Source: an uncultured Alphaproteobacteria bacterium (lineage in GTDB: Bacteria; Pseudomonadota; Alphaproteobacteria; Paracaedibacterales; CAIULA01). From it: DNA of 64,000 nt. The stretch covers positions 124,001 through 188,000 of the forward strand of contig CAIULA010000034.1 in the NCBI GenBank assembly GCA_903899945.1. Reading direction: 5' to 3'. The stretch's first letter is position 1; each line of letters opens with the position of its first letter. This document shows positions 1-64,000 of this stretch, in pieces. Made by a program: the position numbers and the translations under genes. The notes under the pieces are model-generated. The model ran no database searches and had not been told where the DNA came from. It was given only the letters and a program-made list of their open reading frames with translations.

Positions 1-918
1 CTTTTAATAGGTCCAACAGGAAGTGGCAAAACACTTTTAGCGCAGACTCTAGCCCGTATTATTGATGTACCTTTCACTATGGCGGATGCTACCACTTTGA
101 CCGAGGCTGGTTATGTTGGTGAAGACGTTGAAAACATTATTCTAAAGCTTTTACAAGCTGCCGATTATAATGTTGAACGTGCTCAAAGAGGTATTGTCTA
201 TATTGACGAGGTTGATAAAATCTCCCGCAAATCAGATAATCCTTCTATTACCAGAGATGTCTCTGGTGAAGGTGTTCAACAAGCGCTTTTGAAAATTATG
301 GAAGGAACAGTTGCATCAGTACCTCCACAAGGTGGGCGTAAGCATCCTCAACAAGAATTTTTGCAGGTAGATACAACCAACATACTCTTTATTTGCGGCG
401 GTGCCTTTTCAGGTTTAGAAAAGATTATTTCCGCTCGTGGAAAAGGGGCAGGAATTGGTTTTGGCGCAGAAGTGAGAGCTCCCGACGAAAGACCAACTGG
501 GGAAGTCCTGCGTGAGGTTGAGCCAGAGGACCTATTAAGGTTTGGTTTGATTCCTGAATTCATTGGAAGGCTGCCCGTAATTGCAACGCTTGGTGATCTA
601 GACGAACCTGCCCTTATTGACATTTTGACAAAGCCTAAGAATGCTTTGGTGAAACAGTATAAGCGTTTGTTTGAAATGGAAAACGTGAAGCTTACCCTTA
701 ACGATGATGCTTTGGCGTCTATTGCTAAAAAAGCTCTTTCTAGAAGGACTGGTGCGCGCGGCTTAAGGTCAATTATGGAGCAAATCTTGCTTGAGACAAT
801 GTATGAACTTCCTTCTTATGAAGGTGTGGAAGAAGTGATAATCAACAAAGATGTTGTCGATTATCAAAAGCCACCTATGACAATTCATGCGAAGCGCTTA
901 ACAGAAAATACAGCTTAG
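1..918 (+). CDS. clpX: ATP-dependent Clp protease ATP-binding subunit ClpX, 5' truncated by window edge
   Basis: AAA+ unfoldase that feeds tagged cytoplasmic substrates to the ClpP peptidase. The reading frame is open from base 1, so the gene continues to the left of the window and only the last 305 residues are visible. They begin inside the Walker A motif (GPTGSGKT), followed by a Walker B segment (IVYIDEVDK, about residues 64-72). Next come the [10 protein letters not shown] loop region, the sensor-2 and C-terminal helical domain ([20 protein letters not shown]), and a TAG stop. The N-terminal zinc-binding domain lies outside. Internal ATGs such as that at 79 are not the start. A strong terminator follows 33 bases after the stop. 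Confidence 0.97.
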
Positions 919-951
919 TAGCCATTTAAGCCAACTTAAGGTCTTATCTTT

Positions 952-989
952 AAAGCCCTACTTGAGAGAGTCGGGCTTTATTTTTTTTC
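952..989 (+). terminator. Rho-independent terminator after clpX
   Basis: Inverted repeat AAAGCCC/GGGCTTT (952-958 and 973-979) with a 14-base loop, followed directly by a run of about ten T. This is the classic intrinsic form and ends the clp transcript. Confidence 0.85.
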
Positions 990-1089
990 TTAAAATTGAC
1001 TTATGAATAAAATTTAATAGTTTCCTTTGCTGCTCTCTTCTGTTTTTGATAGAATTTCGGTCAAGTACATTTCATGATCGGCGTTTATT

Positions 1090-1914
1090 TTGATTAAGTC
1101 ATTATTTTTTTATGCATTTCTGGCTTTAGGATCAGTTGCTTTTGCACTTGATATTTCTTCTCCTGGGATTCCAACGACTGGCATTGAAAACGTTGCTTCT
1201 CACGATTTGAGTTCTGATGCGTGGTGGGCTAAAAGCTTTGATGATGATCAGGTTTTAGCCGAGCCAGACCCATTAGAACCGATGAACAGGGCATTTTTTA
1301 ATTTCAACCGCGTTCTGGATGGAATTCTTTTAAAGCCAATCGCAATTGGTTATGACACTGTGTTTCCACACCCTGTCAAAGAAGGTGTCACCAATTTTCT
1401 AGATAATCTTTCTGCACCTTTGGGAGTAATTAATTACACTTTACAAGGGGAAGGGGAAAAAACCTTAGAGACAATTGCTCGTTTTTTAATCAATACTACC
1501 TTTGGTATTTTTGGTTTGGTTGATGTGGCAAAGGAAGTTGGGATTCCTTCAAAACCTGCAACATTTAACCAGACATTAGCAACATGGGGAGTAGAAACAG
1601 GACCATATCTGATGGTGCCATTTGTAGGGCCTTCTTCATTCCGTGGAACTTATGGAATGATAGCTGACTGGTACCTAAACCCGCTTTACTATATTGCTCA
1701 CAACAAGCATCGTCAGGGCAACAGGTACGGCCAACAAGTCTATTTACTCTATGCGTTGTATGGGCTTGATGTTGTTAATCGTCGTTCCAAACTTATTGAT
1801 GCGCTTAATGATATTGAGAGAAATTCACTTGATCCATACGTTACGATTCGTAACATCTACTTCCAAAAACAAGCCGAGATGGAACGAGAGATAAGGGCAA
1901 GGAAATCCGTTTAG
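1090..1914 (+). CDS. mlaA: MlaA/VacJ family phospholipid-transport protein
   Basis: Outer-membrane component of the Mla pathway, which removes misplaced phospholipids from the outer leaflet. The 274-residue product has the family hallmarks: DPLEPMNRAFFNFNRVLDGILLKP (the typical 'DP-EP-NR-F-FN' entry, about 60-83) and the blocks NFLDNLSAPLGVINYTLQG, RFLINTTFGIFGLVDVA and TFNQTLATWGVETGPYLMVP. Start is a TTG at 1090; the ATG at 1074 is in another frame and stops at once. The N terminus is a signal peptide (FFYAFLALGSVAFA) but has no lipobox cysteine, unlike the classical lipoprotein form, so export by signal peptidase I is likely. The gene stands alone, with no mla ABC genes beside it; an MlaC-like gene lies at 13.9 kb. 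Confidence 0.9.
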   Translation: MIKSLFFYAFLALGSVAFALDISSPGIPTTGIENVASHDLSSDAWWAKSFDDDQVLAEPDPLEPMNRAFFNFNRVLDGILLKPIAIGYDTVFPHPVKEGVTNFLDNLSAPLGVINYTLQGEGEKTLETIARFLINTTFGIFGLVDVAKEVGIPSKPATFNQTLATWGVETGPYLMVPFVGPSSFRGTYGMIADWYLNPLYYIAHNKHRQGNRYGQQVYLLYALYGLDVVNRRSKLIDALNDIERNSLDPYVTIRNIYFQKQAEMEREIRARKSV

Positions 1915-1970
1915 AGCGAGGAAATATCCTCTAATGCTCGCCAAGAACTTTGGGGAATAGACACCTAATA

Positions 1971-2165
1971 ACGGCAAATTCAGGATTAAAAACGAATCAA
2001 TTCCTAGATGGATTCCATGGTCGGGATTCGCTTGCCATAGGAAAACTGGTATGTATTTAGAAAAAAATAAGTTTTCCTCGTGTTTGACACGAGAATCGAT
2101 AGTTATATCATAGAAATACATTGTGTTTTTGCACGGTTCTTTCCCTTTCTAATCCCGATTCGCGT
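1971..2165. repeat. ~195 bp MITE-like repeat, intact copy, between mlaA and clpB
   Basis: Non-coding repeat with imperfect terminal inverted repeats: ACGGCAAATTCAGGATTAAA at the left end and the complement of a matching GATTAGAAA-type end at the right (TTTCTAATCCCGATTCGCGT). Two internal blocks are nearly identical to the interrupted copy at 10527-10665 plus 13097-13160: TGCCATAGGAAAACTGG..ATGTATTTAG (about 2033-2060) and ACATTGTGTTTTTGCACGGT (2118-2137). The stretch 2077-2093 forms a 7-bp hairpin (CTCGTGT/ACACGAG). TAAT-like bases flank both ends and may be a target duplication, but this is weak. It carries no transposase and is probably mobilised in trans. Confidence 0.75.
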
Positions 2166-2177
2166 TAATTCGGTATT

Positions 2178-4748
2178 TCACCCATTCAACTCCAACCCAT
2201 CAGAGCCAACAGTCACGACAACTTTTGAACCGTCAGTTACATCCCCTGATAGAATTTTAAGCGACAAGGGGTCTTGGACTTGACGTTGAATGACTCTTTT
2301 CAAAGGCCTTGCGCCATAGACAGGATCGTACCCAGCTTCGGCTAACCATTGTAAAGCATCTTCTTCAAAATGAAGAGTAATCTTTCTATCAGCAAGCCGT
2401 TTTTCAAGGGTTTTAAGCTGAATCCTAACAATGGTTTTCATATCGTCGCGGTGCAGACGGTTAAAGATAATAATATCATCCAAACGATTTAAAAATTCCG
2501 GCCTAAAGGTTTGCCTTACCACTTGCATCACTTGGTCGCGCACCTTGGGTGGAATATCACCGCTAGGCTCATTAACACTTAATGCTTCTGAGCCTAAGTT
2601 TGAAGTGAGGACAATAATCGTATTTTTAAAGTTAACGTTATGCCCTTGGCTATCGGTTAAACGTCCATCATCTAAAACTTGTAGCAAGATATTGAAAACA
2701 TCGGTGTGGGCCTTTTCAACTTCGTCAAATAAGATGACAGAATAGGGTTTTCTTCGCACAGCTTCGGTGAGCTCGCCGCCTTGTTCGTAACCCACATAGC
2801 CAGGAGGCGCGCCAATAAGCCTTGAGACAGAATGTTTTTCCATATATTCCGACATATCAATGCGGATCATGTTAGAGGAATCATCAAACAGAAAATCAGC
2901 CAAAGCTTTGGTGAGTTCTGTTTTTCCAACGCCGGTTGGCCCTAGAAAAAGAAACGATCCCATAGGACGATTGGGGTCTTGAATGCCAGCACGTGACCTT
3001 CTGACGGCATTGCTGATGGCTTTGATGGCATCTTCTTGACCGACAACGCGTTGACGAAGGTGTTCCTCCATACTCAATAGCTTTTCCCGTTCACCCGTTA
3101 ACATTTTTTCAACAGGAATGCCGGTCCAGCGTGACACAATAAGAGCGATATCGGCTTCGGTGACTTCTTCTTTTATGTTTTTTGAAGAGGTTTTTTCATT
3201 CAGTTCTTTGAGTTTCTTTTCAAGTTCTGGGATAATGCCGTACATAATTTCTCCGGCATGGGTTAAGTCACCTCTTCTTTGGGCTCGTTCTAACTCTGAT
3301 CTTGCACTATCGAGCTGACCTTTAATCTTGCGATCTTCATCTAAAGCGCCTTTTTCTTTTTGCCATACAGCATTTAAAGTCGCAGCATTTTCTTCTAGTT
3401 CAGAAAGTTCTCTTTCCAATTTGTTCAGTCTGTCTTTGGAGGCCTGGTCTGTTTCCTTTTTAAGAGCGGCCTTTTCGATTTTTAACTGAATAATGCGGCG
3501 ATCAAGTTCATCCAATTCTTCTGGTTTTGAATCAACAATCATCCTCAGGCGGCTGGCAGCTTCATCCATTAAATCAATAGCTTTATCGGGCAGAAAACGA
3601 TCACTGATATAACGATGAGAGTAAGTGCAGGCTGCAACAATTGCACTGTCGCTAATGCGGATACCGTGGTGAAGTTCATATTTTTCTTTAAGGCCTCTAA
3701 GGATTGAAATTGAATCTTCAACAGTCGGTTCATCAACCATAACAGGTTGAAATCTTCGTGCTAGGGCAGGGTCCTTTTCAATATGTTGACGGTATTCATC
3801 TAAGGTGGTGGCGCCTATACAATGAAGTTCTCCCCGAGCAAGGGCAGGTTTTAGCATGTTGGATGCATCCATAGCTCCATCGCTTTTTCCAGCTCCTACA
3901 AGAGTGTGAAGTTCGTCAATGAATAAAATAATTTCGCCTTGGGCGTGAGTGATTTCGGAAAGGACGGCTTTTAGACGTTCTTCAAACTCTCCGCGGAATT
4001 TAGCTCCGGCAAGCAAAGCCCCCAGATCTAAAGACATCAGGCGCATATCTTTTAAATTCTCAGGTACATCCCCTTTGATAATGCGCTGTGCAAGGCCTTC
4101 GACAATAGCTGTTTTGCCAACGCCAGGTTCGCCAATTAAGACGGGATTATTTTTTGTTCTTCTAGAAAGAACCTGGATTGTGCGTCTTATTTCTTCATCT
4201 CGGCCGATCACTGGGTCAATTTTCCCAAGACGTGCACTTTGTGTTAGGTCACGGGCATAGCGATTTAAAGCATCATATCCTTCTTCTGCACTAGCAGAGT
4301 CAACTTTACGTCCCTTTCGAAGAAGTTCGATAGATTCATTTAAATTATGAGAATTAAGACCAGAAGCTTCCATTATAGGACGTGTTGGTTGTACCTGGAC
4401 CAGAGCCAGTAAAAACGTATCAACACTAACAAACTTATCTCCTGCCTTATCAGCTATTTTTTCAGCAATTTCAAAGACTTTTGCCATGTCAGGGCTAAGA
4501 TAGACTTGACCTGCAGCGCCGCCGGATACTTTTGGAAGCTTTGAAAGCTCCTGATGAACCAAACTTAAAAGCTTTGAACTATTCGGATTGGCTTTTTGGA
4601 TTATTTGAGAGATAAGGCCCTCTGGGTCATCAAGTAAAACTTTTAAAAGATGAAGTGGATTAAATTGCTGATGGCCTTCGCGAATGGCTAACATCTGTGC
4701 GTTTTGTAACATGCCTTGAGTACGCTTGGTATATCTTTCTAAATTCAT
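2178..4748 (-). CDS. clpB: ATP-dependent chaperone ClpB
   Basis: Hsp100 disaggregase that works with DnaK to resolubilise aggregated protein. At 856 residues it has the usual full length. Visible are the N-terminal repeat domain (1-150), the first AAA+ module with GEPGVGKT (about 205) and [10 protein letters not shown], a coiled-coil middle domain rich in E/K/R (about 400-525), and the second AAA+ module with GPTGVGKT (about 605) and [13 protein letters not shown]-terminal domain follows. The ATG at 4748 is preceded by AAAGGATGG at good spacing. It is transcribed alone; no CIRCE-like operator is visible upstream. The 3' end abuts the ~195 bp repeat. Confidence 0.98.
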
Positions 4749-4872
4749 AACTTGCCATCCTTTTTACAGTTTGTTTTATGTTAAGTTATTTAGGAATTTT
4801 CAAAGGGTAAAAGATTAGTGAACCCCTCATCAGAACTTATAACCCTTACTCTGTCTGCTGTCGATAGATATT

Positions 4873-4908
4873 TAGAAAAGAATAGCCTCTATGGGTTCTT
4901 CTTTTCTA
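4873..4908 (-). terminator. Hairpin after the DUF4167 gene
   Basis: Perfect 10-bp inverted repeat TAGAAAAGAA/TTCTTTTCTA (4873-4882 and 4899-4908) placed 7 bases after the stop of the minus-strand gene at 4916. The descending arm is U-rich in the RNA but no separate U tract follows, so its strength as a terminator is uncertain. Confidence 0.4.
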
Positions 4909-4915
4909 GATAGAT

Positions 4916-5383
4916 TCAAGCTGGAACAGATGATGCTTCTATCGTATCTGAGGGTTCCGGCTCAGGGGCTGGAATTTTTGCAGATTCGTCTTCTCCAGCA
5001 TTTTCAGCATTTTCTTTTTCAAAAGATTGAGTCTGGTCAGCATTAACTCTATTGTTGTGTCTATGTTGAGGTCTGTTGTTGGTAGGCTTAAATTCACGAT
5101 CTTGATTGCGTTCATTCATAAGTCTAAGAAAATGATCAGCATGCTGATAATTAAACTCAGCAGCAACACGGTCTCCTGCGGTTAACGAATCTCTGGCAAG
5201 ATTCATATACTTATCAAACATTTGCTGATGATTGCCCCTGTGGGTATTATGACGAGGTCTATCTTGTCTGTTTTCTTGAGAATCGAAACTACCGTAGTTT
5301 CCTTCTTTATGCGGGGCGTGACTTAATGGCATTGAACTCTTGTTGCGTCCATTAATTTTGGGTCTCGGTTTTTTTTGTAACAT
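4916..5383 (-). CDS. DUF4167 family protein
   Basis: Small protein of unknown function (155 residues) found widely in Alphaproteobacteria. The conserved core is KYMNLARDSLTAGDRVAAEF followed by YQHADHFLRLMNE (about 58-91), a helical segment typical of DUF4167. N- and C-terminal parts are low in complexity, with a basic, Asn/Gln/His-rich head and an acidic Glu/Pro/Ser tail. In many alphaproteobacteria it sits after prmC/prfA; here those neighbours are absent. No signal peptide or membrane span. A hairpin follows the stop. Confidence 0.85.
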   Translation of the reverse strand: MLQKKPRPKINGRNKSSMPLSHAPHKEGNYGSFDSQENRQDRPRHNTHRGNHQQMFDKYMNLARDSLTAGDRVAAEFNYQHADHFLRLMNERNQDREFKPTNNRPQHRHNNRVNADQTQSFEKENAENAGEDESAKIPAPEPEPSDTIEASSVPA

Positions 5384-5567
5384 ACTTTGTTTCAGTTAAG
5401 TCCCTTGTAAGACATTATTACTTTAACGTTTACAGTGTTTTTATAATATAAGGAGGTTTTTCAAACTTAACTATTTTTTACAAGCTTAAGTCTGATTTAT
5501 ATACTGTAACCATAAATGGATTTTTTTGCTACATTTTTTTATTTTTTTCTATCAGGCGTGAATTTTA

Positions 5568-6443
5568 TTAAGAATATTGATAGAAACCATGCTTTGATTT
5601 TTTCCCGAGTTTTCCTTGCTTTACATACTCTTTTAAAAGAGGGCAGGGTCTGTATTTAATGCTATCCAATTCTCTTTCCAAGGTCTCTAAAATAGCAAGG
5701 CATGTATCAAGGCCTATCATATCAGCCAAGGCTAAAGGTCCCATTGGAAAGTTTGCTCCTAATTTCATCGCTTTGTCAATATCGCTCGCCGTTGCTATTT
5801 CTTCTGTTAAAAGGAAAATGGCTTCATTTATTAAAAGAATCAGGAGGCGATTAATAACAAACCCCGGTCTATCCTTGCTGTAAACGCATTCTTTTCCAAG
5901 AGTTTGTACAAAGAGCTGGATTTTTTCTGATGTAGCTTTTGAGGTCTGCATGCATGGAATAATCTCAACAAGTGGCATGAGTTCCGCAGGATTCATAAAA
6001 TGTAAACCGACAAACCGTTCGGCAAAAGGAATGGTTTTTGCTAATATATTAATTGATAGCGATGAGGTGTTGCTTGAAAGAATTGTATTCTCTTTTAAAA
6101 AAGGGTTTATTTCTTTAAATAAAACCTCTTTTATCAAGTAGTCTTCGGGCACAGCTTCGATGACGATATCCATTTGATTAAGAAAAGCAAAAGAAGTGTG
6201 CGTCCAAAGTGAGATCAAAGCTTTTTGAAAATGTTTTTCAGTGATTTTTCCCTGATTAAGAAATTTTTCTAAAGATGCTTTGATCTTTTCGGCACATTTG
6301 CTGAGAGCAGCCTTGTTATTATCATAAAGATTGACTGTATAGCCTGACAAAAGGCATGTGAGGGTGATGCCTTTACCCATTTGTCCAGCCCCAATAATCC
6401 CAATATTAAGACCAGATGTTACTGGTTTGTGCCTGGCACCCAT
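5568..6443 (-). CDS. hbd: 3-hydroxybutyryl-CoA dehydrogenase
   Basis: NAD(P)-dependent oxidoreductase interconverting 3-hydroxybutyryl-CoA and acetoacetyl-CoA. The N-terminal Rossmann motif GIIGAGQMGKGI (about 15-26), the catalytic His region GLHFMNPAELMPLVEII and the C-terminal dimer domain with DRPGFVINRLL and NFPMGPLALADMIGLD are all present. Length (291) is normal. The ATG at 6443 lies inside the end of the adenosyltransferase gene (25-base overlap), with an AGGTGA ribosome site at good distance, so the two are co-translated. It may act with the thiolase at 28.1 kb and the acetoacetyl-CoA synthetase at 35.3 kb. The usual HFFNP has become HFMNP. Confidence 0.93.
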   Translation of the reverse strand: MGARHKPVTSGLNIGIIGAGQMGKGITLTCLLSGYTVNLYDNNKAALSKCAEKIKASLEKFLNQGKITEKHFQKALISLWTHTSFAFLNQMDIVIEAVPEDYLIKEVLFKEINPFLKENTILSSNTSSLSINILAKTIPFAERFVGLHFMNPAELMPLVEIIPCMQTSKATSEKIQLFVQTLGKECVYSKDRPGFVINRLLILLINEAIFLLTEEIATASDIDKAMKLGANFPMGPLALADMIGLDTCLAILETLERELDSIKYRPCPLLKEYVKQGKLGKKSKHGFYQYS

Positions 6444-6985
6444 AATACGTCACCTACTTTGGGGGATTGATGATTTGAAAAACGGGCCAGGACGAATAAT
6501 AAATCTGAGAGTCTGTTGAGATATTTAATGATTTCTGGGTTGATGTCGTCTTTTTGGGAAAGTGTGACAACACGTCTTTCAGCACGACGCACAACTGTCC
6601 TGACTAAATGAAGAGCTGTTGCTAATTCTGTTCCACCTGGTAAAACAAAAGAGGTTAGGTGGGGAAGGGATTGATTATATCCATCAATCATTGTTTCTAA
6701 AAAAATCACCTGTTCTTTGGTGACTCGAAGTTTATTGATTGTGTTTTCATTATCTTTGACACACAAATCAGCTCCAAGGTCAAAAAGGTTATTTTGTATT
6801 TTCTGAAGAAGCACTTTTTCTTCCCCTGTGCAAAATTGTAGGGCCCAGCCAATAAAAGTATTCGCTTCGTCAACTTCTCCGATTGCTTCTATTCGATGAT
6901 GGTCTTTAAAAATGCGCTCTCCGTCGCCAAGAGCAGTTTTGCCTTTATCTCCACTTTTTGTGTAAATTCTAGATAAGAGAACCAT
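6419..6985 (-). CDS. Cob(I)alamin adenosyltransferase (PduO/MMAB type)
   Basis: Transfers the adenosyl group of ATP to cob(I)alamin, making coenzyme B12. The start RIYTKSGDKGKTALGDGERI is the family's ATP-binding head (TKxGDxGxT). SFVLPGGTELATALHLVRTVVRRAERRV (about 117-144) is the signature helix, and YLNRLSDLLFVLAR closes the fold. Length (188) is standard. It lies 4 bases after the tiny membrane gene, whose stop codon sits within its AAAGGTAG ribosome site, and overlaps hbd. Alphaproteobacteria often keep these genes together with etfBA; etf genes are missing here. Which B12-dependent enzyme is served cannot be told from this window. Confidence 0.92.
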   Translation of the reverse strand: MVLLSRIYTKSGDKGKTALGDGERIFKDHHRIEAIGEVDEANTFIGWALQFCTGEEKVLLQKIQNNLFDLGADLCVKDNENTINKLRVTKEQVIFLETMIDGYNQSLPHLTSFVLPGGTELATALHLVRTVVRRAERRVVTLSQKDDINPEIIKYLNRLSDLLFVLARFSNHQSPKVGDVLWVPGTNQ

Positions 6986-6989
6986 ATTT

Positions 6990-7181
6990 CTACCTTTTTA
7001 GTGATAATAATATAAAAAATAAAATAAGCGCAAAGGCCTGGAACATAACTCTCCATCGCATAGCAGCATTTGCATATTTTTTATGGGAGCCTTCACCTTT
7101 GAAATAGATGAATAGACCAAATGCCAAGCTGGCAACTGTTAAGATCAAAGTTAAAAAAAAGATGTATTTTATAGTTTCCAG
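6990..7181 (-). CDS. Small two-span membrane protein ('twin transmembrane' type), probable CTG start
   Basis: A 63-codon frame with no ATG, GTG or TTG at a sensible start. It encodes two hydrophobic spans (IFFLTLILTVASLAFGLFIY and MFQAFALILFFILLSL) joined by a basic loop, FKGEGSHKKYANAAMRWR. The N-K-MR-R loop and position just upstream of the adenosyltransferase match the 'twin transmembrane protein, small' seen in the same gene neighbourhood in other alphaproteobacteria, distantly like HIG1 domains. A GAGG sequence lies 8 bases before a CTG codon at 7181, so CTG is the likely start; an ATT four codons earlier in frame is the alternative. Stop (TAG) at 6990-6992. Function unknown. Confidence 0.7.
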   Translation of the reverse strand: METIKYIFFLTLILTVASLAFGLFIYFKGEGSHKKYANAAMRWRVMFQAFALILFFILLSLKR

Positions 7182-7379
7182 ATTAAAATCCTCAATTTTT
7201 TGAAATTATATTTCGTAAAATATATAAAAAAACACGCTTAGTAATTTTTGATTATGAAAGTGCTTGAAATTTATGGTACAGTTACTTAAGTAGAAGTTAA
7301 CGAACTTAGCTCTTAAGAACAACCCTAAAAAAGTAATAATTAGTTTATAAACTTTAAAGCTATAGGAGAACACCCCATA

Positions 7380-8717
7380 ATGAGATCAATCGAAGTGGAA
7401 TCAATAGTCAGTTACGAAACTATTGGCACTGAAGATCAGTTAAGTAATCGACGAGGGTCTCTAAAAGCGTGGACAATTCTGAGTTGTGCGTGGGCCTTTT
7501 ATCTTTATGAGTATATCTTACGTGTTTCTCCAAGCGTAATGATAAGTGATTTAATGTTGGACTATGGGGTAACCTCTACAGCTCTTGGTGTATTAGTATC
7601 GTTTTATTACTTTTCTTACGTGGCATTGCAAGTTCCTTGCGGGGTGATTGTCGATAGATTTGGTCCAAGAAAAGTTATTACTCTTTCTGCCGTCTTATGT
7701 GTGATTGGTAGTATATATTTTGCTCAAAGTGATACGCTTTTAACGGCTCAAATTGGTCGTTTTTTGATGGGAGCAGGCTCTGCTTGTGCTTATTTAAGTT
7801 GTGCCAAGATTGGTGCAGAGTGGTTTGATAGCAGTAAATTTGCTGGAATTGCCGGAATGACCATGATGATGGGAACGTTGGGTGGAACTTTTGGTGGACG
7901 TCCATGTGCGATGCTGGTTAACACGATTGGTTGGCGTTCTTCTATGTTGGTGGGGGCTGTTGTTGGCTCTTGTATAGCGATTGCAGCGTGGATGATTATT
8001 CGAGATCACCCCAATACGCTCAAAAGAAATCAAAAGGGCGCTGAACATGCGAATGCATCCCTATTAGAAGGATTGAAAATTGTGGCTGCAAATCCACAAA
8101 ATTGGCTGATTGGTCTTTATGGATGCATGATGTATCTTCCCTTGTCGGCTTTTGCTGAGTTATGGGGAGTCCCATTCTTGATGCAGCTTTATAATATCAA
8201 TAATGAGCTTGCTTCAACAGCGAGCATTATGGTTTTTTTGGGGATGGCTCTTGGAACTTTGATTGGACCATGGTTATCAAATAAATGTAAAAGCCGCGTT
8301 AAAATTATGTCATGGTCTGCTTTGGGCACATTCTTGACTTTTTTAGTTGTTTTCTATATTCCGAATATTCCTCTAACTCTTATGTTTCCTCTGCTATTTT
8401 TAGGGGGGATGATTTCAGGTGGGCAGATTCTCTACTTTGCAGCAGCCAAAGAAATTAACCCGGATTATATCAGTGGGACAACAATTGGATTTACCAACTG
8501 TTTGGTAATGGTAAGTGGTGTTATTTTTCAACCTTTACTTGGGATGCTGTTAGATTTGGCCTGGGATGGAAAGATGTCTGCAGAAGGTGCACCAATTTAT
8601 GATCTAACGACATATAAAGTAGCTTTCTCAGCTGTATCTGTTGCGCTTTTGGTGAGTTGGGTTATTGTTCAATATGTGCGTGAGACCTATAACCATGTTG
8701 AAGCTGATACTAACTAG
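7380..8717 (+). CDS. MFS transporter (first of a tandem pair)
   Basis: Twelve-span major facilitator with a cytoplasmic N-terminal tail of about 30 residues. The loop 2-3 signature is present as GVIVDRFGPRKVI (about 83-95). The conserved stretches YEYILRVSPSVMISDLM, RFLMGAGSACAYLSCAKIGAEWF and GTLGGTFGGRPCAMLVNTIGWR are shared nearly block by block with the next gene. ATG at 7380 has AGGAG ten bases upstream, and about 200 bases of promoter space lie between it and the divergent small membrane gene. Substrate cannot be inferred; carriers of this kind are numerous in intracellular alphaproteobacteria and often import host metabolites. Confidence 0.88.
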   Translation: MRSIEVESIVSYETIGTEDQLSNRRGSLKAWTILSCAWAFYLYEYILRVSPSVMISDLMLDYGVTSTALGVLVSFYYFSYVALQVPCGVIVDRFGPRKVITLSAVLCVIGSIYFAQSDTLLTAQIGRFLMGAGSACAYLSCAKIGAEWFDSSKFAGIAGMTMMMGTLGGTFGGRPCAMLVNTIGWRSSMLVGAVVGSCIAIAAWMIIRDHPNTLKRNQKGAEHANASLLEGLKIVAANPQNWLIGLYGCMMYLPLSAFAELWGVPFLMQLYNINNELASTASIMVFLGMALGTLIGPWLSNKCKSRVKIMSWSALGTFLTFLVVFYIPNIPLTLMFPLLFLGGMISGGQILYFAAAKEINPDYISGTTIGFTNCLVMVSGVIFQPLLGMLLDLAWDGKMSAEGAPIYDLTTYKVAFSAVSVALLVSWVIVQYVRETYNHVEADTN

Positions 8718-8788
8718 GTATCAGTTGGACCATTTGTTATTTTAAAATTTAAAGCACTTTGGGCTTTTGTAAATTGAGAAGGTATGTG

Positions 8789-10135
8789 ATGAGTACTGTT
8801 TCCTCTGAAGACACAGTGAGTTTGTCTGAATCAATGGTACCAACCGAAAGGAGGATGAACACGAAAACTTCCACTTTCCAATCCTGGCTTGTATGGGGGA
8901 TTGCGGGAATTTTCTACCTTTACGAAATGGTGTTACGTGTTTCACCAAGCGTTATGACTCATGAACTAATCCAAGATTTTCAAGTAAATGCTATGGCTCT
9001 TGGGGTCCTAACTTCTTTTTATTATTACGCATATGTAATTTTGCAGATCCCATGTGGCCTTTTTGTTGATAAATTAGGACCCCGTAAGATTATAACTTTT
9101 TCCGCTTTTTTGTGCGTTCTGGGGACTTTTTTGTTTGCAGAAAGTCAGAGTTTAGCCATAGCCCAGATAGGAAGATTTTTAATAGGCGCAGGATCAGCTT
9201 GTGCCTTTATTAGCTGCTTGAAAATCACAGGAGTTTGGTTTAAGCCTGCTCAGTTTGCGGTAATTGCTGGATTAACAAATATGATGGGGACGTTAGGGGC
9301 GACTTTTGGTGGACGCCCTATGGCAATGATGGTCAATTCAATGGGATGGCGTCAAGCTGTGTTTACTACGGCTTTAGCAGGAATTCCCGTTATCCTTATT
9401 TCATGGCTTGGAATTAAGGATAAACCGGCTAATGTTAATAAAAAGAAACAAGATAAGGTCAGCAAATCTTTAAGTATAAAAGCAAGCCTTAAAATCATCG
9501 TACAAAACAAGCAGATTTGGCTGGCCGGTATTGTCGGTGGTTTCATGTACTTGCCAATTTCAGCTTTTACTGAATTGTGGGCAGTTCCTTTTTTAATGAC
9601 TAGCTATAATGTTAGTAATGAAATTGCCTCAACAGCGAGCATTATGTTGACCATTGGAATGGCCTTGGGGAGTCCGGTTGCTGCTTGGGCAACAGATTAT
9701 TTTAAGAGCTATGTAAAGGTTATGAGAGTTTCTGCCCTACTAGCAGGGCTTTTGTTTATTGCAATTGCATTTAGTGAACATCTTAGCTTGCCTATGATGT
9801 TTATTTTATTATTCCTGGCAGGTTTGGCAATTGGCGGCCAGGTGTTATGTTTTACTTGTGCTAAGGACCACAGTACGGACGAGGTAAGTGGGACAACCAT
9901 TGCGTTTACGAATGGCCTTGTAATGATGAGCGGCGTTCTTTTTCAGCCGATATTAGGCCTGCTTTTAGATGTGGTTTGGGATGGTCAGCTATCATCAAAT
10001 GGGTTTAGAGTTTATTCACATGCTTGTTACCAAATCTCAATTCTTGCGGTACCTGCCTGTTTAATTCTAAGTTGGTTCTTACTTAGGTTCTTAAAAGATA
10101 CCTATACTCAAGATCATTTGGCAGGAGCAAATTAA
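8789..10135 (+). CDS. MFS transporter (second of a tandem pair)
   Basis: Paralogue of the preceding carrier: YEMVLRVSPSVMTHELI, GLFVDKLGPRKII, RFLIGAGSACAFISCLKITG and GTLGATFGGRPMAMMVNSMGWR align without gaps. Twelve spans are expected. The frame is open from a TTG at 8759, but the ATG at 8789 has GAGAAGG at ideal distance and gives an N-terminal tail like that of its neighbour, so it was chosen (448 residues). The two genes are 71 bases apart and probably arose by tandem duplication followed by divergence. Substrate unknown. Confidence 0.87.
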   Translation: MSTVSSEDTVSLSESMVPTERRMNTKTSTFQSWLVWGIAGIFYLYEMVLRVSPSVMTHELIQDFQVNAMALGVLTSFYYYAYVILQIPCGLFVDKLGPRKIITFSAFLCVLGTFLFAESQSLAIAQIGRFLIGAGSACAFISCLKITGVWFKPAQFAVIAGLTNMMGTLGATFGGRPMAMMVNSMGWRQAVFTTALAGIPVILISWLGIKDKPANVNKKKQDKVSKSLSIKASLKIIVQNKQIWLAGIVGGFMYLPISAFTELWAVPFLMTSYNVSNEIASTASIMLTIGMALGSPVAAWATDYFKSYVKVMRVSALLAGLLFIAIAFSEHLSLPMMFILLFLAGLAIGGQVLCFTCAKDHSTDEVSGTTIAFTNGLVMMSGVLFQPILGLLLDVVWDGQLSSNGFRVYSHACYQISILAVPACLILSWFLLRFLKDTYTQDHLAGAN

Positions 10136-10261
10136 AGGAAAGGATTTTTATAAGAATTCTGGCTATTAATTCGGCATTAGGAAAACGAAAGAATATAAAT
10201 GGGCACTTTGGCCCCGCTCAACGGGGTTCATCCGAGGCTGATTCGCCTAGTGGACTCTACG

Positions 10262-10526
10262 ATCAAGTCTGAAGAACCCTTGAAAAGTAAGGCTGCTTAA
10301 ACTTCTTATTTAAAAAGTCTTCAATCATACTGTAACGTTCTCTCTTTTCCCTTCAGGGGTATCAGTCTACTATCTTCTTGCCACGGGATGCTCTGGCATA
10401 TTCACGAAAAAGGCGATTATCAATTCTAGTTTCGTCAATAAATGCAATCGTCGCTGGATCGATCCCCGATCCCCTCTAGTTTCTTTTCAAACTCAGCTCG
10501 TTTCTTCGGACAACGTTCCGTATAGA
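10262..10526 (-). pseudogene. Decayed IS630-family transposase, DDE half (element IS630-b)
   Basis: On the minus strand the translation reads ERCPKKRAEFEKKLEGI, then after a frame change DPATIAFIDETRIDN and RLFREYARASRGKKIVD, then stops mixed with KRERYSMIEDFLNKKF. This is the central part of an IS630-type orfB, with the first catalytic Asp in FIDE. The frame change is explained by a 7-base tandem duplication, GATCCCC twice at 10461-10474; removing one copy restores LEGIDPATIAF. Two further stops lie downstream. Its 5' partner, orfA, is at 13161-13459 on the other side of a nested insertion. Non-functional. Confidence 0.75.
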
Positions 10527-10665
10527 CCGAGTTTGAGATATTAAAAACGAATAAACCCACAGATGGCTATGGTCGCGCTTCATCTGCCATAGGAAAACTG
10601 GCATGTATTTAGTAAAAAAATACAATTTTTCTGTGGCCCCGACCACATAAGGATCCATGGTTATA
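10527..10665. repeat. ~195 bp MITE-like repeat, interrupted copy, left part
   Basis: Matches the copy at 1971-2165 over GATTAAAAACGAAT-like left end sequence, TGCCATAGGAAAACTGG and ATGTATTTAG. It starts with an end (CCGAGTTTGAGATATTAAAA) that is the approximate inverse of the right end at 13160. A different but again self-complementary hairpin, TGTGG/CCACA (10632-10636, 10643-10647), occupies the position of the CTCGTGT/ACACGAG hairpin of the other copy. The repeat is cut at TTATA by the IS630-a insertion and resumes at 13097. Confidence 0.72.
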
Positions 10666-10678
10666 CCATTTTTCATAA

Positions 10679-11220
10679 TTAATCATACAAATAATTAATA
10701 GAGCAAAGAGATTTTATTTGGTTAGAGGGCAGCGCATTTATAAAGAGGGCAACAGCTTCCATGACAGAAGATAAAGAAGAATAGATTTTATTTCTGATGG
10801 TGTGATTTTTAAGATGTTCCCATAGTCTCTCTACCGGATTGAGTTCAGGAGAGTAAGGAGGAAGGAAAACAATTTCGATTTTATCTGGTATTCTCAGTTT
10901 TTTTGCTTTGTGCCAAGCCGCACCATCCATAACTAATACTATTTCGTCATTTGGAGCTATTTTATGAAACTCTTCCAGAAAAACACTTAAACATTCTGCA
11001 TTAACGTATGGCATTTCAAGAGTAAAATGCTCACCCGTTCCTAGACCAACAGCACTGTATAAATAGGCATTTTTGAAGCCAAGCTTTACAGGAACAGATG
11101 TCCTCTTTCCTGTTTCAAACCAGCCGTGACCAACCTTAGAATGTGTTCCAAAACGAGATTCATCAAAAAAGAAAAGTTTCTTATGCTCTTCCTTTTTTAT
11201 TTTTTCCTGAAGATTTTTTT
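10679..11220 (-). pseudogene. IS630-a transposase, C-terminal DDE part
   Basis: Carries the catalytic triad: FFFDESRFG (first Asp), LVMDGAAWHKAKKL (second Asp) and PPYSPELNPVERLWEHLK (Glu in the IS630 signature). The frame joins the HTH part only through a +1 shift at a run of nine A in the sense strand (plus-strand T run 11214-11222). Loss of one A would give one continuous frame. Some IS630 transposases are made by programmed frameshifting at A runs, but the usual shift is -1, so a simple slippage mutation is equally likely. The gene is dead in any case because of the IS3 insertion upstream. Confidence 0.8.
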
Positions 11221-11623
11221 TTAAATTCTTCCTGAGCCGTTTTATTTGATTTATAGTGAGCAGGCCTTGGAGTTATATAAGAAAATGAAAGCTTTTTCAT
11301 AAACCTGTGAGTTGTTGCTAAACTAATGATGATCGAGTGGTTGTCAGCTATGTATTGCTTAAGTTCGCGCAAGGTTATTGTTGGGTTTCTTTTTATGAAC
11401 TGACGGATGTCTTCTTGGATCTCTTGGGAAAGGTAAGGCCGTCGACCTCGCCCTGCTTTAATCGTTAAGCCAGCCTCAAAGTCTTCTTGAAAGTTTTTTA
11501 TCCAACTCATTAAAGTTGCGCGCGTAATATCATAAATGGTTGCAACGGTTTTAATGCCATGGGCTTTAGCTGATAAAATGGCCTGCAATCGACGACCAGC
11601 TTCTCCTCCACGACCAAGTGAGG
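11181..11623 (-). pseudogene. IS630-a transposase, helix-turn-helix part
   Basis: Winged-helix DNA-binding half. It reads GRGGEAGRRLQAILSAKAHG, then VATIYDITRATLMSWIKNF (HTH), AGRGRRPYLSQEIQEDIRQF and TITLRELKQYIADNH. The longest frame with a start codon begins at a TTG (11588), but similarity continues upstream to the IS3 junction. The natural N terminus (MARQSKAISDELYEQAKKSL) is found at 12948-13021, beyond the IS3 element. Confidence 0.8.
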
Positions 11624-11653
11624 TGGTTCCGTTTGTCTAGACAATTTTTTAGG

Positions 11654-12592
11654 TCAGTTTGAGATATAATTCTCCTTTGTTAAAGTTAAATTATGTTGTT
11701 GTTGCTGTGCCTGTTGAACTGTGGGTAAGTCGTTAGACTTATCCATCATTTCAATAGGCAGGTTTTCTTTAAAATGGACCTCTCTTGGCGCTTGATAATC
11801 CAAAGACTGGTGAGGCCTTCGATTGTTATAGAAATCCATGTATTCTTCCACGGCTTGCTTTGCCTCCTTTACAGTATCAAGCTCAATTCTATAAATTTTC
11901 TCCTGCTTCAAAGAACGCCAAAACCGTTCGATAAAAACATTATCTAAAGCTCTTCCTTTTCCATCCATACTGATAGAAATTTTCTTTGCTTCTAAAACCA
12001 ATACAAAGGCCTGAGAGGTAAACTGAACTCCTTGATCCGTGTTAAAAATGTCAGGTTTACCATACAAAGATAAAGCTTCCTCTAAAGCATCTACACAAAA
12101 GTCACTGCTCAAACTAATCGATACTTTCCAACTCAGAACGTAACGGCTGTACCAATCGATAATGGCAACCAAGTACACAAACCCTTGCCTCAGCCTTACA
12201 AAAGTTATATCTGCGCTCCAAACTTGATTCGGTTTTTCAATCTCTAAACCTTTCAACAAATACGGGTAAACCTTATGAGCCTGGTTGCGACGGCTTAAAT
12301 TCATCTTTGGATAAATTGTTTCTATCCCCAGAATCTGATAGTAACGGCTCACTCGTTTCCTCCCAATTGGGTATCCTTCCTTTGTCAAAACATGCTTCAT
12401 ACGTCTTGCACCGTAATAAGGGTGCTCTGTAAAAATCTCATCCATCCTCCTCATGATCGCGTAGTCCCCAGGGCTAAACCCTTTGGGCTTAAAATAATAA
12501 CTGGATCGGTTTAACCCTAAAAGCTCACATTGCCTCTTTATGCTCAGCCTCTTGTGCTCTTTGTCAATCAGGCTTCTTTTATCCTTTACCAA
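11654..12592 (-). CDS. IS3-family transposase OrfB (DDE integrase domain)
   Basis: Catalytic half of the IS3 transposase, 312 residues. HTH_21-like start (RSSYYFKP, then MDEIFTEHPYYGARRMKHVL), then the rve-type integrase core. Catalytic residues are in VWSADITFVRL (Asp), IFNTDQGVQFTS (Asp) and NVFIERFWRSLKQEKIY (Glu), with the YNNRRPHQSLDYQAP motif near the end. It overlaps orfA by 14 bases and begins at a TTG. A run of nine A in the sense strand (plus-strand 12603-12611) within the end of orfA is a likely -1 slippage site for the OrfAB fusion. Intact by eye. Confidence 0.92.
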   Translation of the reverse strand: MVKDKRSLIDKEHKRLSIKRQCELLGLNRSSYYFKPKGFSPGDYAIMRRMDEIFTEHPYYGARRMKHVLTKEGYPIGRKRVSRYYQILGIETIYPKMNLSRRNQAHKVYPYLLKGLEIEKPNQVWSADITFVRLRQGFVYLVAIIDWYSRYVLSWKVSISLSSDFCVDALEEALSLYGKPDIFNTDQGVQFTSQAFVLVLEAKKISISMDGKGRALDNVFIERFWRSLKQEKIYRIELDTVKEAKQAVEEYMDFYNNRRPHQSLDYQAPREVHFKENLPIEMMDKSNDLPTVQQAQQQQHNLTLTKENYISN

Positions 12593-12875
12593 AGAGAGTA
12601 GATTTTTTTTTGAGCCAGTCCCTCTCTACTGTTAATTGTCCTATTTGTTCATAAAGCTGTTTGATGAGATCTTCTTGGTTCGCATCCTTGATCTTCAATT
12701 TTGATTTAAACCCAGAGACCATTGATTCCAAGGCTTCTTTGCGCCACCGATTGATCTGAGTCGCGTGAACACCATATTTGCTACTGATTTGCGCCATAGT
12801 CAGCTCACCCTTCAGGGCCTCTAGTGCAACTTTCGCTTTTTCTTCTGAACTGTACTCTCTTGCTTTCTTGCTCAT
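12579..12875 (-). CDS. IS3-family transposase OrfA (HTH)
   Basis: DNA-binding subunit, 98 residues. Contains the IS3/IS911 helix-turn-helix (EEKAKVALEALKGELTMAQI then SSKYGVHATQINRWRKEALE) and a leucine-zipper-like C terminus (LIKQLYEQIGQLTVERDWLKKK). Its last codons contain an A9 run that can promote frameshifting into OrfB. Confidence 0.92.
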   Translation of the reverse strand: MSKKAREYSSEEKAKVALEALKGELTMAQISSKYGVHATQINRWRKEALESMVSGFKSKLKIKDANQEDLIKQLYEQIGQLTVERDWLKKKSTLFGKG

Positions 12876-12947
12876 CTCTAGCTCCTATCTAAGCTAGAGA
12901 ATTATATCTCACTTAGTACCATTTTCCTGTCCAGTTTTTGGGGACCA

Positions 12948-13021
12948 TTATTAAGTTTCTTCAAACTTTTCTTTGCTTGTTCATACAACTCATCACTAAT
13001 TGCTTTACTTTGTCGTGCCAT
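12948..13021 (-). pseudogene. N-terminal fragment of IS630-a transposase
   Basis: Short frame starting with ATG at 13021 and reading MARQSKAISDELYEQAKKSL then KKLNN before running into the IS3 tip. AGGG lies upstream of the ATG. It supplies the missing N terminus of the transposase whose HTH part resumes at 11623, which proves that IS3 entered the 5' end of this gene. Confidence 0.7.
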
Positions 13022-13096
13022 TGGTAGATTCCCTGAAATCCTTTAATAATCCACATTATAGCACACTAAATATGTTCATTTAAATATGAAAAATGG

Positions 13097-13160
13097 TATT
13101 ATATCATAGCAAGACATTGTGTTTTTGCACGGTCCTTTCCATTTTTAATCCCGAATTCGC
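13097..13160. repeat. ~195 bp MITE-like repeat, interrupted copy, right part
   Basis: Continues the repeat of 10527-10665: TTATATCATAG, ACATTGTGTTTTTGCACGGT and the end TTTTTAATCCCGAATTCG match 2102-2165. The bases just outside (TACACG on the sense of the host transposase here, TATACG beyond the other end at 10521-10526) look like a 6-base target duplication with one mismatch. Confidence 0.72.
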
Positions 13161-13459
13161 GTGTACAGAGTGTTGTGGTCTTTTTTTCGAGTCACATTCA
13201 GCTTCCTCAACCATTCCCAAACATTAGACGCGCTTAATCCTAAGGCAGTCTTTGTTTCTTTGAGAGTGTGATCGGGATTTTATTCAACGTAGAAAAGTAG
13301 CTTATCAGGGCTTATCTTGTGCGGAAATTTTGTTCGTTTCTTAGAGGCCAAAGTCCAAGTTTTATGACGCCTCAACCAACGATAGATGGTGTCTTCACCA
13401 ATTCCAGAAACTTTTGACATCTCCCTTTTTCTTCTCACTTGAGAAACAAAAGAAATAAT
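13161..13459 (-). pseudogene. Decayed IS630-family transposase, HTH half (element IS630-b)
   Basis: Minus-strand translation reads MSKVSGIGEDTIYRWLRRHK, then KRTKFPHKISPDKLLFYVE, an in-frame TAA, then NPDHTLKETKTALGLSASNV and WEWLRKLNVTRKKDHNTLYT. This is the two-HTH orfA of the Synechocystis-type IS630 group. Its last residues (HNTLYT) join directly to ERCPKKRAEFEKKL of the fragment at 10526, so the ~195 bp repeat was inserted exactly there. Stops and the truncated 5' end make it non-functional. Confidence 0.75.
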
Positions 13460-13488
13460 CTAAAAACTATACGAGGTTTTTTAGTTTT

Positions 13489-13887
13489 TTAACGAGGAGC
13501 GGCTGGACAACGTCCACCAGCACAAGGGGGAGCTGCCAAGACCGGCGTTGCTCTTGCTACAACCATTGCTTGAAGTTCACGAATTCCTCTTTTAAATTCT
13601 TTGGTTCTCTCATTATTATACATAAACGCATTGATAAGGGCAGGCACCAGTGTAGCGCTGTCTACAGACCTTAGGGTTGTGCTGTTAAAGGTTCTACCAG
13701 CAAGAATTGCTGTAATCGAAGGGATCTCAGCCAACATATCTAACTTTCCAGCATCAATGACATCATAAAGGCCATTCAAGAGAGCCGTACCGTCTCTTTG
13801 GTCTTTTGCAGCATCAGCTGCGTTAGCTGCTTGAAAAGATGCGGCTAACAACAACACGAAAATCGTTGCTTTGGTAAATAGTTTCAT
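13489..13887 (-). CDS. Small exported protein of unknown function with a Cys-rich C terminus
   Basis: The frame is open from 13950, but the ATG at 13887 has GGAGGG eight bases upstream and gives a clean signal peptide (KLFTKATIFVLLLAASFQAANA, cleavage likely before ADAA); it was chosen, giving 132 residues. The mature part is helical and unremarkable (TALLNGLYDVIDAGKLDMLA and similar) and ends in PPCAGGRCPAAPR. No family recognised. It directly follows the MlaC-like gene, 23 bases away and on the same strand, so the two probably share a transcript. A protein at 47.2 kb is also exported and has similar CxxGxC-type tail motifs, but no wider similarity is evident. Confidence 0.7.
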   Translation of the reverse strand: MKLFTKATIFVLLLAASFQAANAADAAKDQRDGTALLNGLYDVIDAGKLDMLAEIPSITAILAGRTFNSTTLRSVDSATLVPALINAFMYNNERTKEFKRGIRELQAMVVARATPVLAAPPCAGGRCPAAPR

Positions 13888-13910
13888 TATTCCCTCCACA
13901 GACGATCTAC

Positions 13911-14570
13911 TTATCTGTTTAAATATGCATTGACTGTATTTGTAAACCATGTAAGAAACGTTTGAGGTTTACCATCACCCTTATCCGGGGCAGAATAAAA
14001 CGCTCTGATCTCACTCGTTTGATTGCTTTTTTGGCTGATTCCTTCAAGACCTAAATCATCTAACTTTAAAGCACCGTTTTCTTTAATAATATAAAACTGA
14101 ACAGCTGCTGTTTTACCGTCATAGAAAAATGAAATTTCTACTTTTGCCATTCTTTGATCAGGAGAAAGTTCCACTTTTGCAGTTTTTTCATCATAGCCGG
14201 CCTCTTGGAAAACTTTCATTTTTTCAGGACTACCATAAAACTTAACTTCATAGCCTACGAACTGAGAAATAAAGTTTTTGATGTAGTTTTCTTGATCCGC
14301 TACTGCACTTAATATTACTCTTCCTAATATGCTTCTTGCAGTACCATTTGCAATTTTTGTTACCAAGAAATCATGAAATTTCTTTTTAAGCTCAGGACTT
14401 GGTTCTCTTGTTAAATCAGTATGTTGCTTTGCAAGGGCTTTGCCATCATCAATAAATTGTTTGGTGAAGAGAAGAGCTTCTTCTCTTGTAAGTGTTTGAT
14501 TGGCAGCATTTGACTCAAATGAAAAAAATACAAGGATTGTGGCCGCAAAAATGCTTATTAAAGATTTCAT
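13911..14570 (-). CDS. Exported MlaC-like (Ttg2D family) protein
   Basis: 219 residues with a signal peptide (LISIFAATILVFFSFESNAA). The layout fits MlaC, the periplasmic phospholipid shuttle of the Mla pathway: a helical N-terminal half, ARSILGRVIL (the 'iLG' motif), YIKNFISQFVGYEVKFYG, a beta-rich part (KVELSPDQRMAKVEISFFYD, AAVQFYIIKENGALKLDDLG) and LEGISQKSNQTSEIRAFY, which parallels the family's 'D..veGvS...nyr..f' motif. Similarity is distant and the assignment is tentative. No mlaDEF genes are adjacent; an mlaA gene is 12 kb away. Confidence 0.55.
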   Translation of the reverse strand: MKSLISIFAATILVFFSFESNAANQTLTREEALLFTKQFIDDGKALAKQHTDLTREPSPELKKKFHDFLVTKIANGTARSILGRVILSAVADQENYIKNFISQFVGYEVKFYGSPEKMKVFQEAGYDEKTAKVELSPDQRMAKVEISFFYDGKTAAVQFYIIKENGALKLDDLGLEGISQKSNQTSEIRAFYSAPDKGDGKPQTFLTWFTNTVNAYLNR

Positions 14571-14642
14571 TTTAAAAACCAGTCTATTATTTTATTAATA
14601 CTCATAAATCAGAATATAACATTAAATTGTTAATTTTCAATT

Positions 14643-14674
14643 AAAAAAAGGGCGAGAAATACTTCCGCCCTTTT
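14643..14674 (-). terminator. Rho-independent terminator after groEL
   Basis: Inverted repeat AAAAGGGCG/CGCCCTTTT (14646-14654, 14666-14674), read on the minus strand and followed by T residues, 26 bases after the groEL stop. Confidence 0.8.
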
Positions 14675-14699
14675 TAAACATAACTTTCGCTAGTTGGAT

Positions 14700-16337
<1,638 letters not shown>

Positions 16338-16374
16338 TTATTCCTTTCAAAAATTAATTACAATAGAGCGTTTA

Positions 16375-16674
16375 TTAGGCAGCTTTTTTCTGAATGATGC
16401 CCATAATATCGGATTCCTTCATAACAAGGTAATCTTGACCATCAACGCGGATTTCAGTTCCTGACCACTTTCCAAAAAGAACACGGTCACCTGCTTTTAC
16501 ATCAAGCGGGGTAATTGAACCAGATTCATTACGAATCCCACTTCCAACAGCCATAACTTCGCCTTCCATTGGCTTTTCTTTAGCTGTGTCTGGGATAATA
16601 ATTCCACTAACGGTTTTTTCTTCTGCGTCAGTACGTTTAACAAGTACACGATCATGCAACGGTCTAAAATTCAT
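16375..16674 (-). CDS. groES: Co-chaperonin GroES (10 kDa)
   Basis: Heptameric lid for GroEL. 99 residues, with the start [19 protein letters not shown], the mobile loop [13 protein letters not shown] and [14 protein letters not shown]. The ATG at 16674 has AGGGAG eight bases upstream. First gene of the groESL operon. Confidence 0.99.
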
Positions 16675-16715
16675 GATTCACTCCCTTAACTTAATTTCTT
16701 CGGATTTTTTATATA

Positions 16716-16742
16716 ATAGCACTCTCAGTTGCTGAGTGCTAA
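16716..16742 (-). promoter_or_regulatory. CIRCE operator (HrcA-binding site) of groESL
   Basis: ATAGCACTC-N9-GAGTGCTAA: 9-base arms with exactly 9 bases between them and one mismatch to the consensus TTAGCACTC. It lies 42 bases upstream of groES, where HrcA repression is expected, and 2 bases from the stop of lptE. Shows that groESL is under HrcA control; hrcA itself is not in the window, and no such site precedes dnaK or clpB. Confidence 0.93.
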
Positions 16743-16743
16743 T

Positions 16744-17346
16744 TTATGGATTGTTGTCTTTTGTGTCAAGATTTTTTTTGGGAAAAAGACTCGATTCGTC
16801 AATTTTTCTTGGTTTGAAAAAGGTCGTTTTATAGATATCGGGATTATCATTCAATTTTCTAATAACCATTGAAATTTCACGAGCAACGTCCGCGGCCAAG
16901 ATTATAATTAAACGGTCTCTGGCTGCATTTTTTGCATTCAGGTTTGAAAATTCTTCTGATTCATTGATGGTGTAAGAACTGACCATATCAAGTTTGTTTT
17001 CGTAAAAAGGTTTCTCATCTGAATCGTACATTTGAATCGATACGGCAAGCCTTCCTTGAGAACGCAATACGGATGCATCAGCTCCGTAACCTATGTCGCC
17101 GTAGTTTTCTCCTACCTGAATTCTAATCTCAATTTTCTGAGCTGGCGGCAGCTTTAACTTTGATAGCAATGTTAATAATTCCTGCTTAAAACGGTAGGTT
17201 GTATAGGCGTCATCATTATTGCCTGTTATCTTTAGAAAAAAGGGTAGGGAAGCATTAGACGTATCCTTTTGTTGATGAAGAGGTTCAAACCCGCATCCTG
17301 TTATACCGATCAAGCCAATAGCTAATAAAAACTTAGATAACCACAT
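16744..17346 (-). CDS. lptE: LPS-assembly lipoprotein LptE
   Basis: Outer-membrane lipoprotein that plugs the LptD barrel in lipopolysaccharide export. Lipobox [12 protein letters not shown] (Cys about 18) and the family blocks [33 protein letters not shown] and [20 protein letters not shown] with DVAREI. The ATG at 17346 has AGGA at the right distance and was preferred to the TTG at 17352. It overlaps the end of leuS, the usual leuS-lptE arrangement in alphaproteobacteria. The holA gene that often follows is missing; groESL comes next. The C-terminal tail after residue 180 is basic and longer than usual. Confidence 0.85.
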
Positions 17347-19846
17347 TGACAATCCTATTGGGTATCACGATGACACGTTTGGGTTTTTGACCTTCAAGAA
17401 TGGTAATAACGTGCGGCAAAGATAAAGCTTTCTCTTCTATGACTTGCTGAGGCGTATTGGGTGCTGTCATAAAGGAGCCTCTTAATTTACCATTTACCTG
17501 CACAGCAATTGTGATTTCGTCAACAGCAGCAAGTGCTTTATCAATTTCGGGCCATTTTTGTTTTAGCAGGATCTGGCCAGGATAGAGCTTATCCCACAAC
17601 TCATGACACAAATGCGGAGTTATGGGGGCAAGGGTTTTAATCAAGATTGTTAATGCTTCTTTCAACGCAGCCTTTGAGCTTGATTTTGTGTTCTCTTCGA
17701 TTAAACGAGCTAGTTCGCGGCTAAAAGCTAATGCTTTGTTAAAGGCATTGCGTTCATAGGCATCATTAAGCTTTTCAAGATACTGATGGGCTTTTTTCTT
17801 TAAGGATTCATCTGTATTTTCGTTTTTCTCTAAAAATGGCAGGGTTTCATCAACAATGCGCCATATCCGGTTCACATAGCGCCAAGAACCATCTAAGGCC
17901 TCGGTATTCCAATCAAAATCACGATCAGGCGGAGTATCTGACAGAACGAAAAGCCTGGCAACATCAGCTCCATAGGTATCGATAATTTGCTGTGGGTCAA
18001 CGGAGTTCTTTTTCGATTTGCTCATTTTCTCAGAACGACCGGTACTAACAGGCGCATTTGTTTCAATGTGAACAAGATTTCCTTTACCGTCCTTTTCTAC
18101 CTCATGCGGATAAAGCCACTGGCCTTTATCGTCTTGGTAGGTTTCGTGACAAACCATTCCTTGGGTTAAAAGGTTTGTAAAAGGTTCGTCAAAATTAAGA
18201 TAATCCAGGTCACGCAAAACTTTGGTGAAAAACCGCGAATATAAAAGGTGCAAAACCGCGTGTTCAACGCCGCCCACATACCAATCAACCGGCATCCATT
18301 CATTGCAAACTTTTTTGTCAATGGGTTCATCGCTATGCGGACAGCAATACCTTAAGAAATACCAGGATGATTCAAAAAACGTATCCAACGTGTCGGTTTC
18401 CCTTAGGGCTGATTTTCCGCATTTCGGGCAATCCACATGTTTCCAAGTTGGGTGATGATCAAGCGGATTTCCTGGTTTTTCAAAGGTAACATCATCCGGT
18501 AAAATCACAGGCAGTTGGTCATCTGGAACAGGAACGGTACCACATGAATCACAGTGGATGAAAGGAATCGGACAGCCCCAAAAACGTTGTCTTGAAACAG
18601 ACCAATCTCTGAGGCGATAAGAGATTCGCCTTTCTCCTTTTTTTAATTTTTCGAGTTCTTGAACCGCTCTTTCAAAGCCTTGATGTCGATCTAGGCCATC
18701 TAAGAAATAAGAGTTAATAAGCTTACCTTCGCCCATATAAGGCAATTTTTCAGTCGTTTCAACAACCTGTTTGATAGGAAGATTGTATTTTGTTGCAAAT
18801 TCATGGTCGCGTTCATCATGACCAGGGCAACCGAAGATAGCGCCTGTTCCGTATTCCATTAAAACAAAATTTGCGACATAAACAGGGATTTGGATAGTAG
18901 CATCAAAGGGGTGACTGACAAAAAGGCCTGTGTTGAATCCTTTCTTCTCGGCAGTGCTAATGGCTTCTTCGGTTGTGGCCATTTTTTGGCATTCCTCGAT
19001 AAAGGCTGCAAGTGCTGGATTATTTTTTGCCACCCTTTCAGAAACAGGATGCGTTGGCGCAATGGCACAAAACGCAGCGCCATAAAGTGTTTCAGGGCAG
19101 GTTGTAAAGATTTCGATGGTTTCACCTTGATCCGCTATTTGGAAATGAATCAGGGTACCTTCTGATCTACCGATCCAATTTTCCTGCATTTTGACAACTT
19201 TTTCAGGCCAAGTATTTTCAATCTTTTTCAAATCATCTAACAATTCCTGGGCGTAAGCTGTGATCTTAACCGACCATTGATTGAGTTTTCGTTTTTCAAC
19301 CGTAGCGCCTGACCGCCAGCCCTTGCCATTGACCACTTGTTCATTAGCAAGAACAGTATTTTCAACCGGATCCCAGTTGACCCAGGATTCTTTGCGGTAA
19401 ATAAGGCCCTTGTTATAAAAATCTAGAAATAGCTTTTGTTCATGTCCATAATAATCCGGATGACAGGTCGCAACCTCGCGGTCCCAGTCATAAGAAAAGC
19501 CTAATCGATCAAGCTGCTTTCGCATATCAGCAATGTTCTGGATGGTCCAAGTTTTAGGGTGCGTTTTGTTTTGCATAGCCGCATTTTCTGCCGGCAAACC
19601 AAAGGCATCCCAGCCCATTGGGTGCAGAACCCTAAAGCCAAGCGCTGTTTTAAAGCGTGCAATTGCATCGCCAATGGCATAATTGCGCACGTGTCCCATG
19701 TGCAGACGCCCTGATGGGTATGGCAGCATTTCAAGAACGTAACACTTAGGCTCAGGGCCTGTGTCTGTTACTTTGTATGAATTGTTGTCCTGCCAATATT
19801 TTTGCCATTTGGCTTCGATGCTGCGAAAAGGATAGGGCGTACTCAT
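17333..19846 (-). CDS. leuS: Leucyl-tRNA synthetase
   Basis: Class Ia synthetase charging tRNA-Leu. HIGH-type motif [17 protein letters not shown] (about 44-60), CP1 editing domain ([12 protein letters not shown], with the specificity Asp in [10 protein letters not shown]), zinc-binding [10 protein letters not shown] and CPKCGKSA, and [12 protein letters not shown] near 620. The frame is open from a GTG at 19879; the ATG at 19846 starts the conserved [17 protein letters not shown] and was chosen (837 residues). Overlaps lptE by 14 bases. Confidence 0.97.
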
Positions 19847-20009
19847 GTGAATTTTTTCTGATTTTATTAAATGAAACACGTCACATCTTAAAAGAACTAG
19901 CCGCCAGGATCAAGTCAGGGTTTTTGGCGAAGGTTATTAATAAGAATTTAATGAAAAAAGATTGCTCTAATTAATTGGAGATTATTGATTTGATGGAAAG
20001 GTGCCATTT

Positions 20010-21446
20010 GTGAAGGTGAAATCTAACAGTTATAAAAATATTTTTGCGACAATTCTTGCTATTTTTTTTCTTTCAAAGTGTATTGGTGATGTATTTGCGA
20101 TGGAAGGTGCAGCTGAAGTTTTGACTGAGGGATATCTTGCAGAAAGTCGTAGTGGAAGACTACCATTTGATAAATTTCTTTCTCATGCGTGGGTGAAAGA
20201 TTATGTAAAAGATTTGTTTGAACGATTTGAATTGCTGGGCATAGATCTATCAGAATTACCGGAAAACTTTTTTGAATACCAAAGTGAAGAGGATCCTTTT
20301 TCAAATATTAAAGGTGGTTTTGAAACCTGGAGTGCAGCAGATAGTTCTTATAAAACTTTTAGTAAAGTTGATAACCCTCATATTCTTAGAAACAGATATC
20401 CTTTAGTTCAATTTTTGCCTAATCTTGAGCATATTTTAGCTAATGTGGTTCATCAAGAAAATCAAGAAAAAGCAACAAGGGGAGGCTCGTTACCAAAAGC
20501 CTTAGAACCCTCTTTTCTTAACGTAAAAGGAACTTTAATGCGTTTAAGAAATGATATAGAAATTGCTTCTCTCTGGCTTAATAAAACAACAGAAGAGCTG
20601 CCATCAGATTTTAAAGCAGCTGAAGCCCTAATTTTACCTCATGTTGGTCGAATATTTTTTGTTATAAAAAAGGGGGGTGTGCGAGAGATATCTTATATTG
20701 CGAGCGGTTCAGTCATTAACATTCATGGGCATAACACTATTTTGACCTGTCGTCATTTTGGGACAATCGAGAACGATGTAGATCTAGAAATATATTTTAT
20801 TCCCCATACAGAATTAAGCCCTGAAGATCTCCTACCTAATAATAAAATGGAAGACAGTAGTGATAAAATAAATTGGGAAAGTTACGCAGATTATAAAGTA
20901 ACCCATTTATTTTTACATAATGGCCCAGAAATGGATTCGGTTGTTACTTTTAAAGATGGCGAAAAGAGAGAAATAAAGGAAAACTCTAAGATGCTTTTGG
21001 ATTCTGTTGGAGTACGAAACTTAAAAGAGTTAAAAGATATGCCGGATAATAGTGATATTGCATTAATGCAAATTACGAATCCTGCACTTCTTGGAGAAGG
21101 AGCTAGCTTTATTCCTAGAGCCGATTTAGATTTTGATGATCCTAGTATATGGGCCGCTGGCTATCCTGGAGGCGGTTTATCAGGGCATAGTTTTGCTTTG
21201 GTTAATTCTACGCAGCGTCCTTTATATAATGAAATAATAAATAAAGCCGATCCAAAACTTGGCAATCCTAATTGGCATTATAAAATTTCTAGTTTTCCTG
21301 TTGTTCATGGCATGAGTGGAGGCCCTATTTTCTTTAATGAGGGCGGTACTATTCATATAGTTGGTGTTTTACAAGGCCTTGATAAGGGATCATGTGGTGC
21401 ATTGTGTGCTTTTATTACTGGGGAGGATCTTGCAATCTCTGCATAA
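20010..21446 (+). CDS. Exported trypsin-like serine protease
   Basis: Signal peptide (IFATILAIFFLSKCIGDVFA), a helical N-terminal domain of about 190 residues without a recognised family, then a chymotrypsin-fold protease. The triad can be read as His in HNTILTCRHFG, Asp in DNSDIALMQI and Ser in VHGMSGGPIFF (GxSGGP). GSVINIHGHNTILTC resembles the 'GSG.ii...iLTa.H' entry of the fold. GTG at 20010 was preferred to GTG at 20001 because GGAAAGG lies 9 bases ahead of the former and touches the latter. Likely periplasmic or secreted. Substrate unknown; a secreted virulence-type role is possible but not shown. A small exported protein follows 49 bases later. Confidence 0.78.
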   Translation: MKVKSNSYKNIFATILAIFFLSKCIGDVFAMEGAAEVLTEGYLAESRSGRLPFDKFLSHAWVKDYVKDLFERFELLGIDLSELPENFFEYQSEEDPFSNIKGGFETWSAADSSYKTFSKVDNPHILRNRYPLVQFLPNLEHILANVVHQENQEKATRGGSLPKALEPSFLNVKGTLMRLRNDIEIASLWLNKTTEELPSDFKAAEALILPHVGRIFFVIKKGGVREISYIASGSVINIHGHNTILTCRHFGTIENDVDLEIYFIPHTELSPEDLLPNNKMEDSSDKINWESYADYKVTHLFLHNGPEMDSVVTFKDGEKREIKENSKMLLDSVGVRNLKELKDMPDNSDIALMQITNPALLGEGASFIPRADLDFDDPSIWAAGYPGGGLSGHSFALVNSTQRPLYNEIINKADPKLGNPNWHYKISSFPVVHGMSGGPIFFNEGGTIHIVGVLQGLDKGSCGALCAFITGEDLAISA

Positions 21447-21495
21447 AAGAGTTATATGATTAGAAAATTATTTCAAGAAGACGGATATATAAAAT

Positions 21496-21987
21496 ATGAA
21501 AAATTCAAGAATAGGATTAATACTGTATCTTTTAGTAACTGTGTTTGTTTATGCAAGCACATCAATAGCTAGTGTTGCCGTAATGTCTGATACAGAAGAG
21601 GAAAGACATGGAAAAGGCGTTCCTAGATTACCAGCTGCTGACCTTGTAATAGAAGGTACTGCTAGCCCAACACATCATGCAAAGACTAAAAGACCACCAG
21701 TTTCTCATAAAACAGAAGCGGATCAAATATCCGAATTAGCTAGTCATTATCAAAGCCAAGGAATGACAATGATAGCCGCTCAGGTTAAAGCTATGAAAGA
21801 AGTTAAAGCGTCTAAAGAGACTCTTCTTGAAAAAGAACTTAGAGAATTAGGTTGTGTACAATGGGGGGAAATTAAAGAGCTTACCAGAGGTATAGTTGAT
21901 GAAGTGAAGCACTTTTATAACCCTACTCGGGGACTTTTCATTTTAAAGCCAGGACTTCACATTATATATGAAGATGAAGTTTCCTAG
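21496..21987 (+). CDS. Small exported protein of unknown function, downstream of the protease
   Basis: 163 residues with a signal peptide (IGLILYLLVTVFVYASTSIA). The mature protein has a polar, low-complexity start (SDTEEERHGKGVPRLP), then a helical segment (QISELASHYQSQGMTMIAAQ through KEVKASKETLLEKELRELG) and ends in a short beta-like part (GLFILKPGLHIIYEDE). No family recognised. It lies 49 bases after the protease gene on the same strand, so it may be its substrate, partner or inhibitor; this is inference from position only. A strong hairpin follows. Confidence 0.65.
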   Translation: MKNSRIGLILYLLVTVFVYASTSIASVAVMSDTEEERHGKGVPRLPAADLVIEGTASPTHHAKTKRPPVSHKTEADQISELASHYQSQGMTMIAAQVKAMKEVKASKETLLEKELRELGCVQWGEIKELTRGIVDEVKHFYNPTRGLFILKPGLHIIYEDEVS

Positions 21988-22003
21988 CAAAACCTGATTT
22001 TGA

Positions 22004-22774
22004 TTATTTCACCATATGCCTTCCTAAAAACCCCTCTATCAAACTAAGCAGATAAAGAGGGGTTTCTTGCATTGGGTAATGGCCTGAATTGGCAATCACG
22101 GTAAGCTCAGCATTTGGATACCATTTTAAAAAGGTTTCTCTCATAACGGGTTCACTATAGCCTTCTGCGTCATGGCCGCCTGTAATGACCAAAAAGGGTG
22201 TCTTAAGGCCTTTGATTTGATCTGCAAAGTTGGTTTGGGAAAACATATGTAAGTAAGCGGCGCGCGCCTGTGGGATGGACGTTCTTCTCCATTCTTTAAC
22301 CTTATAATCAGCAAAGCGCATCGGCAGTTTTCCGCTCGTCATAAAACCAATAATTTGGCCGGCACTTTGATCGTTATTAACCGCGGCGTCTTCTAAGAAA
22401 GCTAAGATTTCCTCCGGGGCAGGGGACCCGCAGGCTGGAACGGGGGTAATGGCGATGACGCTTTTAACGCGGTCTTCGGCCTCAAGGGCAATGCGCTGAG
22501 CGATCATCCCGCTCATCGAATGGCCAACTACATGAAATTTGTCCCATTTTAGATGATTAACAAGGGCGATGGCATCTCCAGTCGGTTCTTCCACAGAACA
22601 TTCCCCTTGAATAGATTTGGATTTTCCGTACCCTCTTAGGTCCATAAATACATAAGTAAAAAGGGTCGTGTCTAAAAAGGGAATAAGTGTGTCATAACTG
22701 GTGCTATCTGAAAACCAATCATGCATCACCAAAACTTTATTAAAACCCGTGCCGTATGTTTTATGACCGATCAT
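22004..22774 (-). CDS. Alpha/beta hydrolase
   Basis: 256-residue alpha/beta-hydrolase fold protein. Nucleophile elbow FHVVGHSMSGMIAQ (Ser about 93), oxyanion region LVMHDWFSDSTSYDTLIPFL, acid in VITGGHDAEGYS and catalytic His in VIANSGHYPMQETP. Substrate cannot be inferred; esterases, haloperoxidase-like enzymes and C-C hydrolases all share this pattern. It lies 25 bases after the DUF3501 gene on the same strand. Its last codons carry a bidirectional terminator hairpin. Confidence 0.88.
   Translation of the reverse strand: MIGHKTYGTGFNKVLVMHDWFSDSTSYDTLIPFLDTTLFTYVFMDLRGYGKSKSIQGECSVEEPTGDAIALVNHLKWDKFHVVGHSMSGMIAQRIALEAEDRVKSVIAITPVPACGSPAPEEILAFLEDAAVNNDQSAGQIIGFMTSGKLPMRFADYKVKEWRRTSIPQARAAYLHMFSQTNFADQIKGLKTPFLVITGGHDAEGYSEPVMRETFLKWYPNAELTVIANSGHYPMQETPLYLLSLIEGFLGRHMVK
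22028..22065 (+). terminator. Hairpin serving the plus-strand secreted pair, inside the hydrolase 3' end
   Basis: Perfect 10-bp inverted repeat AAACCCCTCT/AGAGGGGTTT (22028-22037, 22056-22065) with an 18-base loop, 41 bases past the stop of the exported protein gene. It lies wholly within the last codons of the convergent hydrolase gene, so the same bases encode protein on one strand and probably terminate transcription on the other. Confidence 0.5.
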
Positions 22775-22799
22775 TTAAATACCTCTTAAATAATTTTGA

Positions 22800-23408
22800 T
22801 TAACGAAAAAATAGTAAGTCCCTGCTTAAGGCCTGACGCGTTTCTTCGGACAAAAGCGACTTATGAGCATAATGAGGGTGCTTTATCTCAAGAATAATAT
22901 CCTGTTCTGGTTGAATAAATTTGTGGATTTGATTCTTATCCAGCAAAAAATGAAGGAAATGAACGGATGATGTTTTTCCGGTTTTATCGGTTCTTTCGAT
23001 ATCAGCCTCGGCTTTTGCATTAATTTTACAATTTTCAAATTTTAGAAAAATAGTCTCTTCAATCCCGGTCAACTGTGACAGAACTTTTTTTCGCCTTTCC
23101 GGATCATCAATTTCAATCATCATCGTTGCAACCAATTGATGGCTTTGATCTGGATAGCCATGGGGAATCAGAGATGCGTATGCTCTTAGTTCATCTTCGA
23201 TTTGTTCCTGGCCGCCTTGTTCGGTTCTAAGCATTTCGTGAATTTGCCACCAAATCGTGTCATAACTTTCAAAATAAAAAGTAATGTCAGGGCCAACCGA
23301 AACTCTTCGATGTTTTTTAATTTCTATGATTTCTTTTTGTTTTTTTTGGCGGATCTCTAAAAATTTATCAAGGGGCAGAATATCTTCTTTTGTAATTGGG
23401 GGGCGCAT
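22800..23408 (-). CDS. DUF3501 family protein
   Basis: 202 residues matching the conserved DUF3501 pattern: ITKEDILPLDKFLEIRQKKQ near the start, RRVSVGPDITFYFESYDTIW, YASLIPHGYPDQSHQLVATM and FLLDKNQIHKF. Cytoplasmic, function unknown; the family often neighbours rubrerythrin or Fe-S genes, but not here. It is first in a two-gene unit with the alpha/beta hydrolase and divergent from thrS. Confidence 0.87.
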   Translation of the reverse strand: MRPPITKEDILPLDKFLEIRQKKQKEIIEIKKHRRVSVGPDITFYFESYDTIWWQIHEMLRTEQGGQEQIEDELRAYASLIPHGYPDQSHQLVATMMIEIDDPERRKKVLSQLTGIEETIFLKFENCKINAKAEADIERTDKTGKTSSVHFLHFLLDKNQIHKFIQPEQDIILEIKHPHYAHKSLLSEETRQALSRDLLFFR

Positions 23409-23510
23409 TCAAATGCCTTTTTAATTTTTAAGAAATGATTGAAATGAGAGTAGTGTTGATGGCAATGTAAATCAATCAATTTATGGTCCTTAAAATGAAG
23501 AGTCATCGTT

Positions 23511-25424
23511 ATGTTTAGTGTCTTTCTAAAAGACGGCAGTCAGCGTCAATATGATCACCCCGTTAACGGCGAAGATGTTGCGAAGTCAATTTCTCCAAGA
23601 CTTGCCAAAGAGGCCGTTGTTATCAGAGTTAATGGAGATTTGTGGGATCTAACGCGCATTCTTCCTGAAAATGCTACGATTGAAATTGTAACTCGTCAGG
23701 ATGCCGATGGCCTTGAGGTTATTCGCCATGATACAGCGCACGTGATTGCCGCTGCGGTAAAAGAGCTTTATCCGGAAACGCAAATCACAATTGGTCCTGC
23801 CATTGAAAATGGTTTTTATTATGACTTTTTTAGAGAAACTCATTTTACACTGGATGATTTTGAAAAAATCGAAAACCGCATGCGCGAAATTGTCAAGCGC
23901 GATGAGAAATTCATTCGTGAAGAATGGAAAAGAGAAGATGCGATCGAATTTTTTAAAAAAGCAGGCGAGTATTTTAAGGCTGAGCTGATAGAATCCATTC
24001 CCCCAGGTGAGATTATAACCCTTTATCGCCAGGGGAATTTTATTGACCTCTGCCGCGGGCCACATTTGCCATCAACGGCACGCATTGGAACAGCATTTAA
24101 GTTGATGAAGTTAGCGGGCGCTTATTGGCGCGGGGATCACCGTAATCCTATGCTGCAGCGCATTTATGGAACAGCCTGGGCAACGGAACAACAACTTAAA
24201 GATTACCTAACTCAATTAGAGGAAGCTGAAAAGCGCGATCATAGGCGCCTTGGCTCTGAGTTAAATCTTTTCCACATTCAAGAAGAGGCCCCAGGTAGTG
24301 TGTTTTGGCACCCAAAGGGATGGTCCATTTATAGAAACCTTGAAAGCTATGTTCGTGCTCGTCTTGATCGAACCGGCTATGTTGAAGTAAAGACTCCTCA
24401 GATTGTTGATCGCAGCCTTTGGGAGGCTTCAGGACACTGGGAAAAATTTAGAGACGGCATGTTTACGGTGGAATCTGAAGATAAAACTTTGGCGATAAAG
24501 CCGATGAATTGTCCTTGTCATGTACAGATTTTTAAACAAGGTATGAAAAGCTATCGGGATCTTCCCTTGCGTATGGCTGAATTTGGATCTTGCCATCGCA
24601 ACGAACCGTCGGGGTCCCTTCATGGATTAATGCGCGTTCGGGCCTTTACGCAAGACGATGCACACATATTCTGCACGCCAGAGCAAATCGTTTCTGAAAC
24701 CAAAGCCTTTTGCGATCTATTGCAGGGAATCTATAAGGATTTTGGCTTTACGGATATTAGGGTTAAATTTTCTGATCGTCCTGAAAAGCGTGCAGGTGCT
24801 GATGAAGTGTGGGATCTAGCAGAGAAATCCCTGATAGAGGCAGCGACAGCAGCAGGGCTTGACTATATTTTAAATCCTGGAGAGGGAGCGTTTTATGGTC
24901 CTAAGCTTGAGTTTGTTTTAAAAGACACAATCGGCCGTGATTGGCAGTGTGGAACTTTGCAGGTTGACTTTGTTTTGCCTGAACGCCTTGATGCCAATTA
25001 CATTGGCGAAGACGGAAAAAGGCACCGTCCTGTTATGCTCCACCGGGCGGTTTTAGGCTCTTTTGAACGATTTATTGGCGTTCTGATTGAACATTATGCG
25101 GGTAAATTTCCCCTTTGGCTTTCGCCTGTTCAAGCTATTGTTGCAAGTATTACGGACGAGGCTAGCCCGTATGCTGAAGAATTGTGTAATCAGCTGAAAT
25201 TACAGGGGATTAGGGCTGAGGTCGATACGAGGAATGAAAAAATCAGTTACAAGATCAGAGAGCATTCTTTACAAAAAGTCCCTTATATTTTGGTTGTTGG
25301 TAAACGTGAGGCTGAAGAAGGCACTGTTGCTGTCCGCCGTCTTGGCGGGGAAAATCAACAAGTGATGAGTAAAGAGGCAATTTTTGAGCAGTTGATAGAA
25401 GAGGGAAAAATGCCCGCTTTATAA
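23511..25424 (+). CDS. thrS: Threonyl-tRNA synthetase
   Basis: Class II synthetase for tRNA-Thr. TGS domain (1-62), second additional domain with [16 protein letters not shown], motif 2 area [19 protein letters not shown], the zinc Cys in [13 protein letters not shown] and motif 3 [18 protein letters not shown], then an anticodon-binding domain ([20 protein letters not shown]). 637 residues is normal. Monocistronic by spacing; 99 bases separate it from the next gene. Confidence 0.98.
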
Positions 25425-25523
25425 GTGCTTTGGGAGGGATAGTGAAAATAGGCTATTCTTCCTTTATATTTTTTTGTCATCTCTCTATAATAATTTTATT
25501 GCGTTGTTTTTAAGAGTTGCGTG

Positions 25524-26294
25524 ATGCCTCCTTATCTTACATCCTCTTTGCTAGAAGAAATCCCTTACTTACGGCATGGTTTTTTTACGCGTGCTGGGGG
25601 AGAAAGCTCTGGTTTTTACGCAACCCTTAATACGGGGTTTGAAAAGGGGGATGATCCCCTAACCGTTTATGAAAATCGCCGCAGAATTTGTAAAATTTTT
25701 GACTTAACTCCTGAAGATTTGGGTCTTGTGCGACAAGAACACACCGATGTGGTCTATGCCATTACAAAGCCATTTCCCAAAGAAGCTATTCCTGTAGGGG
25801 ATGCGCTGATTACAACAACCCCAAATCTTTTGATTGGGGTGCAAACAGCTGATTGTGTGCCAATCCTGCTTGCAGATAAAACGTCTCCTTTGGTAGCTGC
25901 TGTACATTCTGGCTGGCGCGGGGCTGTTGGTGGAGTTATTGCAAAGACAGTTCATGCAATGATAGATAAGGGCTCAAAAGCTGATAATATAGTGGCGGCT
26001 TTAGGACCCTGTATCTGGCAAGAATCCTATGAGGTTAGCCAAGAGTTTTTTGATAACTTAAAAGGAAGTAAACAATTCTTTCAACCTGGAAAAAGACCCA
26101 ATCATTACCAATTTGATTTGCCAGGATATGTGATGAGCCGTCTTCAGGAGGCTGGGATTACAAAAATTGCTCCCTCAATAGCCAACACATTTGCAGATGA
26201 AGAGAACTTTTTTAGCTTTCGCCGAAAAACCCTGACAAAGGCGAAGAGCTTTGGTAATCAGATTTCCGTTATCTGTATTAAACAGGCTTTATGA
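25524..26294 (+). CDS. pgeF: YfiH/PgeF family laccase-domain protein
   Basis: Multicopper-laccase-like domain protein (DUF152). Members have been described as polyphenol oxidases, purine nucleoside phosphorylases and a peptidoglycan editing factor. Metal-ligand motifs are present: RQEHTDVVY, QTADCVPILLAD, AAVHSGWRGAVGGV and GPCIWQESYEV. ATG at 25524 was chosen over the GTG immediately before it (256 residues). It overlaps prs by 4 bases (ATGA). Confidence 0.9.
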   Translation: MPPYLTSSLLEEIPYLRHGFFTRAGGESSGFYATLNTGFEKGDDPLTVYENRRRICKIFDLTPEDLGLVRQEHTDVVYAITKPFPKEAIPVGDALITTTPNLLIGVQTADCVPILLADKTSPLVAAVHSGWRGAVGGVIAKTVHAMIDKGSKADNIVAALGPCIWQESYEVSQEFFDNLKGSKQFFQPGKRPNHYQFDLPGYVMSRLQEAGITKIAPSIANTFADEENFFSFRRKTLTKAKSFGNQISVICIKQAL

Positions 26295-27151
26295 AATTTA
26301 TAACGGGATCTAGTCATTACCGTTTATCAGAAAAGATTGCTGCTAAGCTTTTTCTTTCTTTAGACAAGCCGAGTGTCAAATATTTTAAAGACCACGAAAT
26401 TTCAGTTCAAATTGACGCTTCTATTGCAGGAGAAGATGTCTGTATCTTGCAATCTTTATCTTATCCCATCAATGACCACTTGATTGAATTGTTAATCTTG
26501 GTCAATGAGACAAAGAAAAAGGCTAAAGAGGTTACAGTAATCCTTCCTTATTTTGGTTACGGAAGATCCTTTTCTAGTTCAGCGCTTATTGCAAGACTTT
26601 TAGAAACCGCCGGTGTTGACCGTATAATAACCATCGGGCTTCATAGTCCCGAGATTGAAACATTTTTTAAAATTCCTATTAAAAACCTTGGTGTTACTCA
26701 TCTATTTGGCCTAGATATTAAAAATCGTTATAAAAATGATTTGCCGGTTATTGTATCCCCTGATAAGGGCGGAGAAAAAAGAGCGCGCAAGTTAGCAGAT
26801 TATCTAAAAACAGACTGTGTTTTTCTTCATAAAGAGCGTCACATGGATGGTGGAGTAAAGATTAAAAGAATCACCGGAGATGCTAAGGAGAGATGCTGCA
26901 TTATTGTGGATGACATTGTTGATTCAGCGGAGACATTAACATGTACGGCCAAGGTTCTAAAAGAGGTAGGAGCTTCATCTATCGAGGCATACGTTATTCA
27001 CGCTGTACTTAGTGAAGGTTCTATTGAAAAATTGGAACAGTCGAATGTAAGCTCTTTAACAGTTACGGACACAATCAACCAACGATTGACTGAGAAAATC
27101 CGAGTTTTAGGAGTGTCTGAGATTCTAGCAAAAGCTATAAAACCAGAGTAA
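26291..27151 (+). CDS. Ribose-phosphate pyrophosphokinase-like protein (divergent)
   Basis: Makes PRPP from ribose 5-phosphate and ATP, or is a non-canonical homologue. The two-domain phosphoribosyltransferase fold is visible: FKDHEISVQI, ILPYFGYGRS, VSPDKGGEKRARKLAD and the PRPP loop CCIIVDDIVDSAETLTCTAK. At 286 residues it is shorter than typical Prs (about 310). The ATP-site segment normally reading FGYARQDRK is FGYGRSFSS here, so activity as a standard Prs is uncertain. It starts within the stop of pgeF (ATGA), implying coupled translation. A tRNA-Leu gene lies convergent 6 bases later. Confidence 0.75.
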   Translation: MKFITGSSHYRLSEKIAAKLFLSLDKPSVKYFKDHEISVQIDASIAGEDVCILQSLSYPINDHLIELLILVNETKKKAKEVTVILPYFGYGRSFSSSALIARLLETAGVDRIITIGLHSPEIETFFKIPIKNLGVTHLFGLDIKNRYKNDLPVIVSPDKGGEKRARKLADYLKTDCVFLHKERHMDGGVKIKRITGDAKERCCIIVDDIVDSAETLTCTAKVLKEVGASSIEAYVIHAVLSEGSIEKLEQSNVSSLTVTDTINQRLTEKIRVLGVSEILAKAIKPE

Positions 27152-27157
27152 AAGTTA

Positions 27158-27244
27158 TGGTGCCCTCGGGGAGACTCGAACTCCCACATCTTTGCAGATA
27201 GTAGATTTTGAGTCTACCGCGTCTACCAATTCCGCCACAAGGGC
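27158..27244 (-). tRNA. tRNA-Leu (anticodon CAA)
   Basis: 87 nt including an encoded CCA (27158-27160 complement). Acceptor stem GCCCTTG pairs with CGAGGGC over 7 bp, with an A discriminator. D arm TGGCGGAATTGGTAGACGCG is characteristic of tRNA-Leu, the anticodon loop reads CTCAAAA (CAA, for UUG), a long class II variable arm follows, and the T arm is GGGAGTTCGAGTCTCCC. Confidence 0.95.
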
Positions 27245-27325
27245 CCATTAACTCTCTACATCATAGCGATTGTAACTAAGGCGTCAACAGAAAAATTAGC
27301 CTAAGGCTTTGATTACTTAAAAAAA

Positions 27326-27892
27326 TCATGAAGCCGTGTTCTTTGAGTAGTCCACAGTACTGACCACTTGTCCTTGGTTTGTTCCGAGAGTATCGTAAAC
27401 AAAGATAGTATTTGTTTTGGTTGTGACGGTTAAACGTAGGATAATGCGATCAAGCTGTTGTTGAAATGATTGAATAAAGCAATTTGTGTAATCAATTTGT
27501 TGTATCTTAACTTTTGTTGCTTTGATGTTTCCAAGTCTCACTATTGTAAGAGCATTGATCGGAGTTCCAGTATTCATGTTTGTTTCAAGGGTGGCAGCGT
27601 ACCCACCATTGGGAATTAAAACAACAAGATCAGAGTGTTTAAGAGTCGCTGAAGTGAAAAGGTTGTTGCTGATATCACCTGTTGTGAAGCGGCTTGATTC
27701 ACCATGCCAACCAAAAAGCTCAGAATAGTCATTAAAACCATCAACAGCTGAGTTTGTCAGAGCGTCTATTTTAATCATCCATTCGGGGGATTTGGCTCCA
27801 TCCGGATTGTTATCTGGGTTATCCACATCTGTTGTAGCAATGCTGAATTTTGACCTTCCGGGAAGCTCTACGATTTTATAATTTTGAGGCAT
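27326..27892 (-). CDS. Hcp-like (type VI secretion tube) protein, orphan
   Basis: 188 residues without signal peptide. The order of segments fits the Hcp beta-barrel: PEWMIKIDALTNSAVDGFND and ELFGWHGESSRF resemble the 'FLKIdGI...E..SWswG' head. INALTIVRLGN, VKIQQIDYTNCFIQSFQQQL, RIILRLTVTTKTNTIFV and GQVVSTVDYSKNTA resemble the tail pattern ending '..G..v.agfD.k.n'. A loop rich in Asp/Asn precedes the core. No other T6SS genes adjoin it, so it could be a stray structural gene, an Hcp-type effector carrier or a barrel protein of another injection system. It is flanked by tRNA-Leu and has its own spacing on both sides. Confidence 0.55.
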   Translation of the reverse strand: MPQNYKIVELPGRSKFSIATTDVDNPDNNPDGAKSPEWMIKIDALTNSAVDGFNDYSELFGWHGESSRFTTGDISNNLFTSATLKHSDLVVLIPNGGYAATLETNMNTGTPINALTIVRLGNIKATKVKIQQIDYTNCFIQSFQQQLDRIILRLTVTTKTNTIFVYDTLGTNQGQVVSTVDYSKNTAS

Positions 27893-28064
27893 TCCTTTTT
27901 TCCTTTAGCGTGCGAAATTTTAATATTTATTTAATGGTTTCATTTTCTTTTTTTCTTTTCAAGAGTTAAAATTAAATTTGCTAAAATTTTATGAAATTAA
28001 TGATTTTCGTGCTTTATTGCGATATACTGTTTTTCAAATTCTCATAATTCTAAAGGATAATTTA

Positions 28065-29246
28065 TTGAAACAGCATTTGTTTATAGCAGAAGCTAAAAGA
28101 ACACCAATCGGTAATTTTCAAGGATCTTTAGCGTCATACAAAGGCTATCAATTGGGAAGTGCGGCAATTCGATCCCTTAATGCCTGTGACGTCGATGAGG
28201 TTGTAATGGGATGTGTTTTGCCTGCTGCTCAAGGCCAAGCTCCAGCGAGAAGGGCTGCCTTGGCTGCTGGTCTTGCATCGCATGTTTCAGCGACGACCGT
28301 TAATAAAGTATGCGGCTCTGGAATGAAATCAATCATGATTGCCTGTGATCAAATTGCTTTAGGTGGTGCTAAGAGCGTTATCGCGGGTGGTATGGAAAGC
28401 ATGTCAAATGCTCCTTATTTATTAGAGAAAGCCAGGGGTGGTTATCGACTAGGACACGGCGTGATTATTGACCATCTGTATAAAGATGGCCTAGAAGATG
28501 CATACCATCACAATGCTGATGGATCGGCTAGCTTAATGGGATGTTTTGCAGAAGCAACGGCTGAGAAATATGGCTTTTCAAGGGAAGATCAAGATCAATT
28601 CGCACTGAAAGGATTTGAAAAAATACAAAAGGCAATAGCCCAAGGTTTTTTTAAAGATGAGATTATTTCAATCGAAAGTAAGGATACAAAAGGCAATGTT
28701 AGTTATTTTCAAGAAGATGAACCACCTTCCAGAGTAAAACCTGAAAAACTCAGTCTTTTAAAACCGGTATTTAAGCCCGCAGGTACTGTAACAGCTGCAA
28801 CTTCATCATCTCTTGCTGACGGTGCTGCAGCGCTCTGGATTGTGGGCGAAGAGACAGTGAATAAGCATTCTCTTAATCCTATGGCGCGTATTGTTGGGCA
28901 TGTAAGCTATGCTGATGCTCCTGAATGGTTTACGACAGCTCCGATTGGTGCTCTTAACAAATTAATGCATCAGCTTTCGTGGAAACTAGAAGATGTTGAT
29001 TTGTTTGAGATTAACGAAGCATTTGCAGTTGTACCTATGGCAGTTATGAGAGAATTAAGAATTCCTTCGGAGAAAGTTAATGTCCAAGGTGGTGCTTGTA
29101 CTTTAGGCCATCCGATTGGCGCGAGTGGCGCCCGTATTGTAGTTACTTTGGCTCATGCTTTAAAAAGGCATAAATTAAAGCGAGGAGTTGCATGCATTTG
29201 TATAGGCGGGGGAGAATCAACGGCCATTGCAATTGAAGTTGTCTAA
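28065..29246 (+). CDS. Acetyl-CoA acetyltransferase (thiolase)
   Basis: Condenses two acetyl-CoA to acetoacetyl-CoA or the reverse. Active-site Cys in NKVCGSGMKSI, His in TLGHPIGASGARIV and second Cys in GVACICIGGGES. The last differs from the common CIGGGMG/CIGGGQG by Glu-Ser. The frame is open from 27978, but the first 29 residues are unlike any thiolase, and a TTG at 28065 preceded by AAAGGA at 7 bases gives the standard length (393), so it was chosen. Standing alone between the Hcp-like gene and uppP; likely functional partners are hbd (5.6 kb) and acetoacetyl-CoA synthetase (35.3 kb). Confidence 0.92.
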   Translation: MKQHLFIAEAKRTPIGNFQGSLASYKGYQLGSAAIRSLNACDVDEVVMGCVLPAAQGQAPARRAALAAGLASHVSATTVNKVCGSGMKSIMIACDQIALGGAKSVIAGGMESMSNAPYLLEKARGGYRLGHGVIIDHLYKDGLEDAYHHNADGSASLMGCFAEATAEKYGFSREDQDQFALKGFEKIQKAIAQGFFKDEIISIESKDTKGNVSYFQEDEPPSRVKPEKLSLLKPVFKPAGTVTAATSSSLADGAAALWIVGEETVNKHSLNPMARIVGHVSYADAPEWFTTAPIGALNKLMHQLSWKLEDVDLFEINEAFAVVPMAVMRELRIPSEKVNVQGGACTLGHPIGASGARIVVTLAHALKRHKLKRGVACICIGGGESTAIAIEVV

Positions 29247-29303
29247 AATCCTCTTGTGATTTTTCGTGATCCGGGTGAATATGTCCACTGCGTAAAATAA
29301 ATG

Positions 29304-29378
29304 CTGGATTACCACGTCGTTTTCGGCTTCTTGCAATGATCGCAAAAGTCATCGCGAGCGTAAGCCGAATCGATCCAG
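29304..29378. repeat. Palindromic dispersed repeat (GTCATCGCGAGCG type), full copy
   Basis: The left arm CTGGATTACCACGTCGTTTT..CGGCTT and right arm AAGCCGAATCGATCCAG are imperfect inverses around GCAATGATCGCAAAAGTCAT. This belongs to the widespread 'CTGGATTGCCACGTCG ... GTCATTGCGAGCG' palindromes found between genes in many proteobacteria. Partial copies lie at 40637-40660 and 60711-60747. Confidence 0.75.
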
Positions 29379-29413
29379 AAAATGAGCTTTTTAGCTATCT
29401 AAAATAGGGTTTT

Positions 29414-30199
29414 ATGAGTTTTCATATTTTTCTTTTGTGTTTTGTCCAGGGTATTAGTGAGTTTTTGCCGGTTAGTTCAAGCGCGCATCTACTTTTGTTA
29501 TCTGAATTATTTAAGTATCCAACAACTTCTTTAGAATGGGAAGTTGCGTTGCATTTTGGAACTTTGGCAGCCGTTATCCTTTATTTTTATAAAGATCTTT
29601 GGTCAATGACTAAAGCGGTGATAAAAGGGATTTGTAAAATGAAAGTTCCATCTGCTGACACTTATTGTCTAAAGGCGTGGCATCTTGCTCTGGCGACAAT
29701 CCCTGCCGTTATTGCTGGGTACTTTGTCAAAAAAATAGGAGGGGTTTCTTATTCACCGCATTTTATCGGAATCATGAGTATCGTTTTTGGTATCCTATTG
29801 TATATTGTGGATAAGTTTTCTAAGCATTCAGAAGCTGATGTAACAACAAAAAAGGCTATTGGAATTGGCCTTATGCAAACACTTGCTTTTATACCCGGGG
29901 TGAGTCGTTCAGGGTCTTGTATTACAGCGGCTAGAGCTTTTGGATTGAATCGGGTTGAAGCGACCAGATTTGCTTTTCTCTTGTCAATCCCAACCGTTCT
30001 TGGGGCTGTTGCCTTAACAACTTATGATGTTCTTAAAGAAAATATTCCGCTTGATTTTGCGATCTTAGGGCCGGCAGTTCTTTTGACTGCAGCGATTGGT
30101 TTATGTGTCATTCATGGAATTCTGACGTTTTTACAGCGCCATTCCTTTGGATTGTTCACAATTTACAGAGTTATTCTGGGGGGAATTCTTTTATTGTTC

Positions 30200-30205
<6 letters not shown>
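29414..30205 (+). CDS. uppP: Undecaprenyl-diphosphatase UppP (BacA)
   Basis: Integral membrane enzyme recycling undecaprenyl pyrophosphate for peptidoglycan and O-antigen synthesis. 263 residues, several membrane spans. Signature motifs are FVQGISEFLPVSSSAHLLLL (Glu-rich motif, 8-28) and FIPGVSRSGSCITAARAFGL (PGxSRSG, about 159-178). Overlaps the convergent glycosyltransferase gene by 6 bases at the 3' ends. Confidence 0.97.
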
Positions 30206-34005
<3,800 letters not shown>

Positions 34006-34986
34006 CTATAGCTTGTAATAAGAATGGTACCAATTAACAAATCTGGGAACCCCTTCCGTAATTGGCACAAGAGGTGAGTAACCAAGTTCCTTTTCTGCTT
34101 TGCTTATATCACTGAATGTTTCCAAAATATCTCCAGCTTGAAGAGGCAAAAAGTTTTTAATGGCTTTTTTATTCAGTGCTTTTTCCAACACATCTATAAA
34201 ATCTAAAAGATTCTCACGTTTCTTGTTTCCTAAATTATAAATAGGGTGAGGACCGTCTTTTGTGGGGAAATAAGGGCGTTCTAAAGCCTTTAGGATACCA
34301 TTTACAATATCGTCAACGTATGTATAGTCTCTTGCCATATCGCCATTATTGTAAACATCAATGGGGATATTGTCCAAAATCGATTTCGTAAACTTAAAAA
34401 GCGCCATGTCTGGCCTGCCCCAAGGTCCATAAACAGTAAAGAGACGAAGACCCGTTACAGGAAATTGATAAAGATGCCAGTACGATTGGGCCATCAATTC
34501 ATTCGCTTTTTTAGTGGCCGCATACAATGAAATTGGCGAGTCCGTTTGCTGATTTTCAGTAAAGGGTAGGAGTTTGTTATTCCCATAAACTGAAGAAGTA
34601 CTCGCATAAACCATATGCTTAAAATCAGATTGATAACGGCATCTTTCTAAAATAACCGTAAAACCCATAAGGTTGCTGGCGATATAAGGGTAGGGATCCA
34701 TCAAAGAATAACGTACACCGGCTTGAGCAGCTAAATGAACAACGTGCCTAATATCACCCTCTTGTTTCCATATTTTTTCAATGGCTTGAGCATTACTAAT
34801 ATCTTCTTTATAGAAATGAAAATTTGGATAAACTGAAAGCTGATTGAGCCTGGCCTCTTTTAATTCTACATTATAGTAGGAATTAAGATTATCGATGCCT
34901 ACAACTACCTCACCTTTTTCTAAAAGGGTTTTGGCAACATGAAAGCCAATAAATCCGGCAACACCTGTGACTAAAACTCTGGTCAT
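34006..34986 (-). CDS. NAD-dependent sugar epimerase, UDP-glucuronate 4-epimerase-like
   Basis: Extended SDR family protein, 326 residues. NAD-binding GVAGFIGFHVAKTL (7-20), GIDNLNSYYNVELKEARL typical of UDP-glucuronate/CapI-type epimerases, catalytic Ser in YASTSSVYG and YAATKKANE (YxxxK), then GLRLFTVYGPWGRPDMALFK. Produces a uronic or hexose precursor for surface polysaccharide. It lies 15 bases upstream of ligA on the same strand. Confidence 0.88.
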   Translation of the reverse strand: MTRVLVTGVAGFIGFHVAKTLLEKGEVVVGIDNLNSYYNVELKEARLNQLSVYPNFHFYKEDISNAQAIEKIWKQEGDIRHVVHLAAQAGVRYSLMDPYPYIASNLMGFTVILERCRYQSDFKHMVYASTSSVYGNNKLLPFTENQQTDSPISLYAATKKANELMAQSYWHLYQFPVTGLRLFTVYGPWGRPDMALFKFTKSILDNIPIDVYNNGDMARDYTYVDDIVNGILKALERPYFPTKDGPHPIYNLGNKKRENLLDFIDVLEKALNKKAIKNFLPLQAGDILETFSDISKAEKELGYSPLVPITEGVPRFVNWYHSYYKL

Positions 34987-35063
34987 AAATAAAAGGATTT
35001 TTTAAAAATTAGACAGCCTATCTGGGTTATACGGAGAAAATCTACTTTAATCAAGATTATTCC

Positions 35064-35247
35064 CTAGAAGGCTGCCTGACTAATTGCATATAAGTCTGTT
35101 ACAAACATTTCGTCAATTTCATTAAGTTCCTCGGGTTTTATGTGTCGTTCATGAACGGGCACCCAAGATCTTTAGTTTGATAACAGTTTGACGGGTAATG
35201 CCATTTAAAAAACAATCAGCAATAGGTGCATGGAGTCCACCATCTTT
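35064..35247 (-). pseudogene. ilvE: Remnant of branched-chain amino acid aminotransferase (IlvE), C-terminal part
   Basis: Minus-strand translation gives KDGGLHAPIADCFLNGITRQ TVIKL, a block typical of IlvE, then after a frameshift VPVHERHIKPEELNEIDEMF VT, also typical of IlvE, and a stop. Only this part remains: the N-terminal two thirds, with the PLP lysine, are gone and the acetoacetyl-CoA synthetase gene ends 15 bases before it. A decayed fragment that could not give an active enzyme. Confidence 0.78.
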
Positions 35248-35261
35248 CTACCAACATATTG

Positions 35262-37181
35262 TTAATAAATAATAAATTTTTTAAATTGTTCTAAGCATTC
35301 CGGATTTGCTAATGCATCAAGATTTTTGATTGGTTGCTGACTTAAGATTTGTCGAACGACAATTTCAGACAATTTCCCATTTTTTGTACGTGGTAAATCT
35401 TGGATTTGATAAATATACGATGGGACATGACGAGGGGTTGTGTTTGTGCGAATTTGTTTTTTAATCCGGTCTGAAAGTTCTTCCGTTAGATGAAGATTTT
35501 GCCTTAAGTGTACAAATAAAATAATGTGTTCATCGCCTTTTATTTGCTGACCAACCGCTAAACTTTCAAGAACTTCGTATACTTGCTCGACTTGTCTATA
35601 AATTTCGGCAGTACCGATCCTAACACCGCCAGGGTTAAGTGTAGCATCTGATCGGCCATAAATAATAAAGCCATTCTCAAGGGTTCGTTCGATAAAATCA
35701 CCGTGATGCCAGACATTGGGGTAACGGTTAAAATAGGTGTTAAAGTATTTTTGATCTCCCTCATCATTCCAAAACCATAATGGCCTACTTGGAAAGGGGG
35801 CCGTGCAAACTAATTCACCCTGACCGTAGTTAAGAGGTTTTCCTTCATCATCAAAGACTTCAATTTTCATACCAAGGCCCGCGCCTTGCAATTGACCCGG
35901 CCAAACGGGCAATAAAGGATTGCCAAGCATAAAGCATGAAATAATATCCGTTCCCCCTGAAATAGAGGCTAAATGGACATCTTGTTTAATTGATTTATAT
36001 ACATATTCAAAGGTTTCATTAGCTAAAGGTGACCCTGTTGAGGCAATCGTTTTTAACGAACTTAGGTTTTGAGATGTTTTAAATTCAGCTTTTTCAAGAG
36101 CACTTAGGTATTTAGCAGATGTTCCGAATAAGGTAATTTCAACCTCTTGAGCAATTTGAAACAAATGATCAAGTGTTGGATGCGTGGGGGAGCCTTCATA
36201 TAAAACAATGCTTGCGTCACTAGCAAGGGCACTTACCAGCCAGTTCCACATCATCCAGCCACAGGTGGTATAATAAAACACCTTATCGCCCGGTTTGATA
36301 TCGCAGTGAAGTTGATGTTCTTTTAAATGCTGTAATAAGGTTCCGCCGGCACCGTGCGCAATACACTTTGGGATGCCAGTTGTACCAGAAGAGTAAAGAA
36401 TGAAAAGGGGATGATTAAAGGGAAATTGTTTAAATTCAATATCTGCCGGTTTTTGGAATTTTAGAATTTCTTTCCAATCCGTATGGGGGTGAGTTTCTTT
36501 CATATCCAGATAAGGAACTACGATGGTATGCTTGATACTTGAAATAGCCTCAAGAATTTCAGGAACGCGTTCCAAGCAATTAAAGGTTTTTCCCTGATAG
36601 GTATAGCCATCAGCTACAAGCAGAACTTTCGGCTTGACTTGGGAAAAACGATCAATAAGACTTTTGGTGCCAAAGTCAGGAGAGCAAGAGGTCCAAATGG
36701 CTCCGATAGAAGCGGCCGCTAGCATAGCGATAACGGTTTCAGCAAGGTTGGGCAGGTACCCGGCAACTATATCGCCAGATTCAATATCCCATTTTTGGAA
36801 TTGAGCGACAATCTGGCTCACTTGATCATAAAGCTGAGCATAGGTCAGGTGATGTTTTTGCTGATTTTCATTATAAAAATATATTGCGATTGCATCATCA
36901 CGTCTTTTTAAAAGATTTTCAGCATAATTCAAGGTTGCATTTGGGAAAAATTCTGCCTTTTGCATGTCGTTTGGATTCTTTAAAGAAAGGATGCTTTTTG
37001 ATGATGCTGTGATGCCACAAAAATTCCAGACCTCATTCCAAAAAGAATCAGGCGAGGTAATTGACCATTGATAAAGATCATCATAGTTTTTCTGACCTAC
37101 TGAATTCATAAATCTTTTTAAAAGGCTGTTTTGAATTTTGAAGTCAGAGGGACTCCACAAGGGCCCGTCTTTTTTTACCAT
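35262..37181 (-). CDS. Acetoacetyl-CoA synthetase
   Basis: ANL-superfamily enzyme that activates acetoacetate to acetoacetyl-CoA with ATP. ATP-binding loop LFILYSSGTTGIPKCIAHGA (about 256-275), GAIWTSCSPDFGTKSLIDRF, the adenylate motif YGRSDATLNPGGVRIGTAEI and the C-terminal lysine region LPRTKNGKLSEIVVRQIL. The start GPLWSPSDFKIQNSLLKRFM and length (639) are those of acetoacetate-CoA ligase and not acetyl-CoA synthetase. With the thiolase and hbd it would allow use of ketone bodies or hydroxybutyrate stores. Confidence 0.93.
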   Translation of the reverse strand: MVKKDGPLWSPSDFKIQNSLLKRFMNSVGQKNYDDLYQWSITSPDSFWNEVWNFCGITASSKSILSLKNPNDMQKAEFFPNATLNYAENLLKRRDDAIAIYFYNENQQKHHLTYAQLYDQVSQIVAQFQKWDIESGDIVAGYLPNLAETVIAMLAAASIGAIWTSCSPDFGTKSLIDRFSQVKPKVLLVADGYTYQGKTFNCLERVPEILEAISSIKHTIVVPYLDMKETHPHTDWKEILKFQKPADIEFKQFPFNHPLFILYSSGTTGIPKCIAHGAGGTLLQHLKEHQLHCDIKPGDKVFYYTTCGWMMWNWLVSALASDASIVLYEGSPTHPTLDHLFQIAQEVEITLFGTSAKYLSALEKAEFKTSQNLSSLKTIASTGSPLANETFEYVYKSIKQDVHLASISGGTDIISCFMLGNPLLPVWPGQLQGAGLGMKIEVFDDEGKPLNYGQGELVCTAPFPSRPLWFWNDEGDQKYFNTYFNRYPNVWHHGDFIERTLENGFIIYGRSDATLNPGGVRIGTAEIYRQVEQVYEVLESLAVGQQIKGDEHIILFVHLRQNLHLTEELSDRIKKQIRTNTTPRHVPSYIYQIQDLPRTKNGKLSEIVVRQILSQQPIKNLDALANPECLEQFKKFIIY

Positions 37182-37264
37182 ATGGATTATCTAGTTGTTC
37201 TTTTGTTCGTGACTCTAGTTTGCCAAAGATAGCCTAAAATGAAAAAGGTTTTTACATGAAAATC

Positions 37265-37293
37265 TTGATTTTTGAAAACAAGACAATTATATT
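37265..37293 (+). promoter_or_regulatory. Candidate sigma-70-type promoter of dnaK
   Basis: TTGATT, a 17-base spacer and TATATT (37288-37293), 72 bases upstream of the dnaK start. Good match to the vegetative consensus. No CIRCE operator is present here, unlike groESL. Confidence 0.45.
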
Positions 37294-37365
37294 TGTTAGC
37301 AAAGTAGCGACGATGCTGCTAATTCAAAAATTTAAGAATAAATCATTTCTAACTTGGAGATAGCC

Positions 37366-39294
37366 ATGGCAAAAGTAATTGGAATTGACCTTGGAACAAC
37401 AAACTCTTGTGTTGCTGTTATGGAAGGGACGAACGCTCGCGTTATTGAGAACGCTGAAGGCGGACGGACAACTCCATCCATGGTATCATTCACAGAAAAT
37501 GGTGAACGTTTAGTTGGGCAATCCTCAAAACGTCAAGCCGTTACGAATCCTGAAAATACCTTCTTCGCTATTAAGCGTCTGATTGGTCGTCGTTTTAATG
37601 ACCCTGTAACTAAGAAAGATATGAATCTTGTTCCCTACAAGATTGTTTCAGGTGAAAATGGTGACGCGTGGATCGAAGGGCGCGGCGAAAAATATAGCCC
37701 TAGCCAAATCAGTGCTTTCATTTTACAAAAGATGAAAGAAACTGCTGAGGCGTATTTAGGTGAAACCGTGACTCAGGCCGTAATTACGGTTCCTGCTTAT
37801 TTTAACGATTCACAGCGTCAAGCAACCAAGGATGCGGGTAGAATTGCTGGACTTGAAGTTTTGCGTATCATCAACGAACCAACAGCTGCCGCTCTTGCAT
37901 ATGGCCTTGAGAAAAAAGCTACAGGAACAATTGCAGTTTATGACTTAGGTGGTGGTACGTTTGACGTATCCATTCTTGAAATTGGCGATGGCGTTTTTGA
38001 GGTTAAATCCACCAATGGTGACACTTTCTTGGGTGGTGAGGATTTTGACGCGCGCATTATTGATTTCATTGCTGAAGAATTCCAAAAGGAACAAGGCATT
38101 GATTTGCGTAAAGATCGTCTTGCTTTGCAACGATTAAAAGAAGCAGCTGAAAAAGCTAAAATTGAATTATCATCAGCAGCTCAAACAGACATTAATTTGC
38201 CATTTATTTCAGCCGATGCAAATGGTCCAAAGCATTTGAATGTGAAATTAACTCGCGCTAAATACGAAGCGTTGGTTGATGATTTGGTTCAAAGAACAAT
38301 TGAACCATGCAAGGCAGCTTTAAAAGATGCAGGTTTATCTGCTAGCCAGATTGATGAAGTGATCATGGTTGGTGGTATGACCCGCATGCCAAAAATCAAC
38401 GAAACTGTAAAGAATTTCTTTGGACGGGAACCCCATCGTGGTGTGAATCCTGACGAAGTCGTGGCAATTGGTGCGGCTATTCAGGGTGCGGTTTTAAAGG
38501 GCGAAGTGAAAGACGTTTTGTTACTTGACGTAACGCCATTATCTTTGGGTATCGAAACGTTAGGTGGTTTGTTCACGCGTCTTATTGATCGTAACACAAC
38601 CATTCCAACACGAAAGAGTCAGGTTTTCTCAACCGCAGAAGACAGTCAAACGGCCGTCACAATCCGTGTTTTCCAAGGTGAGCGAGAAATTGCCGCGCAA
38701 AACAAAATACTGGGTCAGTTTGATTTGGTTGGTATTGCGCCAGCTCCAAGAGGAGTTCCACAAATTGAAGTTACATTTGATATTGATGCAAATGGTATAG
38801 TTCAGGTTTCTGCAAAAGATAAGGCAACAAACAAAGAGCAGCAAATTCGAATTCAGGCTTCTGGTGGCCTAAGCGATGCCGACATAGAAAAAATGATCAA
38901 GGACGCTGAAGTTAACGCTGAGGAAGATAAAAACCGTCGTGAAATTATTGAAATTAGAAATCAAGCTGAATCCTTAGTTCACGCGACAGAAAAAAGTCTG
39001 TCTGAACATGGCGATAAGATATCTGCTTCTGAAAAAGAAACGATACAGGCTGATCTTGCTGGGTTAAAAGAGGCTCTTCAAGGTGAGGATCGTGCTGTTA
39101 TTGAAACAAAAATGACAGCTCTTACACAGTCTTCGATGAAGATGGGCGAGGCTATTTATAAAGCTGCACAAGAAGCAGGTCCTGCTCCTGCAGCAGAAGC
39201 TTCTGCTGCTTCGGAAAGCTCTTCCTCTGCCGGAGAAACCGTTGTTGAAGGTGAGTTTAAAGATTTAGATGATAAGGATAGAAAACAGGTTTAA
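37366..39294 (+). CDS. dnaK: Molecular chaperone DnaK (Hsp70)
   Basis: Central cytosolic chaperone working with DnaJ, GrpE and ClpB. ATPase start [60 protein letters not shown], linker [19 protein letters not shown], substrate-binding domain, helical lid and acidic C-terminal tail. ATG at 37366, with GGAG upstream, was chosen over the TTG at 37354 (642 residues). Separated from dnaJ by 123 bases containing an inverted repeat. Confidence 0.99.
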
Positions 39295-39417
39295 ATGCTT
39301 ACCTCTTTGGGAAGGTGCTAACCTGTGCTAGACTCTCGAATAAATTAACTTCAGTAGCCTCGGCTTTTTTATCAAAAGTTGAGGCTATTGTTTATGTGAA
39401 CAAAATGACGGACGCGA

Positions 39418-40587
39418 ATGGCAAAAGATTTTTACAAAATACTTGGTGTTAATAAAGGTGTAACGGCTGATGAACTTAAAAAAGCCTACCGAAAACTTGC
39501 TATGCAATATCACCCTGATAAAAACCCTGGTGATAAAAATGCCGAACAAAAATTCAGAGAAATCTCTGAGGCATATGACGTTTTAAGAGACGATCAAAAA
39601 CGAGCAGCTTATGATCGTTATGGTTCGGACGTTTTTGAACAAGGTGGATTTAATCCAAATGCCGGAACTGGTGGTGGTGGTTTTAGTGGCGGTTTTGGTT
39701 TTGGTGGCGGCGGTTTTGGCGCGAATTTTGCAGACATCATTGATGAAATGTTTGGTGAAATTGGCGGGGGCGCAGCAGCATCATTTCAACAAGAAGGTTC
39801 TGATGTTCGTTTTAATCTTGAGATCTCTCTAGAAGAGGCCTTTAAGGGCACAACGGCAAGGGTAAAATACACAACGGGTACAGTCTGCGATAGCTGCAAG
39901 GGCAGCGGCAGTGAGTCAGGTGCACCTCCTGTTGTTTGTAACACGTGTAAGGGCAGGGGTAAAACCCGCGCTCAGCAGGGTTTTTTCACAATTGAAAGAG
40001 CATGCCATTCTTGCGGCGGCGCCGGTAAAACGATATCAACGCCTTGCCGCCCTTGCACAGGCACAGGAAGAGTCAGGCGCGAGAAAAATCTAGAAGTTAA
40101 AATACCGGCCGGCGTTGAAGATGGCACTCGCATCAGAGTCACCAAGGAGGGCGAGGCTGGCCTTAGGGGCGGTCCTGCTGGTGATTTGTATGTCTTTTTA
40201 AGTCTTCGCCCCCACAGGTTCTTTAAACGTCAAGGAAGCGATCTGTATTGTAGAGCGCCCATTACTATGACAACAGCAGCTCTGGGTGGTGAAATCGGCG
40301 TTCCATCGATAGATGGCAGCCAGACAAGCCTAAAAATCCCTTCTGGCACCCAAAGCGGCCACCAGTTCCGTATCCGAAGCAAGGGCATGACAGCTCTTAG
40401 GTCCAGCATGCGCGGTGACATGATTATAGAGGCGGTCGTTGAAACACCTGTCAATCTGACCAAGAAGCAAAAGGAATTATTAAAGCAATTCGAAGAAACC
40501 ACCAAGAAAGAATCCAACAACCCTCAGTCCTCAGGCTTTTTCGCTAAGGTTAAAGAGTTTTGGGAGGAATTGGGTAGCGGCGGGTGA
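39418..40587 (+). CDS. dnaJ: Chaperone DnaJ (Hsp40)
   Basis: J-domain co-chaperone of DnaK. J domain with AMQYHPDKNPGD (HPD), a Gly/Phe-rich linker (about 80-115), four zinc-binding repeats CDSCKGSG, CNTCKGRG, CHSCGGAG and CRPCTGTG (about 161-220), and the C-terminal substrate domains. 389 residues, full-length type I DnaJ. Confidence 0.99.
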   Translation: MAKDFYKILGVNKGVTADELKKAYRKLAMQYHPDKNPGDKNAEQKFREISEAYDVLRDDQKRAAYDRYGSDVFEQGGFNPNAGTGGGGFSGGFGFGGGGFGANFADIIDEMFGEIGGGAAASFQQEGSDVRFNLEISLEEAFKGTTARVKYTTGTVCDSCKGSGSESGAPPVVCNTCKGRGKTRAQQGFFTIERACHSCGGAGKTISTPCRPCTGTGRVRREKNLEVKIPAGVEDGTRIRVTKEGEAGLRGGPAGDLYVFLSLRPHRFFKRQGSDLYCRAPITMTTAALGGEIGVPSIDGSQTSLKIPSGTQSGHQFRIRSKGMTALRSSMRGDMIIEAVVETPVNLTKKQKELLKQFEETTKKESNNPQSSGFFAKVKEFWEELGSGG

Positions 40588-40636
40588 GGGATTTCAAAAA
40601 GTTTAAGATTTAATCCCCTATAAACGATAAATCGCC

Positions 40637-40660
40637 GTCATCGCGAGCGCAGTGATCCAG
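40637..40660. repeat. Partial copy of GTCATCGCGAGCG dispersed repeat
   Basis: GTCATCGCGAGCGCAGTGAT followed by CCAG, in the gap between dnaJ and folP, 18 bases from the folP stop. It corresponds to the right arm of the palindrome at 29304-29378. Confidence 0.65.
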
Positions 40661-40677
40661 AAAACTTTTGAGGATGT

Positions 40678-41571
40678 TCATTCAGGTACTTTTTGGATTT
40701 TCATATTACGATGAGTATGAATAGGCGATTTAAGGACGGCTTCGGTGAATCTAACAGCCTGAGTGGTTTCCTCAACGTCATGTACCCTAAGGATTTTTGC
40801 GCCCTTTAAAACTCCAAGAACGGTAGCAGCAACGCTCCCCCCTAAGCGTTTATCAACGGGGGCATGAGTTGTATAGCCAATAACCGATTTACGCGAAGCC
40901 CCTAAAAGCATGGGGTATCCAAGTTGGTTAAAAACCTGAAGATTATTCATCAGCTCTAAATTTTCCTCAACCGTTTTTCCAAAACCAATTCCCACATCAA
41001 CAATGATCTTATCTTTTTTAACGCCATGACTAATAGCATGCAGAGTCAACTGTTCCAATTCTTTCAAGACCTCTTGGACAACATCTTGATAACGGCTTGT
41101 AATATAGCGTCCTCCAAGGTCAGTTTTCTCAACAGAGTTGTTGGTTTGAGAGTGCATAATAACGACATGAGTTTCTGTTTTTGAAACTATTTTAATCATG
41201 TCCGGGTCTTTGATAAGACCACTGACATCGTTAACAATTTTAGCGCCTCGTTTTATGGCCGCCTCTGCAACAATTGCTTTGGTTGTGTCGATTGAGAGCG
41301 GAATAGATGTATGCTTTTGAAGCGCTTCAATAACCGGAATGACCCGACCTATTTCTTCTTCTGCTGAAACGGGATTTGCTCCGGGACGGGTGCTTTCCCC
41401 TCCGATATCCAATATATCAGCGCCCGCTTTTATAAAAATATCTGCAAGCCTTAAAGCATGGTTAATAGGATCATCTTTTGCAATAAGTCCATCCCCTGAA
41501 AGAGAGTCAGGGGTGATGTTTAGAACTCCCATAATCAGGGTTCTGTTTTCTGAGAGAAGATTTTTTATCAT
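40678..41571 (-). CDS. folP: Dihydropteroate synthase
   Basis: Folate pathway enzyme joining p-aminobenzoate to the pterin pyrophosphate, the sulfonamide target. TIM-barrel signatures IMGVLNITPDSLSGDG (usual form NVTPDSFSDGG), GADILDIGGESTRPGANPVS, IPLSIDTTKAIVAEAAIKRG and the C-terminal RVHDVEETTQAV. 297 residues. Divergent from pgk. Confidence 0.93.
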   Translation of the reverse strand: MIKNLLSENRTLIMGVLNITPDSLSGDGLIAKDDPINHALRLADIFIKAGADILDIGGESTRPGANPVSAEEEIGRVIPVIEALQKHTSIPLSIDTTKAIVAEAAIKRGAKIVNDVSGLIKDPDMIKIVSKTETHVVIMHSQTNNSVEKTDLGGRYITSRYQDVVQEVLKELEQLTLHAISHGVKKDKIIVDVGIGFGKTVEENLELMNNLQVFNQLGYPMLLGASRKSVIGYTTHAPVDKRLGGSVAATVLGVLKGAKILRVHDVEETTQAVRFTEAVLKSPIHTHRNMKIQKVPE

Positions 41572-41641
41572 TCTATTGTTTCTTTTTGTCAGCTTGTCGT
41601 AGTCTTAACATAGTTAAGACTCTTAAGATAGGATTGAAAAA

Positions 41642-42847
41642 ATGAAATTTATAAGCCTAAGTGATATGCAATTAATGCATAAAACAGTGTTGGTAAGGGC
41701 CGACTTAAATGTGCCCGCAAAAGAGGGAAAGGTTATGGATGTAACGCGTATTGAAAGCTTAGTACCAACAGTTCAATACCTATTAAATCAGCAGGCTAAA
41801 ATTGTCTTGATATCTCACTTTGGGCGTCCTGAGGCCGGATCAGATCCTTTGAAATGGGATCAAAGATATTCTTTGAAATTTATTGTTCCTACCCTTGAAA
41901 AAATATTAAATCATCCCGTTCAGTTTGTGCCAAATTGTGTGGGACGAGATGTAGGAGAAGCTATAAAAAACGCAGCATTCCCAAGTATTGTATTACTTGA
42001 GAATTTACGTTTTCACGAAGGCGAGGAAAAGAATGATCCACACTTTGCAAAGCAATTGACAAAATTTGCAGACGTGTATGTTAATGATGCTTTTTCTTGT
42101 TCTCACCGTGCACATGCATCGGTTGTCGGGGTGACAGAGTATTTACCGGCCGCAGCGGGTCTTTCTTTAGAGTGTGAATTAGAACATCTTGAAAGCTGTT
42201 TAAATACGCCGAAGCGCCCTTTAGTAGCAATTGTTGGAGGCTCTAAAATATCAACTAAGTTAGAACTTTTGACCAACCTTTGCCAAAAAGTCGATACGCT
42301 GATTATTGGCGGAGCTATGGCTAACACACTATTAGCAGCGAAAGGTATTGATGTGGGGCAGTCTCTTTATGAACCTGAATTGCTTGACTTAGCGCGAACG
42401 ATTTTAAAAGGATCAAAGGCTGAAATTTTATTACCCGAAGATCTAGTGATTGCAAGTGAATTAACAGAAAACGCCAAAAGTGGAATTGTTGGTATCGATG
42501 CGATCCCTTCTGACAAAAAAGCATTTGATTTGGGGCCAAAAACGATTCAGAAAATTAAGCATATTTTAGAAAATGCTAAAACCGTGGTTTGGAATGGTCC
42601 TGTGGGAGCCTTTGAACTTTCTCCTTTTGCTCACGGCACAATGAGTATTGCTGAGATCCTGGCCGATTGCACCCAAAAAGGCCAATGCATGAGTGTTGCT
42701 GGGGGTGGTGATTCAGTGGCTGCTTTATCAATGGCGGGTGTTAAAGATAAACTGAGTTATGTCTCAACGGCCGGAGGTGCTTTTCTTGAATGGCTTGAGG
42801 GAAAACCACTTCCTGGTGTCGCTGCTTTAATGAAAAAGCAAGCTTAA
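41642..42847 (+). CDS. pgk: Phosphoglycerate kinase
   Basis: Glycolytic enzyme making ATP from 1,3-bisphosphoglycerate. KTVLVRADLNVPAKEGKVMD (13-32), ISHFGRPEAGSD, ENLRFHEGEEKNDPHFAKQL, YVNDAFSCSHRAHASVVGV, KISTKLELL and the nucleotide loop SVAGGGDSVAALSMAGV. 401 residues, normal. No other glycolytic gene is adjacent. Confidence 0.97.
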   Translation: MKFISLSDMQLMHKTVLVRADLNVPAKEGKVMDVTRIESLVPTVQYLLNQQAKIVLISHFGRPEAGSDPLKWDQRYSLKFIVPTLEKILNHPVQFVPNCVGRDVGEAIKNAAFPSIVLLENLRFHEGEEKNDPHFAKQLTKFADVYVNDAFSCSHRAHASVVGVTEYLPAAAGLSLECELEHLESCLNTPKRPLVAIVGGSKISTKLELLTNLCQKVDTLIIGGAMANTLLAAKGIDVGQSLYEPELLDLARTILKGSKAEILLPEDLVIASELTENAKSGIVGIDAIPSDKKAFDLGPKTIQKIKHILENAKTVVWNGPVGAFELSPFAHGTMSIAEILADCTQKGQCMSVAGGGDSVAALSMAGVKDKLSYVSTAGGAFLEWLEGKPLPGVAALMKKQA

Positions 42848-42849
42848 CT

Positions 42850-43278
42850 TTATTTCTCATTTTTGATCCAGCTTAGGTCATAATCATTAAAGCCAAAGTG
42901 ATGGCCAATTTCATGAATTATGACGTGATGCACAAGGGCTTCTATGGTTTCGTGGTTATCACGAGAATAACGAATCAAAGGACATCTGTAGAGAAAGACA
43001 ATGTCAGGCAATGGAATTGAAGGTGAGCTTCTCTTCGCTGGTAAAGGAGTTCCTCTATAAAGTCCCAATAGGTCATATTTATCTATAATTTTAAGGCTTT
43101 TTAATGTTTCTTGATCTGCAAAATTTTCTACTTTGATAATGAGAGAACTTGTCGCTTTTTTAAATTTTTCTGGTAGACTGTTGATTGTCTTTTGTGACAA
43201 AAGATAAAAGTCTGTAAGATCGGGAAGGTCCGCGGTGACAGTTTTGAAATATGGATTAGAAATAGGATATAGTTTCAT
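42850..43278 (-). CDS. Zincin-like metallopeptidase family protein (DUF1025 type)
   Basis: Carries the zinc motif VIIHEIGHHFGFND (HExxH plus a further His/Asp), LLGLYRGTPLP and PDIVFLYRCPLIR, the layout of the small bacterial minimal-zincin family. The frame is open to 43347, but family members are about 120-140 residues and the ATG at 43278 (142 residues, AAGGAT about 13 bases upstream) fits better; ATG 43308 is possible. Cytoplasmic; substrate unknown. Convergent with pgk, ending 2 bases apart. Confidence 0.78.
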   Translation of the reverse strand: MKLYPISNPYFKTVTADLPDLTDFYLLSQKTINSLPEKFKKATSSLIIKVENFADQETLKSLKIIDKYDLLGLYRGTPLPAKRSSPSIPLPDIVFLYRCPLIRYSRDNHETIEALVHHVIIHEIGHHFGFNDYDLSWIKNEK

Positions 43279-43405
43279 AATTCTTGTTAAATCCTTAAGT
43301 TGGGCCATTCTTATAGAACTCACTGTAATGGTTCGTAAAAATAGCAAGTTTGTATATGTGATTTTGAGTCCCTTGTCTTATACTGTAGATAAAAAAGGTT
43401 AATAA

Positions 43406-43690
43406 ATGGTCGAGAAGCTGGCAGAAAATGAAATTTTTTCTTTAATTTCCTCTTTGGAGGGATGGAAGCTTGTTGGAAATGGACAGATGATTGAAAAAAA
43501 TTGGGTATTTAAAGATTTTTCTGAGGCCTTTTCTTTTATGACACGGGTCGCATTGTTGGCAGAAAAAAATAATCATCATCCTGAGTGGTCAAATGTGTAT
43601 AATTATTTAACAATTCAGCTGAGGACTCATGATTGTGGAGGAATCAGTCAAAGAGATATAGATTTTGCTAAAGCAATTGAGAGTTTTTAA
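43406..43690 (+). CDS. phhB: Pterin-4a-carbinolamine dehydratase
   Basis: Recycles the tetrahydrobiopterin carbinolamine; also found in organisms without phenylalanine hydroxylase. 94 residues with the family motif [28 protein letters not shown] (HHPEW plus T-H-GG). It lies 14 bases before the lipoprotein gene on the same strand. Confidence 0.92.
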
Positions 43691-43704
43691 GAAAGTAGCG
43701 TTGA

Positions 43705-44202
43705 ATGTTCCAGGTTAAGCTCCTTTTTCTTTTGCTATTAAGTTCATTAATTTTAGTGGGTTGTGGGTCGGATGCAGTTGTGTCGGCATTAAAATCGGTT
43801 GTAAGTTTACAGCCTGCTAAAGTTTGGATTGAAAAGGTTAATTTTTCTGCATCAGGCGATGTAAATGACAGTTCGCCAGTGACAGTTCACATTGTTATCC
43901 CCTACAAACCAGAACTTTTGGCTGATCTTTCTAAGATGGATGCGGATGCTTATTTCCAAAAAGTCGAACAAATTAAACTGGATAATGCGGGGCAGATTGA
44001 TGTATTTAGCTGGGATATTATTCGCGGCCAACATTTAAACGATGTTCCAGTTACCCCTTCCAAAGTAACTGGGGAAGGTGTATTAGTATTTGCACGGTAT
44101 AGCAGTCCAGGTCCGCACCGTGTAGCGATTGCTGATGATAGAGAAGTAACGATTCAGCTTGATAAGCTAGATTTCAAAGTTATCCCTGTTAAGCAAAAAT
44201 AA
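43705..44202 (+). CDS. Lipoprotein, possibly TssJ-like (type VI secretion)
   Basis: 165 residues with a clear lipobox, LSSLILVGCGSD (Cys about 20). The mature part is beta-rich: VWIEKVNFSASGDVNDSSPV TVHIVIPYK, then ADAYFQKVEQIKLDNAGQID, and near the end GVLVFARYSSPGPHRVAI. The order 'dvN..sPVtVhi......l...dA..f...' recalls TssJ, the outer-membrane lipoprotein of type VI secretion, but similarity is weak and no other tss gene is near. It could equally be an unrelated lipoprotein. It sits between phhB and dnaA on the same strand. Confidence 0.6.
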   Translation: MFQVKLLFLLLLSSLILVGCGSDAVVSALKSVVSLQPAKVWIEKVNFSASGDVNDSSPVTVHIVIPYKPELLADLSKMDADAYFQKVEQIKLDNAGQIDVFSWDIIRGQHLNDVPVTPSKVTGEGVLVFARYSSPGPHRVAIADDREVTIQLDKLDFKVIPVKQK

Positions 44203-44239
44203 ATGCAAGAAATTTGTTGAGATGGAGCTTTTTTAAAGA

Positions 44240-45625
44240 ATGATAACGCAACAGATTTCAGAAACTGTTCATCCGCTTTTAGCAGAGCAGTGGAGACAGA
44301 TATGTGAAAAGCTTACGCAAGATTTGGGAGATGCGGCTTTTAAGAGTTGGATTAAACCGCTTGAGTTAATTTCAGTAAAAGATGATTGTGTTTTTTTTAA
44401 TGCTCCGAGTCGGTTCATGAAAGACTGGATTTTAGTGCATTACAGTGAGAATATTAAAAAATACTGGAGCGAAGTTCTTCCAACTTTGAGGAAAATTGAA
44501 ATTGGAGTCGGGACTTCAAGATCTTTGAATCTGGAAATTGCATCAGAAAGCATTGCTCAAGATGATGAAATCATTGAAGGAGTTGATGACACCAGAGAAG
44601 ACATGAGTGCGGCGCTTGATAGCAGATTCACTTTTGAGAATTTTGTTGTCGGCAAACCTAATGAGCTTGCTTATGCGGCTGCTTTGAGAGTTGCAGAATC
44701 AGATACTCCGCTTTTTAATCCCTTGTTCCTTTATGGTGGAGTTGGTTTGGGTAAAACCCATTTAATGCACGCCATTGCTTGGCATATTAAAAAAGTTCAC
44801 CCAACCCGAAAAGTGATTTACCTTTCGGCTGAAAAATTTATGTATCAGTTTATTAGGGCGCTTCGCTTTAAAGATACTGTTGCTTTCAAGGAAGAATTTC
44901 GTAATGTTGATGTTTTGATGATCGACGATGTGCAATTTATAAGTGGGAAAGATACGACACAAGAAGAGTTTTTCCATACTTTTAATGCATTAGTGGATAA
45001 TAACCGTCAGGTTATTATATCAGCCGATAAGTCCCCAGCTGATCTTGAAAAAATGGAAGAACGCTTAAAATCTAGATTAGGGTGGGGACTAGTTGCTGAT
45101 ATTCACCCAACAACTTATGAATTACGTCTAGGAATTTTACAGGCTAAAGCTGATGCTTTAGAATTAAAAATACCAAAGGATGTTATGGAATTTTTGGCTT
45201 TTAGAATCATATCAAATATCCGCGAACTAGAGGGAGCTTTAAACCGTATTGTTGCGCATGCGACCTTAGTTGGGCGTAGTATTTCAATTGATACAACGCA
45301 AGAGGTTTTACGTGATCTTTTAAGATCAAATGATCGTCGGATTACAATCGAAGATATTCAAAAGCGTGTTTGTGAGTTTTATAATATTAAAATTTCTGAC
45401 CTTCTATCAAGTCGAAGGTTGCAAAATATCGCAAGACCAAGGCAAGTTGCAATTTATCTATCTAAGCTACTGACTTCTAAATCTCTTCCGGAGATCGGGC
45501 GTAAATTTGGTGGACGTGATCATACAACAGTCCTTCATTCAGTTCGTAAGGTGCAAGAGTTTTGTCAAAGTGATAGAGAGTTTGCAAATGACATTGATAT
45601 TTTAAGGCGATCCTTAGAGGCGTAA
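44240..45625 (+). CDS. dnaA: Chromosomal replication initiator protein DnaA
   Basis: AAA+ initiator that opens oriC. N-terminal domain I (WRQICEKLTQDLGDAAFKSW IKPL), Walker A LYGGVGLGKTHLMHAI (about 161-176), Walker B DVLMIDDVQFISGK, and the C-terminal DnaA signature IGRKFGGRDHTTVLHSVRKV. 461 residues. As in many alphaproteobacteria, no cluster of DnaA boxes or dnaN/recF/gyrB neighbours is visible, so the origin is probably elsewhere. Confidence 0.98.
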   Translation: MITQQISETVHPLLAEQWRQICEKLTQDLGDAAFKSWIKPLELISVKDDCVFFNAPSRFMKDWILVHYSENIKKYWSEVLPTLRKIEIGVGTSRSLNLEIASESIAQDDEIIEGVDDTREDMSAALDSRFTFENFVVGKPNELAYAAALRVAESDTPLFNPLFLYGGVGLGKTHLMHAIAWHIKKVHPTRKVIYLSAEKFMYQFIRALRFKDTVAFKEEFRNVDVLMIDDVQFISGKDTTQEEFFHTFNALVDNNRQVIISADKSPADLEKMEERLKSRLGWGLVADIHPTTYELRLGILQAKADALELKIPKDVMEFLAFRIISNIRELEGALNRIVAHATLVGRSISIDTTQEVLRDLLRSNDRRITIEDIQKRVCEFYNIKISDLLSSRRLQNIARPRQVAIYLSKLLTSKSLPEIGRKFGGRDHTTVLHSVRKVQEFCQSDREFANDIDILRRSLEA

Positions 45626-45788
45626 TATTAAGTCATGTTTTTGTTTTTAAATTATTTTTTATTAAGCATATTCTTCAAAAATGGAGTTTTTACTGAATTG
45701 AAATTTGTTATAATTAGAAAAAAAGAGTGCAATTGTTGTTTAAGTTTTATAGAATTTAAGCAAGTAAGCTTTGCAAAGTTGAAATACA

Positions 45789-47123
45789 ATGACAGCTAAT
45801 AGATTACCTCTTGAAACTTGTTCAACTACAGAAGACACCCAAGATAACGTAAAGCGTTATAGTTACTGGCGACTTCGGATGATGTATTCAATGATGATTG
45901 GATACGCTGGTTTTTATCTGGTTCGCCAAAACTTTACAATGGCTATCCCTTCGATGCAGAGTGATTTGGGTTATAGTAAGACTCAAATTGGTGTTATTAT
46001 TAGCGTTGCAGCTGTAGTCTATGGAATAGGAAAGGGCGTTAGCGGTCTTTTAGGTGATCGATCAAATGCACGATATTTGATGACATTTGGCCTATTGATG
46101 TCTGCTATTATGAATTTATTTGTAGGGTTCAGTTCATCCCTTACCTGGCTTATGATTTTCTGGACTCTCAATTCTTGTTTTCAATCTATGGGGTGGCCGC
46201 CTTGTGCAAGGTTGCTAACGCATTGGTTTAGTCCGAAAGAGCTAGCAACGAAATGGGCTGTATGGAACACATCGCAACAAATTGGTGGGGCTATTATTTT
46301 AGTAATGGCAGGGTTCCTGATTGAACATTATGGTTGGCGTTTCGCCTTTTATATTCCCGGCATTATTTGCATTTTTCTTGCCGCTTTTTTATTTAATCGT
46401 TTAAGAGATACTCCCCAATCCCTAGGTTTGCCTTCTATTGAAGAGCATCAAGGATTAACCAGAGGTGTTCATGTAGAGGAAGAAGAACATCTATCGATGC
46501 GCCAAATTTTGATCGAAAAGGTCATGAAAAATAAATTGGTGTGGTATGTTTGTTGGGCTAATTTCTTTTTGTATATTGTTCGAATGGCTGTTTTTAACTG
46601 GGCTCCTACCTTTTTACGCGAATTTAAAGGAAGCTCTTTACATTTAGCGGGTTGGCAAGCGGCAGGTTTTGATATTGCCGGTATGTTTGGCGGGATTGTT
46701 GCCGGATATCTTTCTGATAAAGTTTTTGAGGGTCATAGAGGTCAAGTAGGTACTATCTTTATGCTAATATTAGCATTGTGCGTTGTCTTTTTGTGGAAAG
46801 TTCCGGCCGGGTATATTTCTCTTCATTTTATAGGTATGGTGGCTATTGGATTCTTGGTATCTGGGCCCCAGATTTTAGTTGGAGTTGCAGCAACTGACTT
46901 TGCGTCTAAAAAAGCCGCTGGAGCAGCTTCGGGTTTGACAGGTACGTTTGGTTACTTAGGAACTGCTATTACCGGTGTTGGTATTGGGGCTATTGTTGAT
47001 TATTCTGGCTGGGATTATGCATTCTTAATGGTTTCCGTTTCGGCAGTTTTAAGTGCTGTTTTCTTTGCCCTTACCTGGAATCATAGGGCACAGGTTCTAG
47101 AAGATATGGAAACGGCTGATTAA
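45789..47123 (+). CDS. MFS transporter of the organophosphate:phosphate antiporter (GlpT/UhpT/UhpC) type
   Basis: 444 residues, twelve spans. The head YSYWRLRMMYSMMIGYAGFY LVRQNF and GYSKTQIGVIISVAAVVYGI GKGVSGLLGDRSNAR are typical of the OPA family, as are NSCFQSMGWPPCARLLTHWF and GHRGQVGTIFMLI. Family members exchange glycerol-3-phosphate or sugar phosphates for phosphate, and UhpC acts as a sensor. In a host-bound bacterium it could import host phosphorylated sugars; this is inference. Monocistronic. Confidence 0.88.
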   Translation: MTANRLPLETCSTTEDTQDNVKRYSYWRLRMMYSMMIGYAGFYLVRQNFTMAIPSMQSDLGYSKTQIGVIISVAAVVYGIGKGVSGLLGDRSNARYLMTFGLLMSAIMNLFVGFSSSLTWLMIFWTLNSCFQSMGWPPCARLLTHWFSPKELATKWAVWNTSQQIGGAIILVMAGFLIEHYGWRFAFYIPGIICIFLAAFLFNRLRDTPQSLGLPSIEEHQGLTRGVHVEEEEHLSMRQILIEKVMKNKLVWYVCWANFFLYIVRMAVFNWAPTFLREFKGSSLHLAGWQAAGFDIAGMFGGIVAGYLSDKVFEGHRGQVGTIFMLILALCVVFLWKVPAGYISLHFIGMVAIGFLVSGPQILVGVAATDFASKKAAGAASGLTGTFGYLGTAITGVGIGAIVDYSGWDYAFLMVSVSAVLSAVFFALTWNHRAQVLEDMETAD

Positions 47124-47241
47124 ATTTGTTCCGGTTATTTATTGTTCGTCATTTTATGCTTTGAAAGAGGCCTTAGGAGCGGAAAATTCTCTATAAGCCA
47201 TGGTTTAAAGATGAGGGTCATGAGGAAAGCCTTCAGGTCCT

Positions 47242-48054
47242 TTAGAATAAGGGATGATTCTGATTTCGATGACATTGTCCACCGTTACATCCTGGTCTTG
47301 GCCCTCCGTGAGGTCCATGTCCTCTGTGATGATTGTGATGGTGAGGTCCTGGTATTCCAATAGGACCGGCGGGTGCTCCAATGGGTCGACCTTCTGGTCT
47401 TGGGCCTTCGTGATGATGATATCCATTCCCTATTCTGCACGTTCCTGCGCCAGGAGGACATACATTAGGTTTTCTAACATCTCTTAATTGCCTTTTAACA
47501 GCTGCGTACATCTCACCAAAATTTAACCTCTCAAGAGCTTGTATGATCTCGTTTTCAGTTGCAGCAGCTCTTAATCCTCTTTTCAAATTTTCAGGAAGTA
47601 TTCTTGACTTACACAGTCTTGTTATCTCTTGTTCAATCATAACTTTATGATTTTCTAAAGTTTCAGCACTTTTAGTTGCTAGATAAAGAATGGTTAGATT
47701 AACGTAATGAGTAATAATTTTCGAATCTGCGTTATCTAGATTCATTAAATTTGTGTCTGTAAATACTTTTTCAAGAAGAATTTTTTCTGCAGTTTCTGGT
47801 GTTGTAAGGGCTGCATGAATGCTTACATAAGTTGCATTCCTTTTCTCAATATCAGTTAAAGCTCTCGATGAAAAACCTCTTGATCCTCCTAAAATTCCAT
47901 GAATTTGATCATTATAGAAAACTTTCTCTTGATCAGTTGATGCTTCAATTTTAAGCTGATGAAACTTAATCAGGTCATCATAAGCTTTACCAGCCACAGC
48001 CATTTGTGCAAAAAAACCAAGATAAAAAACAAAAAGAATTTTTAAAACGATCAT
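47242..48054 (-). CDS. Exported protein with a His/Gly/Pro-rich, Cys-containing C terminus
   Basis: 270 residues with a signal peptide (ILFVFYLGFFAQMAVA, cleaved before GKAYDD). The mature N-terminal 170 residues are helical and have no recognised family. The last 75 residues are unusual: VCPPGAGTCRIGNGYHHHEG, then GPHHHNHHRGHGPHGGPRPG and CNGGQCHRNQNHPLF, giving two Cys pairs and about a dozen His. Such tails bind metal ions, so metal storage or delivery in the periplasm or outside the cell is a reasonable guess but unproven. Stands alone between the OPA carrier and trxB. Confidence 0.72.
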   Translation of the reverse strand: MIVLKILFVFYLGFFAQMAVAGKAYDDLIKFHQLKIEASTDQEKVFYNDQIHGILGGSRGFSSRALTDIEKRNATYVSIHAALTTPETAEKILLEKVFTDTNLMNLDNADSKIITHYVNLTILYLATKSAETLENHKVMIEQEITRLCKSRILPENLKRGLRAAATENEIIQALERLNFGEMYAAVKRQLRDVRKPNVCPPGAGTCRIGNGYHHHEGPRPEGRPIGAPAGPIGIPGPHHHNHHRGHGPHGGPRPGCNGGQCHRNQNHPLF

Positions 48055-48186
48055 AAATTTTTCTTTTAAAAGACTTTCATGGTTTCATTCTAAGGGATTA
48101 ATATTTAACAGCTTATTAACTGGCCTTTGTGATTGCTCAAGGTCTTGAAAACAGCTTATATTAAATAGAATTAAGACAACAAAATT

Positions 48187-49131
48187 ATGGCTCAAATGCA
48201 AACAAGACACACAAAGGTATTAATTATTGGGGGAGGTCCAGCTGGATATACGGCTGCTATTTATGCGGCACGAGCGAACCTTAATCCTATTCAATTGTTG
48301 GGCTTTCAGCCAGGTGGGCAATTAACGATTACAACGGATGTTGAAAATTACCCTGGTTTTAAAGAGACCATTCAAGGTCCCTGGCTTATGGAGCAAATGC
48401 GCAGCCAAGCTGAACATGTGGGAACAGAAATGGTTGAAGAGCTTATTGAAAAAGTTGATTTTAGACAAAAGCCTTTTCAGTGTTGGTCAGATAGTGGCAT
48501 GCTTTATACTGCTGATTCGGTTATTATTGCAACGGGTGCTCAAGCAAAATGGCTTGATATTCCAAGTGAGGAAAAATATAGAGGATTCGGAGTCTCGGCT
48601 TGTGCTACATGTGATGGGTTTTTCTTTAAAAATAAAAACGTAGCTATTGTTGGCGGTGGTAATACAGCTGTTGAAGAGGCAATTTTTCTAACAAACTTCG
48701 CCAGTCACGTGACACTCATTCACCGCCGAGACAGTCTGCGGGCAGAGAAAATTGCTCAAGACCGATTATTTAAAAACCCTAAGATATCTGTTATTTGGGA
48801 CAGTTCCGTGAAAGAAGTTTTAGGAACTGAAAGTCCAAAAAGTGTAACTGGACTATCCCTGATCAATCAAAAAACAGGTGAAGTTAGTCAATTAGACGTT
48901 GATGGTTTATTTGTTGCCATTGGTCATACACCAATGAGTGAAATCTTTAAAGGGCAAATCGATACAGATCATGAGGGGTATATTCTAGCGAAACCGGGAA
49001 GCACAACTACCAATATTCCCGGAGTTTTTGCTGCCGGTGATGTGCAGGATAAGATTTTTCGTCAAGCTGTAACTGCAGCGGGCCAGGGTTGTATGGCAGC
49101 ATTAGAAGCTGAGAAATTTCTCCATCTGTGA
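48187..49131 (+). CDS. trxB: Thioredoxin reductase
   Basis: NADPH-dependent flavoenzyme reducing thioredoxin. FAD motif VLIIGGGPAGYTAAIYAARA, redox-active CATCDG in GVSACATCDGFFF (about 139-144), NADPH motif VAIVGGGNTAVEEAIFL and the C-terminal GVFAAGDVQDKIFRQAVTAA. 314 residues. The tilS start overlaps its stop codon (GTGA). Confidence 0.97.
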   Translation: MAQMQTRHTKVLIIGGGPAGYTAAIYAARANLNPIQLLGFQPGGQLTITTDVENYPGFKETIQGPWLMEQMRSQAEHVGTEMVEELIEKVDFRQKPFQCWSDSGMLYTADSVIIATGAQAKWLDIPSEEKYRGFGVSACATCDGFFFKNKNVAIVGGGNTAVEEAIFLTNFASHVTLIHRRDSLRAEKIAQDRLFKNPKISVIWDSSVKEVLGTESPKSVTGLSLINQKTGEVSQLDVDGLFVAIGHTPMSEIFKGQIDTDHEGYILAKPGSTTTNIPGVFAAGDVQDKIFRQAVTAAGQGCMAALEAEKFLHL

Positions 49132-50111
49132 TCTTTCTTCCTCTTTTTTCTGATGAGTTTGAAAGGATTATAGAGCCTTATGATTTAGAGGGGTCTATTG
49201 TTGTTGCCGTATCGGGGGGGGCCGATAGCTTAGCATTGGTTTTATTGATACATGAATGGGCTATCTCTAGAGCTGTAAAAATCATAGGTGTTACAGTTGA
49301 TCATCGATTAAGAACAGAATCAGCAGAAGAGGCTGCTCTTGTGCATACGTGGCTCAAAGATAGGGGAATTGATCATCACACCCTTGTATGGCAGCATTCA
49401 GGCGTAACATCAGCACTTCAACAAAAAGCAAGAAGTGCGCGATATGAACTTATTTCCAATTGGTGTTCTTCAAGACAAGTTACAACTGTATTGACTGCAC
49501 ATCATCTGGGGGATCAATGGGAAACGTTTTTAATGCGTCTTAGCAAAGGATCGGGTTTAACTGGGCTTTGCTGTATAAAGTCAGAAAGCAATTTAGGTGG
49601 TCTTCGTCTCATAAGGCCTTTGCTACAAGTCAGAGCAGAACGTCTTGAAAGGACATTAGAAAGATTTAATCAACCTTTTATAAAAGACCCGAGTAATTAC
49701 AAACTTGAATATGCTCGTGTTCGCATGCGTAATCTTCTCTCTGTCTTGTCTGATGAGGGCTTAACTCCTGAAACCATCGATCAAGTCAGAAAGAGGTTTC
49801 AATTAACAGAAGATTATCTTGATCAGCAATTACAGATTGCATTTGCTGAATGTGTTAAGGATGAACGATACATAAATCTTGCTGTTTTTAAAACTTTGCA
49901 CAAAGAAATGGCGTATCGCTTACTTAGGCATAGTCTGCTTAAAATTGGTGGTCATATCTATCCCCTGCCTTATCAAAGTTTAGAGCTTCTTTATGAGAAA
50001 CTGATTAGTAAGGATTTTGTTGGGGCTACGGCAGGTGGTTGCTATCTTAAAAGGAGTAAAGGTGGATGGATAGATATCAAATGCGAAAAAAGAGATAAAA
50101 TTCTGCAATAA
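49128..50111 (+). CDS. tilS: tRNA(Ile)-lysidine synthase
   Basis: Modifies C34 of the CAU tRNA-Ile to lysidine so that it reads AUA. PP-loop VVAVSGGADSLALVLLIHEW (about 27-46), VDHRLRTESAEEA and LTAHHLGDQWETFLMRLSKG. 327 residues; the C-terminal extension seen in E. coli is short, as in many alphaproteobacteria. GTG start overlapping trxB by 4 bases implies coupled translation. Confidence 0.94.
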   Translation: MIFLPLFSDEFERIIEPYDLEGSIVVAVSGGADSLALVLLIHEWAISRAVKIIGVTVDHRLRTESAEEAALVHTWLKDRGIDHHTLVWQHSGVTSALQQKARSARYELISNWCSSRQVTTVLTAHHLGDQWETFLMRLSKGSGLTGLCCIKSESNLGGLRLIRPLLQVRAERLERTLERFNQPFIKDPSNYKLEYARVRMRNLLSVLSDEGLTPETIDQVRKRFQLTEDYLDQQLQIAFAECVKDERYINLAVFKTLHKEMAYRLLRHSLLKIGGHIYPLPYQSLELLYEKLISKDFVGATAGGCYLKRSKGGWIDIKCEKRDKILQ

Positions 50112-50336
50112 TCAAAAACTTTTACCTTTGATCCATTTCTTGTTGATCTAACATAGTCATTATCAGGCGAATTTTTTCATAAATTTCAACAATTATGTTT
50201 TATTTTAAGGATATGTTGTATTTTTACTACGATAGGCAATAAAATTTGTTGCTATTAAAGTGCTATCTGTTTTGCTTTCCAGATTTTTTCCTTTTAGTAT
50301 GAGGTATATTTCGTAAACTGTGAAAGGAATACTATA

Positions 50337-50624
50337 ATGGCTATAGGTAAGGCAGATCTTGTATCATACGTGGCAAAAGCAACAAAGTTAACAAAAACAG
50401 ATTCGCAGAAAGCAGTAGAAGCAGTATTCGAGGGAATCGTATTTTCTCTTGAAAAAGGAGAAGAAGTAAGACTTATTGGTTTTGGTTCTTTCTCAACGCA
50501 GAAAAGTGCAGAAAGAGAAGGTCGAAATCCAAGGACAGGCGAAAAGATAAAGATTCTCTCTTCAACGCGTGCAGTATTTAAAGCTGGCAAAGATCTAAAG
50601 GATGCTGTAAATCGTCGTTTCTAA
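50337..50624 (+). CDS. DNA-binding protein HU
   Basis: Histone-like nucleoid protein, 95 residues. KADLVSYVAKATKLTKTDSQ KAVEAVFEGI, then VRLIGFGSFSTQKSAEREGR NPRTGEKI with the Arg-Asn-Pro tip that intercalates DNA. Probably the sole HU or HU-beta type. A stable hairpin follows the stop. Confidence 0.96.
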   Translation: MAIGKADLVSYVAKATKLTKTDSQKAVEAVFEGIVFSLEKGEEVRLIGFGSFSTQKSAEREGRNPRTGEKIKILSSTRAVFKAGKDLKDAVNRRF

Positions 50625-50641
50625 TTTACTATTTTCATTAT

Positions 50642-50670
50642 AAGAAGGAGAGCGAATTTTCTCCTTCTTT
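50642..50670 (+). terminator. Terminator-like hairpin after the HU gene
   Basis: Perfect 10-bp repeat AAGAAGGAGA/TCTCCTTCTT with an 8-base loop, 18 bases after the stop. The T-rich descending arm stands in for a U tract; only one T follows. Confidence 0.55.
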
Positions 50671-50855
50671 GGCTGATTTAAAAAATAAATGAATACTGTT
50701 TAAATGTGATTTTTATTAAAATTTTGATAGATGTTTATTAGAATTCCATTTTTTTGAAGTTAAGTTGACTTGATCTTATTTATAGCTTGATTTTTTACAA
50801 AAATAGTTGCAAACCTATACAGAGAAAATAGGTTTATCTCTAAGGGGAATAAAGA

Positions 50856-51605
50856 GTGATAAAGCGTCGTCAAGCTGAGAACTGGCTTGGGATACTTAAA
50901 GAAAGCACAACTGTTGATGAGTTAAATAAACGATTCGTTGATATATTTCATCATTATTCTTCTGATCGCTTTTCGATTGTAAAAATTTCTATTTCTCAAA
51001 AAATTGATTTTTTTGAAACATATCCGCCCGAGTGGGTCGATCACTACGTTAGAAATAAGTATTATTTGATTGATCCTGTTTTTCCTTGGGGAAAAATGAT
51101 TTTGCCTTTTAGCTGGGATATCGAGGCCTTCGATAATCTTACACTTCTTCAAAATCAGCTTTTTCATCAAGCTCACGATTATGGAGTGACAAAGGGCACA
51201 ACAATTCCTTTGGTTCTGGGGCAGCATGATCAAAGTTATCTTACAATTTTAGATACTATTAACCCTCATCCTGAGATGGTTCATGCATTATCCTTTGCTG
51301 GACACATCTATTGGAACGTAAAGACTGAACTTCAGTCTAGCCAATCTTTAAGTTCTCTAACTCGAAGAGAATATGAAGTTATGGCTTTAAAATCTCAAGG
51401 TAAACCTATTAAAGTTGTTGCAGATAATTTAGCGATTTCTGAAGCAACGGTCGTTTTTCATTTACGCAATATAAGACAAAAATTGAATGCTACAACCGTA
51501 GAGCAGGCCTTATTTTTATTTGGAGTTGCCATGTCGGGAACTGAAAGCCCTGGTGATGTTACTCAGAGTAAATCATCTTTTTTTAATATGCCCTCATATG
51601 ATTAA
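50856..51605 (+). CDS. LuxR-family quorum-sensing-type regulator (solo)
   Basis: 249 residues: an N-terminal autoinducer-binding domain (PPEWVDHYVRNKYYLIDPVF PWGKMILPFSW keeps the W-Y-D-P-W pattern of acyl-homoserine-lactone pockets) and a C-terminal GerE helix-turn-helix (LTRREYEVMALKSQGKPIKV VADNLAISEATVVFHLRNIR QKL). GTG start with AAGGGG upstream. No luxI-type synthase is in the window, so it would respond to signals made elsewhere, by neighbours or by the host. The last 20 residues are a non-conserved tail. Confidence 0.9.
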   Translation: MIKRRQAENWLGILKESTTVDELNKRFVDIFHHYSSDRFSIVKISISQKIDFFETYPPEWVDHYVRNKYYLIDPVFPWGKMILPFSWDIEAFDNLTLLQNQLFHQAHDYGVTKGTTIPLVLGQHDQSYLTILDTINPHPEMVHALSFAGHIYWNVKTELQSSQSLSSLTRREYEVMALKSQGKPIKVVADNLAISEATVVFHLRNIRQKLNATTVEQALFLFGVAMSGTESPGDVTQSKSSFFNMPSYD

Positions 51606-51649
51606 TTTTTAGTTGGAAAATCAATTCAACTTTTAAGTTGAAGGACATT

Positions 51650-52681
51650 TTATAGTTTTCCTAGCTGATCTGCACGTGGGATTAACCCTAAAATTTCTCG
51701 GACCTCTCTTAAATTTTTTTCAGCCAGAGTATTTGCAATTTTAGCTCCTCTATAAAGAATCTTATCTATTTCATCTTGATTTTGTAAAAGATAGTGCATT
51801 TTCTCACGGATTGGGGTTAAGGAACTGATTAAAATATCAGTTAATTCTTGTTTTACGGATGAAAATGTTTGTCCTTCAAAGTTTCTGCATACGGTTTCAA
51901 TAGACTGATCACTAAGAGCAGCATAAATTCCCAAAAGGTTAGAAGCCTCCGGACGATCTGTCAATTCTTTGATTGTTCCTGGAATGGGATCACTGTCTGT
52001 TTTTGCTTTGCGAATTTTCAAAGCAATTATGTCAGGATCATCAAGAAGATGAATGCGTGAATAATCCGACAAATCAGATTTACTCATTTTACTAAGTCCA
52101 TCTCTAAGACTCATAATTCGAGCAGTATTTTTTTCTATAATAGGTTCAGGAAGCGGAAAAACTTTCAGGTTCGCATGATTATTAAAAGCACCAGCTAAGT
52201 CACGCGCTAATTCAACATGTTGCTTTTGATCCTCTCCTACTGGAACATGGGTTGCTTTATAAATTAAAATATCAGCAGCCATTAATACCGGGTAAGCATA
52301 CAGACCTAAATTTGCTCCCTCTTTATTCTTTCCTGCTTTATCCTTGAATTGAGTCATGCGATTAAGCCATCCCAAAGGGGCAAAGCAATTGAGATACCAC
52401 GAAAGCTCTGTATGAGCTGGAACATGGCTTTGAGCAAAAATAGCACTTTCGCTGGGATCAATTCCGCAAGCGATATAGGCTGCTGCAATTGTACGTGTAT
52501 TTTGTGATAGATTTTTAGAGTCAGCAGCTGTTGTTAAAGCATGTTGGTCCACAATGCAAAATAACTGTTCTTTAGAGTTTTTTGCCATTTTTACCCAGTT
52601 ACGGATCGCACCTAGATAATTTCCTAAATGAATATGACCTGTAGGTCTTACACCTGATAAAACTCTTTGATAAGCAGACAC
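51650..52681 (-). CDS. trpS: Tryptophanyl-tRNA synthetase
   Basis: Class Ic synthetase. SGVRPTGHIHLGNYLGAIRN (HIGH-type motif), VGEDQKQHVELARDLA and GLSKMSKSDLSDY (KMSKS). 343 residues, normal. GTG start. Confidence 0.97.
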   Translation of the reverse strand: MSAYQRVLSGVRPTGHIHLGNYLGAIRNWVKMAKNSKEQLFCIVDQHALTTAADSKNLSQNTRTIAAAYIACGIDPSESAIFAQSHVPAHTELSWYLNCFAPLGWLNRMTQFKDKAGKNKEGANLGLYAYPVLMAADILIYKATHVPVGEDQKQHVELARDLAGAFNNHANLKVFPLPEPIIEKNTARIMSLRDGLSKMSKSDLSDYSRIHLLDDPDIIALKIRKAKTDSDPIPGTIKELTDRPEASNLLGIYAALSDQSIETVCRNFEGQTFSSVKQELTDILISSLTPIREKMHYLLQNQDEIDKILYRGAKIANTLAEKNLREVREILGLIPRADQLGKL

Positions 52682-52759
52682 GAAAACAGAACCTTATTTG
52701 TTTTTAATTTGATAGATATCCTAACATTATGGAAGAAAGGAGTCTTATAGAATTTGAAA

Positions 52760-53533
52760 CTACAGAGAATTAGCAGGCAAATTTTGTTCTTTTTTATAAT
52801 CATAAATCACTTCTTTTGGAGTTCCATCTCTTATGATTTGGCCTTTTTTCATCCATAAACAACGAGTCGAAAGATCAGAAAGAATTTTTAAGTCATGTGA
52901 AATAATCAAGACGGTTTTTCCACTTTTTACCATTTCCTTCATCTTTTTAATGCTTTTTTTTGAAAAATCAAGGTCACCGGCTCCCCAAATTTCATCTAGG
53001 AAAATAATATCAGCCTCTAAATGTGACGCAACAGAAAAAGCAAGGCGTACTGTCATGCCGCTGGAATAATATTTAACAGGGGTATAGATGAATTGTTCGA
53101 TCCCTGAAAAAGCGATAATTTCATCTAACTTGCTTTTGATTTCTTTTTCTTTCATCCCAAGGATTGCACCATTTAAGTAGATATTCTCCATACCCGTAAG
53201 GTCAGGATGAAATCCCGTTCCAATCTCGAGTAAAGTCCCAACTCTGCCATACACTTCAGCGTATCCAGATGATGGTTGTGTAATTCTTGCTAGGACCTTT
53301 AAAAAAGTACTTTTTCCAGCACCATTGTGTCCCAAAATTCCAACTACTTCCCCTTGTTCTATGGTCAATGAGATATTATCAAGGGCTAAAAATTTCTTTT
53401 TATCAGAATTTCCTCGTTTTCCTCTAATCCAATTTTCAAGTGTATGTTTAAGGGAATCTTCGCGAATTTGACCTAATTCATATTGCTTCGTTAGTTGGTT
53501 AACGATTATTGCAGGGTTTTTAGACATACTCAT
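52760..53533 (-). CDS. Polysaccharide ABC exporter, ATP-binding subunit (Wzt/KpsT type)
   Basis: Energises export of a lipid-linked O-antigen or capsule. Walker A GILGHNGAGKSTFLKVLARI (about 67-86), the family-specific GRVGTLLEIGTGFHPDLTGM ENIYLNGAILGM, signature YYSSGMTVRLAFSVASH and Walker B IIFLDEIWGAGD. No C-terminal carbohydrate-binding extension is present (257 residues). ATG 53533 overlaps the stop of the permease gene (ATGA). Confidence 0.92.
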   Translation of the reverse strand: MSMSKNPAIIVNQLTKQYELGQIREDSLKHTLENWIRGKRGNSDKKKFLALDNISLTIEQGEVVGILGHNGAGKSTFLKVLARITQPSSGYAEVYGRVGTLLEIGTGFHPDLTGMENIYLNGAILGMKEKEIKSKLDEIIAFSGIEQFIYTPVKYYSSGMTVRLAFSVASHLEADIIFLDEIWGAGDLDFSKKSIKKMKEMVKSGKTVLIISHDLKILSDLSTRCLWMKKGQIIRDGTPKEVIYDYKKEQNLPANSL

Positions 53534-54354
53534 ACTTTATCAACCAAGGTACCTTCGACATTTTGAAAATAAAAAAGACCGGTGCAAAATAAAATTAATG
53601 AGAAAACAATCGATGTTGCAATGTAGGAAATATTGGGAAAAGGGGTTCCCAATAATGACCATCTAAAAAGTTCAACTTGAGCGACTAAAGGATTTAAATT
53701 ATAAAGCCATAGCCAGTGAGTCGGAACCAAGCTACTCGGGTACATAAGGGGAGTGGCAAACATCCAAATCTGCATTAAAAAAGGTAAGGCTGCTCTGACG
53801 TCACGATATTGAGCGTCTAAAGCGCTGACCCAGAAAGTAATCCCGGCTCCTAAAATGATAATTAAGGTAAGTATGAATGGGACACAATACAGAGAATATG
53901 TTAATGGAACTTCATAAATGTAAATCATCCCAATCAAAAGGATACAAGCAATCAGAAAATCGATACACGATCCTATTATAATAGATAGAGGAATTGTAAT
54001 TCTTGGGAAATAAACTTTTGCAAGCATGTATGCATAGCTACTTAAGCTGCTTCCTCCTTGAGTTACCATGCGCGAGATCGATTGCCAAATAATTAAAACA
54101 GAGTAGCTAAAAAGCGGATAGGGAACCCCGCCAGTCTCAACGTGAAATATTCTTGAAAAAACAAGACTAAATATAGCCATCATGCTTAAGGGCTGAATAA
54201 TATTCCAAAGCCCACCCAAGATAGTATATCGATATCTGACTTTAAGATCGCGCTTAACAAAGGTTTGAAGAAGATATTTAAACTGCCCTAGTTCTTTTAA
54301 ACTTCTAAAAGAAAATGAACTCTCATTTTTGCATACATAATATGGTTTTATCAT
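53530..54354 (-). CDS. Polysaccharide ABC exporter, permease subunit (Wzm/KpsM type)
   Basis: ABC-2 type membrane protein, 274 residues with about six spans. FVKRDLKVRYRYTILGGLWN IIQPLSMMAIFSLVFSRIF and the end part LNPLVAQVELFRWSLLG are typical. Forms the export channel with the ATPase encoded next to it. Confidence 0.9.
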   Translation of the reverse strand: MIKPYYVCKNESSFSFRSLKELGQFKYLLQTFVKRDLKVRYRYTILGGLWNIIQPLSMMAIFSLVFSRIFHVETGGVPYPLFSYSVLIIWQSISRMVTQGGSSLSSYAYMLAKVYFPRITIPLSIIIGSCIDFLIACILLIGMIYIYEVPLTYSLYCVPFILTLIIILGAGITFWVSALDAQYRDVRAALPFLMQIWMFATPLMYPSSLVPTHWLWLYNLNPLVAQVELFRWSLLGTPFPNISYIATSIVFSLILFCTGLFYFQNVEGTLVDKV

Positions 54355-54466
54355 TTTTCTACAAATCTATTGAGAACTGAATTCATTTAGAAAAAAGAGA
54401 AGTAGCATATTTACAAATCCTAAATAACACAGCCTCTCCTTTTTTAGCAATCTTGATCTTCGCTAT

Positions 54467-55468
54467 TTAGGCAAATTTTAGTGCATTTGCAGAATCAGCC
54501 ATTTGCTCATAGATCCATTCATAAGTTTTTCTCATGCCATCTTTAAGAGCAATTGAAGGTTCCCAATTGAGTTCTTTTTTAATGAGCGTATTATCGCTAT
54601 TGCGTCCACGAACACCCTTGGGCGCAGATAAATTATAATTTCGTTTTAATTTAACACCTGCAATTTCCTCAACAATATCAACAAGCTTATTGATCGAGAC
54701 AAGTTCAGAACTTCCAAGGTTAATTGGGTATTTAATCTCACTGTTCATGATATCGAGAGTTCCTTTAAGACAATCATCAATATACATGAAGCTACGTGTT
54801 TGTTCTCCATCTCCCCAGATTTCAATTTGTCCAGTTTTGTTCATTTGAGCTTCAATAACTTTTCTGCATATTGCAGCAGGAGCTTTTTCACGCCCTCCAT
54901 CATATGTACCTAAGGGACCGTAAACGTTATGATAGCGCGCGACCCTACAAACGAGACCGTAATCTTCTTCAAAGTGTCTGCACATCCTTTCGCTGAATAA
55001 TTTTTCCCAGCCATAACCATCTTCAGCCATAGCCGGATAAGCATCTTCTTCTTTTAAGGCAGTTACGTCAGCATCGGTTTGCTTGTATGCAGCGTATACA
55101 CATGCTGAAGATGAGAAGAAAAAGCGTTTTACCTTCTGATGCTCTGCCGCCATAAGCATATGTGTATTGATTAATGAAGATAGCATGCATAAAGCTTTGT
55201 TATGCTCAATAAAACCCATGCCACCCATGTCTGCAGCTAGGTTAAAAACGTAATCTGCATTTTCGCAAACGGAAAAACAAGCCTCTTTTTCTTTTAGATC
55301 TAATTGCCTGTTATCGGTTTTAGAATTAATCTGATACCATTGAGAAAGAGGTTTAACGTCTGCAGCTCTTAGATTTGTATAACCCTGACTTGCAAGCTGG
55401 TTTATAAGAGCGCCACCAATAAATCCGCCAGCTCCCGTTACAACTATCTTTGCAGTTTTTTCTAACAT
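54467..55468 (-). CDS. NAD-dependent epimerase, GDP-mannose 3,5-epimerase-like
   Basis: Extended SDR enzyme, 333 residues. VVTGAGGFIGGALINQL, then VFNLAADMGGMGFIEHNKAL, FFFSSSACVYAAYKQTD, GYGWEKLFSERMCRHFEEDY and YHNVYGPLGTYDGGREKAPA, the last being highly characteristic of GDP-mannose 3,5-epimerase. Likely supplies a sugar nucleotide for the polysaccharide exported by the adjacent ABC transporter. Confidence 0.85.
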   Translation of the reverse strand: MLEKTAKIVVTGAGGFIGGALINQLASQGYTNLRAADVKPLSQWYQINSKTDNRQLDLKEKEACFSVCENADYVFNLAADMGGMGFIEHNKALCMLSSLINTHMLMAAEHQKVKRFFFSSSACVYAAYKQTDADVTALKEEDAYPAMAEDGYGWEKLFSERMCRHFEEDYGLVCRVARYHNVYGPLGTYDGGREKAPAAICRKVIEAQMNKTGQIEIWGDGEQTRSFMYIDDCLKGTLDIMNSEIKYPINLGSSELVSINKLVDIVEEIAGVKLKRNYNLSAPKGVRGRNSDNTLIKKELNWEPSIALKDGMRKTYEWIYEQMADSANALKFA

Positions 55469-55594
55469 TAACTCACCTATTCGACTTAAAAAATTTGACC
55501 TTGTTTTCTTGATAACGAAACCAGTAAGCCATCATAATATTCTTTCTAACTTATTTAAGCTAGTTTCTTTTTACTCTTTTTTATAGTTTCATTT

Positions 55595-56128
55595 TTAGAA
55601 TAGTTTTTCAATTGCCGGATTTTGCAAAGCTAGAAAGATTATCGATATATGGTGATTAACAATTTGTCCACTGACTGCCATTTGAATCAGTTCCTCTAAA
55701 GTTACAAATCTTGGTTCTACATCCACTTCCGGAATAAATTTATGTTCAGAATCTTGAAATGCCGTCACAAAGAAGGAATGAAGATAGTTTTCAAGTCTAC
55801 CACTATCCGGAACGTATTTTCCTAAATAATGGATGTCTTTAGCGACAAGACCTGTTTCTTCAAGAAGCTCTGTTTTACATGCCATTTCAGGTGTTTGATT
55901 TTTATCGACTAATCCTCCTGGTAGTTCCCAATAATAAGCTTCTATTCCAACTCTAAATTGACGAACAATAGGGATTTTTTTGCCCTCTGTTAGAGCCATT
56001 ACCGTCACGTAATCGTCTTGTTTTAGGCAATGATAAACAGCCTCGCGAGAATTTAATTGAACAGTTTTTTCAACCAACGTTAACCATGGTGATAAAACTG
56101 TTTCTTTTCGGTTAATAACTTTTTCCAT
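55595..56128 (-). CDS. Nudix hydrolase with altered Nudix box
   Basis: ADP-ribose pyrophosphatase-like protein, 177 residues from the ATG at 56128 (AAGGAT 5 bases upstream; a TTG precedes it). The Nudix region is ELPGGLVDKNQTPEMACKTE LLEETGL. Against the consensus Gx5Ex7REUxEExGU, the first Glu is Gln and the Arg is Thr, while the metal-binding LLEETG remains. Activity may be reduced or specificity changed. It lies 17 bases downstream of the deformylase gene on the same strand. Confidence 0.82.
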   Translation of the reverse strand: MEKVINRKETVLSPWLTLVEKTVQLNSREAVYHCLKQDDYVTVMALTEGKKIPIVRQFRVGIEAYYWELPGGLVDKNQTPEMACKTELLEETGLVAKDIHYLGKYVPDSGRLENYLHSFFVTAFQDSEHKFIPEVDVEPRFVTLEELIQMAVSGQIVNHHISIIFLALQNPAIEKLF

Positions 56129-56145
56129 CAATTATCCTTGGGTTA

Positions 56146-56739
56146 TTACAAATAACCTGCTTTCTCTCTTTCTTTTCTTACCCACAATCTAAAGTTTTGT
56201 AGTTCATCTGGGTCATCAAAGACTCTTAGATCGATACATTTATCAGGATATAGAATTCCATCTAAATGGTCATACTCATGCTGAAAAACTCTTGCTTTAA
56301 TACCCTCTAGTTCTGCATTTATTTCTGCACCATCAATCGTTTGATATGAGCATCGTATTTTTTTATATCTCATAACGTTACCATATGCCATTGGAACAGA
56401 AAAGCAAGCTTCCCAATGTGTCTCCATTTCATCTTCTATGGGTTTATATCTTGGATTGATAATAGGGATAATAGTTTCTATTTTCCAATCAAACGAACAA
56501 ATAAAAAGTCTTTTTGAAATGCCAACTTGAGGTGCAGCAAGCCCAAAACCCCCTCCAGCAGCTTTGATAGTTTCAAAAAGTTGTAAAGAGATTTTTTTTG
56601 TCTCTTTTGCAGTTAGGTCTTTAATTGGATCAGATATCCTTCGAAGTAAAGGATGATCTTCAACAAGAAAAGGAAGCGGCTCTGGAATTTCATCTTGAAA
56701 ATCTAAGGCAATTTTTTCCATAACTGATAATGGTTCCAT
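56146..56739 (-). CDS. def: Peptide deformylase (divergent motif II)
   Basis: Removes the formyl group from nascent proteins. Motif I GGGFGLAAPQVGISKRL and motif III QHEYDHLDGILYPD (HExDH) are intact. Motif II, normally EGCLS, reads WEACFSVPMAYG; the zinc-binding Cys is kept. 197 residues, slightly long at the N terminus. No fmt gene is adjacent, so it may be a second deformylase. Confidence 0.86.
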   Translation of the reverse strand: MEPLSVMEKIALDFQDEIPEPLPFLVEDHPLLRRISDPIKDLTAKETKKISLQLFETIKAAGGGFGLAAPQVGISKRLFICSFDWKIETIIPIINPRYKPIEDEMETHWEACFSVPMAYGNVMRYKKIRCSYQTIDGAEINAELEGIKARVFQHEYDHLDGILYPDKCIDLRVFDDPDELQNFRLWVRKEREKAGYL

Positions 56740-56821
56740 ATTCTTGTCTCTTTAAAAAGGATTTCTTGGTATTATAATCATGGGGAAGGTAGAAGCGGAA
56801 TATTTTTATGGTATACCTCTC

Positions 56822-56928
56822 GTGTTTCAAATTCCGGGTTCGTTGTTTTTCGGGGTCTGCGGTACTCATGTATTTCATATACACTCTGTTCCTTGACCCT
56901 CAAACGTCTGCCCGGCTTTTTGAAACAC
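56822..56928. repeat. 107 bp palindromic element with ~17 bp terminal inverted repeats
   Basis: GTGTTTCAAATTCCGGG at 56822-56838 is the near-perfect inverse of CCCGGCTTTTTGAAACAC at 56911-56928. The centre contains GTACTCATGTATTTCATATA CACTCTGTTCC. Its form is that of a short non-autonomous palindromic element; only one copy lies in this window. It occupies the divergent gap between def and ogt and could provide a promoter or terminator for either. Confidence 0.62.
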
Positions 56929-56976
56929 CTTGGATATAGATCATTTTATAATTTATTAAATTTAGGTTGGTATTTT

Positions 56977-57498
56977 ATGATCCATCAAGTTATTTTGCTA
57001 ACTCCTCATGAGCTTAAAGAAAAGCTCAAAGCCTCTTCTTTTGAAGGTGGGGTGTTTTCTTCTGCTTATGGTTCGTTAGCCTTTAGAAAGTTAGATTGTT
57101 CTATTTGTGCTCTTGCTTTTACCGATCAAAAACCTCTAGATCAGTGGATCTATGATCTGCCTTATAGAGAATCTTTTTTCTCTTTGCAAAAGGAAGATTT
57201 AAATCGTCCACAAAAACTAATGCTTGTGGGGACACCCTTTCAACATCAAGTTTGGCAACAATTGCTAAAGATACCTTTCGGAGTTGTGAAACATTATAAA
57301 GATATCGCGGTTTCCTTAGGGGATCCCAAGAAATGCAGAGCCGTTGGTTCAGCGATTGGAGCTAACCCTATTAGTTGGCTTGTTCCTTGTCATCGTGTTT
57401 TGCCAAAAAGTGGCGGTATTGGTAATTATCATTGGGGTTCAGAAATTAAAGAAAAGCTTTTAAAGGATGAAGGGTATGTATCCAAAACCAACACTTAA
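56977..57498 (+). CDS. ogt: Methylated-DNA-protein cysteine methyltransferase
   Basis: Suicide repair enzyme taking O6-methyl from guanine. Active-site Cys in SWLVPCHRVLPKSGGIG, helix-turn-helix part QVWQQLLKIPFGVVKHYKDI and GDPKKCRAVGSAIGANP. The frame is open from 56893, but that stretch lies in the palindromic element; ATG 56977 starts a normal 173-residue protein. Its end overlaps serC. Confidence 0.92.
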   Translation: MIHQVILLTPHELKEKLKASSFEGGVFSSAYGSLAFRKLDCSICALAFTDQKPLDQWIYDLPYRESFFSLQKEDLNRPQKLMLVGTPFQHQVWQQLLKIPFGVVKHYKDIAVSLGDPKKCRAVGSAIGANPISWLVPCHRVLPKSGGIGNYHWGSEIKEKLLKDEGYVSKTNT

Positions 57499-58639
57499 AC
57501 CAAATTGTCCAAATTTTGGTTCTGGCCCAACGACAAAGCATCCTGGTTGGCATATAGAAGAATTATCGAATACACTTGTTGGTCGTTCTCACAGGTCAAT
57601 ACAAGGCCTAGAAAAGCTACGTCAGGTTATCGATCTGACCCGATCTGTTCTTAATATCCCTCAAAATTATAAAGTTGGTATCTTACCTGGATCTGCAACT
57701 TGTGCGGTTGAATGCGCATTATGGTCTTTGTTGGGACAAAGAAATGTTGATGTGATTTCTTATGATGTATTCAGTAAGCTTTGGCTAATTGATATTTTAG
57801 AAGAATTAAAATTGAAGAACACTACAGCCCTAAGTTCAGATTTTGGAGAGCTCCCGGATTTAAAAGCTTATAACCCTGCACATGATTTAGTTTTTACCTG
57901 GAATGGAACAACTTCTGGTGTTTGTATACCTGATGGTGAATGGATTCCGGATGACCGGGAAGGGTTAACGATTTGCGATGCAACGTCAGCTGCATTTTGC
58001 GTTGATCTTCCATGGCATAAACTTGATGTAGTTGCTTATTCTTGGCAAAAAGGATTGGGCGGGGAAGCTGGGCACGGCATGCTAATTTTAAGCCCAAGGG
58101 CTGTTCAGCGCCTTGAATCTTATGTACCTAATTGGCCTATCCCTCGCTTGTTTCGCCTGACCAATAACGGCAAATTAATCGAGAATATTTTTAAAGGATA
58201 TACAATTAACACACCATCCCTATTATGTGTTGAGGATTGCCTTCAGGCACTTCAGTGGGCAGAGTCTATTGGAGGGATCGAGGCGTTAACAAATCGCTGC
58301 CTGGAAAATTTTGGCGTAGTTAAAAAATGGGTGGATCAAGCATCATGGATAGACTTTATGGCACGCTCTGTTTTGATTACCTCACCTGTTTCAGTATGTC
58401 TAGTTTTGCCTTCTTTGGAAAATAAAGAAGAAAACTCCAAGCGTGATTTTTTACAAAGTATGGCTACTCTTTTGCGGCAGCAGGGGGTGGCATTTGATTT
58501 TGTAAATCATGCGTATTCTCCGCCTTCGCTTCGGATTTGGTGTGGTCCGACGGTTGAGAAGACTGATCTAGAGGCTTTTCTTCCTTGGCTTGATTGGGCT
58601 TATGATTCTCTTCAGAGTCTTCTTCAAGATCTTCCCTAA
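57476..58639 (+). CDS. serC: Phosphoserine aminotransferase (alphaproteobacterial type)
   Basis: PLP enzyme of serine biosynthesis. The start PNCPNFGSGPTTKHPGWHIE and LVGRSHRSIQGLEKLRQVID are typical of the alpha-type SerC. PLP lysine is in VAYSWQKGLGGEAGHGMLIL. ATG 57476 (AAAGGA 8 bases upstream) was preferred to ATG 57467; either overlaps the end of ogt. The last 176 bases overlap the DsbA-like gene on the other strand, and serC keeps its conserved C terminus through this zone (SLRIWCGPTVEKTDLEAFLP). Confidence 0.93.
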   Translation: MYPKPTLKPNCPNFGSGPTTKHPGWHIEELSNTLVGRSHRSIQGLEKLRQVIDLTRSVLNIPQNYKVGILPGSATCAVECALWSLLGQRNVDVISYDVFSKLWLIDILEELKLKNTTALSSDFGELPDLKAYNPAHDLVFTWNGTTSGVCIPDGEWIPDDREGLTICDATSAAFCVDLPWHKLDVVAYSWQKGLGGEAGHGMLILSPRAVQRLESYVPNWPIPRLFRLTNNGKLIENIFKGYTINTPSLLCVEDCLQALQWAESIGGIEALTNRCLENFGVVKKWVDQASWIDFMARSVLITSPVSVCLVLPSLENKEENSKRDFLQSMATLLRQQGVAFDFVNHAYSPPSLRIWCGPTVEKTDLEAFLPWLDWAYDSLQSLLQDLP

Positions 58640-59393
58640 GCGTTTCAGGTTTTACCCAGTCATCTTGAAGATCGTCATTTATATAGAACGCAGGAACGTA
58701 ATCAAGCATTTCTCCATCTTTTTTCAAAGCGATAAGATGACTAGAAGCCAGTGATTTTTCTAACTCTGGATTTGGTTTTAGGGAACTTAGAATATCTTTT
58801 ATTGACCATCCATTTTCAAGACAAAAGAGCTTTACAAACGCTGATTCATCTTCATGAGTAATGCTCAAGGAATCTTCAATCTTTTTTGCATCCATGTTTA
58901 ATTTCTGTGAGATTTCCGTGATTTTTTCTTTTAGTAATTTTTCTTTTTCTTGTTCTTCTTCAAAAACAGGAGCTAACCATTTATCTTGATTTTCTAAAAA
59001 GAGTTTAATAATTTCTTGAAATCGATCTTTGCCATAAAATAGGGCCATTTTACCAACAGAAAAATCTAGAGAATGAAACGGGAGAATTCTCATGACAAAT
59101 TTTATTTTCCCACTTTGGATAAATTCTTTATCGATATTTGGAAGGATTGTTTTTTCATATTCAGAGCAATGATGGCAAGTTGGTGCAAAATACATGATAA
59201 CGGTATCTTTTGCGCTCTGATTTCCTAATACAATTTCAGGGGGACTTAATTTGTTGCCTTCAGGTACTACTGCAAGAGAGCTGATTTGAGGCGTTTCTAT
59301 AGAAAGGGGATGAGGGGCATTATGCGGGCGCTTTACAAAAAAAGCCACAACCAAAGCAATCCCAATGATTCCAAGCAATATCAAGTAACGCAT
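58464..59393 (-). CDS. DsbA-like thioredoxin-fold protein, membrane-anchored
   Basis: 309 residues: an N-terminal membrane anchor or signal (YLILLGIIGIALVVAFFV), a thioredoxin domain with redox motif CHHC in MYFAPTCHHCSEYEKTILPN (about 70-90), a helical insertion and KKDGEMLDYVPAFYINDD near the cis-Pro end. The final 65 residues are acidic and low in complexity (EEDSEENHKPNQAKEEKP and similar) and are encoded antiparallel to the end of serC. Probably a periplasmic disulfide oxidoreductase or DsbG/BdbD-like protein. The tail looks like a read-through extension rather than a folded domain. Confidence 0.83.
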   Translation of the reverse strand: MRYLILLGIIGIALVVAFFVKRPHNAPHPLSIETPQISSLAVVPEGNKLSPPEIVLGNQSAKDTVIMYFAPTCHHCSEYEKTILPNIDKEFIQSGKIKFVMRILPFHSLDFSVGKMALFYGKDRFQEIIKLFLENQDKWLAPVFEEEQEKEKLLKEKITEISQKLNMDAKKIEDSLSITHEDESAFVKLFCLENGWSIKDILSSLKPNPELEKSLASSHLIALKKDGEMLDYVPAFYINDDLQDDWVKPETLREDLEEDSEENHKPNQAKEEKPLDQSSQPSDHTKSEAKAENTHDLQNQMPPPAAAKE

Positions 59394-59479
59394 CTAATAA
59401 TCTTCTTCTTTGACTTTTAACACAATCCTTATCATAGTATTCCTTAAGATTTTATAAATCTCCAGTGTTTTTAAGCCTT

Positions 59480-60427
59480 ATGACTTCACCTTATCGTATC
59501 GGTACGCGGAAATCCCCTTTGGCTCTTAAGCAAACGGACATATTGGTGAAATCTTTACAGCAAGCACACGCCAAAGATTTACGTATCCAAAACCCTGAAA
59601 TTGTGGGCATTACAACGACAGGGGATTGTGTTCAAGATAAAAGCTTAAGCGAAATAGGTGGAAAAGCCTTGTTTGTAAAAGAAATAGAGCAAGCCTTATT
59701 TGAGAAACGCATCGATTTTGCAGTTCATTCCTTAAAAGATGTTGAGGCAAACCTTTGTCCTGATTTTCAGCTTGCATGCGTTTTAGAGCGTGAAGTTGTC
59801 AATGACGTTTTGATTGTAAAGAGTAGGGCGCATGAAGTTTCTGTTGGTTGTTTAAAGACTGACGCAATTGTTGGGACTTGTTCCCCGAGGCGAAAAGCGC
59901 AGCTTCTTGATCTACGACCTGATTTGAGGGTAGTGCCTTTAACTGGGAATATTTTAACTCGTCTTGTAAGGTTAGAGGAAGGCGCGCTGGATGCAATTGT
60001 TTTGGCGTTTGCGGGTTTAAAAAGGTTAGATCTTTTTGAGGATGATGCGCAATTAAAAGGGCATCCGAATTTAAAAAGCTGTCTTTTGTCTTTGGAGGAA
60101 ATGATTCCTGCCGTTGGTCAAGGTGTTCTTGTTGCGGAAATACTAAAAAGTGATAAAGCCACTTTTGATTTTTTAAAGACGATTAGCCATAAAGAAACTG
60201 AGGTCTGCATAAGGGCTGAACGATCATTGTTAAAAGAAATGGGCGGAGATTGCAAAACACCAATCGCAGCCTATTGTTCTTTTACGTCTTCAAGCGAGCT
60301 ATTTTTAAAGGTTTTTTATGCGCCCTTAGAGCTTAAGAAATCAATACGTATTGAGTTGTTTGGAGCGATGGATGACCCGGAAGCGTTGGGGATCAGAGCA
60401 GGTATCGAGCTTAAGAAAAGACTTTAA
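59480..60427 (+). CDS. hemC: Porphobilinogen deaminase
   Basis: Makes hydroxymethylbilane for haem. PYRIGTRKSPLALKQTDILV at the start, HSLKDVEANLCPDFQLACVL, GTCSPRRKAQLLDLRPDLRV and the dipyrromethane-cofactor Cys in KEMGGDCKTPIAAYCSF. ATG 59480 was chosen over the GTG at 59465 (315 residues). No other hem gene is adjacent; hemD often follows but a candidate RNA does here. Confidence 0.94.
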   Translation: MTSPYRIGTRKSPLALKQTDILVKSLQQAHAKDLRIQNPEIVGITTTGDCVQDKSLSEIGGKALFVKEIEQALFEKRIDFAVHSLKDVEANLCPDFQLACVLEREVVNDVLIVKSRAHEVSVGCLKTDAIVGTCSPRRKAQLLDLRPDLRVVPLTGNILTRLVRLEEGALDAIVLAFAGLKRLDLFEDDAQLKGHPNLKSCLLSLEEMIPAVGQGVLVAEILKSDKATFDFLKTISHKETEVCIRAERSLLKEMGGDCKTPIAAYCSFTSSSELFLKVFYAPLELKKSIRIELFGAMDDPEALGIRAGIELKKRL

Positions 60428-60443
60428 AATTAAATCCTGGTCC

Positions 60444-60471
60444 TTGACATTTAAAAAGGAAGCACTATTTC
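60444..60471 (+). promoter_or_regulatory. Candidate promoter of the structured RNA after hemC
   Basis: TTGACA (60444-60449), a 16-base spacer and TATTTC (60466-60471). A perfect -35 hexamer just after hemC, pointing into a stretch without a convincing gene. Confidence 0.45.
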
Positions 60472-60477
60472 ATGATG

Positions 60478-60660
60478 TAGGGCAGGAAGTGCTGCCCATA
60501 GACGTTTATGTTCTTTTAATTTGGGTTCGACAGGCTTTTTTAGTGGGGAAAAGCCTGAACGGGAGGGGTGTAACTTTTTGCCATAGTAGCTAGAGGGTTG
60601 GTCCCCCCGACCCAAGTGGGAGGATACATGGGCGTGACCGTAGAATTTTAGTAAAGTTTT
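60478..60660 (+). ncRNA. Candidate structured non-coding RNA
   Basis: GC-rich island in AT-rich DNA with several strong helices: GGGCAG/CTGCCC (60480-60497), CAGGCTTTT/AAAAGCCTG extended by GTT/AAC (about 60526-60559) and GGGTTGG/CCGACCC (about 60595-60613). A promoter-like TTGACA lies upstream. No reading frame here has protein-like composition. Size (about 150-200 nt) is in the range of housekeeping RNAs such as 6S, but no signature of 6S, SRP, RNase P or tmRNA could be matched, so the identity is open. The remaining bases up to 60855 hold only a dispersed repeat. Confidence 0.42.
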
Positions 60661-60710
60661 ATCAAAATTAAAGACAGTCATTTTCTTTTTATAACATGGC
60701 AACAATTATC

Positions 60711-60747
60711 GTCATCACGAACCTCGTTAGGGGGGGCGGTGATCCAG
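60711..60747. repeat. Divergent partial copy of GTCATCGCGAGCG dispersed repeat
   Basis: GTCATCACGAACCTCGTTAG, then GGGGGGCGGTGATCCAG. It has the ends of the family (GTCATcgCGA... GATCCAG) with a changed centre. Located between the candidate RNA and the GNAT gene. Confidence 0.55.
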
Positions 60748-60855
60748 TGTATTTTCGTGATTCCCACGTCACTTTATTTCTCGGACGAAAAATCTTAAGT
60801 GTAGCGTAGGATCTAAACTATCTCATCATTTGGCTTAGTTATTTTATCGTTCTGG

Positions 60856-61851
60856 TTACAAAACTCCGACGTACCACTTTGACGCTGCATATAAACCGCT
60901 TTTTTCTAAAAATGTACTTTTGGGTTGATCATGATAACCGCAAACAATGATGACTTGCTCAGCCTTAAATTCTTTAAGCTTTGATAGCAGTGCACCGCCA
61001 ATACTCTGCCATACAGAAGGTTCCTTTACACAAAAATCATCTATCATTAGTGTTGTTCCAGGGTTGTAAACTTCTGGAACTTTAACCCATTGTGCGATGA
61101 CAAATCCTTGCACTTGTCCAGTTTGATCTTTTGCAACGAATAAAAGATAATCTTCCTTTTTTAACAATTCAGTGAACCAGGTTATTTGCTCTGCGTTGGC
61201 GTTATTAGAGCGTTTCCAGAATTGCGGCTGCTCTTTTTCGTAAGCTTTACGTTTTTGATCGGACAGAATAACCATCTCTGGAATGTCAGTAAGGGTCGCT
61301 TTTTGCACCGAAAACGTATCTACATTAGCAATAGAATCGCCAGATGAAAAAAATAAAATATATCGATCAGGTTGATCTTGGTCATAGTTAATTTTTTTGA
61401 TTTGTTCTTGAAATTGACCGTTTGTGAAATCTTGTATAGATTTTCGCCAGAACTTAAGAGCTGGTATGTTTTCTGGAATGACAGAAATTTCCCAGTTTCC
61501 AGGAAATATTTTCCATATTTCTTTTGCTGTTTGTAATCCAATGCCTCTTCCTTGAAACTTGGCAAGAATAAAAAATTCGCCCATATTCCAGTCAGTTTTT
61601 GGGCATGTGCCTTGTTTATGAATCAACACGAACCCTGCCAGTTCATCATTTATTTTTATTAAATAAGGATGCCGGTCTTTTTCTTCAAAATAGCATTTGT
61701 AATCAAAGCTTTCATAAAGTCCATCTTTTGGTGCAGACCAATCCTTTGATATAAATCCACAAGTACGAGACAAGTCATACACATAAAATCTAGCAAGATT
61801 TTGAATGCAAGGATAATCCTCAAGGGTTGCTTTGACTAGGGTTGGATGCAT
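60856..61851 (-). CDS. Protein with two GNAT acetyltransferase domains
   Basis: 331 residues. The first GNAT domain (about 1-145) has MGEFFILAKFQGRGIGLQTA (acetyl-CoA loop Q-G-RGIG) and ENIPALKFWRKSI. The second (about 185-331) has LMIDDFCVKEPSVWQSIGGA LLSKL, with a less typical CoA loop (VWQSIGGA). Such tandem GNATs may acetylate small molecules or proteins; no substrate can be named. Monocistronic. Confidence 0.83.
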   Translation of the reverse strand: MHPTLVKATLEDYPCIQNLARFYVYDLSRTCGFISKDWSAPKDGLYESFDYKCYFEEKDRHPYLIKINDELAGFVLIHKQGTCPKTDWNMGEFFILAKFQGRGIGLQTAKEIWKIFPGNWEISVIPENIPALKFWRKSIQDFTNGQFQEQIKKINYDQDQPDRYILFFSSGDSIANVDTFSVQKATLTDIPEMVILSDQKRKAYEKEQPQFWKRSNNANAEQITWFTELLKKEDYLLFVAKDQTGQVQGFVIAQWVKVPEVYNPGTTLMIDDFCVKEPSVWQSIGGALLSKLKEFKAEQVIIVCGYHDQPKSTFLEKSGLYAASKWYVGVL

Positions 61852-61920
61852 AATAATACTTTTCTATCAATGAAATTCTGCCGTCATTATACAATATTCC
61901 AAAGACTATAAAATGCCTCG

Positions 61921-63735
61921 CTAATCATCACCCATCTTAAGGGCAGCGATAAAGGCGCTTTGGGGGATTTCAACGTTTCCGAACTGACGCATACGCTTTT
62001 TACCGGCTTTTTGCTTATCAAGCAGTTTGCGTTTACGGCTGATATCACCGCCATAACATTTCGCAAGAACGTCTTTGCGCATTGCGGAAACGGTTTCGCG
62101 GGCAATAACTTTGCCGCCAATAGCTGCTTGAATGGCAATCTTGAAAAGTTGCTGTGGGATTAATTCTTTTAAACGAGCACAAAGTGAGCGGCCTCTGGCT
62201 TCAGATCGACCTCTGTGAACGATCAAAGCAAGCGCATCGACAGGTTCAGCATTCACAAGGATACTGACTTTAACAAGATCACCCTCGCGGTAACAATCAA
62301 TATGATAATCAAAGGATGCATAACCGCGGCTGACAGATTTTAAGCGATCATAAAAATCAAAAACAACTTCGTTTAAGGGCAAGCGGTAAACGGCCATGGC
62401 TCTGTTACCAGCATAGGTAAGGTCAATCTGCTCACCTCTGCGGTCGGTACAAAGATTCAAAATTGATCCCAAATATTCATCAGGCACCAAAATAGTAGCT
62501 CTAATCCAAGGCTCTTCAATGTGATCAATTTTGACAACATCAGGCATGTCGCTCGGGTTATGAAGCTCTATCATTTTACCATTTGTCATATGCAAACGGT
62601 AAACAACGCTGGGTGCTGTTGTAATCAGATCAAGGTCAAATTCACGTTCCAGGCGTTCTTGAATGATTTCTAAGTGAAGAAGTCCAAGAAAACCGCAACG
62701 GAAACCATAGCCAAGTGCCGCTGAACTTTCAGGTTCAAAATGAAAACTTGCGTCATTAAGGTGAAGTTTACCAAGGCTTTCTCGTAGTTTTTCAAAATCT
62801 GCAGCATCAACAGGAAATAAACCACAAAAAACAACAGGGACTGATGGTTTAAAACCAGTCAGTGGAGATGCGGTTTGTCTTTTTTCCTCTGTGATGGTAT
62901 CACCAACCTTACAATCAGCAACATGTTTAATGCTGGCTGTGATAAAGCCCATTTCTCCGGGTAAAAGCTGATCAACAATTTCTTTTTTGGGCGTAAAATA
63001 ACCGACCCTGTCAACTTCATAAGTTGCATTTGCATTGATCATACGAATCTTCATGCCGGCTTTTAAGGTTCCATCAATAACACGCACCAAAATCATGACA
63101 CCTAAATAAGCGTCATACCAACTGTCAACCAACATGGCCTTTAGTGGGGCTTTCGCAGCCTCTTCGTTAAACTCACTCTTAGGAGGAGGAAGTCTGTGAA
63201 CAATCGCCTCTAAAACATCTTGGATGCCAATACCCGTTTTGGCTGAAATCAAAACGGCATCTTGGGCATCAAGGCCAATCACTTCTTCGATTTGTGCTTT
63301 GACGCGTTCTGGCTCTGCCGCCGGAAGATCAACTTTATTAAGTATGGGGATAATTTCATGATTGTTTTCAATAGCCTGATAAACGTTAGCAAGAGTTTGT
63401 GCCTCAACACCTTGGCTTGCATCAACAACCAAAAGTGACCCTTCACAGGCTGCCAAAGAACGACTGACCTCGTAGGCAAAATCAACGTGGCCAGGAGTGT
63501 CCATCAAATTTAAAATGTAGGTTTCTCCGTCTTTAGCTTTATATCTAAGGCGAACAGTTTGAGCTTTAATGGTAATTCCGCGCTCGCGTTCAATATCCAT
63601 AGAATCGAGGATTTGCTGCTTCATGTCGCGCGCTTCGACGGCGCCACAAAACTCAATTAATCGATCGGCAAGCGTAGATTTGCCATGATCAATATGGGCG
63701 ATGATCGAAAAGTTACGAATATTCTTCATAGTCAT
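61921..63735 (-). CDS. lepA: Elongation factor 4 (LepA)
   Basis: Ribosomal GTPase acting on stalled or mistranslocated ribosomes. G1 [16 protein letters not shown]3 [16 protein letters not shown]4 [10 protein letters not shown] and the LepA-specific C-terminal domain ([20 protein letters not shown]). The frame opens further upstream, but ATG 63735 overlaps the pheT stop as ATGA, so that start was chosen (604 residues). Confidence 0.97.
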
Positions 63736-64000
63736 GTATTTCTCAAAATTCCGCCGCATGATTTTTCGACAACATTAACAAGATTTGCACTAAATGTATT
63801 CAAATCTTCTTCGCTTAATGTTCTATCCAAGGCTTGCAGTTTGACTTGAATTGCCATTGATTTTTGCTCACTGGGAAGTTTATCGCCTTCGTAAATATCA
63901 AAGATTTGAATATCTTGGATAAGATTTTTATCAATTTTTTGAATGCTTCGAATCATTTGATCTGCTGAAACTTTTTTATCCAAGATAAAAGAAAAATCAC
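63732..64000 (-). CDS. pheT: Phenylalanyl-tRNA synthetase beta subunit, C-terminal end, truncated by window edge
   Basis: The frame is open to the last base. It contains the end of Phe[48 protein letters not shown] and [20 protein letters not shown], the FDX-ACB anticodon-binding domain. The TTG at 63983 is internal and not the start. Its stop overlaps the lepA start. Confidence 0.93.

What the first reader, a model, noticed from the sequence alone, without database searches (positions are those of the whole stretch)
10262..13459. Four mobile elements nested in one another
Read on the minus strand, an old IS630-type transposase gene (HTH half ending HNTLYT at 13161, DDE half beginning ERCPKKRAEF at 10526) is split by a ~195 bp repeat. 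That repeat is split by a second IS630 (12-bp terminal repeats at 10666 and 13096, TA flanks). The second IS630 is split in its 5' coding end by an IS3 element with both orfs open. The order of insertion can thus be read off: IS630-b, then repeat, then IS630-a, then IS3. Outer layers are decayed and the innermost looks intact, as expected of a relative clock. The locus lies just downstream of a tandem transporter pair and is a safe landing site.
Basis: partly seen in the sequence, partly recalled or inferred. Interest (0 to 1): 0.75.

Follow-up and report, generated by a model that had tools for sequence, protein, structure and literature searches.

The report
Three insertions nested in transposase relic
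A dead transposase gene in this alphaproteobacterial genome was hit by a 0.2-kb mobile repeat, which was hit by an IS630-type element, which was hit by an IS3-type element; each boundary can be shown to within a base or a few, but pile-ups like this are ordinary in IS-rich bacterial genomes.

Summary
Read on the minus strand, window 10262-13475 holds four nested layers. (1) A truncated, decayed IS630-family transposase gene (IS630-b). (2) A ~200-bp MITE-like repeat inside it. (3) An IS630-family element (IS630-a) inside the MITE. (4) An intact-looking IS3-family element (1334 bp) inside IS630-a.

Each junction was tested. Taking out IS3 plus one AAG duplicate rejoins the IS630-a gene in frame. 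Taking out IS630-a restores the sequence of uninterrupted MITE copies elsewhere in the genome and genus. Taking out the MITE rejoins the IS630-b halves, which align without a gap at the join to an uninterrupted homologue.

Corrections: IS3 runs 11619-12952 with AAG duplicates. The TA flanks given for IS630-a are probably part of its ends; other copies imply a TTA duplication, or TA with a one-base asymmetry. IS630-a is not visibly decayed: its two frames overlap at an A9 run also found in a ~50% diverged relative, so the break looks programmed. Nesting alone does not strictly fix the order, because a loaded element could have moved as a unit.

This is an ordinary transposon pile-up. The genus-level MITE family appears undescribed (limited literature check) but is of a known kind.

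The parts
13168..13475 (-). Layer 1, first half: HTH part of the relic IS630-family transposase gene IS630-b (stop codons and small indels)
   Evidence: 60% aa identity to the HTH ORF of an uninterrupted homologue in G034; NCBIfam transpos_IS630 hit for the joined relic, E=8e-15 but below the family cut-off
10262..10519 (-). Layer 1, second half: start of the DDE part of IS630-b; truncated before the second catalytic Asp
   Evidence: 56-59% aa identity to the G034 DDE ORF in two frames; joined DNA colinear with the G034 homologue across the junction
10520..10524 (.). Candidate 5-bp target duplication of the MITE, GTATA (left)
   Evidence: pairs with GTACA at 13163-13167, 1 mismatch; another copy (G000:C33:66712) has AAGTA/AAGTA by inspection; other copies give only partial matches
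10525..10663 (+). Layer 2, left part of the ~200-bp MITE-like repeat, including a decayed left inverted repeat
   Evidence: aligned with full copies in G000, G001 and G002
10664..13098 (-). Layer 3: IS630-family element IS630-a, 1098 bp once IS3 and one AAG are discounted; 20-bp TIR with 18 matches, ends TACCATTTTTCAT
   Evidence: NCBIfam NF033545 IS630 transposase 234.9 bits on the joined protein, cut-off 100
11181..11618 (-). IS630-a HTH frame, part after IS3 (the first 22-23 codons lie at 12953-13021)
   Evidence: taking out IS3 plus one AAG gives one open frame MARQSKAISDELYEQAKKSLKKL-GRGGEAGRRLQAI...
11214..11222 (-). A9 slippery run (minus strand) where the HTH frame passes to the DDE frame of IS630-a
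   Evidence: GAAGAATTTAAAAAAAAATCTTCA is present in the same place in the G003:C53 relative, which also has two frames; G038 has an A6 run there
10679..11272 (-). IS630-a DDE open frame (197 aa)
   Evidence: Pfam DDE_3 E=1e-19 on its C-terminal 111 aa
11619..12952 (-). Layer 4: IS3-family element, 1334 bp (right end certain to one base)
   Evidence: 89% identical copy in G001:C84 with the same ends to within one base; in-frame repair of IS630-a when removed
11616..11618 (.). IS3 target duplication AAG (left); right copy at 12953-12955
11654..12592 (-). IS3 orfB, 312 aa, integrase core
   Evidence: NCBIfam transpos_IS3 278 bits, cut-off 160; Pfam rve
12579..12875 (-). IS3 orfA, 98 aa, HTH; overlaps orfB at an A9 run, the usual IS3 frameshift layout
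   Evidence: Pfam HTH_Tnp_1; A9 run
13102..13162 (+). Layer 2, right part of the MITE with intact right inverted repeat (13099-13101 is the TTA copy next to IS630-a)
13163..13167 (.). Candidate 5-bp target duplication of the MITE, GTACA (right)

Best explanation
Successive independent transpositions piled up in a non-coding gap between two convergent genes: the second of a tandem pair of MFS transporter genes on the left, and a small gene of unknown function on the right. An IS630-family transposase copy died there. A non-autonomous MITE-like repeat landed in the dead gene, with a 5-bp duplication inferred. An intact IS630-family element landed at a TA/TTA site in the MITE, and an IS3-family element landed in the 5' end of its transposase gene with a 3-bp AAG duplication. 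Shown by sequence: each join and each family assignment. Inferred: that the events took place at this locus in that order, and that the gap tolerated them because nothing there is selected. No host function is implied.
For: IS3 into IS630-a: AAG duplicates, a second IS3 copy with the same ends to within one base in G001, and in-frame restoration of the interrupted transposase. IS630-a into MITE: uninterrupted copies in the same genome and genus; the join with one TTA removed has no extra base at that point. MITE into IS630-b: joined halves align colinearly with an uninterrupted homologue through the join, 65% over 546 bp, E=4e-57, reading KKTTTLYTERCPKKRAEF against KKKTTLYAERCQEKRAQF. Families. 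IS3 and IS630-a have no other full copy in the genome, so a misassembly of repeats is unlikely.
Against: No genome with an empty site at this exact locus was found: genus-mates G001 and G002 carry other sequence between the same genes, about 2.8 and 0.9 kb. IS630-b has no identifiable ends or target duplication. Transfer of a loaded unit (IS630-a::IS3, or MITE::IS630-a) is not excluded. The IS3 terminal repeats alone are weak (12 of 26 matches ungapped).
Confidence: 0.9

Rival explanations
1. Compound transfer: IS3 entered IS630-a elsewhere, and the loaded element was then mobilised into the MITE in trans; or the MITE already carrying IS630-a moved into IS630-b. The nesting is the same but the order at this locus differs.
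For: IS630-a's terminal repeats are well preserved (18 of 20), so a transposase acting in trans could move the loaded element.
Against: The genome holds no other IS630-a and no other loaded copy; the G001 copy of IS3 is not in an IS630 element; the left MITE end is decayed.
Confidence: 0.06
2. Assembly artefact: a draft assembler joined unrelated repeats.
For: Draft genome of 46 contigs; no reads were available here.
Against: The locus is inside a 302-kb contig; IS3 and IS630-a occur once in the genome; precise duplications and restored frames at the joins.
Confidence: 0.02
3. The nested array is a working unit that is kept, for example a terminator or regulatory structure for the flanking genes.
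For: The MITE core holds hairpins, and a MITE copy also lies just after the same transporter gene in G001.
Against: The MITE is split by 2.4 kb here; the G001 copy has different neighbours and looks like a separate insertion; G002 has none in this gap.
Confidence: 0.02

Closest known systems
IS3 family (orfA/orfB, -1 frameshift)
   Same: Two overlapping orfs with HTH and rve core, A9 run in the overlap, 3-bp duplication, TG-type end on one side; NCBIfam IS3 above cut-off
   Different: New element at the sequence level: 89% DNA identity to the G001 copy, 67% protein identity to the next relative (Candidatus Arcanobacter lacustris)
IS630 / Tc1-mariner family
   Same: HTH plus DDE_3 transposase, inverted ends, TA-containing target; two-frame layout as reported for some IS630 members (PMC5009743)
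   Different: Target duplication is either TTA, or TA with a one-base asymmetry; relatives in the genomes searched are about 55% or less identical in protein
Prokaryotic MITEs, e.g. QMITE2 of Coxiella (PMC10969869) and the IS982-derived MITE of Cardinium (PMC9769881)
   Same: About 200 bp, non-coding, inverted ends of ~22 bp, hairpin-forming core, multi-copy, short duplications, insertion into other mobile elements
   Different: Sequence family found here in one genus only, with the ends alone shared with a sister genus; parental transposase not identified

Membership tests
IS3 | orfA/orfB overlapping in -1 phase with HTH and DDE integrase core | tested here: met
IS3 | 3-5 bp target duplication | tested here: met
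   AAG/AAG; in-frame repair
IS3 | Terminal inverted repeats, usually TG..CA ends | tested here: inconclusive
   One end TGAGGTGG; the other AATAATGG; 12 of 26 matches
IS630 (IS630-a) | IS630-type transposase above the curated cut-off | tested here: met
   234.9 bits against cut-off 100 on the joined protein
IS630 (IS630-a) | TA target duplication | tested here: inconclusive
   Other MITE copies allow TTA, or TA with a one-base asymmetric end; the TA flanks at 10664/13097 leave 5 extra bases
IS630 (IS630-b) | Continuous HTH-DDE transposase once the insert is discounted | tested here: met
   Colinear with the G034 homologue; the NCBIfam hit is below cut-off, as expected of a truncated gene
IS630 (IS630-b) | Terminal repeats and TA duplication | tested here: not met
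   No ends found; relic truncated on both sides. It is therefore filed as a transposase relic, not an element
MITE | Short, non-coding, multi-copy, with inverted ends | tested here: met
MITE | Target duplication of constant length | tested here: inconclusive
   5 bp fits GTATA/GTACA and AAGTA/AAGTA; several copies match at only 3-4 of 5
MITE | Ends shared with an autonomous parental element (usual origin of a MITE, not strictly required) | tested here: inconclusive
   No transposase gene between matching ends was found in the 11 genomes searched, several of them drafts; only another ~215-bp element in G006 shares the ends

The most novel reading that the evidence does not exclude
The ~200-bp repeat is a genus-specific mobile family with hairpins partly kept by paired changes (CCTGTGG..CCACAGG against CCTTGTG..CACAAGG). 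It often lies near gene ends and might act as an RNA element (terminator or stabiliser), with its ends serving an unidentified transposase also active in a sister genus.
Probability: 0.15. Interest if true: 0.35.

Novelty: new member of a known kind. Interest (0 to 1): 0.18.

Why it matters
It is a clean textbook example of nested transposition with every junction checkable, useful for defining the ends of three new elements in a poorly known alphaproteobacterial lineage. It teaches nothing new about mechanism; MITE insertions into other mobile elements are reported in other IS-rich symbionts (for example PMC9769881).

Tried and rejected
An empty orthologous site in G001-G007 was sought; G001 and G002 keep the flanking genes but carry other sequence in the gap. 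An autonomous parent of the MITE was sought through its ends; none was found. The sequence left of IS630-b (10136-10262) was tested as a further repeat; it has no other copy in the genome. Rfam has nothing in the nested region. A TA duplication at 10664/13097 for IS630-a was rejected as the best fit because it leaves 5 extra bases against every other MITE copy. The public record of G001 was not in the annotated collections. A literature search for nested insertion sequences gave little that bears directly; one query was malformed.

Full report
SETTING. The window is part of contig 34 (302 kb) of a 1.69-Mb, 46-contig draft genome, about 91% complete. Two genus-mates are held (G001, G002). G001 contig 84 has the same length (34,238 bp) as JAIEPD010000009.1, an 'Alphaproteobacteria bacterium' MAG, which carries the matching IS3, so G001 is very probably that MAG (inference). 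The array lies between two tandem MFS genes (7380-8717 and 8759-10135, plus strand) and a 153-aa gene of unknown function on the minus strand, followed by an MlaC-like gene and groEL.

IS3 LAYER. orfA (98 aa) and orfB (312 aa) are open and match the IS3 family. A copy 89% identical over 1333 bp in G001:C84 shares the left end at 11619 and the right end to within one base. AAG stands directly outside both ends. Taking out 11619-12952 and one AAG gives a single open frame, MARQSKAISDELYEQAKKSLKKL-GRGGEAGRRLQAI. The boundary is therefore fixed by three independent signs. The inverted ends by themselves are weak (12 of 26).

IS630-a LAYER. The joined transposase scores 234.9 bits against the IS630 model (cut-off 100). 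Its ends match 18 of 20. It is read in two frames that overlap at an A9 run. A relative in G003 (about 41-55% protein identity) has the same two-frame layout and an identical 24-base stretch around the run, and one in G038 has a shorter A6 run there. Frameshifting or slippage is known for some IS630 members (PMC5009743). The two frames are therefore more likely design than decay, and IS630-a was probably intact when IS3 struck; this is an inference from conservation, not a test of expression.

MITE LAYER. The repeat family has about 7 further copies in this genome and more in G001 and G002. Uninterrupted copies read GGTTATATC where the window has GGTTA, then IS630-a, then TTATATC. A TTA duplication with ends TACC...GGTA explains this exactly; a TA duplication with one extra T at one end does too. 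Inverted ends of ~22 bp (ACGCGAATTCGGGATTAAAAA) and a candidate 5-bp duplication (GTATA/GTACA here; AAGTA/AAGTA in G000:C33:66712) fit a MITE, though several copies match at only 3-4 of 5 bases. RNAalifold finds hairpins with a few two-sided changes, but the covariation term is not favourable overall (+0.51), so a conserved RNA is not shown.

IS630-b LAYER. Joining the part left of the MITE (up to 10524) and the part right of it (from 13168) gives a 546-bp alignment to an uninterrupted IS630 gene in G034 at 65% (E=4e-57), through the join without a gap. The reading KKTTTLYTERCPKKRAEF matches KKKTTLYAERCQEKRAQF. The relic has stops and frame changes, lacks the rest of the DDE domain, and has no recognisable ends. 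It is a transposase relic rather than a whole element.

CHRONOLOGY. Nesting shows which sequence interrupts which. It does not by itself show that each event happened here, since a loaded element can move as a unit. No loaded copy was found elsewhere in this genome, and successive insertion is the simplest reading. Decay follows the nesting only loosely: IS630-b is ruined, the MITE has a worn left end, and IS630-a and IS3 both look intact apart from the insertion.

SITE. The gap is between convergent genes and differs in size and content among the three genus members: 3.35 kb here, about 2.8 kb in G001 with its own MITE and two long open frames, about 0.9 kb in G002. That fits a tolerant, variable site, but selection was not tested.

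VERDICT. Confirmed and ordinary: a new example of a well-known kind. Insertion of MITEs into other mobile elements is reported in IS-rich symbionts (PMC9769881).

Noticed in passing
window 1969-2168 (G000:C34:125969-126168): Another, uninterrupted copy of the same MITE-like repeat lies in the window.
   Followed up: yes
L059 about 3149-3338 (G001:C79:11149-11338): In genus-mate G001 a MITE of the same family sits just after the orthologous MFS gene, apparently an independent insertion at the same gene end.
   Followed up: partly
L142 1500-1718 (G006:C229): In a sister genus a ~215-bp element shares the MITE's ends but not its core, suggesting a common mobilising transposase.
   Followed up: partly
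window 11214-11222; L067: A9 slip site of IS630-a with an identical 24-base context in a relative of about 50% protein identity: likely programmed frameshift or transcript slippage.
   Followed up: partly
window 7380-10135: Tandem MFS transporter genes, about 49% identical to each other; neighbouring pairs of such genes recur in most genomes of the order searched.
   Followed up: no
window 13489-13950; L059, L060: The 153-aa gene next to the array has two tandem homologues in each of G001 and G002 but only one was noticed here.
   Followed up: no
L060 about 3380-4250: The same gap in G002 holds short dispersed repeats and an open frame of 159 codons unrelated to those in the window.
   Followed up: no
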